Of a stretch of 64,000 bases of DNA, positions 1 through 64,000 are shown piece by piece; the stretch's first letter is position 1, and every line of letters starts with the position of its first letter. The DNA lies in contig DAOWGM010000164.1 of NCBI GenBank assembly GCA_030637515.1, forward strand, positions 1 to 64,000, read 5' to 3'. The DNA is from Bacteroidales bacterium. GTDB taxonomy: Bacteria > Bacteroidota > Bacteroidia > Bacteroidales > UBA12077. Under the pieces are notes generated by a model that was not told the DNA's origin, did not search any database, and worked only from the letters and a program-made list of their open reading frames with translations. The position numbers and the translations under genes are program-made.

Positions 1-405
1 ATTGATCTTTTTTAAAAAGAAAAATCAAAAAAACTCTCTGCGTATTAATAAAGGGTAAGTATTATGAATTGAATTATGTTTTATAATTGTCTTTTAATAG
101 ATATTTGTTTGGTGTTTCGAAAGAGATAAAATATAAATTTGCTTCGAATCAAAGTGTGTGTATATAAAAATAAATACATATTATAAAAAGCCCCAAAATT
201 GTAATTAGAATTATTTTAAATTGGCTCTGTAAGTCTTGTTTTTGTTAGGTTGCAGAATAAAGATATTATAGGACATATTGTAAACCTTTGTATTCATAAA
301 TCTAAATTCTATATTACTCAATTATTTTTTGAAACCATTAATTATAAACTAAGCGTTTTAAAGTCTATGCGTGTAAAACGAATACTACAGGAAAAAGAAG
401 CAACA
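1..405. other. Non-coding lead-in upstream of the redox operon
   Basis: This stretch is AT-rich and contains no convincing gene. The ORF track opens the first reading frame at a TTG at 250, but the 52 codons before the ATG at 406 encode nothing resembling the NuoE family, so I treat 250-405 as untranslated. The only signal I can support is a possible promoter near 108-141. Confidence 0.6.
108..142 (+). promoter_or_regulatory. Candidate Bacteroidota promoter for the redox operon
   Basis: TAAATTTG at 134-141 matches the Bacteroidota -7 consensus TAnnTTTG. A TTTG at 108-111 could be the -33 element, but the 22-base spacer is a few bases longer than usual. It would leave a leader of about 260 bases before the NuoE-like start. 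This is motif evidence only. Confidence 0.35.
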
Positions 406-885
406 ATGCAGGCTTCTGTCGATCTAACCTTAATTGATCCGCTAATTGATAAATACAAAAGTAAAAGGGGTAATATGATTCCTATTTTACAGGGGACTCA
501 GAATATATATGGATATTTGCCTGAAGTGGCTTTTATGAAAATAGCTGAATTAACAGGATTAAAACTTAGTGAAATGTATGGTGTTGCTACGTTTTATACT
601 CAATTCAGATTAAATCCGGTTGGGAAGCATATAGTTAAAGTATGTCATGGTACTGCTTGCCATGTTCAAAATGCAACTGCTATTTCAGAAGCAATCGAAG
701 ATGCTTTAGGAATAAAAGATGGTGAAACTACTGAGGATCGGATGTTTACCCTTGAATCTGTTGCATGTCTTGGTTGTTGTTCTTTAGCTCCGGTTATGAT
801 GATTGGAGATGATACTTACGGTAAGCTTACAGGAAATCAAGCTGTTAAAATCGTGAAGGAAATCAAGATTAAAGAAAGTAATTAA
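406..885 (+). CDS. nuoE: NuoE/HydC-like [2Fe-2S] subunit
   Basis: Thioredoxin-fold [2Fe-2S] subunit that partners a NuoF-like flavoprotein in NADH-linked complexes. From the ATG at 406 it is 159 residues, the normal NuoE length. Four cysteines in the family arrangement are visible: CHGTAC in the middle and CLGCC near the C-terminus, with the typical GVATFYTQF segment before them. I chose 406 over the TTG at 250 because it has an AGGAAAAAGAAG purine run just upstream and because the earlier codons are unlike the family. It is first of a three-gene operon, 34 bases before the NuoF-like gene. The family occurs in complex I, electron-bifurcating hydrogenases, formate dehydrogenases and related cytoplasmic oxidoreductases; the neighbours point to the soluble kind. 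Confidence 0.9.
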   Translation: MQASVDLTLIDPLIDKYKSKRGNMIPILQGTQNIYGYLPEVAFMKIAELTGLKLSEMYGVATFYTQFRLNPVGKHIVKVCHGTACHVQNATAISEAIEDALGIKDGETTEDRMFTLESVACLGCCSLAPVMMIGDDTYGKLTGNQAVKIVKEIKIKESN

Positions 886-919
886 TTTATTCCAATTGGA
901 AATATCAAAAGAATTTAAA

Positions 920-2698
920 ATGGAAAAAACTAAAGTTTTAATAGGACTGGCAAGTTGTGGAATCGCTGCTGGTGCTAATAAAGTATTTGATAAGCTCAAA
1001 GCTTTACAGGAAGCTGATAAACTGGATATTGAACTTAAGAAAACAGGATGTATTGGAATGTGCTATAGAGAACCATTGGTTGAAGTTATTGACGAAACTG
1101 GTTCGTATTTATATGGCGAAATTAATGAAGAAAAAGCAGTTGAAATATTCGATAAACACTTAAAACAAGGCGAACCAGTAAAAGATTATGTCGTAAAAAG
1201 TGATTTGTTCAAATCAAAAGATGATAACTTTTGGACCGGTCAGGTAAAAATTGCATTACGAAATTGTGGTGTTATCGATCCTGAAAATATAAATGAATAT
1301 GAAGAGCAAGGAGGATATGAAGCCATAAGAAAAATACTTGAAGGGAAAATTGAACAAGAGCAAGTAATTCAAACTGTATTAGATTCAGGTATTCGCGGTC
1401 GCGGTGGTGGAGGATTCCCAACAGGATTAAAATGGAGATTTGCACAAAAGAATGATGCCGATACTAAATATATTATTTGTAATGCCGATGAAGGTGATCC
1501 AGGAGCATTTATGGATCGTTCGTTGTTAGAAGGTGATCCTCATGCAGTATTAGAAGGATTAGTAATAGGAGCTTATGCAATTGGAGCAAATGAAGGAGTT
1601 ATTTATTGTCGTGCTGAATATCCTTTAGCAATTAAACGATTAAACATAGCAATTGATCAGGCAAGAGAAAAAGGATATCTTGGAAATAATATAATGGGAG
1701 TTAAAGGATTTAATTTCGATTTGTATGTAAAAGAAGGTGCAGGAGCGTTTGTTTGTGGTGAAGAAACTGCATTAATGGCATCAATCGAAGGTGAACGTGG
1801 AATGCCACGTAAACGACCTCCATTTCCTGCAGAAGCAGGATTATACGGAAAACCTTCAAACATTAACAATGTTGAGACTTTCGCGAATATTCCATATATA
1901 TTATTGAACGGACCAGAATCATTTTCAAAATATGGTACTGAAAAAAGTAAAGGAACAAAAGTATTTGCATTAACAGGTAAAATTAATCATGGTGGTGCTG
2001 TTGAAGTTCCTATGGGAGTTTCGATTAAAGATATTATTTTCAAATTAGGTGGCGGAATAACTGATGGCAAAAAGTTTAAAGCAGTTCAGTTAGGAGGACC
2101 TTCCGGAGGTTGTATCCCGGAATATCTTGCTGATACATTAGTTGATTATGATTCAGTAAATGCTACTGGTGCTATTATGGGTTCTGGGGGTATGGTTGTA
2201 ATGGATGAAACCACCTGCATGGTTGATATGGCAAGGTTTTTTCTCGATTTTACTTGTAAAGAATCTTGTGGTAAATGTACTTTCTGTCGTGTAGGAACAA
2301 AACGAATGTTGGAAATTCTGGAAAGAATTACTCAAGGTGAAGGAAAAGAAGGTGATATTGAAAAACTTGAAGAACTGGCATATCAAATTAAAGATAACTC
2401 ACTTTGTGGACTTGGACAAACTGCTCCAAATCCTGTTTTAACTACTATAAAATATTTCCGTCATGAGTATGAAGCTCATATAAAGGATAAAAAATGTCCT
2501 GCATTAAATTGTAAAAAATTACTTACTTATACTGTTAATCCTGATACATGTACAGGATGTACAGTTTGTGCTAAAAACTGCCCGACTGATGCCATTGATG
2601 GAGCAAGAAAAGAATTGCATTTTATTCGTCAGGATGCATGTATTCAGTGCGGTATGTGCTTTAGTAAGTGTAAGTTTGATGCTATTTTATTATCATAA
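920..2698 (+). CDS. nuoF: NuoF/HydB-like NADH-binding flavoprotein with extra Fe-S domains
   Basis: NADH- and FMN-binding electron-entry subunit of a soluble, cytoplasmic oxidoreductase. From the ATG at 920 it is 592 residues; the track's TTG at 896 adds eight codons of no family character. In order I see an N-terminal thioredoxin-like [2Fe-2S] domain (SCGIAAG, TGCIGMC), the FMN/NADH loop (GRGGGGFPTGLKW; GAGAFVCGEETALMASIEG), a [4Fe-4S] site (SCGKCTFCR), and a C-terminal pair of ferredoxin-type clusters (CTGCTVCAKNCP, CIQCGMCFSKC). The extra N- and C-terminal Fe-S domains are typical of HydB/HndC-type subunits of bifurcating enzymes and not of complex I NuoF. No [FeFe]-hydrogenase H-cluster subunit is encoded nearby, so the electron acceptor must be inferred from the next gene. 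Confidence 0.9.
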   Translation: MEKTKVLIGLASCGIAAGANKVFDKLKALQEADKLDIELKKTGCIGMCYREPLVEVIDETGSYLYGEINEEKAVEIFDKHLKQGEPVKDYVVKSDLFKSKDDNFWTGQVKIALRNCGVIDPENINEYEEQGGYEAIRKILEGKIEQEQVIQTVLDSGIRGRGGGGFPTGLKWRFAQKNDADTKYIICNADEGDPGAFMDRSLLEGDPHAVLEGLVIGAYAIGANEGVIYCRAEYPLAIKRLNIAIDQAREKGYLGNNIMGVKGFNFDLYVKEGAGAFVCGEETALMASIEGERGMPRKRPPFPAEAGLYGKPSNINNVETFANIPYILLNGPESFSKYGTEKSKGTKVFALTGKINHGGAVEVPMGVSIKDIIFKLGGGITDGKKFKAVQLGGPSGGCIPEYLADTLVDYDSVNATGAIMGSGGMVVMDETTCMVDMARFFLDFTCKESCGKCTFCRVGTKRMLEILERITQGEGKEGDIEKLEELAYQIKDNSLCGLGQTAPNPVLTTIKYFRHEYEAHIKDKKCPALNCKKLLTYTVNPDTCTGCTVCAKNCPTDAIDGARKELHFIRQDACIQCGMCFSKCKFDAILLS

Positions 2699-2750
2699 TT
2701 CAAACTTTAAGTGATAATTAAAGAATCATTAACCAAATTAGAAAAGAAAA

Positions 2751-5700
2751 ATGAGCAATCAATTAAATATAATACTTAACGGAAAAAATGTTAAAGGAAA
2801 CCCTGAAGAAACAATTCTTCAGTTAGCAAAGCGAAATGGAATTGAAATTCCAACCTTATGTAACGATCCGCGATTAAAACCATTCTCTTCATGTTTTGTA
2901 TGTGTGGTTGAAGTTGATGGAATGAAAGGAATGCAACCATCCTGTTCGACCAAAATACAGGAAGGGATGAAAGTTGAAACCGAAAACGAAAAAGTAAAAA
3001 TAGCGCGAAAAACAGCATTAGATTTAATGCTTAGTAATCATTATGCTGATTGTGAAGCACCGTGTAAGCAAACTTGTCCTGCGGGTGTAGATGTGCAGGG
3101 ATATATTGCTTTAATTGAAAAAGGACTTTATAGCGAAGCAATTGGTTTAATTAAAGAAACCAATCCATTACCAGCAATCTGTGGCCGTGTTTGTGTTCGT
3201 CCTTGCGAAGTTGCATGTCGTCGAAATCATTTAGACGAAGGTGCTGCTGTTGGAATAGATTATATGAAACGTTTTGCGGCAGATCAGGATTTACTTTCTG
3301 AAACAAAATATATTCCTGAAGTAGCAAAGTCAACAGATAAAAAAGTTGCTATTATTGGCGCTGGTCCTGGTGGATTATCAACTGCATATTTTTTACAACA
3401 AAAAGGACATCAATGTGATATATTTGAAGCTGCTCCAAACCCTGGAGGTTGGTTACGTTATGGTATTCCTGAGTATCGTTTACCAAATGATATTTTAGAT
3501 AAAGAAGTAGCTGCCGTTACAGAATTAGGAGCAAATATCTTTTATAATAAAAAGTTAGGCGATAATGTAAGTTATAAAGAACTGAAGAAAGATTACGATT
3601 CAGTTATTTTAACCATAGGTTCGCAACGAGGAACATTAATTGGTTGCGAAGGTGATGATGCTGAAAATGTATATTCTGGAATTGATTTTCTTAGAAATAT
3701 GGAAATGACAGGTCAGAAATATGATTTTGCCGGAAAAACAATAGCAGTTGTTGGTGGAGGAAATACAGCAATGGATTGCTGTCGTACATCATTGCGTTGT
3801 GGTGCTGAAAAAGTTTATGTAATTTATCGTCGTACTGAAAAAGAAATGCCTGCAAACCCAATTGAGATTCATGAATCAAAGGTTGAGGGTATTGAATATA
3901 TGTTTCTTACCAATCCTACAAAAGTTAACAAAGATAAGGATGGTAAGTTAAAATCAATGACTTGTCTGAAAATGGAATTAGGTGAGCCAGATGCTTCTGG
4001 TCGTCGTCGTCCGATTCCTATTGAAGGTTCTGAGTTTGATATTGAACTTGATTATGCTTTAGCAGCAATTGGTCAGAAAACGGAAGTTAATTTCTTAGAT
4101 GATATTAATAAGTTTGCAACAGATGGTAAGTTAGAAGTAAATCGTTGGGGAGATATTGATGCTGATAAGGATACTTTACAAACTGGATCAAAATCAATTT
4201 TTGCTGCTGGTGATGGAGTTTCTGGTCCTGCAACTATTATTGAAGCTGTTGCACAGGCAAAAGTAGCAAGTCGCAGCTGCCATCAGTTTTTAATGGGCGA
4301 AGAATTAAAACCTGAACCAAAAGAATTTATCAGCCGCAGAGATAATTTTAAAGAACTCACTTCAAGTGATTTTCTTGGCAGATATCAAAACCAGATTCGC
4401 GAAGAAATGCCTGTTCTTGAGGCTGACGACCGAGTTAATTTTAAAGAAGTTGAGTTGGGATATAATGATGAAAATGTTGCAAAACACGAAGCAGAAAGAT
4501 GTCTGGAATGTGGTTGTACAGAGTTTCATACTTGTGACCTTAAGAAATATTCAACAGAGTATGATGCTGATCAGAAGCATTTTGAAGGTGATTTTCATGC
4601 GCACGAATTGGATTTTTCTCATCCGTTTATTGAAATAGATAATAACAAATGTATTCTATGTGCACGATGTGTTAGAATCTGTAAAGAAGTTGTTGGAGCA
4701 AATGCTCTTGGATTAGTAAATCGCGGATTCGATACATATATAGCTCCAAGTATGGGGAATTCATTAACAGAAACAGATTGTGAATCTTGTGGATTATGTA
4801 TTTCAACATGTCCAACAGGAGCAATAACAGAAAATGTAGCTTTCAAACCCGGTCCGGTTAAGCTGGAAACAGTTAACACAATATGTAATTATTGTTCGGT
4901 TGGTTGTGAAGTTGAGTATCAACATAAATCAGAATTTGTTTGGAAAGCCAATGGTAAGGATGGTCAAATAAATCAGGATGGAAATATTTGCCGTTATCCT
5001 AAATTTGGATATGGTGTAATGAACGATACAACACGATTAACTCAGCCTTTATTAAAAGTTGATGGTAAGTTTGAGACTATTAGTTGGGATAAAGCATTTG
5101 ATATTATTGCTGATGAGATTAAAGGTGCTGACGCGGACGAAAATGGTTTCTTTGCTGGAGCAAGATTAAGCAATGAAGAAATGTATTTAGTTCAGAAACT
5201 TGCAAGAGCTGGAGCAAAAACCAACAATGTTACAAGTTTCCATTATACAGGGCAGGGCAGATGGTACAGCCAGAATTCAGAAGCAAATGTGCCTTTTGAG
5301 CAAATAAAAGATGCAAGCAAAATTTATATTTTGGGCTCTGAAACAAATATGGATAATGCGGTTGTTAGCTTTATGATTAATAATGCAAGAGAACTTGAAA
5401 GTACTCCTGTAGAATTAGTTACAAATAAAGATTTAAGTGCATTAGAGCATAAAGTAGATAATACTATAAAAGTAAAATCATATTATCATTTCATTAAAGC
5501 AGTTAATTATAAATTAATTGAAAAAGGATTACAAAACAATCTGTTTATTAATGATAATTGCAGAGGATATGATGAATACAAAAAAGATTTAGCTAAAGAA
5601 AACTTTGAAGAGCTTGTAAAAGAATCTGGTGTTTGTTGTCAAGAAGTTATTGAAGAATTTGCGGTTAATTATAATAATGAAATAAATGCAGTTCTTGTAT

Positions 5701-6449
5701 TCTCAGAAAAAGAAGTTTCTTCAAATGTAAGCCGGGAATTATTTAATTTAGCAATGATAACCGGTAAATTAGGAAAAACAGCAAATGGACTGATTTCTCT
5801 AAAAGAAAAGAATAATTCTCAGGGATTAATTGATATGGGAATTTCAACGAAAAATGGTGTTGGAAATATTGATCTCGCTGATGAAAAGTATGCTAAGAAA
5901 TTGGCAAAGAAGTGGAATATAGAAGAATTTCCTCAGCAGGGTGATAAATGTATGAAGGAGCTATTAAATGAAGGATTGATTAAGAAATTCTACATTTTTG
6001 GTGAAGACCCAGTTGGATGTACAACAGATAAAGCAAAAGTGCAAAAATGGTTTGCAGATGCTGAGTTTGTAATCGTACAAGACTATTTTATGACTGAAAC
6101 AGCTAAATTGGCCAATTTAATTCTTCCTGCATCATTCCCAATTGAAACAAGCGGTAGCTTTACAAATACTCAAAAGAATATCCAGATATTTGAAAAGCAA
6201 TTCAATGGAAAAGTTGAAGTTGAAAATTATAAGCAGTTAATTCAAATATTAAATCAGCTTACAGAAACAGAATTAGATTCTGTTGATAAAGTAAGAGAAG
6301 AATTATTTGAAATATTATCTGGTATAGAAAAGAAGGAGAATTACGAACTTATTTATACTGAAAAAGATAATTTAAATAAGCTTTTTAAACATGGTTGCGA
6401 TTTTGCTGTTAAATACTTTGACCAAAAATTCAAAAAAGCATTTAATTGA
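2751..6449 (+). CDS. Fused ferredoxin / GltD-like flavoprotein / NuoG-like oxidoreductase subunit
   Basis: Very large (1232 aa) cytoplasmic redox subunit, last of the NuoEF operon. Domain order: N-terminal [2Fe-2S] ferredoxin (C37, C48, C51, C65); Cys-rich entry of a GltD/NfnB-like domain (C101-C109, C144-C156); FAD Rossmann motif (IIGAGPGGLS, about 200-210); NAD(P) Rossmann motif (AVVGGGNTAMD, about 332-342); a further Cys cluster (CLECGC, about 584); two [4Fe-4S] motifs (CILCARCVRIC, CESCGLCISTCP); then a molybdopterin-oxidoreductase-like region from about 710 with CNYCSVGC. At the place where formate dehydrogenases carry catalytic Sec/Cys this protein reads FHYTGQGRWY, so it resembles NuoG in lacking the Mo ligand. 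With NuoE/NuoF it could be an electron-bifurcating NAD(P)H:ferredoxin-type enzyme of the broad HydABC/BfuBC class; the true substrate cannot be read from sequence. Confidence 0.8.
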   Translation: MSNQLNIILNGKNVKGNPEETILQLAKRNGIEIPTLCNDPRLKPFSSCFVCVVEVDGMKGMQPSCSTKIQEGMKVETENEKVKIARKTALDLMLSNHYADCEAPCKQTCPAGVDVQGYIALIEKGLYSEAIGLIKETNPLPAICGRVCVRPCEVACRRNHLDEGAAVGIDYMKRFAADQDLLSETKYIPEVAKSTDKKVAIIGAGPGGLSTAYFLQQKGHQCDIFEAAPNPGGWLRYGIPEYRLPNDILDKEVAAVTELGANIFYNKKLGDNVSYKELKKDYDSVILTIGSQRGTLIGCEGDDAENVYSGIDFLRNMEMTGQKYDFAGKTIAVVGGGNTAMDCCRTSLRCGAEKVYVIYRRTEKEMPANPIEIHESKVEGIEYMFLTNPTKVNKDKDGKLKSMTCLKMELGEPDASGRRRPIPIEGSEFDIELDYALAAIGQKTEVNFLDDINKFATDGKLEVNRWGDIDADKDTLQTGSKSIFAAGDGVSGPATIIEAVAQAKVASRSCHQFLMGEELKPEPKEFISRRDNFKELTSSDFLGRYQNQIREEMPVLEADDRVNFKEVELGYNDENVAKHEAERCLECGCTEFHTCDLKKYSTEYDADQKHFEGDFHAHELDFSHPFIEIDNNKCILCARCVRICKEVVGANALGLVNRGFDTYIAPSMGNSLTETDCESCGLCISTCPTGAITENVAFKPGPVKLETVNTICNYCSVGCEVEYQHKSEFVWKANGKDGQINQDGNICRYPKFGYGVMNDTTRLTQPLLKVDGKFETISWDKAFDIIADEIKGADADENGFFAGARLSNEEMYLVQKLARAGAKTNNVTSFHYTGQGRWYSQNSEANVPFEQIKDASKIYILGSETNMDNAVVSFMINNARELESTPVELVTNKDLSALEHKVDNTIKVKSYYHFIKAVNYKLIEKGLQNNLFINDNCRGYDEYKKDLAKENFEELVKESGVCCQEVIEEFAVNYNNEINAVLVFSEKEVSSNVSRELFNLAMITGKLGKTANGLISLKEKNNSQGLIDMGISTKNGVGNIDLADEKYAKKLAKKWNIEEFPQQGDKCMKELLNEGLIKKFYIFGEDPVGCTTDKAKVQKWFADAEFVIVQDYFMTETAKLANLILPASFPIETSGSFTNTQKNIQIFEKQFNGKVEVENYKQLIQILNQLTETELDSVDKVREELFEILSGIEKKENYELIYTEKDNLNKLFKHGCDFAVKYFDQKFKKAFN

Positions 6450-6460
6450 TATCTAATGAA

Positions 6461-6497
6461 AGAACACCTTGCTTTTTAATGAGGTGTTCTAAGCTTT
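6461..6497 (+). terminator. Hairpin after the NuoEF operon
   Basis: Arms AGAACACCT (6461-6469) and AGGTGTTCT (6482-6490) pair perfectly around a 12-base loop just past the stop codon. The following tract is only moderately T-rich, so it is a plausible rather than a textbook intrinsic terminator. Confidence 0.55.
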
Positions 6498-6697
6498 TAC
6501 TTACGAATGGTTTAATTTTAAACTATCGATACTCTTAATAGTGCAAAAGCGATATTTATTACGATACAGCAAATAGATCTAATTTTAATAAATATAACGA
6601 AAAGCTTGCTTTGAATGCTAATATTTAATAACTTATAATAAAATTTTGCACCTAAACATCTACTTATTCGAAACAAAAAATATTTAAAAGTATAATT

Positions 6698-7579
6698 ATG
6701 TATAATTTCATTTCATTAAAAGTAAAATGCCATGAATGTGGTAAGTCACTAATGGATCATGAGAAATTAGTAGATCATGAGACTAGTATAAAATTACATA
6801 TTAAAATTGGCAAAAATAAAGGAACTATTAATTTAAGTTCAATTTATGGAAGTTATAATTACATATGTGATATTGAAATTCCGGATAGTCAGATAGCTGA
6901 ATTTTATTGTCCGCATTGTCAGGCTCAAATTATTGAAGAAGATAAATGTAAAATCTGTGATGCTCCAATGATTCCTTTAACTATAGATATGGGAGGAGTA
7001 GTTAGTATATGTTCCCGAAGTGGATGTAAAAATCATACTATTGAGTTTGAAGATCTTTCAGTTGCTTTGAAAAAACTTTACCAGGAACATGGATTTAGAG
7101 GTAGATACTATCCAAAAGATTTAGATTTACGTGGTCAGTTTGATAAACCTAAGGTTGAGAAAGTAGATGAAGTAAAAGAGATTCTTGAAACAGGTACCTT
7201 TCTTAATTCTTATTGTCCTCATTGCAAAAAAAGCTTAATTGAACATAATATGCTTAAGTTGAAGATTGTAGATTATGAAAAAAAGGACTCAGGATTTGTT
7301 ATGTTAAGTCCCTACTTAAATGTCTATTCTACAAAATCAACGATTTTTCTTAAAGAAAATAAACCTGTAAGTGATATAAAATGTTTTCATTGCGATGCAA
7401 GTTTAATGATCGAAGATAAAACATGTGAAATATGCAATTCATCTGTTGCAAAAATCTCTATTGGTGCCAGAACGAGGCTAATTAATTTTTATATTTGTTC
7501 AAAGAAGGGATGTAAATGGCATGGTTTGAGTGAAAACGACTTATATGATATTCGATTAGAAGATAGTATGGAGTGGTAG
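6698..7579 (+). CDS. Tandem four-knuckle cysteine (zinc-ribbon-like) protein next to nfnA
   Basis: A 293-residue soluble protein I cannot assign to a named family. It is built from two copies of one module. Copy A has pairs C11/C14, C71/C74, C84/C87 and C105/C110; copy B has C173/C176, C229/C232, C243/C246 and C267/C272. Shared landmarks are YCPHC, a CxxC-x(9-10)-CxxC pair in the middle, and a final IC(S)xxGC...H segment. The spacing suggests zinc ribbons, although Fe-S or rubredoxin-like binding cannot be excluded. The same module forms the first ~135 residues of the NfnB protein two genes downstream, so the two probably share an origin and perhaps a partner. The gene lies 56 bases before nfnA in the same direction, about 250 bases after the NuoEF operon. 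Confidence 0.8.
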   Translation: MYNFISLKVKCHECGKSLMDHEKLVDHETSIKLHIKIGKNKGTINLSSIYGSYNYICDIEIPDSQIAEFYCPHCQAQIIEEDKCKICDAPMIPLTIDMGGVVSICSRSGCKNHTIEFEDLSVALKKLYQEHGFRGRYYPKDLDLRGQFDKPKVEKVDEVKEILETGTFLNSYCPHCKKSLIEHNMLKLKIVDYEKKDSGFVMLSPYLNVYSTKSTIFLKENKPVSDIKCFHCDASLMIEDKTCEICNSSVAKISIGARTRLINFYICSKKGCKWHGLSENDLYDIRLEDSMEW

Positions 7580-7634
7580 ATTATTAACCAGCGATTCCCT
7601 GATTGAAACATAAAGATGAGTAAATTATTTAGTT

Positions 7635-8462
7635 GTGTTTCAGATAGAAAGAAAACAAGAATTAGCAAAAGGAACAATAATTAGATTTGACATTAATGCT
7701 CCTAAAATTGCTAAAAAAGCTAAGCCAGGTCAATTTATTATTTTACGGGTTAACGAAACTGGTGAAAGAATACCAATGACCATTGCTGATAAAGATGAAT
7801 TTGCTGGATTTATAACAATTATATTTCAGGTTGTTGGAAAAACAACTGCTTTAATGCGTTCTTTGAAAGAAGGTGATTATATAAAAGATGTTGCCGGACC
7901 ATTAGGAAAACCTGCTGAAGTTGAAAAAACAGGAACGGTTGTAATGGTTGGTGGCGGAACAGGTGTCGCAATTTTATATCACGTTACAAAGGCTTTTAAG
8001 GAAGCAGGGAATCACGTAATCGGTATTATTGGTGCTCGCGAAAAAAATATGCTGATACTCGAAAATGAGATGCAGACTATTTGCGACGAGTTAATAGTAA
8101 CAACCGATGACGGAAGTTATGGTGAAAGAGGTTTTGTAACTCAACCACTGGATAAATATCTTAGCGAAAGACACGACATAAAACTTGTATATGCAATAGG
8201 CCCAATAGTGATGATGAAAAATGTTTGTGCCTTAACCAGAAAATACGAAATGCCAACAAAAGTTAGTTTAAATCCAATAATGATAGATGGTACAGGTATG
8301 TGTGGCGGTTGCAGAGTTAATGTTAAGGGTCAAACAAAATTCTGTTGTGTCGATGGCCCTGATTTTGACGGACATGATGTAGATTTTGACGAACTTGAAA
8401 AACGAAATTCGTTATATTTAAAGGATGAAAAAGATTCTTTGCTTTTCTCTATTCATAAATAA
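7635..8462 (+). CDS. nfnA: NfnA: ferredoxin-NADP reductase-type alpha subunit
   Basis: Small subunit of NADH-dependent reduced ferredoxin:NADP+ oxidoreductase (also called sulfide dehydrogenase subunit B), 275 residues. It shows the FAD-binding beta-barrel start (AKKAKPGQFIILRV, RIPMTIAD), the nucleotide-binding glycine loop (GGGTGVAILYHV) and the C-terminal [2Fe-2S] motif DGTGMCGGCRV...FCCVDGPDFDGH. The start must be the GTG at 7635: an in-frame TGA lies at 7617 and the encoded (M)FQIERKQELAKG matches the family's N-terminus. NfnB follows after 37 bases. Together they would couple NADH, NADPH and ferredoxin by flavin-based electron bifurcation in the cytoplasm. Confidence 0.9.
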   Translation: MFQIERKQELAKGTIIRFDINAPKIAKKAKPGQFIILRVNETGERIPMTIADKDEFAGFITIIFQVVGKTTALMRSLKEGDYIKDVAGPLGKPAEVEKTGTVVMVGGGTGVAILYHVTKAFKEAGNHVIGIIGAREKNMLILENEMQTICDELIVTTDDGSYGERGFVTQPLDKYLSERHDIKLVYAIGPIVMMKNVCALTRKYEMPTKVSLNPIMIDGTGMCGGCRVNVKGQTKFCCVDGPDFDGHDVDFDELEKRNSLYLKDEKDSLLFSIHK

Positions 8463-8499
8463 TAATTAACCGTCAATAATAGCAACTTAAAATTAAACA

Positions 8500-10293
8500 A
8501 TGCGAATTAAAGATGTTAAATATTTAAAATTTAAAACATTTCTAAATGCATACTGTCCGCATTGTAACAAAAGCTTTAATGTTAGTAAAAAAGATGAAAA
8601 AACGATTGATTTAAAAGCAGTTTACAAAAAACAAGAAATTGATTTACAACTTAGTCCTTATCTGGATGTATTCGATGTAGAAGCATCAATTCCATTAAAC
8701 AAAGGTGATATTTTAGATGATTTACTTTGCCAGTTTTGCAATAAAAGTATTGTAAAAAAGGATGTAAACTGTAAAGAATGTGGTACAAATGCTGCTGAAG
8801 TTATTATTTCTGCTGATGAAAAGTTAATACCATTCTATTTATGTTTGAAGTATGGTTGTGAGTGGCATGGTTTATCAAAAGCTGATGAGAAAAAAATAAA
8901 ATTAAAAATTCCTCGTCAGGATATGCCGGAGCAGGACCAGACTCTTAGAGTTCATAACCATCAGGAAGTTCCATATGGTTACACTTCTGAACTTGCCTTA
9001 CTTGAAGCAGGAAGATGTATTCAGTGCAAAAATCCAAAGTGTATTGAAGGTTGTCCTGTTAATGTCGACATTCCCAACTTTATTTCATTAGTGGCAGAAG
9101 AGAAATTTGATGAGGCGGTTAAAAAAATTAAGGAAAGAAATATTCTTCCTGCAATTTGTGGACGTGTTTGTCCTCAGGAAAATCAATGTGAAGAAACTTG
9201 TGTGCTTGGAATTAAAGACAAGCCAGTTGCCATTGGTCGATTAGAGCGATTTGTGGCAGATTATGAACGAAAAATGGAATTAGTGAAAGTTCCTGCTATT
9301 AATCATAGCAATGGAAAGAGGATAGCTGTTGTTGGTTCAGGACCTGCAGGTTTAACTGTTGCAGCAGATATGCGACAGTTAGGTTATTCGGTTACAATAT
9401 TTGAAGCTCTTCATGAAACCGGAGGTGTTTTAACATATGGAATCCCTGAATTTAGATTACCAAAATCGATTGTGCAATTCGAAATTAACTACTTAAAGGA
9501 AATGGGTTGTAGAATAGAATTGAATCATATTATTGGTGCAACCCTTACAGTAGATGAATTACTTGAAGATTTTGATGCAGTTTTTATTGGTGTTGGTGCT
9601 GGTTTACCAACATTTATGAAACTCGAAGGTGAGAATTTAGGAAATATTTTCTCAGCAAATGAGTATCTTACACGAATGAATTTGATGAAAGCATATAAGT
9701 TTCCGGAATACGACACTCCAATGCCAAAAGGTGAAAGGGTTGCTGTTATTGGCGGAGGGAATGTTGCAATGGATTCTGCCCGCACAGCAATGCGAACCGG
9801 ATCAAGTGAAGTTACAATAGTTTACAGAAGATCAAGAAACGAGCTTCCTGCAAGAGAAGAAGAAGTTCATCATGCGGAAGAAGAAGGTATAAAGTTTAGA
9901 TTATTAACAAATCCGATAAGATATATTGGAACAGATGAGAACAGGGTAAAAGGGATGGAATGTATTAAAATGAAATTAGGAGAACCTGACGATTCAGGTA
10001 GGAGAAGACCTATTCCTATTGAAGACTCTAATTTTATTTTAGATTGTGATTTAGTAGTAGTTGCAATTGGAACAGGCCCAAATCCTACTATTTTTCAATC
10101 TACACCAGATATTAAAAGAAATAAATGGGGCTATATTGAAGTTAATCCTGAAACCAATGAAACATCAAAAAAATATGTTTATGCCGGTGGAGATATTGTT
10201 ACAGGATCGGCAACAGTAATCCAGGCGATGGGAGCAGGGAGAATTGCGTCAAATGCAATGAACAAAAAATTATCTAAAAACAAAAAGAAATAA
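8500..10293 (+). CDS. nfnB: NfnB (GltD-like) with an N-terminal four-knuckle cysteine module
   Basis: Large subunit of the Nfn transhydrogenase (NADPH-binding, FAD, two [4Fe-4S] clusters), 597 residues where about 465 is normal. Residues from about 140 (PEQDQTLRVHNHQEV) follow the usual NfnB/GltD layout: CIQCKNPKCIEGC (173-185), CGRVCPQENQCEETC (220-234), FAD motif VVGSGPAGL (about 277-285), NADPH motif VIGGGNVAMD (about 416-425), and a C-terminal AGGDIVTGSATVIQAMGAGR segment. The first ~135 residues are an extension with cysteine pairs C19/C22, C77/C80, C91/C94 and C115/C120, homologous by eye to both modules of the gene at 6698 (for example TFLNAYCPHC versus TFLNSYCPHC). The extension may bind metal or dock a partner; that role is inferred. 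Confidence 0.9.
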   Translation: MRIKDVKYLKFKTFLNAYCPHCNKSFNVSKKDEKTIDLKAVYKKQEIDLQLSPYLDVFDVEASIPLNKGDILDDLLCQFCNKSIVKKDVNCKECGTNAAEVIISADEKLIPFYLCLKYGCEWHGLSKADEKKIKLKIPRQDMPEQDQTLRVHNHQEVPYGYTSELALLEAGRCIQCKNPKCIEGCPVNVDIPNFISLVAEEKFDEAVKKIKERNILPAICGRVCPQENQCEETCVLGIKDKPVAIGRLERFVADYERKMELVKVPAINHSNGKRIAVVGSGPAGLTVAADMRQLGYSVTIFEALHETGGVLTYGIPEFRLPKSIVQFEINYLKEMGCRIELNHIIGATLTVDELLEDFDAVFIGVGAGLPTFMKLEGENLGNIFSANEYLTRMNLMKAYKFPEYDTPMPKGERVAVIGGGNVAMDSARTAMRTGSSEVTIVYRRSRNELPAREEEVHHAEEEGIKFRLLTNPIRYIGTDENRVKGMECIKMKLGEPDDSGRRRPIPIEDSNFILDCDLVVVAIGTGPNPTIFQSTPDIKRNKWGYIEVNPETNETSKKYVYAGGDIVTGSATVIQAMGAGRIASNAMNKKLSKNKKK

Positions 10294-10327
10294 ACAGTAT
10301 TAAAATTAAAATCAATAAATTTAGAAA

Positions 10328-10783
10328 ATGAAAGAATTTAATTCAATTGATGATGTTCTTGATTTTGCAATAAATGCAGAACAAGAAGCTGTTGATTTTT
10401 ATAATCAGTTATCAGAGAACTCAAAAACCGAAGATATGCGATTCGTATTTGCTTCGTTTGCACTGGAAGAAATATCTCATAAAGCCCGATTAATGCAGAT
10501 TAAAAAAGAAGGGTCTTTTAAAGTTGAAGCAAAGAAAATTACAGATTTGAAAATAAGTGATTATATAGCTAATGTACAGATTATTCCTAACATGACTTAT
10601 CAAGAAGCTTTGGTAGTTGCAATGAGTAATGAAAAGGCTGCATTCAGACTTTATTATGATTTGGCAATACAAGCTGAAAATGAAGAAATGAGAGAAATCT
10701 TTGTATCTTTAGCACAGGAAGAATCAAGACATAAATTAAGATTTGAAATAGAATACGACGAATATGTTTTAAGAGAAAATTAA
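10328..10783 (+). CDS. Rubrerythrin/ferritin-like diiron protein without rubredoxin domain
   Basis: A 151-residue four-helix-bundle protein of the ferritin-like superfamily. It contains two helix pairs with carboxylate-bridged diiron motifs: an early Glu (AEQEAVDFY), EEISH at 47-51, a second Glu region (NEKAAFRLYY), and EESRH at 131-135. There is no C-terminal CxxC rubredoxin domain, so it is a sulerythrin/erythrin-like version. Such proteins reduce peroxide in anaerobes or store iron. It sits 34 bases after nfnB and before a clear terminator, so it is probably co-transcribed with the Nfn genes, consistent with oxidative protection of an Fe-S-rich system. Confidence 0.85.
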   Translation: MKEFNSIDDVLDFAINAEQEAVDFYNQLSENSKTEDMRFVFASFALEEISHKARLMQIKKEGSFKVEAKKITDLKISDYIANVQIIPNMTYQEALVVAMSNEKAAFRLYYDLAIQAENEEMREIFVSLAQEESRHKLRFEIEYDEYVLREN

Positions 10784-10800
10784 ATTGTACTATATATATT

Positions 10801-10838
10801 AAATAAGCATGACTAAATTGTTATGCTTATTTTTTTAT
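10801..10838 (+). terminator. Intrinsic terminator after the Nfn block
   Basis: Arms AAATAAGCAT (10801-10810) and ATGCTTATTT (10823-10832) form a 10-base-pair stem followed by a T run. It closes the nfn/ferritin-like transcription unit. Confidence 0.8.
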
Positions 10839-10930
10839 TCAAAGACTTCATGTAATTTTGTGAATGATTTTGTATTTTGTCACAATATTTAATATTCAAA
10901 TTGGTTAATTAACCTGAAAAACAACATAAA

Positions 10931-12922
10931 GTGAAAAGAGTTACTCTTATATTATTTCTAATTTCAATAATCACAACTTGTTCTTTTGCTCAAAATGACA
11001 CAGTTATCATTGAAAAATCAAAAGATAAAGTAATCATCGGTGGACAGTTATATTATGTTCATATTGTAAAAAAGGGAGAAACATTATTTTCGCTGAGCAA
11101 TGCCTATGAAGTAACGCAAAAGGAGATTGCGACTGAAAACCCTGAAATTTTTCTGGGTTTACAAATAGGTCAGGCACTAAAGATTCCTGCAAAAAATGTA
11201 AAAGAGGATGAAAACAAAATAACAAGCACTGACTTTATATATCATCGAGTTAAACGTAAACAAACAGTTTATTCTTTATCAAAAAAATACAATGTTACAC
11301 AAGCTGATATATTTGCTTGTAATCCAGGATCGAGATATGGAATTAACGAAAATCAGATAATAAAAATCCCGAAATCAAAAGAAGTTGTAAATGCTATTCA
11401 GCAATTTCAGGTTAATGAATCCGTAGAAGATACAATAAAAACTGAAGAACAGTTTATTTATCATAAAGTTGAAAAAGGAGATACTGAATTTTCAATTAAG
11501 CATTTATATGCAATTAATAAAGATATTCTTTTAGAGCACAATCCTTTCCTAAGCGAAGGTTTAAAATTAGGTCAGTTATTAAAAATCCCTAAAGTAATAG
11601 GAATAGAGAGCTCAACAGTTTTAATAAGATCTGATGAAGAATTAAGTGATACAATAATATTTGATAAAAGAGATTTTATTGCATATTCAGATTCAATATA
11701 TAATCCTGATTGTAATAAAATTACATATCAAAGAGAGCCTTTTCAGGTAGCGCTTTTATTACCATTATATTTAGAGAAAAACGACGAAGAATTCTATGTT
11801 GATTCATCTGAAGTTAATGATTTTGGGAAGAAAATATATGAAAGGATATATTATGAGCCTTTTTACATTTACCCTGGATCGAAAGCCTTTGTTGAGTTTT
11901 ACGAAGGATTTTTGTTGGCTGTTGATTCTTTAAAGCAAAGAGGATTGTCAATTAATTTACACGTTTATGATACTCAGAATGACACTTCACGTATTAAAGA
12001 AATAATAAGTTTTCCTGAGTTTGCAAGCACTGATTTAATAATTGGTCCAATTTATAATCAAGAAGTAAGAGTTGTTTCGGAATTTTCGAAGGAACATCAG
12101 ATAAAAATGATTTCTCCTTTATCAGATAATTTAAATCTGGTTAATGAAAATCCATATTTGTTCCAGGTTAAACCTTCTTATATTTCTCAAATAGATGAGT
12201 TTGCAAGGTTTGTTTCTGGATTTAGCGACAAAAATATAATCTTGGTTCATAATGCAGATAGCATGGGCTACAGCAATATACAAATGGTTAAGGAAAAGAT
12301 TTTTAAGAATCTTTCTGTTGATACATTGGTCAATAATATTCAGTTTAAAGAGGTTGCTTTTTTAGATAGTATTAATGTACTTGAACATGCATTAAGCGAA
12401 GAAATTGAAAATGTATTCATTATTCCTTCAAACGAAGAAGCATTTGTAACAGATGTTGTTACAAATCTAAATACACTTAAAACTTTTGGAAATAATGTTC
12501 GCGTAATTGGATTGTCGCGTTGGCAGCGTTTTGGAAATATTGATCCTGAATATTATTTTAATCTTGAGTTATGTTTAGCGTCTCCATTTTTCATTGATTA
12601 TCACGATAAAGATGTTAAGAATTTTGTTTTAAAATATCGCAGCACTTTTAAAACAGAACCGGATCAAATGGCAATTCATGGCTACGATGTAGGTTTGTAT
12701 TTTCTATCAGCATTAATGAATTATGGAAATAATTTTGAAAATTGTATATACAATCATAATGTAGATTTATTACAAGCCGATTATAAATTTGTAAAATGGT
12801 ATAAACAATCAGGGTATGAAAATACAGGAGTTAATATTATTAAATATTACGATGGATACAACATATTTAGAATTGATGGTTTAGAGACTGATAGTAACAT
12901 AGAGATGCAAATTCCTGAGTAA
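10931..12922 (+). CDS. Secreted LysM x3 protein with periplasmic-binding-protein fold
   Basis: A 663-residue exported protein. A signal peptide is visible (KRVTLILFLISIITTCSFAQ), then three LysM repeats, each starting with YH(I/R/K)V and ending with IP: about residues 43-90, 103-148 and 158-204. LysM binds peptidoglycan. The remaining ~400 residues resemble type 1 periplasmic ligand-binding proteins of the branched-chain amino acid type (PFQVALLLPLYL, DLIIGPIYNQEV, VIGLSRWQRFG, GYDVGLYFLSAL). The start is a GTG at 10931, directly before the signal peptide. This combination is common in Bacteroidota; its function is not known to me, and a cell-wall sensing or LpoA-like role is only a guess. 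It stands alone between two terminators. Confidence 0.8.
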   Translation: MKRVTLILFLISIITTCSFAQNDTVIIEKSKDKVIIGGQLYYVHIVKKGETLFSLSNAYEVTQKEIATENPEIFLGLQIGQALKIPAKNVKEDENKITSTDFIYHRVKRKQTVYSLSKKYNVTQADIFACNPGSRYGINENQIIKIPKSKEVVNAIQQFQVNESVEDTIKTEEQFIYHKVEKGDTEFSIKHLYAINKDILLEHNPFLSEGLKLGQLLKIPKVIGIESSTVLIRSDEELSDTIIFDKRDFIAYSDSIYNPDCNKITYQREPFQVALLLPLYLEKNDEEFYVDSSEVNDFGKKIYERIYYEPFYIYPGSKAFVEFYEGFLLAVDSLKQRGLSINLHVYDTQNDTSRIKEIISFPEFASTDLIIGPIYNQEVRVVSEFSKEHQIKMISPLSDNLNLVNENPYLFQVKPSYISQIDEFARFVSGFSDKNIILVHNADSMGYSNIQMVKEKIFKNLSVDTLVNNIQFKEVAFLDSINVLEHALSEEIENVFIIPSNEEAFVTDVVTNLNTLKTFGNNVRVIGLSRWQRFGNIDPEYYFNLELCLASPFFIDYHDKDVKNFVLKYRSTFKTEPDQMAIHGYDVGLYFLSALMNYGNNFENCIYNHNVDLLQADYKFVKWYKQSGYENTGVNIIKYYDGYNIFRIDGLETDSNIEMQIPE

Positions 12923-12953
12923 AAACAGAACTCTTAACTTTCTAATAATTTAG

Positions 12954-12985
12954 CACTCTTTTACTCAAAAGAGTGTTTTTTTTTA
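12954..12985 (+). terminator. Intrinsic terminator after the LysM gene
   Basis: CACTCTTTT (12954-12962) pairs with AAAAGAGTG (12967-12975) across a four-base loop and is followed by a long T run. Confidence 0.85.
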
Positions 12986-13058
12986 CATAAATGATTTTGA
13001 TTTTTAAATATTTACCTATACCTTACTGTAAAATTCAAGTTTATTTTAATTTATTTTT

Positions 13059-13337
13059 ATGGCAAGCTGCAGAGATATAAAGAAGGATATAAATTTTCTT
13101 GCTGATCAAATGTTTATAGAATGTTTTTCATTTATGAAATACTCTCCTGTTAATAATCTGGAGAATGTTTTGGATATTTTACATGATGTTGAACAGCTTC
13201 GCTTGAATCTATTGTACAAAGTTAATAATCCTCCTGAGAACGGGAGTTTGAAGGAATATTACAGAGGTATTATTACTGAAATGTACGATACTAACATGAA
13301 ACTTCTCGAAGAGTTAAATAGCTTAACAGAAAAATAA
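13059..13337 (+). CDS. Small conserved-looking protein of unknown function
   Basis: A 92-residue, mostly helical, acidic protein with no signal peptide, membrane segment or recognised motif. It starts with MASCRDIKKDINFLADQMF and ends just before a terminator hairpin. It is flanked upstream by the terminator of the LysM gene, so it is its own transcription unit. I recognise no family; the frame is accepted because it fits the space between two terminators and has gene-like composition. Confidence 0.6.
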   Translation: MASCRDIKKDINFLADQMFIECFSFMKYSPVNNLENVLDILHDVEQLRLNLLYKVNNPPENGSLKEYYRGIITEMYDTNMKLLEELNSLTEK

Positions 13338-13362
13338 AAACCGGATAAAATCCGGTTTTTTT
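13336..13362. terminator. Bidirectional terminator between convergent genes
   Basis: AAAAACCGGA and TCCGGTTTTT form a perfect stem over a short A-rich loop, with T runs on either strand. It lies between the rightward small gene ending at 13337 and the leftward receiver gene ending at 13374 and can serve both. Confidence 0.85.
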
Positions 13363-13373
13363 AATAAGGTGAA

Positions 13374-13748
13374 TTAAGTAATGTGTAATTTAATTGCATT
13401 AATTACTTTTTTGAAAGAATAAGGTTTGGTTAACAGGTCATTAAACCCAACACATGAAAAATCTTCAAAAAAATCGTTTGGATTATGAGCGGTGAGTGCA
13501 ATAACAGGCACGTTATTTATTGGTGAAGGAAGCTCGTTTCTTATATATTTGGTTGTTTCTAAACCATTCATCATAGGCATTTCAATATCCATTAAAACAA
13601 CATCTATTTCTGATGTTTTAAGAATTTCTATAGCTTCCAATCCATTATTAGCTTCTTTTACATTATTTGAGATGTTCCTTAAAAATTCTTTTAATAAAAT
13701 TCTATTCATTAAAATATCATCAACTATTAGAATATTATACTTCTTCAT
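13374..13748 (-). CDS. Stand-alone CheY-like receiver protein
   Basis: A single receiver domain of 124 residues with no output domain. It carries the acidic pocket (IVDD), the phospho-acceptor Asp in VVLMDIEMPMMNG, the conserved Thr/Ala position (ALTAH) and the Lys (LLTKPYS). Its start codon lies one base after the stop of the upstream Crp-family gene on the same strand, so the two are translationally linked. It lies beside the chemotaxis cluster but is transcribed away from it; its partner kinase is not evident. Confidence 0.9.
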   Translation of the reverse strand: MKKYNILIVDDILMNRILLKEFLRNISNNVKEANNGLEAIEILKTSEIDVVLMDIEMPMMNGLETTKYIRNELPSPINNVPVIALTAHNPNDFFEDFSCVGFNDLLTKPYSFKKVINAIKLHIT

Positions 13749-13749
13749 A

Positions 13750-14433
13750 TTAGCCCAATCTGCTTAGTGTTTTAATAATTTCAATACTTTTTATTTTTAT
13801 TAGCTTTCCATTAATTTCTATAATCTTATCATTTTTAAATTCTGTTAAGGTTCTGATAAAACTTTCTTTTGTGGTTCCGGCAAGTTCTGCCAGCTCAGTT
13901 CGGGTTAAAGGAAATTCAAAAATATCCGATTGATAAATCTGTTCAGAAAAGTATAAAATGATGTCGGCAATTTTCCCAGGTAATTGTTTTTGGTATTGAG
14001 ATGTTATTCGTTCAAAAATATTTAAATTGTCTTTACAAACCTCTTTTAAAAGATAAATTCCATATTTCCCATTTTCTTCAAGAACAGAATTAAATGTATT
14101 GATATCTATAAAAAAAACTGAAGTATCTTCAATTGCCGTTGCAGAATATTGAAAGACATCATTTCCGTATATTGAAACGAAACCAATTAAATAACCTGGG
14201 GTAGAAATCTTTAGAATAATTGATCTTTCATTTTTACCTTCTTTAAAAAGTTTAATCATTCCCGTTTCGAGAAACATCACATGAGATGTTAATGTTCCTT
14301 GTCTTATAACAACATCCTTTTTGTTGAATGTAAAAGTTTTTCCGGCTGATTTTAACTTGCTTATATCCTGACTGCTTAATATATCTTTTGGGAAAAGTTT
14401 ATTAAAAACATTGAGTTTATTTTCAGGATTCAT
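13750..14433 (-). CDS. Crp/Fnr-family transcriptional regulator
   Basis: A 227-residue regulator with an N-terminal cyclic-nucleotide-binding-like beta-barrel (about 20-130, FNKKDVVIRQGTLTSHVMFL) and a C-terminal winged helix (about 170-225). The recognition-helix region reads ELAELAGTTKESFIRTL, aligning with CRP's RE..GR positions as KE...R. Only one cysteine is visible (KEVCKDN), so it is not an FNR-type oxygen-sensing [4Fe-4S] protein. Upstream, between it and the divergent receiver gene, lies GTGA-N6-TCAC, the classic CRP half-site pair, suggesting autoregulation and possibly control of the chemotaxis operon. The receiver gene downstream is coupled with one base of spacing. Confidence 0.9.
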   Translation of the reverse strand: MNPENKLNVFNKLFPKDILSSQDISKLKSAGKTFTFNKKDVVIRQGTLTSHVMFLETGMIKLFKEGKNERSIILKISTPGYLIGFVSIYGNDVFQYSATAIEDTSVFFIDINTFNSVLEENGKYGIYLLKEVCKDNLNIFERITSQYQKQLPGKIADIILYFSEQIYQSDIFEFPLTRTELAELAGTTKESFIRTLTEFKNDKIIEINGKLIKIKSIEIIKTLSRLG

Positions 14434-14496
14434 GAAGGTTTGTTTACGTAAATTTACTAAAATCTTTTTTAATTATTCTTATAAATGTAGTTTTTT

Positions 14497-14512
14497 GGTG
14501 ATTTATATCACC
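14497..14512. promoter_or_regulatory. CRP-type operator between divergent genes
   Basis: GGTGAT-TTAT-ATCACC is a perfect inverted repeat containing GTGA-N6-TCAC, the core recognised by Crp-family proteins. It lies 64 bases before the crp-like start on the - strand and 108 bases before the receiver start on the + strand. Confidence 0.6.
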
Positions 14513-14543
14513 ACTTTCCAGTAACCTATATCATCTTTAATAA

Positions 14544-14553
14544 CTTGCGCAAG
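14544..14553. promoter_or_regulatory. Short perfect palindrome in the same intergenic region
   Basis: CTTGCGCAAG is a 10-base perfect palindrome and is notably GC-rich for this region. It could be a second regulator site, but a palindrome this short may be chance. Confidence 0.25.
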
Positions 14554-14620
14554 AGTATCTTAAATATGTAATTTTACAAAAGCAAATAAGTTGTTAAAAG
14601 AAGTTTATAACTTGAATATT

Positions 14621-15010
14621 ATGGATAAAAAATATAACATTCTTATTGTTGATGATTCAGAAACAAATTTAGTGTTGCTGGAGGCAATTTTGGAAGATGA
14701 CGGTAATCATGTTCAGAAGGCGTATAATGCAAAAGAAGCAGTTGTTTCATTATCAAAAAGCATTCCTGATCTAATTCTTTTAGATTTGTTAATGCCAAAC
14801 GAAAATGGGTTTGATTTATTGAAAAAAATGAAATCAAATGAAATATTTAAAGCTATTCCTATAATAATTGTTACTGCTTTTGCGAACGAGGAAAATGAAA
14901 TAACAGCTAAAGAGTTAGGGGCCACTGACCTAATAGAAAAACCGATTAATATTCCTGATTTTCTTGATAAAATCCATAGCGCATTAAATATTTCCGTTAA
15001 GGATTATTAA
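14621..15010 (+). CDS. CheY-like receiver protein opening the chemotaxis cluster
   Basis: A single receiver domain of 129 residues. It shows IVDD at the N-terminus, the phospho-acceptor Asp in LILLDLLMPNENG, the switch region IIIVTAFANEE and the Lys in LIEKPINI. I start at the ATG at 14621, not the TTG at 14591, because MDKKYNILIVDD is the usual receiver opening. It is first in a rightward run that continues with the coiled-coil protein nine bases later, so it may be a cluster-specific CheY or a phosphate sink. Confidence 0.9.
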   Translation: MDKKYNILIVDDSETNLVLLEAILEDDGNHVQKAYNAKEAVVSLSKSIPDLILLDLLMPNENGFDLLKKMKSNEIFKAIPIIIVTAFANEENEITAKELGATDLIEKPINIPDFLDKIHSALNISVKDY

Positions 15011-15019
15011 TGAAAAATT

Positions 15020-16831
15020 ATGAAAAACAAAGAGCTTGTTGATAAAATTAAAGTTAAGGTGTTGCTTGAAACTTATTCCGTAAATGAGATTTCAAATAAA
15101 TTTAGTCATATTGATAATAACTTGATGTCGTTGCATGAATGTTCGGCTGATGATTTTCTACAATTGAGTGCCGACTTTAAAAATTTATACAAACAATCTG
15201 AAATTATCTCAGGTAATGTTAATTCAATATTTGAAATATACACTACAAATAAAAACAAGAATTTATATCATGAGATTCATTCGTTTTATGATAAGCTAAA
15301 AATACAGGCCGAAGCATTTGATCAGAAATTAACAATAACAATGGAGTTTCTGGGAAGTTTATCACACCAACTTCGCTTTATTTTCTTCCCTATTAAAAAT
15401 TTTGGTCAAAATTTAATGAGTTTAAAATATTTACTTGCAAACTTAAATTTGTCATTAGCAATTTCTGATGATTCATCAGAAATTATTGAACAATTTAAAT
15501 TAATAGATAAAAATATAACAGATTTAAAATTACACTCTGAAAGAATCTCTAATAATTGTAATCATCTGCGAAAAGTTTCAAAAGCTACATATTCAAACTT
15601 TTCGGAAGTAAAAAATCAAAATGTAATAAATATTGAAGCATTATTGTTAAGCACCAAGTCGAGAATGCACAGTATTGAAAAACAATTCAATAGTAATAAA
15701 GAATGTATTCCGAAAATTAGAGAGAAAACAAATAAATCTGCTGAAAGTATCAATGATATTATTAAAAAGTTACAATATCAGGATATCATTCAACAAAAAA
15801 TGGAACATATTCAGGAAACACATAAAGACTTGATTAATGATCTGAATAAATTTGAGAATACTTCCAATGATGAAAAACACATAAACGATAAAGCAAAGTT
15901 CTTCTTACGAATACGCGATATTGCAGGTCTGCAAGCTGCTCAATTAATCCATGCAAATAAAGAGTACCAATCAGCTCTTGAAATTATTGTAAATAATTTT
16001 ATGCAAGTTGGTGATAATATGAAAGTTGTATCTGAAATGTGCGGAAATATCATGACGGATAGAAATGGTGAGGAAGAAAAACTGTTTATAGAAATAAATG
16101 ATCAAATAGCTTCAACAGAAGATGATTTTAAAAATAGATTTAATCAAAATAAAAAGCTTAATAAAGATATTGTATTAATTGAATACCAGCTTGAACAATC
16201 TGAAATATATTTTACTGTTTTCGGCAAGCTTATTTCCGGATTAGATCATAATATGGAATTGTATTTTGATAAGATTAATAAAGAATTCTCAGCTGAAAAG
16301 AATGTATTAGAATCTCTTAACCAGATTAAAGATTTATTTATAGAAATTAAGAAAAATACGGTGGGTTTAAATGATGTTACTAAAAATTTAAATCCTGTTA
16401 AAAAGCAAATAAAGAGTTTTATAAAAGAATTTGATAAGTTAACACTGAGTGCAGATTTTGGTAAGATTAGAGAAGTTGTATCAAAGTTACATTCTTTCAG
16501 ACAAAACCTGGAAAATAAATTAAAAGAAAACCATGAAATTAGTAATCAGGCATTAGAGAGTATTAAAAAATCAATATCAGAAATAAAATACTACGATTAT
16601 TTTGAAAATATAATTAAAGAAATTATAGCCGAATTAAATACAATAAATTATAACCTTAAGGTTGATGAAAGCGAGGATGACAGCTCTATAGAAGCGAATT
16701 TGCTGAAGCTTAAAGAATATTACACAATGGAGACTGAACATAAAATTCATGATCAGATTTCTAAAGGAGAGGATATGGAGATTGATATAGATAATGAAGA
16801 GGATGGAGATATTGAGTTTTTTAAAAAATAA
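15020..16831 (+). CDS. Long coiled-coil chemotaxis-cluster protein with two CheZ-like motifs
   Basis: A 603-residue, almost entirely helical, soluble protein with no signal peptide, HAMP or MCP hairpin motif. Around residues 250-262 it reads KLQYQDIIQQKMEHI. This resembles the CheZ active-site helix (FQDLTGQV), with Asp255 and Gln259 in the same D-x3-Q spacing used by CheZ to attack phospho-CheY. Near the C-terminus (523-533) KYYDYFENIIKEI repeats the pattern as D526-x3-N530. Other segments (DIAGLQAAQLIHANKEY) are also typical of helical signalling proteins. It sits between a receiver and a STAS/CheY/CheA run, and no ordinary cheZ, cheC or cheX is visible. I infer a CheY-P phosphatase or scaffold; it could equally be a cytoplasmic receptor-like protein. 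Confidence 0.55.
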   Translation: MKNKELVDKIKVKVLLETYSVNEISNKFSHIDNNLMSLHECSADDFLQLSADFKNLYKQSEIISGNVNSIFEIYTTNKNKNLYHEIHSFYDKLKIQAEAFDQKLTITMEFLGSLSHQLRFIFFPIKNFGQNLMSLKYLLANLNLSLAISDDSSEIIEQFKLIDKNITDLKLHSERISNNCNHLRKVSKATYSNFSEVKNQNVINIEALLLSTKSRMHSIEKQFNSNKECIPKIREKTNKSAESINDIIKKLQYQDIIQQKMEHIQETHKDLINDLNKFENTSNDEKHINDKAKFFLRIRDIAGLQAAQLIHANKEYQSALEIIVNNFMQVGDNMKVVSEMCGNIMTDRNGEEEKLFIEINDQIASTEDDFKNRFNQNKKLNKDIVLIEYQLEQSEIYFTVFGKLISGLDHNMELYFDKINKEFSAEKNVLESLNQIKDLFIEIKKNTVGLNDVTKNLNPVKKQIKSFIKEFDKLTLSADFGKIREVVSKLHSFRQNLENKLKENHEISNQALESIKKSISEIKYYDYFENIIKEIIAELNTINYNLKVDESEDDSSIEANLLKLKEYYTMETEHKIHDQISKGEDMEIDIDNEEDGDIEFFKK

Positions 16832-16842
16832 AAAGTAATTCT

Positions 16843-17166
16843 ATGAAAAGAAAAGAAAAGATCATTCAAATAAAGCCTTCAAAGAAAAAAGGAGAAAGTA
16901 GTGCAAGTATAATATTAGAAAAAGAGCTTACAATATTTTCATTAGAAGGTATAAAAGATAAAATTATTGACGCAGTTGCGAAATATGACCACATAGAATT
17001 CGTGTTTAAAGCCATAAATAACATGGACTTAGCTTTTGTTCAATTAATGTATTCTATAAAAGAAACAGCCAAAGCGCAAAATAAGAAAATAACATTTAAT
17101 ATGGAATTACCCGATGATATTAAGTTATTATTTAATAATTCTGATTTGATAAAAGTATTAATGTAA
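16843..17166 (+). CDS. STAS-domain protein of the chemotaxis cluster
   Basis: A 107-residue protein whose last 80 residues fit the STAS fold (anti-sigma-factor antagonist family): ILEKELTIFSLEGIKDKI, HIEFVFKAINNMDLAFVQLMYSI, and a final LFNNSDLIKVLM helix. At the usual phosphorylated serine (IDSSGL in SpoIIAA-like proteins) it reads MDLAFV, so the phospho-acceptor appears to be absent. It lies 11 bases after the coiled-coil gene and 21 bases before cheY, so it belongs to the operon. A protein-interaction role in the signalling array is likelier than a sigma-factor switch. Confidence 0.7.
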   Translation: MKRKEKIIQIKPSKKKGESSASIILEKELTIFSLEGIKDKIIDAVAKYDHIEFVFKAINNMDLAFVQLMYSIKETAKAQNKKITFNMELPDDIKLLFNNSDLIKVLM

Positions 17167-17187
17167 TATTTTGAAAATAAAAAAGTT

Positions 17188-17553
17188 ATGAGCAAAATTA
17201 TCTTAATTGTTGACGATTCTGAAAGTATCAGAGAAGTTGTAAGTTTTACCCTCGAAAATGAAGGCTACAAGGTATTAGTTGGAGTTGATGGGGAAGATGC
17301 GCTAAAATATTTAGATGGAAGACTTATTGATTTAATTATCACTGACTTGCATATGCCTAAGATGGATGGAATAGAACTTATTAAGAATGTGAGGGCAATG
17401 GAAAGTTATAAAAGAATCCCAATCTTATTTTTAACAACAGAGTCTCAGGTTTCTAAAAAAATGGAAGCAAAAGACGCTGGTGCTACAGGATGGATTATTA
17501 AACCTTTTGTTCCTGCAAAATTAATTGGTGCACTTAAAAAAGTCTTAAGATAA
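17188..17553 (+). CDS. cheY: CheY response regulator
   Basis: A 121-residue receiver with LIVDDSESIREVV at the N-terminus, the phospho-acceptor Asp in LIITDLHMPKMDG, ILFLTTES at the Thr switch and the Lys in WIIKPFVP. These are close to textbook CheY motifs. Its TAA shares one base with the cheA ATG, so the two are translationally coupled; this makes it the best candidate for the direct CheA phosphorylation target among the receivers here. Confidence 0.92.
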   Translation: MSKIILIVDDSESIREVVSFTLENEGYKVLVGVDGEDALKYLDGRLIDLIITDLHMPKMDGIELIKNVRAMESYKRIPILFLTTESQVSKKMEAKDAGATGWIIKPFVPAKLIGALKKVLR

Positions 17554-19619
17554 TGGATAAATTTAAAAACAAATTTATAGAAGAGGCTACAGATAATATT
17601 AATGATCTGGAGGATGCTTTATTACTTATAGAAAAGGATACTGAAAACAAGGAACTTGTTGAACGTATTTTTAGAGCTATGCATTCGCTTAAGGGTGGAG
17701 GTGCAATGTTTGGCTTTAAACTATTAAGTGAATTTACTCATCATTTAGAAACTTTATATGATTTAGTAAGAGAAGGAACCTTTAAAATAAACAGAGAATT
17801 ATTGGATATTACTTTAGCATCTGTTGATCATATGAAAATGTTGTTAACTAATGAGGATTTGGATTCTGCAGAGTTAAAAGCATATCATATTGATTTATCT
17901 GTTCAAATTAGAAAGTTTATTGAAAAAGATAATCATACAGAAGTTATTCAGGAAGAATCAACTATTGATAAGAAAGAAAAATTAAACATTAAATCTTATT
18001 ATATCTATTTTGAACCTGATGTAGATATATTTAGAGATGGAACTAATCCTTTATTTTTATTGGATGAATTGCACACTTTAGGAAATTGTAAAGTTTTTGC
18101 TCACTTTAACAAAGTTCCTAAGATTGATAAAATTGATATTACGAAATGTTATACATATTGGGAAGTTTTATTAGCAACTGATGAAGATGTAAATTCGATT
18201 ACTGATGTTTTTATTTTTATTGAAGACCAATGTAAATTAGAAATTAATGAAATAGCTGATTATGATATTACTTTAAATAAGGAAATAATAAATCAAATAT
18301 CACAATTATCTCAAGAGCGGAAAGATGTAGGTGTTATTGAGATTCAAAAGATTATAAAAAGTAAAATTGTAAAAGAAAAGGAAACTGAAAGTATAGAGGA
18401 AACTGTAAAGAGTTCAGGCCCATTGCCTTCAGTAAAAGAAAATGTTATTTCAAGTATTCGTGTTGCATCAGATAAATTAGATCATTTAATGAATCTTGTT
18501 AGTGAGTTGGTAACAACGCAAGCAAGCTTAAGTTTATTCGCCGATGAATCTGGAAATCCCGAATTGTTAGCAATATCAGAAAATGTTCAGAAATTATCAC
18601 GACAATTACGAGATAATGCTTTTGATATTGTTTTAGTTCCGATTGATACTATGTTAACTCGTTTTCAACGATTAGTGCGCGATTTATCAAAAGAGTTAAA
18701 TAAAAGCGTAGTATTTTCAGCTGAAGGAACAGATACTGAGTTAGATAAATCAATAATAGAATCTTTAACTGAACCTGTTCTACATATTCTAAGAAATTGT
18801 ATCGATCATGGAATTGAATCGCCAGAAATTAGAAGAAAGTTAAATAAACCCGAACAAGGAAAAATTACTTTAAAAGCATTTTATTCCGGAGCCATGGTAC
18901 ATATTCAATTACATGATGATGGTGCTGGTATTGATCCTGAAAAAATTCGGAAAAAAGCTATTGAAAAAGGGATTATAAAAAAGGATACTGAACTTAGTAA
19001 GAAGGAAATTTTTGATCTTGCTTTTTTACCTGGATTTTCAACAGCAGATAATGTAACAGATGTTTCAGGCCGTGGTGTTGGAATGGATGTTGTTAAACGT
19101 AAATTAACTGAAATACGCGGAGAAGTAGAAATTGATTCAGAAATTAATATCGGAACTACCCTTACTATAAAGTTACCACTGACTTTATCTATAATTGATG
19201 GTTTACTCGTTAAGATTGAAAATATTCATTATATAATTCCATTATCTGTAGTTAATAAAATATATGCTACTGATCATAACAATGTCATCAATAAATATAA
19301 TAACCTAATTGTTTTAGACGGAAAACAAATTCCATTTTATTACTTAAGAGAAGAGTTTGGAATTGAAGAAGGAAATCGTGAAGTTGAGCAAGTCATTATT
19401 GTTGGTTATGAAGATAATCATATAGGACTTATTGTTGATGAGGTTGTAGGTGAATATCAGGCGGTTCTAAAGACTTTGGGCAAAATGTATAAAAAACAAG
19501 AAATTGTTTCAGGTGCTACAATTTTAGGAGATGGCACTGTTGCTCTTGTTTTAGATACAAATAAAATAATCAACCAATTTTCACAAGGAAAACTAAACAT
19601 AGAAAAAAAGGAAATATAA
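17553..19619 (+). CDS. cheA: CheA chemotaxis histidine kinase
   Basis: A 688-residue kinase with the CheA domain order. The HPt domain carries the phosphorylated His44 (MHSLKGGGAMFGF). A middle region (about 147-240) is not an obvious P2 domain and contains an aromatic-rich YYIYFEPDVDIF segment. The dimerisation helices begin at about 300 (SIRVASDKLDHLMNLVSELV), the HATPase domain has its N box at HILRNCIDHGIE (about 411-422) and glycine boxes at DDGAGID and GRGVGMDVV, and a CheW-like domain runs from about 545 to the end. It overlaps the cheY stop by one base and is followed 18 bases later by cheW. It would autophosphorylate in complex with CheW and the MCP and feed CheY and CheB. Confidence 0.95.
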   Translation: MDKFKNKFIEEATDNINDLEDALLLIEKDTENKELVERIFRAMHSLKGGGAMFGFKLLSEFTHHLETLYDLVREGTFKINRELLDITLASVDHMKMLLTNEDLDSAELKAYHIDLSVQIRKFIEKDNHTEVIQEESTIDKKEKLNIKSYYIYFEPDVDIFRDGTNPLFLLDELHTLGNCKVFAHFNKVPKIDKIDITKCYTYWEVLLATDEDVNSITDVFIFIEDQCKLEINEIADYDITLNKEIINQISQLSQERKDVGVIEIQKIIKSKIVKEKETESIEETVKSSGPLPSVKENVISSIRVASDKLDHLMNLVSELVTTQASLSLFADESGNPELLAISENVQKLSRQLRDNAFDIVLVPIDTMLTRFQRLVRDLSKELNKSVVFSAEGTDTELDKSIIESLTEPVLHILRNCIDHGIESPEIRRKLNKPEQGKITLKAFYSGAMVHIQLHDDGAGIDPEKIRKKAIEKGIIKKDTELSKKEIFDLAFLPGFSTADNVTDVSGRGVGMDVVKRKLTEIRGEVEIDSEINIGTTLTIKLPLTLSIIDGLLVKIENIHYIIPLSVVNKIYATDHNNVINKYNNLIVLDGKQIPFYYLREEFGIEEGNREVEQVIIVGYEDNHIGLIVDEVVGEYQAVLKTLGKMYKKQEIVSGATILGDGTVALVLDTNKIINQFSQGKLNIEKKEI

Positions 19620-19637
19620 ATATTGGAGGACTAAGCT

Positions 19638-20174
19638 ATGAATGAAAAAATACTTACGGAAATTAACTCTTACCTTTCTTTTAATCTTGGGGAAGAAGAA
19701 TTTGCAGCACATGTTGGTAAGGTGCTTAACATACTTGAAATGACCAAAATTACCGCGGTGCCTAAAGCTCCTGAATACATGAAAGGAGTAATAAATTTGA
19801 GAGGAACTGTATTGCCAGTTGTAGATACCAGGATAAAATTTGGAATGACTCCTACAGAGTACACAACTAACACGTGTATTGTAGTTATGGAAGTTGAAAT
19901 AGAAGGGGATGTTGTTCAGGTTGGAGCCCTTGTTGATTCAGTTCAGGCAGTTTTGGAAATTGATGATGCTCAAATACAACCACCACCTAGTATCGGGAGT
20001 AAATATAAATCAGAGTTTATTTATGGGATGGCAAAGATAGATGAAAGATTTATTATGCTTTTAGATATGGAAAAAGTCTTTTCCAGTGACGAAATAATTT
20101 CTCTAAAGGAAAAAACAAATGAAGGAGAAAATAAAATTGAAAAAGATAATTCTAAAAAAAGTAAATCTAAGTAG
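19638..20174 (+). CDS. cheW: CheW coupling protein
   Basis: A 178-residue CheW-domain protein joining receptor and CheA. The family core is visible: LSFNLGEEEFAAHVGKVLNILE, MKGVINLRGTVLPVVDTRIKFG, VGALVDSVQAVLEI and GMAKIDERFIMLLDMEKVF. A strong GGAGGA lies just upstream of the ATG, unusual for this AT-rich segment and suggesting high expression. The C-terminal ~25 residues form a charged Lys/Glu/Ser tail beyond the usual domain. It lies between cheA and the MCP gene. Confidence 0.95.
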   Translation: MNEKILTEINSYLSFNLGEEEFAAHVGKVLNILEMTKITAVPKAPEYMKGVINLRGTVLPVVDTRIKFGMTPTEYTTNTCIVVMEVEIEGDVVQVGALVDSVQAVLEIDDAQIQPPPSIGSKYKSEFIYGMAKIDERFIMLLDMEKVFSSDEIISLKEKTNEGENKIEKDNSKKSKSK

Positions 20175-20217
20175 ATCAAGCAACAAAAATCTTTAACAAA
20201 TTAATAAATAAAATCCT

Positions 20218-22287
20218 ATGAAAATTAATAATTTGAAAATCGGACTAAGGCTTAATTTAATTTTAAGTATATTGATTGTCTTAATCGTTTCTGGTTTAGG
20301 TATTTATAGCTACTACTCAACTAAGGATAGAATAGTAAATAATGCTGATTTAAGAATGTATGAGCAATTAGAAGATATGGTTAGTATTATTGAATTAGAG
20401 ATTGCTAATAATGAGAATCAGGTAAGTTATGCAATGAAAACAGCACATGAATATTTATATTCATTGGGTAATTTGAATTCTTCAGAAGAAGCAATTACAA
20501 TTAATGCAACCGATCAGATTAACTTAAATTCAAAGCAAATAAATCTAAATACCTTGAGAGTTGGAGATCAGGGATTATATAGTAATAACAGTATTGTTGA
20601 TAAAATTCAAGAGTTAACAGGAGCTACGTCAACTATTTTTCAAAAAATTCAAGGAGGGTATCTAAGAATTTCTACAAATGTTTTAAATTCAAGTGGAGGG
20701 AGAGCATTAGGTACATATATTCCTAATAATTCGCCAGTAGTTCAAGCTATAGAATCAGGACAGACATACCGTGGTAGAGCTTTTGTAGTCGATGATTATT
20801 ATCTTACAGTTTACGAACCAATTATGATTAATGGTCAGATACAAGGGATGCTTTATGTTGGAGTTAAAGAGAAAGATTTAAAAGGGCTTAAAAAAATATT
20901 TGACACCAAAACTTACTTTGAAACTGGTTATCCATTTCTTGTAGCAAAAGATGGAACATTTATTATTCACCCTACAAAAGAGGGAGAAAGTGCAAGTGAA
21001 TTTACATTTTTTAAACAAATGCTTAAAGGTGGGGACTCAGGTAAGTCCAGATATCAGTGGCCTGAAACATCCGAAGGGAAATGGAAATACCAATATTTTG
21101 AATATATTTCAAGTATTGATTCATACATAGCTGTTTCGTTTTATGAAGATATACTCTTTAATCAACTTAAAGAGCTTCGAGCCACTATTTTAATTGCATT
21201 ATTGATTGCTATTGCTGTGTTTGTTTTAATTGTGACTACGGTTTCACGTAATATCACAAAAGCATTAAACAAGGGAGTAGATTTTGCTGGTAAAGTAGCT
21301 GATGGAGATTTAACAGCTACAATTGAACTCGATCAGAAAGATGAGGTAGGAATTTTAGCACATGCCTTAAATAGAATGGTAATTAAATTACGCAGTATAG
21401 TAGAAAGTGTTGATGATAGTTCCGATAATATTGCTTCTGCTAGTCAGCAGGTAAGTTCTGGTTCTCAGCAGTTATCGCAAGGTGCAAGTGAACAAGCTTC
21501 ATCAACAGAAGAGGTTTCTTCATCAATGGAAGAAATGGTTTCTAATATTCAGCAAAATACAGATAACGCACAACAAACCGAGAAAATTTCTATCGAAGCA
21601 TCTAGTGGTATAGAGAAAGTAGCGACTGCAGCTCAGGAAAGCTTAAATTCAATTAGACAAATTGCCGATAAAATTTCAGTTGTAAATGATATTGCTTTTC
21701 AAACCAATATTTTAGCATTAAATGCTGCTGTAGAAGCTGCACGTGCTGGTGAGCATGGACGAGGATTTGCTGTTGTTGCTGCTGAAGTTAGAAAACTTGC
21801 AGAACGTAGTAAGATAGCAGCTGACGAAATTGTTAATTTATCAACAAACAGTTTAAAAGTCACTGAAGAAGCAGGTGGTTTAATGGGTAAAATTATTCCG
21901 GAAATTGGAAAAACTGCTAAACTAGTTCAGGAAATTTCTGCAGCTAGCTTAGAACAAAATTCCGGTGCTGATCAGGTAAATAATGCTATCCAGCAGTTAA
22001 ATCAGGTTACACAACAAAATGCTGCTGCATCAGAAGAATTAGCAACAAGTTCTGAAGAGCTTGCAAGTCAGGCTCAGCAGTTGAAAGAAAATATATCTTT
22101 CTTTTCTACTGGAAATAAAAAAACAAGTGTTAAGAAAAGTATTGTTAAATCAAAAATTCAAAAAAATACTGATAATCAGGCACAAGTAAAAGAAAATCAA
22201 AAGAACACAAGCACTAATGAGAAAGCCGGATTTGATTTAAAAATGTATGATAATAAAAGTCTTGATGATGAATATGAAAAGTTTTAA
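20218..22287 (+). CDS. Methyl-accepting chemotaxis protein
   Basis: A 689-residue transmembrane receptor. TM1 is near residues 12-32 ([22 protein letters not shown]). It is followed by a ~290-residue extracytoplasmic Cache-type sensor ([23 protein letters not shown]), TM2 near 322-343 ([18 protein letters not shown]), a HAMP domain ([18 protein letters not shown]) and the signalling hairpin with its conserved tip ([20 protein letters not shown]). Gln/Glu-rich methylation helices flank the tip. There is no CheR-binding pentapeptide at the C-terminus (ends DDEYEKF). It is the only MCP in the cluster and the likely input for CheA/CheW. The ligand is unknown. Confidence 0.95.
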
Positions 22288-22382
22288 ATTAAATCTATTT
22301 TCATAATAAAATTGTAAATAATAATTCAAAAGATATTCATAGATATTAAGGGTTAGGGTTCATGTTTATTAATCTTTTGAAT

Positions 22383-22408
22383 AAGAGAGGAGACTAGTCT
22401 CCTCTCTT
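22383..22408. repeat. 26-base perfect palindrome between the MCP gene and cheR
   Basis: AAGAGAGGAGACT is followed directly by its exact reverse complement AGTCTCCTCTCTT. It would form a strong stem without a spacer in RNA, or serve as a dimeric protein site in DNA. No strong T run follows (TTTAAAAC), so termination is possible but not clear. It lies 20 bases before the cheR start. Confidence 0.6.
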
Positions 22409-22428
22409 TAAAACTTAAATTGAGCTTA

Positions 22429-23286
22429 ATGGTTGATTCTAATTTAAATAAGATTTTTAGTGCTAAAATGTCTAGCGATGATTTTAATCGCTTAAGCGAA
22501 TTTGTATTTGAGCAATCGGGAATAAAAATGCCTCCAGTAAAAAAAGTAATGCTACAAAGTAGGTTGCAAAAAAGACTACGCGAATTAAATATAACATCGT
22601 TTAAAGAATATGCTGATTATGTTTTTAGCGATGAAGGACAAAAAAATGAGATTATCCACATGTTGGATGTTGTGAGCACTAATAAAACAGATTTCTTTAG
22701 AGAGCCTGTTCATTTTGATTATTTAAATTCACAGGTACTTCCTGAATTTATAAGTCAAAATCAGTTAAATTACAACTTAAAAGTATGGAGTGCTGGTTGC
22801 TCAAGTGGAGAGGAACCTTATACTATTGCAATAACATTAAATGAATTTAAAAATAATAATCCAAAATTCGATTATTCAATAATTGGAACAGATATTTCAT
22901 CAGTTATTCTACAAAATGCGGCTGCAGCAGTTTATAAAGAAGAAAGAATAGAAAATATTCCACTTGAGTTAAAACGAAAATATTTTTTGAAAAGTAAGGA
23001 CAGAGTGAAAAAAACTGTTAGAGTTATTAAAGATTTAAGAAAAAAAACAACTTATCACCGATTGAACTTTATGAGCGATGTTTATAACATGCCGGATATA
23101 TATGATGTTATTTTTTGCAGAAATGTACTAATTTACTTTAATAGAGAAACACAAGAACAGGTTATAAATAAGTTGTGTTATAAGCTAAAGAGTGGAGGGT
23201 ATTTATTTATTGGACACTCCGAGTCCATTTTAGGAATGAATCTACCTCTTGAACAAATTAAACCGACAATATTCAGACGAATTTAA
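22429..23286 (+). CDS. cheR: CheR chemotaxis methyltransferase
   Basis: SAM-dependent methyltransferase that methylates receptor glutamates, 285 residues from the ATG at 22429 (the track's TTG at 22420 adds three). The N-terminal helical domain (VMLQSRLQKRLRELNITSFKEYADYV) is followed by the SAM-binding motif VWSAGCSSGEEPYTIAI, IIGTDIS, and the late motif FCRNVLIYFNRETQEQ...GGYLFIGHSES. All key CheR segments are present. The palindrome at 22383 separates it from the MCP gene and may set its expression apart from the upstream operon. The degenerate kinase gene follows after 11 bases. Confidence 0.93.
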   Translation: MVDSNLNKIFSAKMSSDDFNRLSEFVFEQSGIKMPPVKKVMLQSRLQKRLRELNITSFKEYADYVFSDEGQKNEIIHMLDVVSTNKTDFFREPVHFDYLNSQVLPEFISQNQLNYNLKVWSAGCSSGEEPYTIAITLNEFKNNNPKFDYSIIGTDISSVILQNAAAAVYKEERIENIPLELKRKYFLKSKDRVKKTVRVIKDLRKKTTYHRLNFMSDVYNMPDIYDVIFCRNVLIYFNRETQEQVINKLCYKLKSGGYLFIGHSESILGMNLPLEQIKPTIFRRI

Positions 23287-23297
23287 AAATTCATATT

Positions 23298-24215
23298 ATG
23301 AGCAATTTGACCGATAAGGAATTAATTGATGAGCTTAAAAAGCGTTTTGTGCAAAATAAAGATGCTTTTAAAGAAGTTCAGGATCTTAATAAAAAGCTAA
23401 TAAAAGTAAATAAAAAGCTGGAAGACTCTGAAGCTCTTAAGAGTCATTTTATTTCAAATATAACCAACGAAATAATTAATCCTTTTGCTTCAATATTAGC
23501 TCTTTCAAAGAGTATTCTATCCGTAAAAAAAGAGAATTGGAAAAAAGTATTTTCAATGGTTTCTTTAATATATTCCGAGGCTTTTAATCTTGATTTTCAG
23601 CTTAGAAATATTTTTGTTGCAGCTAAACTTGAGGCCGGAGAAATTTATCCTGAAATTTTGAATGTTGATGTTAAGCATTTAATGGAAAGTGTTATAGAGT
23701 CATTTAATTATATAACTAAGAAGAAAAAAATTGCTACTGTTTTTAAATTTAATATTAAAACAGAAAATAATAAACCATTTTTTTTTAAAACTGATCCTGA
23801 AAAATTAAGATTAATACTATCTAATTTATTAAGCAATGCAACAAAGTTTTGTTATGAGAATAAGAAAATAATTATTGAAGCAAGCATTGAAAAAAATGAA
23901 TTAGTTATTTCTGTTAAAGATTTCGGAACGGGCATATCTTTAGAAAATCAAAAAATAATTTTTGATAGATTTAAAAGATTAGATTCAGGAATTGATTCAA
24001 TCCATAGAGGTCATGGATTAGGCTTATCTATTAATAAAGCTTTAATTGATTTATTGAGCGGTAGTATTGACATACAAAGTGAATTAGGAAAAGGAACAAA
24101 TTTTACGTTTTCAATTCCTGAAAACGAATCACAAGTAAGTGGTTTTGCTTTTGACGGAAATGAATTATTCTTCGATGATAATGAGGACCTGGATATAGAA
24201 TCTGAAACTTTTTAG
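23298..24215 (+). CDS. Histidine-kinase homologue with Asn in place of the phospho-His
   Basis: A 305-residue soluble protein with an N-terminal coiled coil, a HisKA-like dimerisation helix and a HATPase domain. In the H box, where active kinases read (N)MSHEIRTP, this protein reads NITNEIINPF (codon AAC), so the phospho-acceptor His is Asn. The ATP-binding part looks intact: LILSNLLSNATKF (N box), VKDFGTGIS (D box), GHGLGLSINKAL (G2). There is no membrane segment or sensor domain. It lies between cheR and cheD and is most likely a regulatory pseudokinase or an ATP-dependent scaffold in the chemotaxis array. It might also act only on another protein's His in trans. Confidence 0.8.
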   Translation: MSNLTDKELIDELKKRFVQNKDAFKEVQDLNKKLIKVNKKLEDSEALKSHFISNITNEIINPFASILALSKSILSVKKENWKKVFSMVSLIYSEAFNLDFQLRNIFVAAKLEAGEIYPEILNVDVKHLMESVIESFNYITKKKKIATVFKFNIKTENNKPFFFKTDPEKLRLILSNLLSNATKFCYENKKIIIEASIEKNELVISVKDFGTGISLENQKIIFDRFKRLDSGIDSIHRGHGLGLSINKALIDLLSGSIDIQSELGKGTNFTFSIPENESQVSGFAFDGNELFFDDNEDLDIESETF

Positions 24216-24224
24216 ATATTAAGA

Positions 24225-24713
24225 ATGGATAATCCAAATTCACACTTTTTATATCCTGCTGCCTTATATGCAAGTAAAGAGCCTTGTCAGATTAATACAA
24301 TCTTAGGTTCTTGTATCGCAGTTTGTTTTTGGGATGTAAATTTGAAAATTGGAGGTATGTGTCATTACATGCTTCCTTATTGGAATGGAGAAGGATTAGC
24401 TTCACCTAAATATGGTAATATTGCAATCGAGAAATTGTTGGATAAAATGTATTCATTTGGTAGTAAGAAGTTTAATGTTATTGCAAAAGTTTTTGGTGGA
24501 GGAGAAGTGATTGAAATAAAAAATCCGCAGTTTCATATTGGTGATAGAAATATTAAATTAGCCAATGAGATGCTTGATGAACTAAAAATAAATGTAATAA
24601 GTTCAAGTGTTGGTGGAAAACTAGGTCGGAAAATAATATTTAATACTGAAACTGGTGAAGTAGCACAGAGGTATGTTCAAAAGCAAATTACTAACTTTAA
24701 AAAAAAGAAATAG
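24225..24713 (+). CDS. cheD: CheD receptor deamidase
   Basis: A 162-residue CheD: it deamidates receptor glutamines and, in some bacteria, modulates CheC. The catalytic Cys30 and His47 appear in TILGSCIAVCFWD and GGMCHYMLP, followed by the FGGGEVIE and NVISSSVGGKLGRKI family segments. Start ATG is 10 bases after the kinase homologue. Its presence with CheR and CheB shows a complete adaptation module. Confidence 0.93.
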   Translation: MDNPNSHFLYPAALYASKEPCQINTILGSCIAVCFWDVNLKIGGMCHYMLPYWNGEGLASPKYGNIAIEKLLDKMYSFGSKKFNVIAKVFGGGEVIEIKNPQFHIGDRNIKLANEMLDELKINVISSSVGGKLGRKIIFNTETGEVAQRYVQKQITNFKKKK

Positions 24714-24755
24714 CTTTTAAAACATTTTTTTATTTAGTATAAATATGGTATTTGC

Positions 24756-25829
24756 ATGTTTAAAGAGAAAATAAAGGTATTAATTGTTGATGATTCTGCT
24801 ATAGTTCGACAAAGTTTAGTTGAAATAATTAAGTCGGAAAAAGATCTTGAAGTTATGGGTACAGCTTCTGATCCATATTTAGCTGCAAAAAAAATAATGG
24901 ACGAAGTTCCTGACGTTATAACGCTGGATATTGAAATGCCACGGATGGACGGATTAACTTTTCTACGCAAAATAATGTCGCAACATCCAATTCCTGTAGT
25001 AATAATATCTAGTTTAACTGCTAAAGGTACCGAAACAGGAATCAGAGCTCTTGAATATGGAGCAGTTGAAATTATTACTAAACCACAAATGTCTTCAAAA
25101 GAATTTATAAATGAGTCAAAGATAAGAATCTGTGAAGCAATTAAAGGTGCTGCTCATGCCAGAGTAAAACGAAAAGTTTCTGCTCAGACAATTCAGGTTC
25201 AGCCTAAATATACTGCTGATGCTATATTACCTCCGGTTCATAATCACAGTATGATTAAAACAACAGAAATCGTAGTGGCTGTTGGAGCTTCCACTGGTGG
25301 TACAGAAGCTTTGACCGATTTTCTAAAAGTATTACCTCCGGATTCACCTGGAATTGTAATTGTTCAGCATATGCCGGAAAAATTTACAACTTCATTTGCA
25401 GGAAGACTTAATGACCTATGCAGAATAACTGTAAAAGAAGCTGTTAATGGAGATTCTGTAATCAGAGGCAGAGCATTAATAGCTCCAGGAAATTATCATA
25501 CTTTATTAAAAAGAAGTGGTGCCAGATATTATGTAGAAGTTAAACAAGGTCCTTTTGTAAACCGACATAGACCATCAGTCGATGTGCTTTTCAGATCAAC
25601 AGCAAAATATGCAGGAGCAAATTCTGTTGGTATAATAATGACAGGTATGGGCGACGATGGTGCACGGGGTTTGTTAGAAATGAAAGAGGCTGGTGCCAAA
25701 ACTATTGCTCAGGATGAGCAAAGCTGCGTTGTTTTTGGTATGCCAAAAGAAGCAATTAAACTAAATGCAGCAGATAAAATATTGCCGCTTAATAAAATAT
25801 CATCATATCTTATTAACGTTGTTCACTAA
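24756..25829 (+). CDS. cheB: CheB methylesterase/deamidase response regulator
   Basis: A 357-residue two-domain protein. The receiver ([12 protein letters not shown]; phospho-acceptor Asp in [21 protein letters not shown]) is joined by a linker to the methylesterase domain. The catalytic triad segments are present: Ser in [12 protein letters not shown], His in [18 protein letters not shown], and Asp in [14 protein letters not shown]. It removes receptor methyl groups when phosphorylated by CheA. It closes the adaptation set, 42 bases after cheD. Confidence 0.95.
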
Positions 25830-25955
25830 TAAATTATTCTTTTTAAATTCTTAAAGTAAAACAATTATAGTAAAGATTTTTAATTATCGATTATTTTTGA
25901 AAGATTTGTTGAAAATATTCTTTATTTTTAGTTGCAGTAAAAATCATATTGTTTT

Positions 25956-28232
25956 ATGAAAGAAAGAAACTCGCAAACAATAGTTTTTAAATATACCATA
26001 AGTGGATTCATTATTGGACTTTTAACGGTATTATTTATTTTAGTAATAGACTTTTTTATTAAAAAGATAAGTTTCTCAGAAATTGTAAATCTACATAGGA
26101 GTAATCCTGTTTATTTAATTTTGGATTTAACCCCATTCGTATTGGCTTTTTATGCGTACATTCTAAGTAAAAAGTATGCTGCAGCATCTGATTCTTTGCA
26201 CAATTCATTAAAACACGAGTTTGATAAAAATCAAAAAATATTTCGTTTTGTCGAAAAAATAAGATTAGGCAAAATTGATACAGACTATAAAGTGCAGGGT
26301 TCTGATGATGTATTGGGTCAGTCAATATTGGATCTTAGAGATAACCTTAAAAAAAATCAGGAAGAGGAAGAGAAGAGAAGAAATGAAGATCAACAAAGAA
26401 ATTGGATAGCTGAAGGATTAGCTAAATTTGCTGATATTCTTAGAAAAGACACAGATAATATTGAGGAATTATCCTATAATTTAATTAGCAAGCTTGTAAA
26501 ATATATAAGTGCAAATCAAGGTGCACTGTTTATTATTGAAGATGAAGACAAAGCAGATAAACATTTAAAAATGACTGCTTGTTATGCTTATGAACGTCGA
26601 AAATACGCTGATAAGAGAGTTGAGTGGGGCGATGGTACTATTGGTGCTGTAATGTTGGAGCAGGAAACAGTATACATGACCGATGTTCCTGAAAGCTATG
26701 TGCAAATTACTTCTGGTCTTGGCGAGGCAACTCCAAAATGTCTTCTTGTTGTACCACTAAAATTTAATGATGATGTACATGGAGTAATTGAAATTGGAGC
26801 ATTTCAAAATATCGAAAAATATATTATTGAGTTTGTTGAAAAAGTTGCTGAAAGTGTTGCATCTACTATATCTAATGTGAAAATAAACACAAAAACAGCA
26901 ACGTTATTGAAAGAATCTCAGCTACAAGCTGAAACTTTAGCCGCTCAGGAAGAACAAATGCGTCAGAATATGGAAGAGCTGCAAGCCACGCAAGAGGAAG
27001 CAGCTAGGCAAAGTGAAAAATTTGTAACTTTTACAAATGCAGTAAATCATACATTGATTAGAGCAGAATATGACTATAACGGGACTCTTTTGTATGCAAA
27101 TACAAAGTTTCTTAAGAAAATGGGTTATGAAAAAAACTCAGATGTAGAAGGTCAAAACATATCCATGTTTGTAAATGAAAAAGATCAGGAGTGGTTTAAT
27201 AAAATATGGAATTCACTAGCAAAAGGAGGTAAGCATTTTGAGGGCGATATGAAACATGTAACCAAGCAGGGAAGGGACTTGTGGACAATGTCTTCATATA
27301 CTTGCATGCGTAAAGATGATGGTGAGGTTGATAAGATTCTGTTCCTTGCAATGGATACTACAGAGCAGAAAAAGCAAAGTTTAGATTATTTAGGCCAGAT
27401 AAATGCGCTTAATCAAGCAACAATAAAAGTAGACTTTTTGCCAACAGGAGACCTATTAGAATTTAATCAGAAATTTATTGATTTAATGCAATACTCGGTA
27501 TTTGAGTTGAAAGAAAAAAGTGTATTCGATTTTATTGATAAATCTGAACTTAATAAATTTCGAGAGATATGGGATGAAGTGTCGCAAGGAAAAACTTGGG
27601 AGGGTACTTTACGCCAGCGAACAAAAGAAGACAAAGAAATATGGGTTAGAGCTTCATTATCAGCAGTAAAAGATATGTATGATGATATAGCCAAAATAAT
27701 TTATATTGGAAATGATGAGACTCATAAAAAGCTAATGGAGATTGAGACTATAACACAAACTGAGTTACTAAAGAAACATGAAGAATCTTTACTTCAGCAT
27801 AAAGCTGATTTAAAAGCTCAGTTAAAACAAGCGAGGGAAGACGTAAAGTTACAGTTTAAAGAAATTGAAAAAGTACAAAAGCGTACAGAGCTTACTCTTC
27901 AAGGGGCTTCTGATGCTATAGTAACATTTGATCAAGCTGGAGTCGTAAAATTCTTTAATAAGGCAGCTCAAGAATTATGGGAAATTGATAAAGATGGTGT
28001 TATTGGTAGGAATATTAAAAAATTATTTCCGGAAGATAAATATGAAAATGATTTTATTAATTCATTGATAGATCCAAAAGCAGAAAAAATTATTGGTGAG
28101 CGAAAAGAAATAGATATTAAAAATATTAGTGGAGAAGAAATTTCTGTTATTATTGTTCTTTCGATGGCCAAATTGGAAGGTGAAACAACTTATACTGCTT
28201 TTATACAAAATATTTCAGTAGATTTATTTTAA
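25956..28232 (+). CDS. Membrane-anchored GAF/multi-PAS sensor without kinase domain
   Basis: A 758-residue protein with two N-terminal membrane segments (about 12-35 and 48-68), a linker with HAMP-like features (EKIRLGKIDTDYKVQGSDD), a GAF domain (about 155-310, NQGALFIIEDED, CLLVVPLKF), a coiled coil rich in Gln/Glu, and three PAS-type domains (about 345-470, 475-590, 640-755). It ends in the last PAS domain: no HisKA, HATPase, GGDEF, EAL or MCP signalling hairpin follows. It lies 126 bases after cheB. It could hand its signal to another kinase through the coiled coils, for instance the degenerate kinase; that is inference. Confidence 0.75.
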   Translation: MKERNSQTIVFKYTISGFIIGLLTVLFILVIDFFIKKISFSEIVNLHRSNPVYLILDLTPFVLAFYAYILSKKYAAASDSLHNSLKHEFDKNQKIFRFVEKIRLGKIDTDYKVQGSDDVLGQSILDLRDNLKKNQEEEEKRRNEDQQRNWIAEGLAKFADILRKDTDNIEELSYNLISKLVKYISANQGALFIIEDEDKADKHLKMTACYAYERRKYADKRVEWGDGTIGAVMLEQETVYMTDVPESYVQITSGLGEATPKCLLVVPLKFNDDVHGVIEIGAFQNIEKYIIEFVEKVAESVASTISNVKINTKTATLLKESQLQAETLAAQEEQMRQNMEELQATQEEAARQSEKFVTFTNAVNHTLIRAEYDYNGTLLYANTKFLKKMGYEKNSDVEGQNISMFVNEKDQEWFNKIWNSLAKGGKHFEGDMKHVTKQGRDLWTMSSYTCMRKDDGEVDKILFLAMDTTEQKKQSLDYLGQINALNQATIKVDFLPTGDLLEFNQKFIDLMQYSVFELKEKSVFDFIDKSELNKFREIWDEVSQGKTWEGTLRQRTKEDKEIWVRASLSAVKDMYDDIAKIIYIGNDETHKKLMEIETITQTELLKKHEESLLQHKADLKAQLKQAREDVKLQFKEIEKVQKRTELTLQGASDAIVTFDQAGVVKFFNKAAQELWEIDKDGVIGRNIKKLFPEDKYENDFINSLIDPKAEKIIGERKEIDIKNISGEEISVIIVLSMAKLEGETTYTAFIQNISVDLF

Positions 28233-28401
28233 CTAAAAAGTGTGATTTGGTTGCTGAGTATAAACTACAGGTCTTATTTATCCCCTTAAATAGACTTTTT
28301 ATATGAGGTTGTTATTCATTTTACTTTAAAATATCCATTAATAATTCTGATAAAATAATTTATATTTTACGTTTTTTAATCTTTCTCAAATTAAGAATCC
28401 T

Positions 28402-28409
28402 TATTTTTG
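28402..28409 (+). promoter_or_regulatory. Candidate -7 element for the phosphatase pair
   Basis: TATTTTTG matches TAnnTTTG and lies 20 bases before the 5'-nucleotidase start. No clear -33 TTG was found at the right distance. Confidence 0.4.
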
Positions 28410-28429
28410 AATTTCCTTAATTTCATATT

Positions 28430-30193
28430 ATGAAAAAACTACACTTAATTTTTTCGATAGCAATGATGATAGCCTTTTTAGGATGCACTGAGTCAATAGA
28501 AAGACCTCAGGAATATTCATTAATTCTTGTTGAAACAAGTGATGTGCATGGTGCAATTTTCGATTATGATTTTATTAATGACAGACAAGTGTCCGGTTCT
28601 TTATCGAAAGTTCATTCTTATGTAAAAGATCTTAAAAAAGACGAGAATGTTATTTTAATGGATAATGGTGATATTCTTCAAGGTCAACCCATTGTTTATT
28701 ATTATAACTTCGAAGATGTTACAGCACAGCATATTTGCTCGAAAGTAATGAATTACATGCAATACGATGTTGCTACAATTGGTAATCATGATATTGAGGC
28801 AGGTCATGCCGTTTATGATAAATTAAAAAATGAATTCAATTTTCCTTGGTTAGCTGCTAATGCGGTAAAAAAAGATGGCTCACCTTATTTTGACCCATAT
28901 AAAATTGTTCTGAAAGATGGAGTTAAAATAGCTGTATTGGGTTTAATTACTCCTGGGATACCAAAATGGTTGCCAGAAGAGCTTTGGTCGGGTATAGAAT
29001 TCGAAGATATGCTTGAGTCTGCTAAAAAGTGGGTTCCACGTATTTTAGAAAACGAGAATCCAGATTTATTAGTTGGTTTATTCCATGCCGGCTATGATTA
29101 TACATACGGAAATGTTGATTACGAAACATATAAAAATGAGAATGCGTCATTAATTGTAGCTGAACAGGTTCCTGGATTTGATATTGTTTTTGTTGGGCAC
29201 GATCATTATACATGGAATGAAAAAATTGAAAATATAAATGGTGATGAAGTTATTGTTTTAGGACCTAAGAATTCTGCAAAACAGGTTGTAACTGCAAATG
29301 TTAAGTTTAAGCTAAATGCCGAAGGAAAATACGAAAAGAACATTGTAGGAAATGTTGTTGAAATGAAAGAATTAAAAGCAGATTCCTTATTTAATATTGA
29401 ATTCGGGAATGAATTTAATAAAGTTAAGGAGTTTGTTTCTAAAGAAGTAGGTGTCTTTAGTAAAAGTGTAAGTACACATAAAGCTTTGTATGGACCATCA
29501 GAATTTATCGATTTAATTCATCATATTCAGTTGGAAATTAGCAATGCTGATATTTCATTAGCAGCACCTTTATCGTTTAATTCTGTAATTAATGAGGGAC
29601 CAGTTTATGTTAGAGATATGTTTAAACTGTACAGGTTTGAAAACTTTTTATATACAATAAATCTTACCGGTAGTGAAATTGATAAATATCTTGAATATTC
29701 TTTTGCAAATTGGTTTAATACCATGGAAAATGAGAATGATCACTTGTTGTTGTTTGAATCGAAAGAGAATGGTGATTCTAAAAAACAGAATTCTTATACC
29801 TTGTTAAATAATTTCTACAACTTTGATATTGCGGCAGGAATAAAATATACGGTTGATCTTACAAAACCTATAAATGATAAAGTTACTATTACATCAATGT
29901 CTGATAATAATAAGTTTTACATAGATAGTACATACATTGTTGCCGTAAATAGCTATCGCGGAAATGGTGGAGGTGATCATTTTACAGAAGGTGTCGGTTT
30001 ATCAAAAGAAGAATTAATTAATAGAAGAATTAATTCTACCGAAAAGGATTTAAGATATTATATGATGAAATGGATTGAAGAAGAAGGTATTATTGAACCG
30101 GAATTGAAAAATGAGTGGTCAGTAATTCCTGAAAATTGGTGGCTGAAAGCAAAAGCAAAAGATGAAAAACTATTAAACCCAGTTAAGAAATGA
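28430..30193 (+). CDS. 5'-nucleotidase / 2',3'-cyclic phosphodiesterase family lipoprotein
   Basis: A 587-residue UshA-like phosphoesterase. The N-terminus is a lipoprotein signal peptide with lipobox AFLGC. The metallophosphatase domain shows the two-metal motifs: SDVHGAIF, MDNGDILQGQP, TIGNHDIEAG, LFHAG and FVGHDHYTW. The C-terminal 5'-nucleotidase domain contains VAVNSYRGNGGGDHF, the substrate-binding segment. It would release phosphate from nucleotides at the cell surface or in the periplasm. Its last four bases overlap the start of the alkaline phosphatase gene (ATGA), so the two are co-translated as a phosphate- or nucleoside-scavenging pair. Confidence 0.9.
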   Translation: MKKLHLIFSIAMMIAFLGCTESIERPQEYSLILVETSDVHGAIFDYDFINDRQVSGSLSKVHSYVKDLKKDENVILMDNGDILQGQPIVYYYNFEDVTAQHICSKVMNYMQYDVATIGNHDIEAGHAVYDKLKNEFNFPWLAANAVKKDGSPYFDPYKIVLKDGVKIAVLGLITPGIPKWLPEELWSGIEFEDMLESAKKWVPRILENENPDLLVGLFHAGYDYTYGNVDYETYKNENASLIVAEQVPGFDIVFVGHDHYTWNEKIENINGDEVIVLGPKNSAKQVVTANVKFKLNAEGKYEKNIVGNVVEMKELKADSLFNIEFGNEFNKVKEFVSKEVGVFSKSVSTHKALYGPSEFIDLIHHIQLEISNADISLAAPLSFNSVINEGPVYVRDMFKLYRFENFLYTINLTGSEIDKYLEYSFANWFNTMENENDHLLLFESKENGDSKKQNSYTLLNNFYNFDIAAGIKYTVDLTKPINDKVTITSMSDNNKFYIDSTYIVAVNSYRGNGGGDHFTEGVGLSKEELINRRINSTEKDLRYYMMKWIEEEGIIEPELKNEWSVIPENWWLKAKAKDEKLLNPVKK

Positions 30194-31275
30194 GAAAACT
30201 AAGTATTATTGCAATTGTATTGCTGTTAAATATTACTTGCAACAGAGTTGATACATTAAATGAACCGCAAGTTAAAAAAGCAAAGAATGTAATTTTATTG
30301 ATTGGTGATGGAATGGGAGTTACTCAAATATATGCAGCAATGTCTGTTTCAGAAAAGCCTTTAGCAATTGAAAAATTTAAAAATATAGGTTTTCACAAAA
30401 CGTATTCTTTAACCGATTTTGTAACAGATTCCGGCGCTGGGGGAACAGCATTGTCAACTGGGAAGAAGACTAAAAATTATTGTATTGCTGTTGATTCAAC
30501 AGGAAAGCCCTTCAAAACTATATTAGAATATGCAGAAGAGAATCAGTTGGCAACCGGATTAGTATCAACAAGTTCAATCTTGCATGCTACACCAGCCTCT
30601 TTTATTGCTCATGATACATCACGTTATAATTATGAAAATATAGCACTTGACTTTTTAGATGTAGATATTGACTTGTTTATTGGTGGTGGAAAAAAGCAGT
30701 TTGCAAACAGAGAAGATAAATTGAATCTGATCGATTCTCTTAAGAAAAATCAATACTCCATAATTGATGGTTTGGCAAATCTGAATACTGAGTTTAAAGG
30801 AAAATTTGCTGTTTTTACAGCTGATGAGCATAATCCAGAGTATGCAGATGGCAGAGGAGAAATGTTACCAATTTCAACTGAAAAAGCTATTAAAATTTTA
30901 GATAAAAATGAAAATGGATTTTTCTTAATGGTAGAAGGTTCTCAGATTGACTGGGGAGGAGAAGAAAATGATATAGATTACGTAATATCTGAAATGATCG
31001 ATTTTGATAATGCAATAGCAAAAGCCCTTGAATTTGCAATAAAAGATGGAGAAACTCTTGTTATTATAACAGGTGATCATGAAACTGGAGGATTAGCAAT
31101 TATAGATGGAAATATGAACAATAAATCAATTGTGACAAGTTTTTCATCAGATTATCATACTGCAGTTATGGTTCCTATTTTCGCATTTGGTCCGGGAGCT
31201 GAAGAGTTTGGCGGAATTTATGAAAATACAGAGGTTTTTGAAAAAATGATGAAAGCATTTGGATTTAGTAAATAA
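30190..31275 (+). CDS. Alkaline phosphatase family lipoprotein
   Basis: A 361-residue alkaline phosphatase of the PhoA superfamily. It has a signal peptide with lipobox-like LNITC. Metal and catalytic motifs: ILLIGDGMGVTQIY (metal Asp), TDSGAGGTALSTG (catalytic Ser after Asp), MVEGSQIDWGGEEND and ITGDHETGGL (metal His/Asp), and a late DYHTAVMVPIFAFG with the final His. It overlaps the 5'-nucleotidase gene by four bases. It hydrolyses phosphate monoesters outside the cytoplasm, complementing its neighbour. No Pho-box-like element could be identified. Confidence 0.92.
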   Translation: MRKLSIIAIVLLLNITCNRVDTLNEPQVKKAKNVILLIGDGMGVTQIYAAMSVSEKPLAIEKFKNIGFHKTYSLTDFVTDSGAGGTALSTGKKTKNYCIAVDSTGKPFKTILEYAEENQLATGLVSTSSILHATPASFIAHDTSRYNYENIALDFLDVDIDLFIGGGKKQFANREDKLNLIDSLKKNQYSIIDGLANLNTEFKGKFAVFTADEHNPEYADGRGEMLPISTEKAIKILDKNENGFFLMVEGSQIDWGGEENDIDYVISEMIDFDNAIAKALEFAIKDGETLVIITGDHETGGLAIIDGNMNNKSIVTSFSSDYHTAVMVPIFAFGPGAEEFGGIYENTEVFEKMMKAFGFSK

Positions 31276-31293
31276 AACTATTTAATGTTAAAA

Positions 31294-31322
31294 AAAGACC
31301 CGGAAAAACTCCGGGTCTTTTC
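31294..31322. terminator. Bidirectional terminator
   Basis: AAAGACCCGG (31294-31303) pairs with CCGGGTCTTT (31311-31320) over a seven-base loop, with A and T tracts on the two flanks. It separates the convergent phosphatase operon (+) and sigma-factor operon (-). Confidence 0.88.
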
Positions 31323-31342
31323 TATTTTTCTTTTAGTAAGTA

Positions 31343-32428
31343 TTAATCAAGATCAACACTACCATATTTTGTTTTGATATTTACAATCGATTTTGTGCTG
31401 TTATCCTTTCCAATTAATCCTTCAATCTGAAGCGATGTGTTTTCTTTAATTCTGCTTAACCTATTTCCTTCAGGAAAGTCTATGTCTGCATATTTTGCAT
31501 ATCCTTTTAAATTATACGATGCATCCAGACTTATTCTAATATCTATATTTCCGTATTCATTCTCTATATCAATTTTTTCAAAACCTTCGGGAACATAATC
31601 AACGTTAAGATTTCCGTATCGGTTGTCAAAATCAAGCTTTTTAGTTATTTCATTAAATTCAAAATCTGTATAAGCTGAAGTGGTAACAAAGTTAGAAACA
31701 CTACCAATTCTGTATTCATCGTATTTCGATTCACAAACAATAGAACTTGCTTTATCAACAAACAATTTAGAATATTTTGTTATGGCAATAATGGCTTTGC
31801 TCTTTTCTATTTCCAGTTTTGAGTATTTTAAAGTTACATTTAACCATACACACTCATCAATTGTTCCTTTTGAGTAGGCAAGATAAACTTCGCTTAATGG
31901 CTTTGTATTCTTTCTTAAAATTTTGTTAATCTTCAAGTTACCATATTTTACAGATATTTTTGAATGTCCTGCAATCTCATTAATAAATACACTACCATAT
32001 CTGTTCGATAAATCAAGCTTAATATCTTTAGGGATATTCACTTTATAGTCAATGCTAAAATCTTTGCTGTCATCACCAAAAGAAAAGGTATTCCATTTGC
32101 TAAACTTATCATCTAATTCAGTAATAGCCTCAATTGTATTTCCAGACTGATTAAATTTTACATCAATAAGATCAATAAGTTCTTTTGCTTTATCTTCGTT
32201 CTTATGATCAACAGTGATAATAACATCAATACTAATCTTATCTTTATCCCAATTGTTAATATCTACATCTCCAAATTTATTTTGGATTATTAAGAGTGTA
32301 TTTGCATCAGCATCATAGTCTTTATGCAAATTTTTAGAGAATTCTTCACCAGCAGCAAATGCCGATGTAATTACTAATAATTGGACGATTATTAGTAATA
32401 GAGTGGATTTAAATTTCGGTGCTTTCAT
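31343..32428 (-). CDS. Exported DUF4097-like beta-helical protein
   Basis: A 361-residue protein with a signal peptide (LLLIIVQLLVITSAFAAG) and a body made of repeated short beta-strand units with recurring N(R/K/E)YG and KYSKL motifs (NRYGSVFI, VKYGNLKI, TKYSKLFV, NRYGNLNV, NEYGNIDI, TKYGSVDL). This pattern is typical of DUF4097/putative auto-transporter-adhesin-like proteins common in Bacteroidota, probably a beta-solenoid in the periplasm or outer membrane. It overlaps the anti-sigma gene by 20 bases and is therefore the third gene of the ECF sigma operon, a frequent arrangement. The function is not established. Confidence 0.75.
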   Translation of the reverse strand: MKAPKFKSTLLLIIVQLLVITSAFAAGEEFSKNLHKDYDADANTLLIIQNKFGDVDINNWDKDKISIDVIITVDHKNEDKAKELIDLIDVKFNQSGNTIEAITELDDKFSKWNTFSFGDDSKDFSIDYKVNIPKDIKLDLSNRYGSVFINEIAGHSKISVKYGNLKINKILRKNTKPLSEVYLAYSKGTIDECVWLNVTLKYSKLEIEKSKAIIAITKYSKLFVDKASSIVCESKYDEYRIGSVSNFVTTSAYTDFEFNEITKKLDFDNRYGNLNVDYVPEGFEKIDIENEYGNIDIRISLDASYNLKGYAKYADIDFPEGNRLSRIKENTSLQIEGLIGKDNSTKSIVNIKTKYGSVDLD

Positions 32429-32969
32429 AGTTTTCGGATTTTTGTTTATTTAAATTTTGTACTTGTTGTAATTGATTTAAAATTTGATTCATAACTTCAA
32501 CTTTAAGCTGATAATGTTGAATCATAGCATTTATTACTCTTTTATCATTTGGATTAACTGTAAGATCTTTTTTCAGGTTTTCATAAATAGAATCCATCTC
32601 ATTTAGCTCATACACTAATATCATTTTCTGCAAACTGTCTAAAGATTCACTTTTATTAATTTCTACATATTTCTCATTTACCAGATGTGTGTAGTACATT
32701 TCCACTTCGCCATATTCTGGTGAAATTTCGCTTAATGCAATACCCTTATTTATTTTCGTTTCATTAATATTATCATAAACCCATAATCCCGATAAAACAA
32801 CTAAAATTGCCACTGCTGCAGCTTTTAGAATATAACCGAAAGTAAAAGTTTTTTTCTTGCTATTCAGTTCGTTCAGCTTTTGCTCAAATCTTTCAAAGTG
32901 CCCATCATTCGGCTCATTTGTATTGAACAACTCTCGGTTTTTTTGTATTATGTTATCTAAATCATTCAT
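32409..32969 (-). CDS. Putative membrane anti-sigma factor
   Basis: A 186-residue protein with a cytoplasmic N-terminus, one transmembrane segment (about 47-63, ILKAAAVAILVVLSGLWVY) and a helical extracytoplasmic C-terminal domain. No zinc-binding HxxxCxxC motif is visible. The call rests on topology and position: it overlaps the ECF sigma gene by eight bases upstream and the exported DUF4097-like gene downstream. It probably holds the sigma factor inactive until an envelope signal arrives. Confidence 0.7.
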   Translation of the reverse strand: MNDLDNIIQKNRELFNTNEPNDGHFERFEQKLNELNSKKKTFTFGYILKAAAVAILVVLSGLWVYDNINETKINKGIALSEISPEYGEVEMYYTHLVNEKYVEINKSESLDSLQKMILVYELNEMDSIYENLKKDLTVNPNDKRVINAMIQHYQLKVEVMNQILNQLQQVQNLNKQKSENYESTEI

Positions 32970-33546
32970 ATTTAGTTGTTTTTTCTATTTGTTTTTCTTT
33001 TAAGCTTTCAATTAATTTCTTTTTTGCTCTTGCACATTGCGATCGCGATGTTGAACTACTAATGTTCATAATTTTACTTATTTCATCGTGATCATAACCT
33101 TCAATTAGGTAAAGCGATATTACAATTCTGTATCCATCAGGAAGATTATTTATTTCTTTTTTAATTTCTTCAATTTTCCATTGGATATCAAAAGTGTTCG
33201 CTTCTTTTTCTGCTTCCTTAATTTCATAAACAGAATCTTCCAGAGAATCAGTAATCAGTTTTCTTTTTCTTAGCTCATCAAGTGAATGATTAACTACAAT
33301 TCTTTTTAACCAGGCACCAAAACTGACTTCACCTTTATAGAAATTTATTTTTTCAAACGCTTTTAAGAACGACTCCTGCATAATATCTTCAGCTTCAAGG
33401 CTGTCATTTACAATGCGCAAGCAGGTATTGTACATTGCTTTGTAATATAATTTATACAATTGAAACTGAGCTTTTTGCTCACCCGATTTACACCGATCAA
33501 TTATATCCTGATGGATATTTGTATAAATACTTTCCTGTTTGTTCAT
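32962..33546 (-). CDS. ECF-type RNA polymerase sigma factor
   Basis: A 194-residue group 4 sigma factor. Region 2 is clear (LYKLYYKAMYNTCLRIVND, AEDIMQESFLKAFEKI, FGAWLKRIVVNHSLDELRK), followed by a linker and region 4 (INNLPDGYRIVISLYLIEGYDHDEISKIMN with the SSSTSRSQCARAKKKL recognition helix). It is the first gene of the leftward operon with its presumptive anti-sigma factor (8-base overlap) and the exported protein. Its divergent neighbour is the TonB-receptor leader ORF, so the 177-base gap holds both promoters. Confidence 0.93.
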   Translation of the reverse strand: MNKQESIYTNIHQDIIDRCKSGEQKAQFQLYKLYYKAMYNTCLRIVNDSLEAEDIMQESFLKAFEKINFYKGEVSFGAWLKRIVVNHSLDELRKRKLITDSLEDSVYEIKEAEKEANTFDIQWKIEEIKKEINNLPDGYRIVISLYLIEGYDHDEISKIMNISSSTSRSQCARAKKKLIESLKEKQIEKTTKYE

Positions 33547-33683
33547 ATTTCCAATTAAAAGACGGTATGAAATATTCTGTGCTGCATCACTGCATACAAT
33601 TTATGAAATATATATATGTTATTATCTATCAAGGTTGAGATTTAGAATAAAGTTAATTTAATAAAAGGTAAATTACTTTGTTC

Positions 33684-33713
33684 TTTGTTTGAATATAAAA
33701 AAGCTTAATTTTG
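33684..33713 (+). promoter_or_regulatory. Candidate promoter for the TonB-receptor locus
   Basis: TTTG at 33684-33687, an 18-base spacer and TAATTTTG at 33706-33713 fit the Bacteroidota -33/-7 pattern. The small ORF's ATG is at 33724, so the transcript would be nearly leaderless. Confidence 0.5.
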
Positions 33714-33723
33714 AGCCGTAATT

Positions 33724-34089
33724 ATGAATAGAGCTATAGTACATCAAAACCAATCTTTAATTTTCAGGCAATGGTCGCGAAAAAGTTATGCTATATTTGC
33801 TTCTTTAGGAAAAGAAGTTCAAATAGGTCATATTGATGTAGGTATATGTGAAAAAGCTATTGATAAAAATAACACAGAAAGATCATTTAAAAAGGATTGT
33901 ACTGATTCTTTACTAAATGAAACAGATGATCTTGATGAATTGACATTAGTAAATACTGATTTGCAGTTAATGTCTCTTCTTTCGATTACTTCAAATTCAG
34001 ATGAATCTTCGCAGCATTGCTGCAGCGCGAGTACAAAAAAATACATATATAATATAAACCTTACATCCTGTTTTGCAGGGTGCAGATAA
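33724..34089 (+). CDS. Small ORF sharing the N-terminal motif of the downstream TonB receptor
   Basis: A 121-residue protein of unknown function. Its segment SLIFRQWSRKSYAIFASLGKEV lines up with SLVFENWNAKNYSVFNTLKKVI at the N-terminus of the TonB receptor 19 bases downstream: S-L-(I/V)-F-x2-W-x2-K-x-Y-(A/S)-(I/V)-F-x2-L-x-K. After that the two diverge: the receptor continues into a hydrophobic signal segment, while this ORF has an acidic, Ser/Thr/Leu-rich middle and a Cys-containing end (HCCSAST, CFAGC) without a membrane segment. It looks like a duplicated receptor leader that became a separate small gene, perhaps a regulatory or translation-coupling ORF. The frame is open throughout and ends immediately before the receptor. 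Confidence 0.55.
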   Translation: MNRAIVHQNQSLIFRQWSRKSYAIFASLGKEVQIGHIDVGICEKAIDKNNTERSFKKDCTDSLLNETDDLDELTLVNTDLQLMSLLSITSNSDESSQHCCSASTKKYIYNINLTSCFAGCR

Positions 34090-34108
34090 TTATTAAATAA
34101 TTTGAAAA

Positions 34109-36154
34109 ATGAAAAATCAATTTAAATCAGTCATTATTAAATCATTAGTGTTTGAAAATTGGAATGCTAAAAATTATTCCGTTTTTAATACATTAAAAAA
34201 AGTAATCAAAATTACGACTTTGAGCATAGCTTATTCCATATTATTAATACCTGTTGAGGTGTTGAGTCAAACAGACACAACAGTAACAAAAAACTTAGAC
34301 TTGGATGAAGTTATTGTGAGCGCACAAAAAGCACCTGTAGTATATTCACAGTTATCAAGGCAGGTAACAGTTATTAACGAAAATGAAATAAAGTTGATGC
34401 CCGTTTCTGATATTAACGAATTGCTTAAAAACTTTTCAGGAATTGATGTCAGGCAACGCGGTGTAAATGGTATTCAGTCTGATATAAGCATAAGAGGAGG
34501 TTCTTTCGATCAAAACCTAATACTTCTAAATGGTGTAAATATTTCTGATCCACAAACAGGACACCATAGCTTGAACCTACCAATCGATTTAAATTCCATA
34601 GCGCGAATTGAAATTCTTGAAGGACCAGGATCCAGAGTTTTCGGACCAAATGCATTCAGCGGTGCAATTAATATTATTACAAATAACTTCAATGAAAATT
34701 TTTTAAAAGTAGGATTTGTTGCCGGTGATTTTGGTTTATTTTCAGAGAATTTTTCCGGAGCATTCACAAATAATAAAATGAAGCATTTTGTTTCTGTATC
34801 TAAGTCTCAGAGCAAAGGATATATTAAAAATACCGATTTTGATCAATATAATGCTTTCTATAGTACACAATACAGTTCAGAAATTGGAAAGATTGATTAT
34901 CAGATAGGATATACTGATAAAGAATTTGGCGCTAACAGTTTTTATACTCCTGCTTATCCTGATCAATTTGAGCAAACAAAAACTACATTTACAAGCCTCA
35001 AATTTGAAACAGGAGAAAGATTAAAAATTATTCCTGTTGTTTATTTTCGTCGACACAAAGATCGTTTTGAACTTTTCAGATATGAACCGGCAACATGGTA
35101 TACAGGTCATAATTATCACTTAACCGATGTTTATGGCATTAAGATCGATTCAAGATTGATAACAAAGCTTGGAGTTACTTCATTTGGAGCTGAGCAAAGA
35201 TCAGAAAATATATGGAGTAATGTTCTTGGTGTGGCAATGGATGATACAATAAAAGTTGTAGGAGAATCTGAGGGTTTGTATACTAAAAAGTATTCAAGAA
35301 CCATTTCAAATTATTTTTTAGAACACTCATTTTATTACAATAATTTATCATTTTCCGCAGGTGTTTTAACAAGCTGGGTTTCAGAAAATGATTTCAATTA
35401 TAACTTTTATCCCGGATTTGATTTGAGTTATCGATTTACAAACACATTGAATTCTTATATTACTGTTAATAAATCCTTACGCTTACCAACATTTACCGAT
35501 TTGTTTTATAATGGTCCATCAAATATTGGTAATATTAATTTACAACCAGAAGAAGCGTGGAGTTACGAAGTAGGACTAAAATTCCAGAACAAAACATTGA
35601 ATTCAAATTTTAGCGCTTATTATAGAGATTCAAAAAATTTAATAGCATGGGTAAAACCTATTGATTCTGACCCTTCTGAAAAATGGGAAACCCAGAATCT
35701 TACGAATGTGCTAACGAAAGGATTTAAAATAACAAACACACTTAATTTTGATAAATATTGGATTAATCAAATAAGAATAGATTACAACTACTTGGAACAA
35801 ATATCTAAATCTGAAAATTATGATACGAAATATTCTTTAAATAACTTAAAACATAATCTTATAATAAACATTAATAATAAGCTTTGGGAAAGAATAAATT
35901 TGTCATGGAATTTAAGGTTTCAAGACAGAGTAGGAAGTTATACTAAATATGATTTTTCTATTAATGAATATGCTGCTGATCAGGATTTTGAACCATACTG
36001 GTTGTGCGACCTAAAACTTTCATATAAGTATGAAATTATTACAGTTTTTATGGAGCTACAGAATATCTTTAATAAAGAGTATGTTGATATTGGTAATATT
36101 GAAATGCCAAAAAGGTGGTTTAGAGCAGGATTTAATTTAAACTTTAAGTATTAA
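34109..36154 (+). CDS. TonB-dependent outer-membrane receptor with extended N-terminus
   Basis: A 681-residue TonB-dependent receptor. It begins with an unusually long leader: about 35 residues containing FENWNAKNYSVFNTLKK precede the hydrophobic signal core (TTLSIAYSILLIPVEVLSQ). The TonB-box-like DEVIVSAQK is next, then the plug domain (VINENEIKLMPVSDINELL, VNGIQSDISIRGGSFDQNLILLNG, ARIEILEGPGSRVFGPNAF) and a beta-barrel ending in an aromatic residue-rich strand (RAGFNLNFKY). It resembles the BtuB/vitamin B12-type subgroup by size, but no cobalamin riboswitch was found upstream and the ligand is open. Co-transcription with the leader ORF is likely (19-base gap). Confidence 0.88.
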   Translation: MKNQFKSVIIKSLVFENWNAKNYSVFNTLKKVIKITTLSIAYSILLIPVEVLSQTDTTVTKNLDLDEVIVSAQKAPVVYSQLSRQVTVINENEIKLMPVSDINELLKNFSGIDVRQRGVNGIQSDISIRGGSFDQNLILLNGVNISDPQTGHHSLNLPIDLNSIARIEILEGPGSRVFGPNAFSGAINIITNNFNENFLKVGFVAGDFGLFSENFSGAFTNNKMKHFVSVSKSQSKGYIKNTDFDQYNAFYSTQYSSEIGKIDYQIGYTDKEFGANSFYTPAYPDQFEQTKTTFTSLKFETGERLKIIPVVYFRRHKDRFELFRYEPATWYTGHNYHLTDVYGIKIDSRLITKLGVTSFGAEQRSENIWSNVLGVAMDDTIKVVGESEGLYTKKYSRTISNYFLEHSFYYNNLSFSAGVLTSWVSENDFNYNFYPGFDLSYRFTNTLNSYITVNKSLRLPTFTDLFYNGPSNIGNINLQPEEAWSYEVGLKFQNKTLNSNFSAYYRDSKNLIAWVKPIDSDPSEKWETQNLTNVLTKGFKITNTLNFDKYWINQIRIDYNYLEQISKSENYDTKYSLNNLKHNLIININNKLWERINLSWNLRFQDRVGSYTKYDFSINEYAADQDFEPYWLCDLKLSYKYEIITVFMELQNIFNKEYVDIGNIEMPKRWFRAGFNLNFKY

Positions 36155-36202
36155 ATTATTTGACTAAGGTTAAAAAATATTCAATAAATTCGGGCTTTAC
36201 TT

Positions 36203-36232
36203 ATTGATTTTACAAATATTTTGCTATTTTTG
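36203..36232 (+). promoter_or_regulatory. Bacteroidota-type promoter for the Glu-rich lipoprotein
   Basis: ATTG (36203-36206), an 18-base spacer and TATTTTTG (36225-36232) match the -33/-7 consensus well. The start codon follows at 36270. Confidence 0.6.
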
Positions 36233-36269
36233 TTAAGAATCCTAAATTATAATTAAATCAATTTACAAC

Positions 36270-36497
36270 ATGAAAAAATTACAATTATTATTGGTAGCCC
36301 TTGCACTAGTTAGTTTTACTGCATTTTATTCTTGTGGAAATGTAAAAGAAAAAGCTGCTGAAGCTGTTGAAGAAGTAGCTGAAGAAATGGAAGAAGTAGC
36401 TGAAGAAATGGAAGAAACTGTTGTTGATACTACAGAAGTAGTTGCTGAAGAAGCAGAAGAAGTAGTTGAAGAAGTAGCAGAAGAAACTCAAGAATAA
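36270..36497 (+). CDS. Small Glu/Val-rich lipoprotein
   Basis: A 75-residue protein with a lipoprotein signal (LQLLLVALALVSFTAFYSC) and a mature part made almost only of Glu, Val, Ala and Met in tandem (EEVAEEMEEVAEEMEE; VVAEEAEEVVEEVAEE). The mature region would be a highly acidic amphipathic helix, possibly a coiled coil at the envelope. It has its own promoter and terminator, so it is a genuine single gene and probably well expressed. Low-complexity sequence prevents assigning a family. Confidence 0.75.
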   Translation: MKKLQLLLVALALVSFTAFYSCGNVKEKAAEAVEEVAEEMEEVAEEMEETVVDTTEVVAEEAEEVVEEVAEETQE

Positions 36498-36520
36498 GCT
36501 TACTTGTGTAAAAGAAATTT

Positions 36521-36549
36521 AGCAGGACTATAAAGTCCTGCTTTTTTTA
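36521..36549. terminator. Intrinsic terminator after the Glu-rich lipoprotein
   Basis: AGCAGGACT and AGTCCTGCT pair over an ATAA loop, followed by a T run. It lies between convergent genes. Confidence 0.88.
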
Positions 36550-36577
36550 TTTACACTCTTTTTGTAATCTACTTTGT

Positions 36578-37408
36578 TTAAAAGAATAATTGTATAAATC
36601 CTGTAACAACTTTCCCGCTTGAATAGTCCAACTCCGATCCAAATAAACTGTGAGGAATAATGAAAATTAGAAAAAGAATTATTGAAGCAATTATAGTATA
36701 CCTGTATTTTGGTGATTTTCTATTTCCAAGAACTGCTACAATCCAAAAAACAAAGGCTATTAATGTTTTATTGTCGGTTAAATCCCATCCAAAAGGAATG
36801 CCTGTCCATGCTTGTCCAAATGCATAGTATTGAACAATAGGACCAAAAACCATTCCGCCAAGCAACAACAGAAGTAAAGTAAGTTTTCCATAAAAAACAT
36901 GTTTTTCAATTTTACCAAGAGCAAATAATCCTGCAAGGTTAGAAAGTAACATTGCTAAAAAAATGAAAATTATGTGAGGAATTAAAGCCCAGTTAGGTAC
37001 ACTTCCTTTAAATCTAATAACTACATGTTCTGTTTCTGAAGTTTTTCCTGTTTCAATATTCTCAAAAGACAAAAAGTATTCTAATTTTCCTGCAGGTAAT
37101 TGTTTAGGTAGATGAGTTACCATATTGTTATCAACTTGTATAAAGTTTACTTTGGTAAAGGATTCATTAACAGGAAAGTGCCTGTAATTTAAAATAACAC
37201 TAGTATGTTTAGAATAAGGAACTTCAACTATTCTATCTTCATTTGAATCACCACTTCTTGGTAATTCAAATTTTGTACGATTTCCATCTAAATTTATCTC
37301 AATATTTTTAGGATATGTTGGTCCTGTTTTTCTTTGGTAATATGCAGAACCTAATGTTATAAGAACTGCCAAAGTCCAGAATAATATTTTAAAAAGGATT
37401 TTTTTCAT
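36578..37408 (-). CDS. Multi-pass membrane protein of unknown function
   Basis: A 276-residue inner-membrane protein when started at the ATG at 37408 (MKKILFKILF). The track's TTG start at 37432 would overlap the M28 peptidase stop and add only eight residues. One TM segment at the N-terminus is followed by a ~120-residue extracytoplasmic beta-rich region (VPYSKHTSVILNYRHFPV, LPAGKLEYFLSFE) and about five TM segments (ALIPHIIFIFLAMLLSNLAGL; LTLLLLLLGGMVFGPIVQYY; TLIAFVFWIVAVLG; TIIASIILFLIFIIPHSLF). No named family is recognised. It is the last gene of the M23-M28 peptidase operon, 10 bases after the M28 gene. Confidence 0.75.
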   Translation of the reverse strand: MKKILFKILFWTLAVLITLGSAYYQRKTGPTYPKNIEINLDGNRTKFELPRSGDSNEDRIVEVPYSKHTSVILNYRHFPVNESFTKVNFIQVDNNMVTHLPKQLPAGKLEYFLSFENIETGKTSETEHVVIRFKGSVPNWALIPHIIFIFLAMLLSNLAGLFALGKIEKHVFYGKLTLLLLLLGGMVFGPIVQYYAFGQAWTGIPFGWDLTDNKTLIAFVFWIVAVLGNRKSPKYRYTIIASIILFLIFIIPHSLFGSELDYSSGKVVTGFIQLFF

Positions 37409-37418
37409 TATAGATTGT

Positions 37419-39185
37419 TTAAAGTTGTACAATTAAAATTTCTTTTTTCTCTTCACGTATAACTTCAACCGTAATTATTTGACCTACTTTTAATTTTGAT
37501 AATCTCTCCACATATTCATAAATGTCACCTACAGGATTCCCATTTATAGCAACAATAATATCTCCTGAAAGCATTCCCGCTTTATCGGCAGGTTTGCCTT
37601 TAACAACAAAGTCTGCTCTAAGTCCATTCTTTTCAACTCCAGTGAAATCTGGCATTATGCCTAATTTTACTTTTAATTTTTTATTTCTTGCATTTTCATC
37701 AGGCATTTTTGGTCCTGCTTCTTGGTATGTAAGTTTTTTATTTTCAGATGATAAATTAAATGCAAAATCATAAATAAAATTAGAAGCTTGAACAAGTCCT
37801 TTGAAATTAATACTACCAACACTATCACCTGGAGTGTGATAATCAAGATGTGCTCCAGTGGAAAAGAAAAATACAGGAATGTCTTTAGAATAAAATGAAG
37901 AATGATCCGATGGACCATATCCTTCTTGAGCAAATCCCATTTTAAATCCGTATTCTGAATTTAAACTCTCAATAATTGATGTGCCTTCAATTGAACTTCC
38001 TACACCGCTAACTTGTAAGCTGTGGTCTTCTCTCATTCTGCCAAGCATATCAAGATTTATCATGGTTTTTATGGTAGAATCAGGAATTGGTAAATTATTA
38101 ACAAAATATTTTGAGCCAATTAATCCCATTTCTTCAGCTCCAAACGCAACGAATAAAAAGTTATTTTTCAGACTATCTTTTCTTGAAACAAGCTTTTCTG
38201 CAATTTCAAGCATCGAGGCTACACCAGAAGCATTATCATCAGCTCCATAATGTGGTTTGTTAATTCCAGGAGCTCTTGAGCCAGTTCCGGGTCCTCCAAA
38301 ACCTAAATGATCATAGTGTCCACCAATTACTATGTATCCATAATCAGGATTTATAGTAAGTTGTGAAGCAATGTTGAAAGTTTGAGCATATACTGTTTTA
38401 ATATCAGTTTGGCATTTTAAAATTGTCTCTGTTTTAAATGAGTTATTAGTTGCTTCTTTCTCAAGCTCATCAATTAAGAGTCCTTTCTTATTCAATAGTA
38501 AATTAGCCGTATTTCTTTTGATCTGAATAACGGGAATCTCGATTTCACCTTCCGGTTTTGTAAGCTCAATTAGTTCATCATCTTCATCGAACAATTTCCC
38601 TGAAACAAAAATAACACCAGCAGCACCCTGATCTTTAGCTGTAATTGCTTTTGATCTTAAGCTGCTAAACATTGAAAATGGGAGTGAGACTTCTGTATTT
38701 TCAGGTTCACCCCTAAATATAAGCACCCATTTATCTGTTACATCAATATTAGAATAATCATTCCAGGAATTTTCATCTTGTTCAATATCAAATCCATATC
38801 CGACAAAAATAACTTCAGCTTCAATAGTTTTGTTTGCACTATATGCTAATGGTATATAATCTGTATTTAAATTTAATACCTGATTATTTATTGATAAAGA
38901 ATTATTTTCTCCAGCTTTAATTTTTGTAGTTATTTCAAACGACTGTAAACCATTGTCAAATAATAATTCAAGCCCGCTGTTTTGCATTTCTACAGCAATG
39001 TATTCAGCAGCAATTTTATCTTCTGGAGTTCCAGGGTATCTTCCTTTTAGCGAGTCGCTTGCCAAAAAGAAAATGTGATTATAGAGCTCATTCTTTGTTA
39101 TATCAGGATCAACTTTTGAAGAGGAACATGATAGAGTCATTCCAAAAATGAACATTATCAGAATTAAAAAAGATTGTTTTTTCAT
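37419..39185 (-). CDS. M28-family zinc peptidase lipoprotein with PA and PDZ domains
   Basis: A 588-residue surface or periplasmic aminopeptidase-like protein. It has a lipoprotein signal (IMFIFGMTLSC). A PA-type insert is visible (about 110-240, EVIFVGYGFDI, DKWVLIFRGEP). The M28 catalytic domain has the five zinc ligands and the catalytic Glu: GGHYDHLG, GADDNASGVA, VAFGAEEMGL, INLDMLGRM and DYHTPGDS. The C-terminal PDZ domain (GLRADFVVKGKPADKAGMLSGDII) could bind substrates or partners. It lies 10 bases after the M23 gene. Substrate is probably peptides from the environment or envelope. Confidence 0.9.
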   Translation of the reverse strand: MKKQSFLILIMFIFGMTLSCSSSKVDPDITKNELYNHIFFLASDSLKGRYPGTPEDKIAAEYIAVEMQNSGLELLFDNGLQSFEITTKIKAGENNSLSINNQVLNLNTDYIPLAYSANKTIEAEVIFVGYGFDIEQDENSWNDYSNIDVTDKWVLIFRGEPENTEVSLPFSMFSSLRSKAITAKDQGAAGVIFVSGKLFDEDDELIELTKPEGEIEIPVIQIKRNTANLLLNKKGLLIDELEKEATNNSFKTETILKCQTDIKTVYAQTFNIASQLTINPDYGYIVIGGHYDHLGFGGPGTGSRAPGINKPHYGADDNASGVASMLEIAEKLVSRKDSLKNNFLFVAFGAEEMGLIGSKYFVNNLPIPDSTIKTMINLDMLGRMREDHSLQVSGVGSSIEGTSIIESLNSEYGFKMGFAQEGYGPSDHSSFYSKDIPVFFFSTGAHLDYHTPGDSVGSINFKGLVQASNFIYDFAFNLSSENKKLTYQEAGPKMPDENARNKKLKVKLGIMPDFTGVEKNGLRADFVVKGKPADKAGMLSGDIIVAINGNPVGDIYEYVERLSKLKVGQIITVEVIREEKKEILIVQL

Positions 39186-39195
39186 AGTTTAATTT

Positions 39196-40917
39196 TTACC
39201 AGTAAAATGTTGTATAATAAGTTGAAATATTATTGTTATTATCAATAACAAACAATTCCAGTTCATGTTCTATATTTTTTTCAATTCTTTCACTATCCAC
39301 AATGTAAAATAGTAAATCGTTTTTCTGATCATATTCAAACAAAGCCCAATTATTATCTATATATCCGTTATAAGACTTTATTCCTGAGAGCTTATCAGTA
39401 ATTACAAATCTAATAGTGTTGCTTTTTATATTCGCAAAATCCGACACCGATTTTATTTGGGGTGAAATGGTATCTAATAAAACAACAAAGTCTCCAAAGT
39501 TTTTTGCCTCAGAAACAATATTACCATTTATTATTTCTCCTCCTATTGGATTTATTTCTTCATCTTCGAGTAATTCTGTAATAAAAATTTTATCTGATAA
39601 TTCCTCTGGTAAATTTAGCGTTTTAATCGAAATTGAATATGCTTTATTTAATGGAGTATAAATATTATGCACGTGATGTACATTTGAATAAGCTTCAAAG
39701 TCGGGTTCTGATTTAAAATATTTAAAATCAATACTATCAAACAATGATTTTTTTGGAATAACTATTTTAAGTTCGTTGCTTTCAAAAATATTTTCGACTT
39801 CCCATTTCATATAATTATTTTCTATTGAATCATAAACGACAGGAGTTGAGAAATCTGGTAATTGACTTTTTATATTTAATAAAAGTTCTGACTTATTTCC
39901 TTTTACATCAGTAGCAACAAGTTTGATATTATACGTAGTGTCTTTAATGAAAGTGAAAACACCTTTGTTTATGCCTAATTCATAAATGCTTAAATTGTTA
40001 TTTGGAGCAATAAATGTTTTTTGTATCGTTTTTTTCGATCTCATTTTCTCAGCATAATCAATGTGGCTTTTTACATATCCAGTCTCGTAAAATGAGAATT
40101 TATCTATTGAGTGTTTATATATCAATAGAGAGTCAATTAATAACGATAAAGTATGTATTCCGCACTTATTTCTTGAATTATTCAAAAAATCAGTCATCTC
40201 AATTCCAAATCCAATGTCACCTGACAGGTTAATCTGATTAGTATCAACTTTTGTATAATATCCATTAACTTTTTTCAATTTAAGATGAATAGGGGCGTTC
40301 TGTCCGTTTACCTTACTATAACTATTTATAGGATAAATAACTAAACTATAAAAAGTTGGAGGGATATTATCTTTAATAGCAAAATTAAAAAGTAAAGGAT
40401 TAACAGGAATTTGATTATTTGTTTCTCTCACTTCAAAATGTAAGTGAGGACCTTCCGAACTCCCCGTATTTCCTGAGTAAGCAATAAGTTCGCCTCTTTT
40501 TACAAGCAATTCACCTTCTTTTGGGAAGTAATTTATTTCAAATTCATTATTTTGATATTGGATATCTTTTACCAGTTTATTTAGCTTGGAGTTAAAATTA
40601 CTTAAGTGTCCATAAACTGTTGTGTATCCATTCGGGTGATTTATATATAAAGTTTTCCCATAACTGTTAACCGATACTTTAATTCTTGAGATATATCCAT
40701 TTTCGACTGCGTAAACTTTTTTGCCGGAAACACCCTGAGTTTTAATATCTATGCCAGAATGAAAATGAGCCGAACGGATTTCACCAAAATTTCCTGATAA
40801 ATAGATTGGAAAGTCAACAGGTGAAAGAAAATCAATATTTTTATAATTAATTTGACTGAATGTCAAGGATGATAATAATAGTAAGGAAAATAATAGACTC
40901 AACTTTTTATATTGCAT
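39196..40917 (-). CDS. Exported M23-family peptidase with long C-terminal extension
   Basis: A 573-residue protein with a signal peptide (LSLLFSLLLLSSLTFSQ). The M23 (lysostaphin-like) domain comes first: SAHFHSGIDIKT (metal His and Asp), YGHLSNF and GPHLHFEVRE with the catalytic/metal His pair. All are present, so activity is likely. The remaining ~380 residues are beta-strand-rich with two segments like Ig-type domains (DTTYNIKLVATDVKGNKSELLL; NTIRFVITDKLSGIKSY). It is probably a cell-wall endopeptidase or a factor for envelope remodelling. It is the first gene of a leftward operon with the M28 peptidase and a membrane protein. Confidence 0.88.
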   Translation of the reverse strand: MQYKKLSLLFSLLLLSSLTFSQINYKNIDFLSPVDFPIYLSGNFGEIRSAHFHSGIDIKTQGVSGKKVYAVENGYISRIKVSVNSYGKTLYINHPNGYTTVYGHLSNFNSKLNKLVKDIQYQNNEFEINYFPKEGELLVKRGELIAYSGNTGSSEGPHLHFEVRETNNQIPVNPLLFNFAIKDNIPPTFYSLVIYPINSYSKVNGQNAPIHLKLKKVNGYYTKVDTNQINLSGDIGFGIEMTDFLNNSRNKCGIHTLSLLIDSLLIYKHSIDKFSFYETGYVKSHIDYAEKMRSKKTIQKTFIAPNNNLSIYELGINKGVFTFIKDTTYNIKLVATDVKGNKSELLLNIKSQLPDFSTPVVYDSIENNYMKWEVENIFESNELKIVIPKKSLFDSIDFKYFKSEPDFEAYSNVHHVHNIYTPLNKAYSISIKTLNLPEELSDKIFITELLEDEEINPIGGEIINGNIVSEAKNFGDFVVLLDTISPQIKSVSDFANIKSNTIRFVITDKLSGIKSYNGYIDNNWALFEYDQKNDLLFYIVDSERIEKNIEHELELFVIDNNNNISTYYTTFYW

Positions 40918-41039
40918 TATTTTATATAAATTTATACAGGTTTATTAATGATAATTGTTTTGTAACAACAAAACTAAAATTAAATTTGTTTTATAATAAT
41001 AATAAGGAACTTATATTTTTAAAATAGCGATAGCTATAT

Positions 41040-41047
41040 TATTTTTG
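41040..41047 (+). promoter_or_regulatory. Candidate -7 element for the zapA operon
   Basis: TATTTTTG matches TAnnTTTG, 22 bases before the first ATG. The -33 element is not obvious. Confidence 0.4.
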
Positions 41048-41069
41048 CATTTGCTTTTATTTTAGAATC

Positions 41070-41363
41070 ATGGAAATTGAACAAAAAGATATCGTTGTTA
41101 CATTAAAGGATAAGGTAAAAAAGTTGTTATCTTTGTATAATAATTTAAAGGTAGAAAATACTGAGTTAAAAAAACAAACAGAAGAATATAAAACGCAGAT
41201 AAAAAATAAAGAAGCTGAACTAGATTTTTTGAAAAATAATTATAATAAGCTTAAATTAGCAAAAAGTCTTTTAGCATCAACTGGTGATAGTCACGATGCT
41301 AAAATTAAGATTAATAGAATTGTGCGGGAGATCGACAAATGTATTGCTCTTTTGAACAGATAG
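41070..41363 (+). CDS. Small coiled-coil protein upstream of zapA
   Basis: A 97-residue cytoplasmic coiled coil (VTLKDKVKKLLSLYNNLKVENTE, QIKNKEAELDFLKNNYNKLKLAKSLL). It lies 14 bases before zapA in the same direction. Position, size and composition resemble a ZapB-like division accessory, but sequence alone does not prove that. The C-terminal ~20 residues (IKINRIVREIDKCIALLNR) look conserved and may pair with a partner. Confidence 0.65.
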   Translation: MEIEQKDIVVTLKDKVKKLLSLYNNLKVENTELKKQTEEYKTQIKNKEAELDFLKNNYNKLKLAKSLLASTGDSHDAKIKINRIVREIDKCIALLNR

Positions 41364-41377
41364 AATCTGAATAGATA

Positions 41378-41671
41378 ATGGAAGATAAATTATCAATAAG
41401 GGTTAATGTTGCAGATAGATATTATCCACTTAAAATAGACAGAAAAGACGAGGAGAAGATTCGTAAGGCAGCGAAAATGATAAATGAAAAGGTGTTACAA
41501 TATAAACAAAGGTACACCGATAAGGATATACAGGATTTTTTAGCAATGGCCGCTTTGCAATATGTAATAAAAGTAATTGAATGTGACTCTAATCTTGAAG
41601 CATCGCCTGTTTTGGAAGGATTAAAAGACTTGGATAACGAGTTAAATGAATTTCTAAAAAGAGAATACTAA
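41378..41671 (+). CDS. zapA: ZapA cell-division protein
   Basis: A 97-residue ZapA: a small protein that bundles FtsZ filaments at mid-cell. The family start (LSIRVNVADRYYPLKIDRKDEEKIRKAAKMINEKV) and the middle helix (DIQDFLAMAALQYVIKV) are visible. Length is standard. It follows the coiled-coil gene by 14 bases and precedes the 6S-like RNA, an order familiar from other bacteria where ssrS lies beside zapA. Confidence 0.85.
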   Translation: MEDKLSIRVNVADRYYPLKIDRKDEEKIRKAAKMINEKVLQYKQRYTDKDIQDFLAMAALQYVIKVIECDSNLEASPVLEGLKDLDNELNEFLKREY

Positions 41672-41699
41672 CGTTCTTTAACATATAAAAAAAGATATT

Positions 41700-41895
41700 G
41701 CCCGTATTATTTCTTTAATATCTGTGAAACTCAACACTTTACCAATTGGAGTAAAGCTTATTTAACTGAGGGCGGGCCCCGTTCCGATTCGTCGGAATTC
41801 CTTCGGGAACAGGGGATGGCCGAAATTGAATGGCAGCTCCACCCATGTTAATTTGGGGTTTTTAGAGAATTGAAGAAAATAATGCGGGTTTTTTT
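41700..41895 (+). ncRNA. ssrS: 6S-like RNA (ssrS) between zapA and rny
   Basis: A GC-richer island of about 196 bases in an AT-rich gap. The ends pair: CCCGTATTATTTCTT (41701-41715) against AAGAAAATAATGCGGG (41873-41888), followed by seven Ts as terminator. Further inside, AAACTCA pairs with TGGGGTTT, and AACA with TGTT. Next comes an open central region with a local CTTTAC/GTAAAG hairpin, and then a terminal GC-rich stem (GGC..CCCC with GGGG..GCC) capped by two UUCG-tetraloop hairpins (CCGA-TTCG-TCGG; TTCC-TTCG-GGAA). Closing stem, central bubble and apical stem are the 6S plan, in which the bubble mimics an open promoter and binds RNA polymerase. Location beside zapA supports it. I infer 6S; a covariance search would decide. 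Confidence 0.7.
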
Positions 41896-41920
41896 ATAAT
41901 TTAAATTAAACATAAAAGAG

Positions 41921-43492
41921 ATGATTATTTCAACAATATTAGGAGCGGTTCCAGTAGCTGTAGTTGGTATTATAGCTGCTTCCGTTGCTTTAGTTGTAGG
42001 AGGTTTTATTTCCTATTTTATTTGGGATAAGGCCTTGGGAACTAAAAGCAAAAAAATAATTAAAGAAGCAGAGTCTGAGGCCGAAGTAATAAGAAAAGAT
42101 AAAATACTTCAGGCTAAAGAAAGATTCTTGCAATTAAAAAGTGAACATGAGAGAGAAATTAACGAACGTTCTCATAAATTGATTGTTGACGAAAATAAAT
42201 TTAAACAGAAAGAGACTTCTCTTTCTCAAAAATTTGAAGAGAATCAAAGAAAAGGAAAGGAAATAGAAGTAATTCGCGAAAACCTGCAAGTTCAGATGGA
42301 ACTTGTTGATAAGCGTGGAGAGGAACTTGATAAAATGCATAAGCAACAAGTTGAGCAGTTAGAAGCTATTTCTGGTTTGTCTGCAGAGGAAGCAAAAGAG
42401 CAGCTAACAGAATCTTTAAAGGCTGAAGCTAAAACAGAAGCTATGTCTGAGATTAATGAGATTATGGAAGAAGCCAGAATGACAGCTAACAAGGAAGCAA
42501 AACGAATTGTTGTTCAGACAGTTCAGAGGGTTGCTACTGAATCGGCTGTTGAGAACTCTGTTACTGTTTTTAATATTGATAATGACGAAATCAAAGGACG
42601 GATTATTGGAAGAGAAGGTAGGAATATACGTGCTTTGGAAGCTGCTACAGGAGTTGAGATAATAGTTGATGATACACCTGAAGCAATTATTCTTTCCGCA
42701 TTCGATCCCGTTCGTCGCGAGATTGCAAGATTAGCTTTACATCAATTAGTGACAGATGGAAGAATTCATCCTGCAAGAATTGAAGAGGTTGTTCAGAAAA
42801 CACAGAAACAAATTGAGGAGGAAATAATTGAGATTGGAAAAAGAACAACAATTGATCTTGGTGTTCATGGTTTACATCCTGAAATTATCAGATTAATTGG
42901 TAAAATGAAATATCGTTCTTCATATGGTCAGAACTTATTACAACACTCTCGCGAAGTAGCTAATCTTTCAGCAATAATGGCTGCAGAGTTAGGTCTTAAT
43001 CCTAAATTGGCTAAACGAGCAGGACTGTTGCATGATATTGGCAAGGTGCCGGATGATGAGCCGGAATTACCACATGCTATTCTGGGTATGAAAATTGCTG
43101 AAAAATATAAGGAAAAATCTGAAGTTTGTAATGCAATTGGAGCACACCATGATGAGGTTGAAATGACTTCTTTAATATCTCCTATTATTCAGGTATGTGA
43201 TGCTATATCAGGAGCACGTCCTGGAGCCAGAAGGGAAGTTGTTGAATCATATATTAAACGATTAAAAGATTTAGAAGAATTAGCACTAGCTCATCCAGGC
43301 GTAATGAAAACATATGCTATTCAGGCAGGTAGGGAGTTACGTGTAATTGTTGGAAGTGAAAAAGTTAGTGATGAGGATGCTGAAAAATTATCTTTTGAAA
43401 TTTCACAAAAAATTCAAAATGAAATGACGTATCCAGGTCAGATTAAAATAACTGTAATAAGAGAAACAAGAGCTATTAATTACGCAAAATAA
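41921..43492 (+). CDS. rny: RNase Y endoribonuclease
   Basis: A 523-residue RNase Y, which initiates mRNA turnover at the membrane. An N-terminal TM segment ([22 protein letters not shown]) is followed by a long charged coiled coil (about 40-190), a KH domain ([30 protein letters not shown]) and the HD domain ([21 protein letters not shown], the metal-binding [12 protein letters not shown]). The C-terminal [28 protein letters not shown] is typical. Full length, followed by a terminator. Confidence 0.95.
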
Positions 43493-43510
43493 TAATTAGT
43501 ATTCTATATT

Positions 43511-43540
43511 AAAAGCTCTGATTTATTAGAGCTTTTTTTT
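43511..43540 (+). terminator. Intrinsic terminator after rny
   Basis: AAAAGCTCT pairs with AGAGCTTTT over an eight-base loop, followed by a T run. It marks the border to the polysaccharide cluster. Confidence 0.88.
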
Positions 43541-43573
43541 GTAAGACATATTTTCATTAGTAAAATAACTGTG

Positions 43574-44704
43574 ATGAATATAAAAATGGTAGACCTTAAG
43601 GGTCAGCACGATAAGATTAGTGAAGAAGTAAATAAAGGAATTCAGGATGTTATTAATTCTACTTCCTTTATAAATGGACCACAAGTAAAAGAATTCAATA
43701 AAAATCTTTCAGATTATCATGGAGGAGTCAATGTTGTTTCTTGTGCTAATGGAACAGATGCATTACAAATTGCTCTAATGTCACTAGACTTACAGCCTGG
43801 CGATGAAGTTATTGTTCCTGTTCATACATATGTTGCAACTGCAGAAGTTATTGCTTTATTAAGATTAAAGCCAGTTTTTGTTGATGTACATCCAGAGTTA
43901 TTCACAATTGATATTAATCAAATTGAAAAAAAAATAACCAAAAATACAAAAGCAATTGTTCCTGTTCATCTTTATGGTCAGTGTGCAGATATGGAGACCA
44001 TAATGAGAATCGCTTCTAAATATAATTTATATGTAATTGAAGATACAGCTCAGGCTATAGGAGCGATATATAAGTTTGCAAATGGGAAAACTGCTATTGC
44101 AGGAACTATAGGTGATATTGGAACTACATCATTTTTCCCATCTAAGAATCTTGGATGCTATGGAGATGGAGGTGCTATGTTTTTTAAAGATGAAGAACTG
44201 GCGAAAAAATGCCATATGATAGCTAATCATGGACAGAGCGTTAAATATCATCATGATATAATTGGTTGTAACTCAAGACTTGACTCAATACAGGCAGCAA
44301 TACTAAATGTTAAACTAAAGTATATTGATGATTATTCAGGTGCAAGACAAAAAGCAGCATCTATTTATAATGAATTGCTAAAAGATATACCTGGTATTAA
44401 AACTCCTAAAGTTTCAGATTCTTCTACTCATGTTTATCATCAGTATACTTTAATTCTTGATGAAAGTATAAATAGAAACGATTTACAATCATTTTTTAAG
44501 AGCAAGGAAATTCCTTCTATGATTTATTATCCGATACCATTGCATAAACAAAAAGCATATGAAAAAGAATTGGTTTCAGGAGAGAGTTTTCCGGTTACAG
44601 AAAGATTGTCAAATACAGTCTTGTCCCTTCCAATTCATACTGAATTAACAAGAGAAGAACAAGAATTTGTTGTATCTTCGTTAATTGAATTCTTGAACAA
44701 ATAA
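43574..44704 (+). CDS. wbpE: DegT/DnrJ-family sugar aminotransferase (WbpE-like)
   Basis: A 376-residue PLP-dependent sugar aminotransferase; the ATG at 43574 is preferred to the GTG at 43571. Motifs: [55 protein letters not shown], and the PLP lysine in [18 protein letters not shown], with the terminal PLHKQKAY. In combination with the next genes it would transfer the amino group to C3 of a UDP-3-keto-GlcNAcA, as WbpE does in UDP-GlcNAc(3NAc)A synthesis. It starts the cluster, two bases before the acetyltransferase. Confidence 0.85.
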
Positions 44705-44706
44705 TT

Positions 44707-45282
44707 ATGGATTTTTCCGCACATGAAACTGCTGTAATTGACGCAGGATGCCAAATTGGAGAAGGAACGAAGATTTGGCACTTTTCTCATATAATGTCTA
44801 ATTGCAAAATTGGAAAGGATTGTAATATTGGGCAAAATGTGGTTATATCTCCTGAAGTAATTTTGGGAAATAAAGTAAAAGTTCAAAATAATGTTTCAAT
44901 TTATACTGGAGTAATTTGTGAAGATGAAGTTTTTCTTGGTCCTTCAATGGTTTTTACGAATATTACAAACCCAAGATCTGCAATTATAAGAAAAGATCAA
45001 TATGAGAAAACGCTAGTAAAAAAAGGAGCTTCAATTGGAGCAAATGCAACAATTGTTTGTGGTAATAATATTGGTGAGTTTTCCTTTATAGGAGCAGGCT
45101 CAGTGGTTACAAAAGAAGTTAAGCCTTATGCCTTGATTGTTGGTAATCCAGGAAAACAAATTGGTTGGATGAGTGAATATGGGCATCGTTTAAATTTTAA
45201 TAAAGAAGGCGTAGCAGTTTGTCCAGAAAGTCAAGAAGAATATTTTCTTGAAAAGAATAAAGTAACAAAAAAGAAAAAATAA
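44707..45282 (+). CDS. wbpD: Hexapeptide-repeat sugar N-acetyltransferase (WbpD-like)
   Basis: A 191-residue left-handed beta-helix acetyltransferase with hexapeptide repeats throughout ([40 protein letters not shown]) and the C-terminal [27 protein letters not shown]. This ending is characteristic of WbpD-type UDP-2-acetamido-3-amino-2,3-dideoxy-glucuronate N-acetyltransferases. It is wedged between the aminotransferase and the epimerase with gaps of two bases, so it shares their translation unit. It would add the acetyl group at the C3 amine. Confidence 0.85.
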
Positions 45283-45284
45283 TT

Positions 45285-46328
45285 ATGGTTAAAATACTTG
45301 TTACTGGATCTGCTGGCTTTATTGGTTCACATCTTACAGAACTATTATTGAATAAAGGTCTTAATGTAATCGGTCTTGATAATATTAATGATTATTATGA
45401 CGTTAATCTGAAATTTGGAAGATTAGAAAAAGGGGGGGTAAAACAGAACTTAATAAAATATAATGAATTAATTACTTCAGAAACCAATGATAATTATAAG
45501 TTTATAAAACTCAATCTTGAAGATAGAGAGAATCTGAATGGGTTATTTGAAAAAGAAAATTTTGATGTAGTTGTTAATCTTGCTGCTCAAGCCGGTGTAA
45601 GATATAGTTTGGAAAATCCTATAGCGTATATTGATAGTAATATTGTAGGATATACTAATATTTTAGAGGCATGTAGACATAACCATATAAAACACTTAGT
45701 ATATGCAAGTAGCTCAAGTGTATATGGTTTAAATAAAAAAATGCCTTTTAGTACAAATGATAATGTTGATCATCCCATAAGTTTATATGCTGCCAGTAAA
45801 AAAGCAAATGAATTAATGGCTCATACATACAGCTATTTATATAATCTTCCAACTACTGGTTTGCGATTTTTTACAGTTTATGGGCCTTGGGGTAGACCAG
45901 ATATGGCATTATTTTTATTTACAAAAGCAATGTTGGAAGGAAAGCCTATAAAAGTATATAATCATGGTAATATGCAGCGTGACTTTACATATATAGATGA
46001 TATTGTTCAAGGTATATTCAAAGTAATTGAAAATCCTCCAAAGGGGAAACAAACAACTGAAAAACCATCAGAATCAATAGCTCCGTATAAAATTTATAAT
46101 ATAGGAAATAGTGCGCCGGTAAAATTAATGGACTTTATCAAAGCCATTGAAGAGAATCTGAAAATAACAGCACAAAAGGAAATGCTTCCCATACAGGCCG
46201 GAGATGTTGAAAGTACCTATGCGGATGTTTCAGGATTAATGGAAGATTTAAATTACAAACCTGAAACCGATATAAAAACTGGTGTTAACAAGTTTATTGA
46301 GTGGTATAAATTTTTCTATAAAATTTAG
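45285..46328 (+). CDS. UDP-hexuronate 4-epimerase family protein
   Basis: A 347-residue short-chain dehydrogenase/epimerase with the Rossmann motif TGSAGFIGSHLTE, the YxxxK catalytic residues (SLYAASKKANE) and the GLRFFTVYGPWGRPDMA segment. The stretch NYYDV.LK.GRL and AQAGVRYSLENP are diagnostic of UDP-glucuronate 4-epimerases (CapI-like). It could make UDP-galacturonate, or act on the N-acetylated uronate made by the neighbouring genes (WbpP-type). It lies two bases after the acetyltransferase; a promoter follows it, so it may end the first transcription unit. Confidence 0.85.
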   Translation: MVKILVTGSAGFIGSHLTELLLNKGLNVIGLDNINDYYDVNLKFGRLEKGGVKQNLIKYNELITSETNDNYKFIKLNLEDRENLNGLFEKENFDVVVNLAAQAGVRYSLENPIAYIDSNIVGYTNILEACRHNHIKHLVYASSSSVYGLNKKMPFSTNDNVDHPISLYAASKKANELMAHTYSYLYNLPTTGLRFFTVYGPWGRPDMALFLFTKAMLEGKPIKVYNHGNMQRDFTYIDDIVQGIFKVIENPPKGKQTTEKPSESIAPYKIYNIGNSAPVKLMDFIKAIEENLKITAQKEMLPIQAGDVESTYADVSGLMEDLNYKPETDIKTGVNKFIEWYKFFYKI

Positions 46329-46360
46329 TAGTTAAACAATAAAAGATATCGATATTTTAT

Positions 46361-46389
46361 TTGATATAGTTAGAGAATTGATATTTTTG
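46361..46389 (+). promoter_or_regulatory. Candidate internal promoter before the Gfo/Idh-type gene
   Basis: TTG (46361-46363), an 18-base spacer and TATTTTTG (46382-46389) fit the Bacteroidota promoter pattern, 18 bases before the ATG at 46408. Confidence 0.55.
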
Positions 46390-46407
46390 CACAAAATTTT
46401 GTATTAA

Positions 46408-47367
46408 ATGAATAATCAAAAAAATAATTTTGCCTTAATTGGTGTTGCTGGGTATATTGCATCTCGTCATTTGCAGGCAATAAAAGATACTAATAGTGAG
46501 CTTGTTGCTGCTTTAGATAAATTTGATTCTGTTGGAGCGATTGATAGTTATTTTCCATATGCAGACTTTTTTACTGAGTATGAGCGCTTCGACAGGCATA
46601 TTGATAAGCTAAAAAGAGAAGGTACAAAAATTGATTATGTTGGTATTTGTACTCCAAATTATTTACATGATTCTCACATTCGCTTTGCACTAAGACAAGG
46701 AGCTGAAGCTATTTGCGAAAAACCTGTAGTACTTAATCCATGGAATATAGATGCTCTTCAAGAAATTGAGAAAGAAACAGGTAAGAAAGTAAATAATATT
46801 CTTCAGTTAAGATTGCATCCTTCAATTATTGAGTTGAAAAAACAAATTGATAACGGACCAAAAGATAAAATTTATGATATTGATTTGTCATATATAACAT
46901 CAAGAGGTAATTGGTATTTTATTTCTTGGAAAGGTGATAAAGAAAAATCTGGTGGTGTTGCTACAAATATTGGTGTGCATTTTTACGACATGTTAACATG
47001 GATTTTTGGTGATGTAGAAGAGAATATAGTTCATGTTTCAAATTCAGCCAAAGTTGGAGGTTTTTTAAAACTAAAAAGAGCAAATGTTCGTTGGTTTTTA
47101 AGTGTTGATTATAATGATATCCCTAAAGAAATAAAAGAAAAGGGTCAGAGAACATATCGTTCTATTACAGTTGAAGATAAAGAAATTGAATTTAGCGGAG
47201 GATTTACTGATTTACATACTTTATCATATCAGGAAATTATTAAGGGAAACGGTTTTGGACTTGAAGAAACAAAGAAATCAATTGATATAGTTTATAATAT
47301 AAGAAATGCATCTCCAATAGGATTAAAAGGAGATTATCATCCATTTTGTAAAAATTTAAATTTGTAA
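46408..47367 (+). CDS. wbpB: Gfo/Idh/MocA sugar-nucleotide dehydrogenase (WbpB-like)
   Basis: A 319-residue NAD-dependent oxidoreductase. The Rossmann motif is slightly unusual (LIGVAGYIASRHLQAI), followed by the family's CTPNYLHDSHIRFALRQGAEAICEKPVVLN (EKP motif) and GGVATNIGVHFYDMLTWIFG. This sequence is close to WbpB-type UDP-N-acetylglucosaminuronate 3-dehydrogenases, the step before the aminotransferase. It lies three bases before the nucleotide-sugar dehydrogenase. Confidence 0.85.
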   Translation: MNNQKNNFALIGVAGYIASRHLQAIKDTNSELVAALDKFDSVGAIDSYFPYADFFTEYERFDRHIDKLKREGTKIDYVGICTPNYLHDSHIRFALRQGAEAICEKPVVLNPWNIDALQEIEKETGKKVNNILQLRLHPSIIELKKQIDNGPKDKIYDIDLSYITSRGNWYFISWKGDKEKSGGVATNIGVHFYDMLTWIFGDVEENIVHVSNSAKVGGFLKLKRANVRWFLSVDYNDIPKEIKEKGQRTYRSITVEDKEIEFSGGFTDLHTLSYQEIIKGNGFGLEETKKSIDIVYNIRNASPIGLKGDYHPFCKNLNL

Positions 47368-47370
47368 GAT

Positions 47371-48660
47371 ATGTATAACAAACTTTTGAATAAGGAAGCT
47401 ACCTTAGCTGTTATTGGACTTGGATATGTTGGATTACCTATTGCACTGGAATTTGCAAAAAAAATATCTGTTATTGGATTTGACATAAAAGAAGATAGAG
47501 TTGATTTGATGAAGAAGAATATTGATCCAAGCAGGGAACTTGATTCAGATGCATTTAATAACTGTGATATAAAATTTACTGCAAATATTGAAGATTTAAG
47601 AGAAGCTAATTTTTATATTATAGCGGTACCTACTCCAATAGACGATCATAATTTGCCAGACTTAACTCCTGTAATTAAAGCTTCAGAAACTGTTGGAAAA
47701 GTATTAAAAGAAGGAGATTACGTGGTTTATGAATCTACAGTATATCCTGGTGCGACAGAAGAAGAATGCGTGCCTGTTTTAGAAAGAGAATCAGGTCTGA
47801 AATATATTGAACAGTTTAAAGTTGGTTTCTCTCCAGAAAGAATAAATCCTGGTGATAAAGTAAATACATTAACTACAATTGTAAAAGTTTCTTCGGGTTG
47901 CGATGAAGAATCAGCTGAAAATATAGCTAAAGTATATGAGCTAGTTATAAAAGCTGGTGTACACAGAGCAAGTTCAATTAAAGTTGCAGAAGCTTCAAAG
48001 ATTATTGAAAATACACAACGCGATATTAATATTGCTTTCATGAACGAGCTTTCAATTATCTTTAATCGTATGGATATTAATACTTTTGAAGTTTTGGAGG
48101 CTGCCGGAACTAAATGGAATTTCTTAAAATTCTTTCCTGGTTTAGTTGGAGGACATTGTATTGGTGTTGATCCATATTATTTAACACATAAGGCAAAGCA
48201 ATTGGGCTACCATGCACAAATGATAAATTCTGGTCGTTTTATAAATGACTCAATGGGCGGCTACGTTGCAAAGCAAATTGTTAAAAAACTAGTTAAAGCA
48301 GGTAAACATATTCAAAATTCGAAAATTCTGATTATGGGTGTTACATTTAAAGAAGACGTTAGTGATATTAGAAATTCAAAAGTTGTTGATGTATATAGAG
48401 AATTACTTTCGTATGGTGTAAAAGTTGATGTTGTTGATCCATATGCAGATGCTGAAGAGGTTAAAGAGGAATATCAGTTTGATTTAGTAAAAGAACCGGC
48501 AAACGATTATGATGTTGTTATTGCAGCAGTAAGTCATGATAAGTATCTAAATCTAAACGAAGATTACTTTAAATCAATTACAACTGATAATTCATTATTT
48601 GTTGATATAAAAGGAGTATATAGAAGCAAAATAAATAAATTGGATTATTGGAGTTTGTAA
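47371..48660 (+). CDS. wbpA: UDP-N-acetyl-hexosamine 6-dehydrogenase (WbpA/TviB-like)
   Basis: A 429-residue nucleotide-sugar dehydrogenase that oxidises C6 to a uronate. It shows the NAD motif VIGLGYVGLPIALEFA, AVPTPIDDHNLPDL, the ESTVYPGATEE segment, the substrate-binding PGLVGGHCIGVDPYYLTHKA containing the catalytic Cys, and ILIMGVTFKEDVSDIRNSK. The GGHCIGVDPYYL form fits the UDP-GlcNAc/GalNAc 6-dehydrogenases. With WbpB/E/D it completes the route to UDP-2,3-diacetamido-2,3-dideoxy-glucuronate. It ends the sugar-nucleotide block. Confidence 0.9.
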   Translation: MYNKLLNKEATLAVIGLGYVGLPIALEFAKKISVIGFDIKEDRVDLMKKNIDPSRELDSDAFNNCDIKFTANIEDLREANFYIIAVPTPIDDHNLPDLTPVIKASETVGKVLKEGDYVVYESTVYPGATEEECVPVLERESGLKYIEQFKVGFSPERINPGDKVNTLTTIVKVSSGCDEESAENIAKVYELVIKAGVHRASSIKVAEASKIIENTQRDINIAFMNELSIIFNRMDINTFEVLEAAGTKWNFLKFFPGLVGGHCIGVDPYYLTHKAKQLGYHAQMINSGRFINDSMGGYVAKQIVKKLVKAGKHIQNSKILIMGVTFKEDVSDIRNSKVVDVYRELLSYGVKVDVVDPYADAEEVKEEYQFDLVKEPANDYDVVIAAVSHDKYLNLNEDYFKSITTDNSLFVDIKGVYRSKINKLDYWSL

Positions 48661-48719
48661 TTAGATAATAATTGTTTGATAGGATTTAAGAAGGTTTTGC
48701 TTGTTTAGAAAATTAATTT

Positions 48720-49862
48720 ATGATTGGAACAAATATACCATTGAAAATATCTTATAATTGGCTAAACAAATTAGGTTTTTTTATAATACTTTTTTATTTG
48801 AATATCGGTTTTATTGAGACTTCCAGATTGCTTGAGAAAAACAATCTGGTTATTTGCGGTATTCTTCTTTTTACTTTAATCTCTTTTATTATTTTTATTA
48901 AAAAGTATAAAGATTTCTCTCCTGCTTTCTTAAGAATAATCTTTATTGCATTGCTTTTATATATTTATCTAATAATTTCTTCATTATATGGGAATAAGGA
49001 ATATGGTTTCATTAAATCTTATTATGGATTACTTCTACCGTTTACAATTGCTGTTTTTTTTGAATGTGTTAAATGGAAAGAAGAAGAAGTATTAAGTTTT
49101 TTAACTGTATCAATATTTATAATTAGTATCATTGGCATTTTATTTAAATTAAAACACGGATTTTATAGTAGACCTGTAAATTTTGGATTATTTGGATCTA
49201 TTACCTTTGGTTGGATGACAGGAATAGGTTTCTTTTCTGCATTATTTTCTAAAAAAAACAATTTTTTTAGAATTTTTTTTATTGTCTTCTTTTTGTTTAT
49301 GTTATTGTGGTCAGGATCTAAAGGCCCTTTTCTGGGAGTCGTATTGATTTTTTTAGTGTATTTAGGTCGTAATTATATTAAGAAAGCAAATTTAAAAATT
49401 CTTCTGCTGTTTCTTTTTTTCATTGTTCTTTTGTACTGTATTTATTTATTGGATATTCGACAGTTAAGATTTATTTCAAAACTAATTGAAAATCCTATAG
49501 GTTACCTTTCAGGAGAAGGAAGTGGATCAATTGGTGTTAGAATTGATCTATCATCAATAGCTTTTAAGTCTTTTATTGATTCTCCAATAATTGGAAATGG
49601 TTTCGGGAGTTTTATAGAAAATTCTACATATCTTCATAAATACCCACACAATGTTTATTTGGAATTATTATCAGAGACAGGTATACTTGGATTAAGTGCA
49701 ATAATAGTAATAATAGTGCTTTTAAGTAAGCGAAATACTATTACATTAATTGCTTATTATGGACTTATTGTTCTTTTATTCAGTGGAGATTTTTCATATT
49801 TTAGATATGCATTATTTATTTTGCTTATGAGTTATTTTATTGTCAAGAATAAAGAAAAATGA
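48720..49862 (+). CDS. Wzy/O-antigen-ligase-like polymerase
   Basis: A 380-residue inner-membrane protein with about ten hydrophobic segments. The periplasmic loop and following helix carry the family signature: GVRIDLSSIAFKSFIDSPIIGNGFGSF, HNVYLELLSETGILGL. Such proteins polymerise or transfer lipid-linked glycans. Its last four bases overlap the Wzx start (ATGA), so polymerase and flippase are co-translated. Because sequence does not separate polymerase from ligase, I call it Wzy-like. Confidence 0.8.
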   Translation: MIGTNIPLKISYNWLNKLGFFIILFYLNIGFIETSRLLEKNNLVICGILLFTLISFIIFIKKYKDFSPAFLRIIFIALLLYIYLIISSLYGNKEYGFIKSYYGLLLPFTIAVFFECVKWKEEEVLSFLTVSIFIISIIGILFKLKHGFYSRPVNFGLFGSITFGWMTGIGFFSALFSKKNNFFRIFFIVFFLFMLLWSGSKGPFLGVVLIFLVYLGRNYIKKANLKILLLFLFFIVLLYCIYLLDIRQLRFISKLIENPIGYLSGEGSGSIGVRIDLSSIAFKSFIDSPIIGNGFGSFIENSTYLHKYPHNVYLELLSETGILGLSAIIVIIVLLSKRNTITLIAYYGLIVLLFSGDFSYFRYALFILLMSYFIVKNKEK

Positions 49863-51163
49863 AAATAACAAGTAAGATTAAAAAGCAATTAAGTAAGGAT
49901 CGTAAATTTATTTTTAAATTAATTTGGACCTCTACAACAAGAAGCGTTGCTGTTATTGGCACACTGCTTTTTAAGTTTATATTAGCAAGAAAGTTAGGAC
50001 TACAAGAATTTGGCGATTTTATGTTAGTGTATGCAATGCTAATTGGTTTAAGTTTCTTTGCAAAATTTGGAATTCAACAGGCAGTATTGAGGTTTGCAGG
50101 AATTTTTATGGCCAATAAAGATTTTGGGAAATTGAAAAGCTTAAGAAGAGATGTTATTCTTTTTATCACTGGTACCAGTATCTTTTTGGGAATATTATTT
50201 ATATTATTTCGTGTAATTATAGTCGATAAATTTTTTGACAACAATACCTTTACCAAAGTAATTTTAATAATGGCTGTTTCTTTACCTTTTTATGTAAATA
50301 TTGGTATTCAGGCATCGTATATGAGAGCATTTAAAAAACCTGAAATAGCCCCTTTATTTGAAGTTGGGTTGTCAGCATTCTATACAGTTGCCTTAGTTTC
50401 AATTGCTTCTTGGTTAGGATATAATATAACTCCACTAATTGTAAGTATATTCTTTTTAATTTCAGTGTTAATAACTTCGTTTTTAGGAAGTAGAATATTG
50501 GTTGGGATACTAAAAAAATTAAATACTGAAAAAACAATTGAGTATAAATCATATAGCGGGGTTTTTAATACTTTACCGGATTATGCTCTTTCCAGTATTA
50601 CAACTTATTTGATAAAATTTAGTCCTACAATTATATTAGGAATATATGCTAGCAGTTCTGACGTTGGGTTATATTCAATTGCAAATAGTACAGCACTTGT
50701 TATTAATTTTGTTTTAGGAATTGTAAGTTCAGTGTCAGCACCATATTTTGCAAACTACTATAAAGAAGGAAAAATAAAAGAACTGAAAAATCTGATAAGA
50801 AATTCAACAATTTATATGATGGTAATTGCAACGCCGGTATTTTTATTAATTATTATTTTTCCTACTGAGATTTTATCTTATTTTGGTCAAGAGTATAAGC
50901 AAGCCAGTATGGCTCTTGTTATTCTTGCTGTTGCACAGCTTTTTAATGTTCTTACAGGTCCGGTTTATTTTGTGCTTGGAATGACAGGACACGAAAAACA
51001 ATTAAGAAATATTGTATTTGGAACCGCATTACTTAGTATCAGCTCTTCATTTATTTTAATTCCAATGTATGGATTTGTTGGAGCGACAATATCTACAGCT
51101 ATCGGATTGGTAATTCAGAATTTCTTTGCATATTTTAAAACAAAAAAGATTTTAACAATATAA
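49859..51163 (+). CDS. Wzx-like oligosaccharide flippase
   Basis: A 434-residue polytopic membrane protein of the polysaccharide transporter (MOP) family, with about 12-14 TM helices. The start (SVAVIGTLLFKFILARKLGLQEFGDFMLVYAML) and the internal GIYASSSDVGLYSIANSTALV and PTEILSYFGQEYKQAS segments are typical. It would flip the lipid-linked repeat unit to the periplasm. It is coupled to the polymerase (4-base overlap) and followed three bases later by the pyruvyl-transferase-like gene. Confidence 0.85.
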   Translation: MKITSKIKKQLSKDRKFIFKLIWTSTTRSVAVIGTLLFKFILARKLGLQEFGDFMLVYAMLIGLSFFAKFGIQQAVLRFAGIFMANKDFGKLKSLRRDVILFITGTSIFLGILFILFRVIIVDKFFDNNTFTKVILIMAVSLPFYVNIGIQASYMRAFKKPEIAPLFEVGLSAFYTVALVSIASWLGYNITPLIVSIFFLISVLITSFLGSRILVGILKKLNTEKTIEYKSYSGVFNTLPDYALSSITTYLIKFSPTIILGIYASSSDVGLYSIANSTALVINFVLGIVSSVSAPYFANYYKEGKIKELKNLIRNSTIYMMVIATPVFLLIIIFPTEILSYFGQEYKQASMALVILAVAQLFNVLTGPVYFVLGMTGHEKQLRNIVFGTALLSISSSFILIPMYGFVGATISTAIGLVIQNFFAYFKTKKILTI

Positions 51164-51166
51164 AAA

Positions 51167-52210
51167 ATGAAGATATTTATTCCGGTTGTTGGGCAATTTA
51201 CAAATGTAGGTGATATTATTCATCGAAGGGTATTGTTAAGTTGGATTCAAAATAAAGGGGAATTACATGTTTTTGTAGGTAATGCTCCTGATAGTTTTAT
51301 TAAAAGTTTACAACTTTATGATAGTTCACATATTTATAGGAACTTAATTAAATGGTTATGGGCAATAATAAAGTCTTTTGGACAAAAGTCAGTATTTATT
51401 TTTAATCCTGGTGAAATAAACCTTCGAAGACAAAGATTAATAGGGGAGTTAGCTCTTATTCCATTTATTTTGATGATAAAAATTTCGAGAGGGAAATTAT
51501 TAAGGATTGGTATTGCTGCAAAAAAAACGCAAACATCGCTAAAATGGTTGTGGAAGATAATTTTTAGATTCTCTAATAAAATTTATTGGCGAACATATAC
51601 CAGTAAAGAATATTTCAAGTTAGGAACAGTAATTCCTGATTTAGCATTTTACGATGAAGATATTAAAGAAAATAAAAAGAAAAATAATCATATAACAATT
51701 TCAATGCGTTTTGATTGCCCTTATCCAGTAAAAAAGTGGTTTGAAGTTATAAAAAATACTGCTAAAAGGAATAAAGTTGATATAATTGTTGTTTCTCAGG
51801 TTAGAATGGATAATGATAGATCAATTAATGTTGCAAATGATCTTAATGCTAAATTAATATTATGGCAGGATGAGAAGACTCATTTTGAACAGGAAGAAAT
51901 AGTTCGTGCCATATATAAGAATTCTGAAATTATTATTAGTGATAGATTACACGTATTAATTGCAGGTGCAACGGAAGGAGCAATTCCATGCGTTTTATTA
52001 ACAAATGATAGCCGGAAGGTTAGCGAACACTTTTCTGTAGTTAATATTAATAATATTTCTAAATTAGTTAATAAAGAAAAAACAGAGGAGGAGCTAACTG
52101 ATTTTCTACAGAAACAATTTGCCAGAAAGGAAGAAATACAAACTAAAATAAAACAAGCAAAGATACGATTGGAAGAAGTTCGTAAAGAAGTATTAGATTT
52201 GTTAAGTTAG
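51167..52210 (+). CDS. Polysaccharide pyruvyl transferase family protein
   Basis: A 347-residue cytoplasmic enzyme with the CsaB/WcaK-like start (IPVVGQFTNVGDIIHRRVLLSWI) and the C-terminal signature IIISDRLHVLIAGATEGAIPCVLL. These transferases move pyruvate, or in some members a sugar, onto saccharide hydroxyls, giving acidic ketals. The central part is rich in basic and aromatic residues. It lies between the flippase and the GT4 gene in the same transcription direction. Confidence 0.75.
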   Translation: MKIFIPVVGQFTNVGDIIHRRVLLSWIQNKGELHVFVGNAPDSFIKSLQLYDSSHIYRNLIKWLWAIIKSFGQKSVFIFNPGEINLRRQRLIGELALIPFILMIKISRGKLLRIGIAAKKTQTSLKWLWKIIFRFSNKIYWRTYTSKEYFKLGTVIPDLAFYDEDIKENKKKNNHITISMRFDCPYPVKKWFEVIKNTAKRNKVDIIVVSQVRMDNDRSINVANDLNAKLILWQDEKTHFEQEEIVRAIYKNSEIIISDRLHVLIAGATEGAIPCVLLTNDSRKVSEHFSVVNINNISKLVNKEKTEEELTDFLQKQFARKEEIQTKIKQAKIRLEEVRKEVLDLLS

Positions 52211-52277
52211 TTTATAGATCAGGGTGTTTTAATTATTATTCAGAGTTATAATAATTAAATTTTATCTTTAAGAAGTT

Positions 52278-53483
52278 ATGAATATACTATATATACATCA
52301 ATTTTTTAAGACTCCATTTGAGCCTGGAGGTACCAGATCATATTGGTTTGCAAGGGAACTAATTAGTAATGGATATACAGTTACTATGCTTACAAGCAAA
52401 TCAGATCTGAAAAAATCAATTGAAATTGAAAATATAGATAATATTAAGGTTATTTATATTCGAAACGCATATTCAAATGAAATGGGAATAATGTCCCGTT
52501 TTTTTTCCTTTTTTAAGTTTATGCTAAAGTCATCATATTATGCATTAAAGGAAAAAGGAATAGATATGGTTTACGCAACATCTACACCCCTTTCTGTTGG
52601 AGTTCCTGCTCTAATTTTAAAATGGATTAAACGAATTCCATTTATTTTTGAAGTTAGAGATTTATGGCCTGAAGTACCTATTCAAATGGGTGCATTAAAA
52701 AAACCATTAGTCCGACGATTAGCAATTATGTTAGAAAAGAGTATTTATAGAAATGCAAAACATATTGTAGCTCTTTCTCCAGGAATGAAAGAAGGAATCT
52801 TAAAAAGAAGTATCTCTTCTCAAAATATTACAGTGATACCTAATATGTCTAAAATAGATAAGTTTTTTTTGAGAGAGAAGAATAAAGAGCTGATGAAAAA
52901 GCATGGTCTAAAGGAGGACAACTTTTATATTATTCATTTTGGAGCAATGGGTATTGCTAATGGATTAGATTACATTATTGATGCAGCTAAAATAATTCAG
53001 AATCAATCAAATAATAAAGTTAATTTTATTTTCGCTGGTAAGGGAAAAGTTGAAAAACATTTGAAACAAAGATGTATTGAAGAAAAAATACATAATGTTT
53101 ACTTTCTTGGTTTTTTTGCAATGGAGGAAATGTCTGATATTGTTAATATAGCAGATTGTTCCGTAGTTCCGTTTAAGAATATTCCAATATTAAAAACGAA
53201 TTCACCAAATAAATTATTCGATTCACTATCGGCACAAAAAGCTGTAATTGTTAACTCATCAGGTTGGACAAAAGAAATGGTTGAGGAATATAATTGTGGT
53301 GCATATGTTGATCCTGAAAAACCTGTGGAGTTAGCTAATTTATTAATAGAATGGAATAATGATAAACAAAAGCTAACTGAAATGGGGGAGAATGCACGAA
53401 GATTAGCAGAAGATGTATATGATAAATCAATATTAACAAAACAGTTCATAGGATTAATTAATTCAAAATTAATCAAAAAATAG
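52278..53483 (+). CDS. GT4 family glycosyltransferase (WbuB-like)
   Basis: A 401-residue glycosyltransferase with the GT-B fold. The N-terminus reads FKTPFEPGGTRSYWFARELISNGYTVTMLTSKSD, the middle EVRDLWPEVPIQMGALKKP and HIVALSPGMKEGI, and the donor-site region IPILKTNSPNKLFDSLSAQKAVIVNSSGW. This set is typical of WbuB-like aminosugar transferases. It probably adds the second or a later residue of the repeat unit. It stands 67 bases after the pyruvyl-transferase-like gene. Confidence 0.85.
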   Translation: MNILYIHQFFKTPFEPGGTRSYWFARELISNGYTVTMLTSKSDLKKSIEIENIDNIKVIYIRNAYSNEMGIMSRFFSFFKFMLKSSYYALKEKGIDMVYATSTPLSVGVPALILKWIKRIPFIFEVRDLWPEVPIQMGALKKPLVRRLAIMLEKSIYRNAKHIVALSPGMKEGILKRSISSQNITVIPNMSKIDKFFLREKNKELMKKHGLKEDNFYIIHFGAMGIANGLDYIIDAAKIIQNQSNNKVNFIFAGKGKVEKHLKQRCIEEKIHNVYFLGFFAMEEMSDIVNIADCSVVPFKNIPILKTNSPNKLFDSLSAQKAVIVNSSGWTKEMVEEYNCGAYVDPEKPVELANLLIEWNNDKQKLTEMGENARRLAEDVYDKSILTKQFIGLINSKLIKK

Positions 53484-53539
53484 TATTAATAAATTTTCAA
53501 GAAAATTAAGACATTATTTTGCACTAATAACATAAAAGC

Positions 53540-54004
53540 ATGGAGGAGTTTATAAGTTTTGGTCGGTATTTTGAAGATTTTACTGTAAATAATACAATAC
53601 ATCATAGTCTTGGTAAAACAATATTTGAAAGTGATAATAATTTTTTTTCATTGTTAACTATGAATCATCACCCAGTACATATTGATGTAAACTATGCTAA
53701 AAATAATCAACATGGAGAGGTTTTAGTTGTTGGAATATTAGTTTTTAGTATTGCAGTTGGATTAACTGTCTCGGAAATTAGTGGAAAAGCAATAGCTAAT
53801 TTGGAGTATGAAAGTATAATTCATTTAAACCCGGTTCACATTAATGATACAATTTATGTTAGAACTAAAATACTTGATAAAATAGAATCAAAAAGTAAAC
53901 CTGATAGAGGAATAGTATACGTTGAAACTACTGGATATAACCAAAATAAAATTGCTGTAATCAAGTTTCGGCGAAAAGTATTAGTAAAACGAAAACCAGA
54001 ATGA
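53540..54004 (+). CDS. MaoC-family hydratase
   Basis: A 154-residue hot-dog-fold protein of the MaoC/R-hydratase family (YFEDFTVNNTIHHSLGKTIFESDNNFF; LTMNHHPVHIDVNYA; VGLTVSEISGK; NDTIYVRTKILDK). In the hydratase-2 active site, the NHHPVHID segment places a His in the expected position while the usual catalytic Asp (GDxNPxH) appears as Asn. It starts immediately before the CitE-like lyase with a one-base gap, and the pair resembles mesaconyl-CoA hydratase with beta-methylmalyl-CoA lyase. Such a pair is unexpected inside a polysaccharide cluster. Confidence 0.8.
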   Translation: MEEFISFGRYFEDFTVNNTIHHSLGKTIFESDNNFFSLLTMNHHPVHIDVNYAKNNQHGEVLVVGILVFSIAVGLTVSEISGKAIANLEYESIIHLNPVHINDTIYVRTKILDKIESKSKPDRGIVYVETTGYNQNKIAVIKFRRKVLVKRKPE

Positions 54005-54005
54005 T

Positions 54006-54893
54006 ATGAATAAATATATGTTAAGAAGCTTAATGTTTGTCCCTGCGCATAATGAGCGATTAATGGATAGTGCCGATCGTTCCAATGCAGATGTTTTATT
54101 ACTTGATATTGAAGACTCTGTTCAGCCGCAACAAAACAAACAAGTTGCCAGAGATTTGATTATAAAATCTTTACAGGAAGGAAAGTTTAAAAATCACAAA
54201 GTGTTTCCAAGAATAAATGACAGGGAAAGTGGTCATTTATTAAAAGATATTTCACAACTTTCTATTGAAGGAGTTGATGGTTTTATGTATCCGAAAGCAG
54301 AATGTGGAAATGATATTTATTTTATTGATAAGTTATTAGAAACAATTGAGTACGAAAAAGGAATTCCTGTTGGTACTTTTAAATTGATTCCTTTAATTGA
54401 AACAACTTCAGCTGTTTTAAATGCTCAGGATATATGTAAGGCTTCCAAACGTGTTATTGCAATAGCATTTGGATGTGAGGACTATATAACTGATTTGGAA
54501 GGAATACATGATTTGGAAGGTGATAGCCTATTTACAGCAAGAGCAATGATTGCAATGGCCGCAAGAGCCGAAAGAGTAATCCCAATAGATACAGTTCATA
54601 TAAAAGTTCATGATTATGAAGATCTTGAAAAAAATCTGAAAATAGCAAAGAAATTTGGTTTTGAAGGGATGTTGGTATTACATCCGAAAGAACTTGAACT
54701 AGTGCATAAATATTTTTCTCCTACAGAACAAGAATATGATGATGCGGTAGAAATGATTAGATTATCAGAAATAGCAAAAAAAGAAGGTAAAGGTGTTGCG
54801 ATAATGAATGGTAAATTTATAGGTCCACCTATGATTAAGACTTCAAGAAAAATAATTAGTAAATATCAACTTATTAATGAAAGTAGTAATTAG
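54006..54893 (+). CDS. CitE/HpcH-type CoA-ester lyase
   Basis: A 295-residue TIM-barrel lyase of the HpcH/HpaI/CitE family. It shows LRSLMFVPAHNERLMDSA, LLLDIEDSVQPQQ, the KLIPLIETTSAVLNAQDI segment with the metal-binding Glu, AIAFGCEDYITDLEG (metal Asp), and GFEGMLVLHPKELELV. The family cleaves malyl-, methylmalyl- or citramalyl-CoA to acetyl/propionyl-CoA plus a keto acid. With the MaoC gene one base upstream it could hydrate an unsaturated acyl-CoA and then cleave it, or run in reverse to build an acyl group for glycan decoration. The latter is speculative. Confidence 0.82.
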   Translation: MNKYMLRSLMFVPAHNERLMDSADRSNADVLLLDIEDSVQPQQNKQVARDLIIKSLQEGKFKNHKVFPRINDRESGHLLKDISQLSIEGVDGFMYPKAECGNDIYFIDKLLETIEYEKGIPVGTFKLIPLIETTSAVLNAQDICKASKRVIAIAFGCEDYITDLEGIHDLEGDSLFTARAMIAMAARAERVIPIDTVHIKVHDYEDLEKNLKIAKKFGFEGMLVLHPKELELVHKYFSPTEQEYDDAVEMIRLSEIAKKEGKGVAIMNGKFIGPPMIKTSRKIISKYQLINESSN

Positions 54894-54978
54894 ATTATGG
54901 ATAGATTTTATTACTAACAAACTTTATTAAGAATTCTGATATTTAAGCAAAGTTTTCGACTTGTTAAAATGAATTAAT

Positions 54979-55467
54979 GTGACAAAGAAAAATTATATCG
55001 CAGAGATTTATTCGGATAGTTCTACAATAAGAATTAAACCTGGTTCTGTTATCTCAGCCTTTATGAATGAGGATTTTTACGCTGTCTATGAATGTGATTT
55101 TGATTTATCAGAATTAGACGATGCTGTTTTGATAATACCTTTTGTTTTAGCTACTGCTGCTATTATTTGGTGTTCAGGAGAAGAGGTTTATATTGACCGG
55201 CTTGATTCTCAGTTAACTCAAAGTTTACCTAAAATAAAGGCAGCATATGCTGAGATGTATCCCTCTATTGAGTGGAATGGGAATATCAGGGTACTAACCT
55301 CTGTTTCAACTTCTATTGAAGGAAAATCAGATGGACTTTTATTTTCAGGAGGTATAGATTCTATCCATTCGGTTTTTAATTATCCAAACTCTGATTTTTT
55401 ATTCACGATTTGGGGTGCTGATACTAACCCTGAAGAAGATATCTCTTGGAAATCTATTTTGCCGTAA
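54979..55467 (+). pseudogene. Truncated PP-loop (QueC-like) ATPase fragment
   Basis: A 162-residue reading frame starting at GTG. The C-terminal part contains LLFSGGIDSIHSVF, the SGGxDS pyrophosphate-loop of QueC/asparagine-synthase-like ATPases, but the frame stops about 36 residues later. As I recall the family, related polysaccharide-cluster proteins have this motif after a ~140-residue N-terminal domain and continue for another 250 or so residues. The 87 bases before the next gene encode no continuation in any frame, so the C-terminal part appears to have been deleted. It could still be a functional short protein, but a remnant is more likely. Confidence 0.6.
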
Positions 55468-55554
55468 GGTAGAAACTATGATGTCTAATGCTCAAAAAAG
55501 TAGATAATAAATCCTATTTTTGTAAAACGATCAAGGAAATTAGATTTTAAGAAT

Positions 55555-56229
55555 ATGGATAAAGTAATAATTATAGGTGGAAAAGGAACTGCTGTTATAA
55601 TTGCAGAGCAAATATATGATGCTGTTACAAGATTTAATGAGAAAATTGAATTTTTAGGTTTTGCATTTGATGACGAAACTATGGGTGATACTATTAATGG
55701 ATTTCCTCTGTTATGTAAAACATATGACGCATATAAAAAATATGGAAGTTATAATGATGTAAAATTTATCTATTCATTATACAGGCCAGATCTAATGAAG
55801 GTTAGAGCAGAATTACTATATAGTTTTAAAATCCCTGATGAAAAAATGTACACTTTTATTCATCCTTCTGCTTTAGTAACAAGAAGTGCAAAGATAGGAT
55901 CAGGTAGTGTTGTTTTGGCAAATGTGATTATTAATAGTAATTCTGTAATAGGAAGAAATAACACATTTAATGTTGGAACTTTAATTGGACATGATACAAA
56001 ACTTGGTGATAATAATTTCTTTGCTGCTCAAGTATGTGTTGGAAGTAATCTAATAATAGGTAATGGAAATTTCGTAGGGCTAAATTCAAGTTTACGAAAT
56101 TTTTTAAATATAGGCGATTACAATGTCGTTGGAATGCAATCTAATGTTACTAAGAATATATTAAATGAACAGGTTTTGTATGGTAATCCTGCAGTAGTAA
56201 AAGGCCCTTTAAATAATGCTGTACGTTAA
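55555..56229 (+). CDS. pglD: PglD/NeuD-like sugar O/N-acetyltransferase
   Basis: A 224-residue acetyltransferase with an N-terminal nucleotide-sugar-binding domain (VIIIGGKGTAVIIAEQIYDA) and C-terminal hexapeptide repeats (AKIGSGSVVLANVIINSNSVIG, KLGDNNFFAAQVCVGSNLIIGNGNFVG). In PglD the product is UDP-N,N'-diacetylbacillosamine. The presence of a PglC-like transferase 11 bases downstream and a PglE-like aminotransferase at the far side of the cluster supports this over a sialic-acid NeuD role. A TATTTTTG lies about 33 bases before the ATG. Confidence 0.8.
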   Translation: MDKVIIIGGKGTAVIIAEQIYDAVTRFNEKIEFLGFAFDDETMGDTINGFPLLCKTYDAYKKYGSYNDVKFIYSLYRPDLMKVRAELLYSFKIPDEKMYTFIHPSALVTRSAKIGSGSVVLANVIINSNSVIGRNNTFNVGTLIGHDTKLGDNNFFAAQVCVGSNLIIGNGNFVGLNSSLRNFLNIGDYNVVGMQSNVTKNILNEQVLYGNPAVVKGPLNNAVR

Positions 56230-56240
56230 TTTGTAAATAA

Positions 56241-56852
56241 ATGAGAATGTACTCAAGATGCTTTAAACGTATGTTTGATTTTTTAATAGCATTGTTTTTT
56301 TTGTTATTAATGTTACCAATTATAATAATTGTAACGATAATACTTTTTTTTGTGAATAAAGGATCACCTCTTTTCTTTCAAAAAAGACCTGGGAAAAACG
56401 AAAGAATTTTTACTTTAATAAAGTTTAAAACAATGTCTGATGAAAGGGATGAAACCGGAAAATTATTTTCGGATGAAAAACGATTATCAAAAACAGGTCG
56501 TTTTTTAAGAAAAACTTCTTTAGATGAATTGCCGCAGTTTATAAATATACTAAAGGGAGATATGTCTCTTATTGGTCCTAGACCATTGTCTGTAAAATAT
56601 TTAAAACTATATAATGAGGAGCAAAGAATGAGACATAAGGTCTTGCCTGGAATAACAGGTCTAGCTCAGGTAAACGGAAGAAATAATCTGGATTGGGCAA
56701 AGAGATTTGAATATGATGTTTATTATGTTGAAAATATTAATTTATTATTGGATCTACGAATATTTTGGCTAACAATTAAAAAAGTTATAAAAAGAGAAAA
56801 TGTCTTGGAAGCGGGAACTTCATCAATAAAATCATTTGAAGGAAATAATTAA
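56241..56852 (+). CDS. pglC: PglC/WecA-independent initiating phosphoglycosyltransferase
   Basis: A 203-residue monotopic bacterial sugar transferase. After an N-terminal hydrophobic re-entrant helix (FDFLIALFFLLLMLPIIIIVTIILFF) come the catalytic motifs: PLFFQKRPGKNERIFTLIKFKTM, RLSKTGRFLRKTSLDELPQF (catalytic Asp-Glu), GDMSLIGPRPL and LPGITGLAQVNGRN. It links the first sugar phosphate, probably diacetylbacillosamine, to undecaprenyl phosphate. The small size without extra TM domains is the PglC type. It is the first of two such catalytic domains in the window. Confidence 0.9.
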   Translation: MRMYSRCFKRMFDFLIALFFLLLMLPIIIIVTIILFFVNKGSPLFFQKRPGKNERIFTLIKFKTMSDERDETGKLFSDEKRLSKTGRFLRKTSLDELPQFINILKGDMSLIGPRPLSVKYLKLYNEEQRMRHKVLPGITGLAQVNGRNNLDWAKRFEYDVYYVENINLLLDLRIFWLTIKKVIKRENVLEAGTSSIKSFEGNN

Positions 56853-56860
56853 CGTCAAAT

Positions 56861-57817
56861 ATGAAAAAATCTATTGGAAGTTATTTTTCTTTGGAACTAC
56901 AACATAATCTTAATAACGAGTGTTATCCCGAAGCAATCTTTCTTAATACTGGACGAAATGCGCTTGAATATATTCTTCGAGTATTAAAAATAGAAAAATT
57001 ATTTTTGCCTTTTTTTTCTTGTGATGCATTATATAAACCATTAAAAGAACAAAATATTTCTTATGAGTTTTATAATTTGGATCATAATTTAGTTCCCATA
57101 TTTGATTATAGTAAATTAAAAAAAAGTGAATATTTTTTATATATAAATTACTTTGGAGTAAAAAGTAAAACAGTAAATGAACTGTCATTAAAAATACAAA
57201 ATTTAATTATTGATAACTCACAAGCTTTTTTTAGTAAACCTGATAAAAAAAATCCAACTTTTTATTCAATCAGAAAATTCTTTGGTGTAACAGATGGGGC
57301 ACTATTATTGAATGTCCCTGAAGAAATTGAAATAGGACAGGACAAATCAGCTGGAAGAATGGATTATTTATTGAAAAGATTAGAGAATCCTGTTGAAGAA
57401 GCATATTCTACCTATCAAATAGTTGAAGAAGAGCTGGGTAAATTACCACTTTTATTAATGTCTAATATTACTAGATCAATTTTTTCCTCAGTAAATTTTG
57501 AGACTCATAGAAAAAAAAGAAATAAAAACTTTAAAATATTGCATAAGGAATTCGGCGGCATGAATCAGATGGATATAGAACAAGTTAACGGACCTTTATG
57601 TTACCCTTTGCTTTTAAATAATGGTTCTGAAATTAGAAAGGAATTAATTAAAGAAAGAATATTTTTACCAACCTATTGGCCAAACGTTTTTGAAATGGTA
57701 TCTGAAAAGTCTTTTGAATACCAAATAACCAATAATTTGATTGCAATTCCTGTTGATCAAAGGTATGATTTTAAAGATATGGTGAGGGTTATTTCTAATA
57801 TTAAGAAACTTTTGTAG
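56861..57817 (+). CDS. Divergent DegT-like PLP-fold protein
   Basis: A 318-residue protein, shorter than the usual ~370 of DegT aminotransferases. It keeps the fold's landmarks in weak form: AIFLNTGRNALEYILRVLKI (substrate/PLP phosphate loop), LIIDNSQAFF and FYSIRKFFGVTDGALLL, where the Lys could be the PLP lysine. The N-terminal arm and the C-terminal quarter are shortened. It lies eight bases after the pglC-like gene and 31 bases before a FemAB-like gene. It might make or bind an amino sugar for that transferase; its activity is uncertain. Confidence 0.6.
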   Translation: MKKSIGSYFSLELQHNLNNECYPEAIFLNTGRNALEYILRVLKIEKLFLPFFSCDALYKPLKEQNISYEFYNLDHNLVPIFDYSKLKKSEYFLYINYFGVKSKTVNELSLKIQNLIIDNSQAFFSKPDKKNPTFYSIRKFFGVTDGALLLNVPEEIEIGQDKSAGRMDYLLKRLENPVEEAYSTYQIVEEELGKLPLLLMSNITRSIFSSVNFETHRKKRNKNFKILHKEFGGMNQMDIEQVNGPLCYPLLLNNGSEIRKELIKERIFLPTYWPNVFEMVSEKSFEYQITNNLIAIPVDQRYDFKDMVRVISNIKKLL

Positions 57818-57848
57818 ATTTTAAAATCGTATTGTAAAAATTATTTGG

Positions 57849-58871
57849 ATGTTAAAAATTTTTGATTTATCGTGTGAAAAAGAATGGAGAGAAATTATTC
57901 AATCTGCTTATCAGCATGATTTTTACCATACATATGATTATCATCAATTAGCTAAACAAAATAGAGAAGGGACTCCTAAACTCTTTGTTTTTGATAATGG
58001 CAATGAATTTGTTGCTTTACCTCTAATTGAAAGGTTAATAGACAAAGACCAGAACTTAATTGATTATACATCTGTATATGGGTATGTAGGTCCTGTGTAT
58101 AGTCGTGAAGACTTATCTGAAGAGAGTTTGAATGGATTTAAATCAGAATTTGAGAATCACATGTTGCAGAATAATGTTGTTTCAGTTTTTTCAAGATTAC
58201 ATCCATTAATTGAACAAAATTTTATTTTAGAAAATATTGGCAATATTGAGCAGTTAAATGAAACTGTTATTATTGATTTAAAATTAAGTTTAGAAGATCA
58301 AAGAAAAAAATATAGAAAATCAAATAAGTCTGAAATTAATAAACTTCGTCGAACTATAAATTGTAGAATAGCTGAAACCGAAGAGGAACTAGATAAATTT
58401 GTAGAGATTTATACTAATAATATGAAACGCGTCAACGCGTCAAATAAATATTTTTTTGATAAAGATTATTTTAAGCGTTTATTAAATGCTAGAGATTTTA
58501 AATCGGAGTTAATACTGGCGTTTGAGAATGATAAGATTATGGCAGGTGCAATTTTTATTTATACACAAAAAATAGTACAGTATCATTTAGCGGGAACTGC
58601 AGAAGAATATCTACATCAAACACCAATGAAGTTGATATTAGATGAAGTGCGATTAAAAAGCACAAAAGAGTGTTTTGATACCTTTCATTTGGGAGGTGGA
58701 GTTGGGAGTCAACAGGATTCATTATTTAGATTTAAATCAGGTTTTTCAGATAATTACAAACAGTTTAATCTTTGGAAGTATATAGTTAATGATGAAGTAT
58801 ATAATGAGCTTGTAGCCAAAAGAAAAAACGAAATTAATGACACTAGCTATTTCCCATTATACAGAGGTTGA
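57849..58871 (+). CDS. FemAB/GNAT-like acyl- or aminoacyltransferase
   Basis: A 340-residue protein resembling FemAB/BioF2-type double-GNAT proteins. It starts FYHTYDYHQLAKQN, has the YGYVGPVYS segment, the basic patch EDQRKKYRKSNKSEINKLRR, the TNNMKRVNASNKYFFDKDYF region and a C-terminal GNAT fold (ILAFENDKIMAGAIFIYT, LAGTAEEYLHQTPMKLILDEV, HLGGGVGSQQDSLFRFKSGFS). Such enzymes attach amino acids or acyl groups to a sugar amine or peptide. It sits among sugar genes, so a glycan modification is likely; donor and acceptor are not readable. Confidence 0.72.
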   Translation: MLKIFDLSCEKEWREIIQSAYQHDFYHTYDYHQLAKQNREGTPKLFVFDNGNEFVALPLIERLIDKDQNLIDYTSVYGYVGPVYSREDLSEESLNGFKSEFENHMLQNNVVSVFSRLHPLIEQNFILENIGNIEQLNETVIIDLKLSLEDQRKKYRKSNKSEINKLRRTINCRIAETEEELDKFVEIYTNNMKRVNASNKYFFDKDYFKRLLNARDFKSELILAFENDKIMAGAIFIYTQKIVQYHLAGTAEEYLHQTPMKLILDEVRLKSTKECFDTFHLGGGVGSQQDSLFRFKSGFSDNYKQFNLWKYIVNDEVYNELVAKRKNEINDTSYFPLYRG

Positions 58872-58888
58872 AAATTTAGAGTTCGGAT

Positions 58889-60826
58889 ATGAATATTGAA
58901 ATGATAAAATATAAGAAAAACAGACTTTCATGGTTTTATATTCTAATTGTATCTCTTTGGATACTAAGGATGGTTTTACCAGGAATCAAATATTTATTTA
59001 TACCTGCTTTTTTTATATTCGTTGTCGCTAATCTCATATATTTTAAAAATAGCTTTTTAAAAAAAGCATATTTATTTGAGTTTTCCAGAACGTTTTATCC
59101 TTTATACATATTAATATTCTTTTATTTAGTAGGAGTACTTATTTCAAACGAATTATATCTGTTATGTTTAAAAGATATAATGGAATTTGTTATTTTAGTT
59201 ATTGTATTGTACAGTTTGTTTTTATTTATGCATGAGGCTTCAGATATTAATTACCTTAAAAGGATTTTTAAAAAAATTGTGAGAGTAATTGGTGTTTTAT
59301 CTGTAATTATTGCTGTATTAGGATTGTTAAAATTTATTTTTCAGTTAAATGGGATTTATTTATTTGAAAGCCCCTTTGGAACTTCTATTAATACTGATAC
59401 AAATTTTTACTCTTTATTTTCATTTTTGGGTATTATATCATTTTTACCCTCATTAGTTAAATCTGACAATAAAAAAAGAAATATATTAAATCAATTTCTC
59501 ATTTTTATATTAATACTGAATATTGTTTTTTCATATTCTTACCGCTCTTTATTTCTACTTGGTTTAATAATTTCGCTTTTAATTTCTACTCAAATTATTA
59601 GCATCTTTAGAAGAAAAAAAAATAATCTTAATAAAAACTTTAGGTTGTTGTTTTATATTATTATTCCATCAATTATTATTATTCTTAGTGTATCGAAAAT
59701 AAACCCTTCTTTAAATTCGAAGTTAAAAAGTGGTTATGAAAACAAATTTATACAGGATAATAATAATAGTATTGAATATAAGAAAGCATTAAAACTTGCT
59801 TTTAAATACGATAAATGGGAATATGCAATAGAATATTTTAGTGAACAGAAACTTATTAACAAATTTTTTGGGGGTGGGTTTTTGTATACAGAAAAATTTG
59901 GTGAAAAATTTCATTCAGAGATAAAAGGCTATGATTATCCACATAATCCGGTTTTGTCTGCATTACTTTATTCCGGATTAATTGGTGCGCTTTTTTTATT
60001 AAGTTTTCTATTGATTTCGTTGTATTATGGATTTGTTTATTTAAAGAAATACCCACTTTTTTCATTAATGCTTTTTATTTCATCTCTGTTTGTTTTTTTT
60101 AGTGGTAATAGTATTTTTAGTATACCGGTATTTCTATTTTTATTTTCAATGTCATTTTTAGTACGTCATCAGGAAATTACTGATTTAAATATTGAAATGA
60201 ACCTTCATAAACCAGGAAGTAAATTTCTAAAAGAGATATTTGATTATGTTGTTGCAACAGTGTTTATTATTTTAATTTCACCTATTTTATTTATAATAAT
60301 TATTATTGTTTTGTTTTCAATGGGTTGGCCTGTAATTTATAGTCAAAAACGAATCGGACAAAACGGGAAAATATTTCTTCTCCATAAGTTTAGAACAATG
60401 AAGAAAGTTCATTCCGATACAACTGTTGCAGCAAAAGAACAAAGCCGAATAACAAAAACAGGTGCTTTCTTGAGAAAAACAAAATTGGATGAGCTTCCTG
60501 AATTATGGAATATAATAAGAGGTGATATGAGTTTTGTCGGACCGCGACCCGACGTGCCAGGTTATGCTGATAAATTAAATGATGTTGACAAGGTTATTTT
60601 ACAACTAAAACCTGGTTTAACCGGTGCAGCATCATTAAAATATATGGACGAAGAAGAAATCTTACAAAAACAATCGGATCCTCAAAAGTATAATGATGAT
60701 GTAATTTTTCCTGATAAGGTTAGAATTAATAAGGAATACATGAAGCGATGGTCAATGCTTCTTGATATTAAAATTATATTATTTACAGGCTTAAGAAAAA
60801 AATTAACGGAAAAATATTTTCAGTAG
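58889..60826 (+). CDS. Wzy-like polymerase fused to an initiating phosphoglycosyltransferase
   Basis: A 645-residue fusion. Residues 1 to about 430 are a polytopic polymerase/ligase-like domain with about ten TM segments and the late YDYPHNPVLSALLYSGLIGALFLLSFLL signature. From about 445 (LKEIFDYVVATVFIILISPILFIIII) a complete phosphoglycosyltransferase follows with PVIYSQKRIGQNGKIFLLHKFRTM, TGAFLRKTKLDELPELWNII, GDMSFVGPRPDVPGY and KPGLTGAASLKYMDEEEI. No stop or frameshift separates them and both halves keep their motifs. A single protein would thus carry the enzyme that starts a repeat unit and one that polymerises units. It lies 17 bases after the FemAB-like gene. Confidence 0.85.
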   Translation: MNIEMIKYKKNRLSWFYILIVSLWILRMVLPGIKYLFIPAFFIFVVANLIYFKNSFLKKAYLFEFSRTFYPLYILIFFYLVGVLISNELYLLCLKDIMEFVILVIVLYSLFLFMHEASDINYLKRIFKKIVRVIGVLSVIIAVLGLLKFIFQLNGIYLFESPFGTSINTDTNFYSLFSFLGIISFLPSLVKSDNKKRNILNQFLIFILILNIVFSYSYRSLFLLGLIISLLISTQIISIFRRKKNNLNKNFRLLFYIIIPSIIIILSVSKINPSLNSKLKSGYENKFIQDNNNSIEYKKALKLAFKYDKWEYAIEYFSEQKLINKFFGGGFLYTEKFGEKFHSEIKGYDYPHNPVLSALLYSGLIGALFLLSFLLISLYYGFVYLKKYPLFSLMLFISSLFVFFSGNSIFSIPVFLFLFSMSFLVRHQEITDLNIEMNLHKPGSKFLKEIFDYVVATVFIILISPILFIIIIIVLFSMGWPVIYSQKRIGQNGKIFLLHKFRTMKKVHSDTTVAAKEQSRITKTGAFLRKTKLDELPELWNIIRGDMSFVGPRPDVPGYADKLNDVDKVILQLKPGLTGAASLKYMDEEEILQKQSDPQKYNDDVIFPDKVRINKEYMKRWSMLLDIKIILFTGLRKKLTEKYFQ

Positions 60827-60830
60827 AACA

Positions 60831-61961
60831 ATGGAAAAAAAGATATGGTTATCATCTCCACATATGAGTGGGAAGGAGCAAAAATACATTGAAGAGGCTT
60901 TTAGCGAGAACTGGATTGCGCCTCTTGGACCAAATGTTAATGGTTTTGAAAAGGAACTCGCAGAATATACAGGTGTTAAGAATGTTGCAGCACTAAGTTC
61001 GGGAACTGGGGCTCTTCATTTAGCTCTAATCTTATTAGGTGTAAATTCCGGAGATGAAATTTTATGTTCTTCATTTACATTTTCAGCTTCAGCTAATCCA
61101 ATTATTTATCAGAATGCAAAACCTATTTTTATTGATAGTGAGAAGGATACCTGGAATATGGATCCAGAACTTTTAGAAAAAGCAATAAAAGATAGAATCT
61201 CAAAGGGAATAAAACCAAAAGCAATAATTTTAGTTCATTTGTATGGAATGCCTGCAAAAATGAATGAAATAGTAGCGATCTCTAAAAAATATGAAATACC
61301 TTTAATTGAAGATGCCGCTGAAGCTTTAGGAAGCAAGTATCAGGGAAAAATGGTTGGCAGTTTTGGAGATATCTCAATTTTATCTTTCAATGGGAATAAG
61401 ATTATTACTACTTCCGGAGGAGGAGCATTGTTGTCCGATAACCAAGAAATCGTTGAGAAAGCAAGATTTCTAGCTACTCAAGCTCGAGATGACGCTCCAC
61501 ATTATCAACATTCGCATATTGGATATAATTATAGAATGAGCAATATTTTAGCAGGTATTGGAAGGGGACAATTAGAAGTTATTAACGATCGTGTAAATAA
61601 ACGACGATCTGTTTATAATTTTTATATTGATTTATTAAAAGATATTAAAGGAATAAAATTTCATAAAGAACCGAATGAAGATTATTTTTCAAATCGATGG
61701 TTAACAGCAATTATTATCGACCCTAAAGAAACAGGTGTCACAAGAGAAAATTTGCGATTAGGACTAAATAGTTATAATATTGAATCGCGACCTTTATGGA
61801 AACCTATGCATTTACAGCCAATTTTTTCTGAAAGCAAGGCATATGTTAATGGCACTAGTGAAAATTTATTTAATAATGGGTTATGTCTGCCTTCCGGCAG
61901 TAATATGAGTAAAGAGGATTATGAACGAATTGAAATTGCAATTAAAAAGTTTTTTAAATAA
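60831..61961 (+). CDS. pglE: PglE-like UDP-sugar aminotransferase
   Basis: A 376-residue DegT-family aminotransferase very close to the PglE type that makes UDP-4-amino-sugar for bacillosamine. Characteristic segments: LSSPHMSGKEQKYIEEAFSEN, WIAPLGPNVNGFE, LSSGTGALHLALILLG, the PLP-lysine motif SFNGNKIITTSGGGAL, and GYNYRMSNILAGIGRGQLE. The required 4,6-dehydratase (PglF) is not in the window; it may lie to the right. The gene starts four bases after the fusion gene, so it is part of the same operon. Confidence 0.88.
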   Translation: MEKKIWLSSPHMSGKEQKYIEEAFSENWIAPLGPNVNGFEKELAEYTGVKNVAALSSGTGALHLALILLGVNSGDEILCSSFTFSASANPIIYQNAKPIFIDSEKDTWNMDPELLEKAIKDRISKGIKPKAIILVHLYGMPAKMNEIVAISKKYEIPLIEDAAEALGSKYQGKMVGSFGDISILSFNGNKIITTSGGGALLSDNQEIVEKARFLATQARDDAPHYQHSHIGYNYRMSNILAGIGRGQLEVINDRVNKRRSVYNFYIDLLKDIKGIKFHKEPNEDYFSNRWLTAIIIDPKETGVTRENLRLGLNSYNIESRPLWKPMHLQPIFSESKAYVNGTSENLFNNGLCLPSGSNMSKEDYERIEIAIKKFFK

Positions 61962-61962
61962 T

Positions 61963-64000
61963 GTGAAAACAGATAAAAAGAAAATAGGATTTTTCTTTTT
62001 AATGTTATCTCTTATAAGTGCTATATTTAGGAGTCAGGTTAGTTTCCTCCTTTATCTGAGTGTAATAACTCTTATTTTGGGATTAACAGTGAATCTGAAA
62101 GAAATAATAAAGATTAAGAATTACCTTAATAGAAAACTTATATTATGGGGTCTTGTTATAGTATTTTTCATGGTTCCCATAATTTATGAGGTAGTTAAAT
62201 TCAAGAATCTTTTTAGTGAACTTTTCAACCTAATATATATAGTCGGTTTATTTATAGGATTATATTCTTATCTTATAATTGATAAGAGAAAATATAGCAA
62301 ACTGTTTTTTGATTTGTTTAAATTTCTATTTATTGTTTTTGGAGTATGCATTGTTTTTTATTATTCAATTTTATTGATAAGCTCAGGTAGTATTAACATG
62401 CTGGCTGTAAAGTCTTTGGATAATAATTTCTTTAGTTTGAATCTACTTATTCTACTATTGTTCCTCTTTGAAAAAATAAGCAAAAAGGAAAACAGGGGAG
62501 TACTACTATTCATAAATTTTCTACTAATATTAATAAGTTTATTAATTCTGTTTTCAGGCTCACGAAGAGGAATATTTATATTTACTTTATTTATCTCAGG
62601 ATTTACAATTTATTCATTAATAAATTTAAAAAGGTTAGTTAAATTAATTCCTTTCTTATCTTTTGTAATTATCTCGTTTACAATGATATTTTATTTGGCC
62701 GTGGGATCAAATTCAACATTACGTGTTTATCTTGTAGAAAAGTATTCTTCAAATAGTCAAGCACTAAAAAGTCAGATTACACAAGTTGAGTATAAGTACT
62801 TCAAGGCATTGGTGTCAGAAGTGGATTATAGTTCTTTTTACCATAGGCTATGGAATACTACAAATAAAAAACAATATCTAATTAACAACCTGCTTTCGAA
62901 AAAACATAAAAATAATTATAAAAGAGTTGATCGGAAAGAAAATTACAATAAAGCTATAGAAGAACTATATTATTACAGTTTATTAAAATCAGATATAGAA
63001 AAAACAAAAGTTTTAGCAAACGATATTTCTAAAAATATACCAGATACTTTTTTTTATGCTTCAAATATTAAAGCAATACCTTATTATTGTAATATCCCAT
63101 ATAGGTTTAAGGGCTCAATTAGTTTAGCTGGCTACAAAGGTTTATACCCTATTGATTATTCTGAAAAAACAATTGAAGGAAAAAATAGGTTGTTTATAAA
63201 GTTTAGAACATTTAGTTTAGAAACACCAAAATTCTTTATCAACTTTACAGGAATGCCAGGAAATTATTCTGTAGAATTTATTTTAGGTCTTGACACCCCT
63301 GTTCCAGAAGTAATTATTAAGTCTGAAAGAAATAATATACCTAATTGTGAAATAAAAAATATTAAATTATCTAAATTAAATGATAGTTATAGAAAGGTGA
63401 AGGTAGATTTTTTAGTTAAAAATATATCTGCAATAAATAGACTTTATCTGGAATGGAAAGATGAAGAGTCAATGTGCTTAAGTGTTTCAGATTTAAATTT
63501 TTCATTTTTTGGTGGCTCTTCCGAATATTATTTAAATCCCACTATTTTGCCAAAGCATATAAGAGTGATTCGGAAAATGAATAGAGGAAGAAACGGTCAA
63601 ATAAAGATGATTAAATTAGCTATTACTCGTCATGAATCAATGCTAAGGGAACTTACACAAAATACATATAGCCAGAACTTGATTAATGACTTGGAAAAGC
63701 TTGCAAAATCAAAGCTTTATACAAATATGTGTGATAGGTATATACAAGATTCAGTTTATTCTTTTCGTAATTTTAAAAATGAAGATTTATTCTTTTTCAG
63801 AAAAAAAATTCCTGCAATACCTGTGAGTATAGTTCACATTAATTATAAAGTAAAAATAATAAATGGTTTGAACCATAAATTAGCAAAACACCCTAATCGA
63901 AGTTTTGAGTCACTAAATTTTGATCTTGTAAAATATCAAGAGAAAGAGCTGGATGATGATTGGATTGAATATTTTCTCTCATATAAAATAAATTCAAGTT
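61963..64000 (+). CDS. Partial polymerase-like membrane protein, open to the window edge
   Basis: Not in the ORF track because it has no stop before 64000. I translated it by hand: the frame runs without a stop for 679 codons from the GTG at 61963 (one base after the pglE-like stop); the first ATG is at 62002. The first ~240 residues are hydrophobic (FFLLMLSLIS-like start, LIIVQ-type helices) with the O-antigen-polymerase-like ILFSGSRRGIFIFTLFI. The next ~440 residues are hydrophilic and mixed alpha/beta, with no transmembrane segment, so they would form a very large periplasmic domain or loop. The rest of the protein lies outside. I call it an O-antigen ligase/polymerase-like protein with unusual extracytoplasmic domain. 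Confidence 0.7.
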   Translation, partial: MKTDKKKIGFFFLMLSLISAIFRSQVSFLLYLSVITLILGLTVNLKEIIKIKNYLNRKLILWGLVIVFFMVPIIYEVVKFKNLFSELFNLIYIVGLFIGLYSYLIIDKRKYSKLFFDLFKFLFIVFGVCIVFYYSILLISSGSINMLAVKSLDNNFFSLNLLILLLFLFEKISKKENRGVLLFINFLLILISLLILFSGSRRGIFIFTLFISGFTIYSLINLKRLVKLIPFLSFVIISFTMIFYLAVGSNSTLRVYLVEKYSSNSQALKSQITQVEYKYFKALVSEVDYSSFYHRLWNTTNKKQYLINNLLSKKHKNNYKRVDRKENYNKAIEELYYYSLLKSDIEKTKVLANDISKNIPDTFFYASNIKAIPYYCNIPYRFKGSISLAGYKGLYPIDYSEKTIEGKNRLFIKFRTFSLETPKFFINFTGMPGNYSVEFILGLDTPVPEVIIKSERNNIPNCEIKNIKLSKLNDSYRKVKVDFLVKNISAINRLYLEWKDEESMCLSVSDLNFSFFGGSSEYYLNPTILPKHIRVIRKMNRGRNGQIKMIKLAITRHESMLRELTQNTYSQNLINDLEKLAKSKLYTNMCDRYIQDSVYSFRNFKNEDLFFFRKKIPAIPVSIVHINYKVKIINGLNHKLAKHPNRSFESLNFDLVKYQEKELDDDWIEYFLSYKINSS

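Follow-up and report, generated by a model that had tools for sequence, protein, structure and literature searches.

Bi-PGTs are a recognised class of proteins, in which a phosphoglycosyltransferase (PGT) core of the mono-PGT type has a further functional domain fused to its N- or C-terminus (PMC10942596; PMC10653937; PMC12802240). The protein considered here, encoded in a 64,000-nucleotide stretch of DNA (hereafter the window) from a metagenome-assembled genome (MAG) of a Bacteroidales bacterium, resembles them in combining a mono-PGT core and a second domain in one open frame that is conserved across genomes, but its partner is a Wzy_C protein with 12 predicted transmembrane (TM) helices, which would act on the opposite face of the membrane. 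The partners listed by O'Toole in 2021 are reportedly sugar-modifying enzymes, glycosyltransferases, regulatory domains and polytopic PGTs. The category is already known, and it is the Wzy-type partner that may be new, our literature search for a Wzy–PGT fusion having found no report of one.

The PGT half shares with PglC of Campylobacter (structures 8g1n and 8e37) the DE dyad, the PRP motif and a re-entrant helix with an S-P break, but differs in being fused to a Wzy half and in lacking the GLLP motif. In the PSA system of Bacteroides fragilis, WcfS and WcfR are likewise a small mono-PGT and an amino-transfer enzyme making a 4-amino-2,4,6-trideoxy sugar (PMC13063421), but the PGT clade of the window fusion is paired with a 376-aa enzyme of the LegC type; a different clade, which has an upstream aminotransferase of about 405 aa (and is reverse-fused in genome G015, see below), looks more WcfS-like on gene size and order only. 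Lg-PGTs (WcaJ and WbaP) also have a membrane domain ahead of the mono-PGT core, but theirs is a 4-TM bundle accompanied by a CoA_binding_3-type domain. For the membrane half, the enzymes to consider are WaaL (7TPG) and the O-oligosaccharyltransferases PglL and PglS, which have in common with it probable membership of the Wzy_C superfamily, S/T-x-R and HN motifs and about 12 TM helices; it differs from them in being fused to a PGT, and is related to them only via the profile of WzyB, a second Wzy_C protein discussed below.

The fused gene

The gene and its parts lie in the window as follows.

58889..60826, + strand: Wzy_C::mono-PGT fusion gene, 645 aa, ATG to TAG; full-length homologues in relatives
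58889..60172, + strand: Wzy_C/WaaL-superfamily half, residues 1-428, 12 predicted TM helices, probably N-in/C-in (PF04932, 31.0 bits; helices, loop charges, family alignment)
59543..59545, + strand: codon of R219 in the S-x-R motif, at the predicted periplasmic start of TM8 (14/15 family members)
59942..59944, + strand: codon of H352 in the PHN motif (aligned with HN of WzyB and, via WzyB, with WaaL 7TPG)
60173..60220, + strand: short conserved linker, predicted to be cytoplasmic, residues 429-444 (alignment of fused proteins)
60221..60823, + strand: small mono-PGT domain, residues 445-645, with the DE dyad at 60488-60493 (PF02397, E 2.1e-54; PglC 8g1n/8e37, E 2e-26)

The single-chain fusion described in the first-pass annotation is present exactly as it had stated, in one 645-aa frame with Pfam matches in both halves, that of the Wzy half lying just under the cut-off. 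Its description of the C-terminal half as PglC/WcaJ-type needs to be narrowed to a small mono-PGT of the PglC type, because the 4-TM bundle and CoA_binding_3-type domain of a full WcaJ-type protein are absent (the Pfam scan of the fusion gave PF04932 and PF02397 only). PF02397 (Bac_transf) covers residues 448-633 (184.2 bits, against a cut-off of 27), and the C. concisus PglC structures match residues 445-584 in phmmer. Of the features seen in this half (a basic stretch, the S464-P465 helix break, KFRTM at 500, D534-E535 and GPRP at 551), the DE dyad and PRP have been described as hallmarks of mono-PGTs (PMC10653937). The GLLP loop motif has been given for PGTs that use UDP-diNAcBac (PMC10942596), and inspection of the corresponding loop (residues 505-522) by eye found no GLLP, so the substrate is probably not that of the UDP-diNAcBac-specific PglC. 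Gene order, in the form of a constant LegC-type neighbour and the parallel with WcfR/WcfS, points to 4-amino-2,4,6-trideoxy-HexNAc as the sugar.

Occurrence in Bacteroidales

The fusion was found at seven independent MAG loci in seven separate Bacteroidales genomes, the window included. A single frame spans both halves at six of the seven, the other being a fragment at a contig edge that crosses the junction. The homologues are:

G006: 647 aa, same genus, 56% identity to the window protein
G365: 666 aa, another family of the order
G113: 594 aa, at a contig edge, another family of the order
NIUZ01000074: 641 aa, MAG record
JAQICC010000399: 646 aa, Salinivirgaceae MAG
G002: contig-edge fragment across the junction, same genus

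All share the linker E-I-x-x-L...KPGS, with small changes only. A genome-wide scan that took the Wzy half as its query returned five loci, every one of them fused. The fusion is present in 3/20 genomes of the genus and 4/393 sampled genomes of the order; a sample of the class (395 genomes, with the Wzy half as query) gave only the window's own fusion, and none of 72,556 plasmids had a match covering 80% or more of the fusion protein. In a phylum-wide PGT survey, the long PGT frames fetched among the matches listed were scanned with Pfam, and all were Bi-PGTs of other kinds; these matches set no bound on how frequent Wzy::PGT fusions are outside Bacteroidales. The fusion is rare and, in what was searched, limited to Bacteroidales, which bears out the earlier impression that no fusion of this type is common.

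It might be argued that a missing stop codon or frame error has merged two adjacent genes, as two-gene tandems do occur in relatives (G042), and contamination of the window genome, itself a MAG, stands at 7.7%. However, the independent loci come from different assemblies, have a conserved linker and form a single clade. They exclude the sequencing error that the annotation had named as an alternative, and make any such merger a negligible prospect: the frame at 58889-60826 is a genuine, if rare, fusion of a PGT and a Wzy_C membrane half.

The membrane half

PF04932 (Wzy_C) matches residues 204-371 of the window protein (E 2.6e-07), with a score just below the cut-off of 31.7 bits; two relatives score 28.2 and 26.0 bits, and others have no match. 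Nor does any NCBIfam model match this half. It has 12 predicted TM helices and a predicted periplasmic loop of 82 residues (272-353). The charges of the loops (cytoplasmic +13/-7, periplasmic +14/-14) are compatible with an N-in/C-in arrangement, in which case the linker and the PGT would be cytoplasmic, and R219 and H352 would lie at the periplasmic face. Two AlphaFold models, built from shallow alignments of 6-7 sequences (pLDDT 57 and 67), were used for helix positions only, and Foldseek of these models against the PDB gave no match at E<=0.001.

The alignment reveals residues that the fused family has in common with its unfused relatives, D170, N172, S217-x-R219, K325-x-x-G and (D/Y)-P-H352-N, and the window protein has the family motifs D170, S217-x-R219, K325 and P351-H352-N353. 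S-x-R and (P)HN motifs at the predicted periplasmic face of a 12-TM protein are characteristic of the Wzy_C/O-antigen ligase superfamily. Compared with the PDB, the profile of the fused Wzy family gave chance matches only, no solved WaaL (7TPG) or oligosaccharyltransferase being among them. It does align with the profile of WzyB (hhalign probability 96.9, E 1.5e-10), H352 falling on H354 of WzyB, and WzyB itself has matches to WaaL 7TPG (E 5e-13, HN on HN) and to the oligosaccharyltransferase 9rmk (E 8.6e-06). In WaaL-like enzymes the histidine has been proposed to act as catalytic base, the pyrophosphate being held by arginines, and PglS H324A serves as an inactive control (PMC12800693). It is a fair inference that the Wzy half is a transferase using an Und-PP-glycan donor. 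The first-pass annotation had gone further and called it a Wzy-like polymerase, but this is not established, since Wzy_C spans polymerases, O-antigen ligases and O-oligosaccharyltransferases, besides which at least three further Wzy_C-type proteins are encoded in the cluster. Sequence does not decide between a polymerase, a lipid A-core ligase and an enzyme of protein glycosylation.

Gene neighbourhood

The fusion gene lies in a polysaccharide cluster, with the following neighbours.

48720..49862, + strand: further stand-alone Wzy_C protein, 380 aa (PF04932, E 6.2e-17)
49859..51163, + strand: MATE/Wzx-type flippase (PF01943/PF13440)
55555..56229, + strand: NeuD/PglD-type sugar acetyltransferase (TIGR03570, E 1.6e-39)
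56241..56852, + strand: separate small mono-PGT (PGT1), of a different clade (PF02397, E 4.7e-62; tree)
57849..58871, + strand: FemAB/GNAT-fold acyltransferase, just upstream of the fusion (PF13480, E 9.8e-09)
60831..61961, + strand: LegC-family sugar aminotransferase, 376 aa, conserved partner of the PGT clade (TIGR04181, E 9e-116)
61921..64000, + strand, continuing on the contig to around base 64650: long unfused Wzy from the family of the fused protein, 909 aa, start not fixed (homology, alignment)

In loci that are long enough, the fusion is followed by the LegC aminotransferase (directly or one gene later) and then by a MATE flippase, after which the longer loci tend to continue with GT4, GT2 and WzyB (about 430 aa); in G006 and G365 a PglD-type acetyltransferase is directly upstream of the fusion. 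The LegC partners are 60-69% identical, and are found near fused PGTs and beside many unfused ones. The window cluster has two PGTs, two MATE proteins and four Wzy_C-type proteins (the 380-aa protein, the fusion, the 909-aa protein and, beyond the window, WzyB). One of the PGTs is the separate PglC-like gene that had already been recognised upstream, PGT1. The accompanying suggestion was that the fused transferase may start a second glycan or act on a different lipid-linked product. The idea of two glycans is supported, though not proved, by the make-up of this cluster; the different clades of its two PGTs are in keeping with two glycans or two initiating sugars.

The cluster also includes genes for a MaoC-like hydratase and an HpcH/CitE-like lyase (53540-54893), and a 162-aa frame with a GTG start, an abrupt end and no Pfam match (54979-55467), perhaps a truncated gene. 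A search of 43000-64000 for Rfam families gave no match.

A possible link between initiation and polymerisation

We propose, at a probability of roughly 0.5, that the protein is a bifunctional mono-PGT, whose PGT half initiates a glycan and whose Wzy half uses the Und-PP-glycan, most likely in polymerisation, with WzyB as the ligase. The PglC-type half would transfer a sugar-1-phosphate from UDP onto undecaprenyl phosphate at the cytoplasmic face, the sugar probably being supplied by the adjacent LegC-type aminotransferase, with or without acetylation. The GT4 and GT2 enzymes of the operon would elongate the glycan and the MATE protein would flip it, whereupon the N-terminal half would take the Und-PP-glycan donor at the periplasmic face and most likely polymerise repeat units, and the WaaL-like WzyB of the same operon would carry out ligation. 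Initiation and polymerisation would in this way be held in one complex at fixed stoichiometry.

Polymerisation is favoured for the Wzy half because the closer relative of WaaL, WzyB, is encoded in the same operon. The roles could nevertheless be distributed otherwise, the Wzy half being a ligase or O-oligosaccharyltransferase (WaaL/PglL-like), so that the fusion would start a short glycan and, once it is complete, attach it to lipid A-core or protein, with another Wzy_C protein polymerising. WaaL and the oligosaccharyltransferases do belong to the same fold family, the matches of the related WzyB are to just these enzymes, and only two glycosyltransferase genes lie downstream, as in a short glycan. 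Against this must be set the presence of WzyB itself as the closer WaaL relative, and the failure of the fused family's profile to match any solved member of either group; we consider this distribution of roles unlikely, but by no means far-fetched.

Rather more doubtful is the idea that the Wzy half serves chiefly to anchor the PGT in the membrane or to provide it with a docking platform, its own catalysis being under weak selection or dispensable. Between fused proteins the Wzy halves are only 41-49% identical, compared with 63-71% for the PGT halves, but unfused Wzy proteins of this kind generally diverge fast. The motifs, said at the outset to be all intact, are so in the window protein, but in one fused relative (L057:634-2559, + strand) those of the Wzy half have gone (D170N, R219E, P351A, H352N), with the PGT motifs intact; R219 and H352 are retained in the other six fused proteins. 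Two genomes, G251 and G391, have a compact five-gene PGT-MATE-GT4-GT2-WzyB cassette without a Wzy of the fused type (L091:6897-12261 and L092:774-6135), and in the PGT tree their unfused PGTs adjoin L057 within the fused clade, as they might if they were secondary losses. This nesting is not firm, as a tree constrained to keep the six fused rows in a single clade was not rejected (AU p 0.345). The cassettes and the loss of residues in L057 suggest that some lineages can dispense with the Wzy half, and the decay in L057 together with the nesting may mean that in part of the family it is a scaffold or is being lost.

In the assembly of surface polysaccharides it is an open question whether the enzymes that start and consume a lipid-linked glycan cooperate physically from opposite sides of the membrane. 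Proteins of one complex are often marked by gene fusions. It may be, though here we are more tentative than about the bifunctional enzyme itself, that this is a new Bi-PGT class in which the first and last enzymes of a Wzx/Wzy-type pathway are coupled covalently, having evolved from adjacent genes on two or more occasions with the domains in opposite orders; this would imply that separate PGT and Wzy proteins normally belong to one complex. The natural fusion, the reverse-order fusion and the lineage with a decayed Wzy half provide concrete proteins with which coupling could be tested, and the fused members and their long-insert relatives make up an undescribed Wzy family tied to a defined initiating transferase.

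Origin of the fusion

In a tree with eight unfused relatives, the Wzy halves form one clade (support 100/100), and the Wzy half therefore has a single origin. The unfused PGTs of the fused clade, 50-57% identical, are usually genes of about 200 aa adjoining the same LegC aminotransferase, and unfused Wzy proteins of the fused family share clusters with them in G011, G048, G256 and G042 (in the last as a Wzy-then-PGT tandem). Since unfused members of both families share clusters, the link between them predates the fusion, and the simplest account is that the fusion arose from two linked neighbouring genes.

The unfused Wzy relatives contain inserts that can reach several hundred residues. Those at 61921-64000 of the window, L020:9834-13211, L093:3315-6698 and L021:5380-7542 are 618-1127 aa long, with large inserts before PHN, and two have weak matches to CBM_4_9.

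Other fusions involving PGTs

A second, independent fusion, so far in one MAG only, is present in a congener, G015 (L023:1092-3011, - strand), where a 639-aa protein has the PGT (19-210) ahead of Wzy_C (426-577, E 3.8e-20). Its parts differ from those of the window fusion, being a PGT of another clade and WzyB, and the same pair are separate neighbouring genes in G214, G190 and G350.

A 670-aa frame in G211, first suspected of being the window-type fusion, proved to be GT4::PGT. The Bi-PGTs of other kinds encountered in related genomes were PGT::PglF-like dehydratase (L084:5366-7849, + strand), GT2::Lg-PGT (L096:2572-4938, - strand) and GT4::PGT (L052:3-2015, + strand), and at two loci (L094:3120-5603, - strand, and L097:1212-3698, + strand) a polytopic PGT (PF00953), CoA_binding_3 and a mono-PGT are combined in one chain, as polytopic PGT::Lg-PGT.
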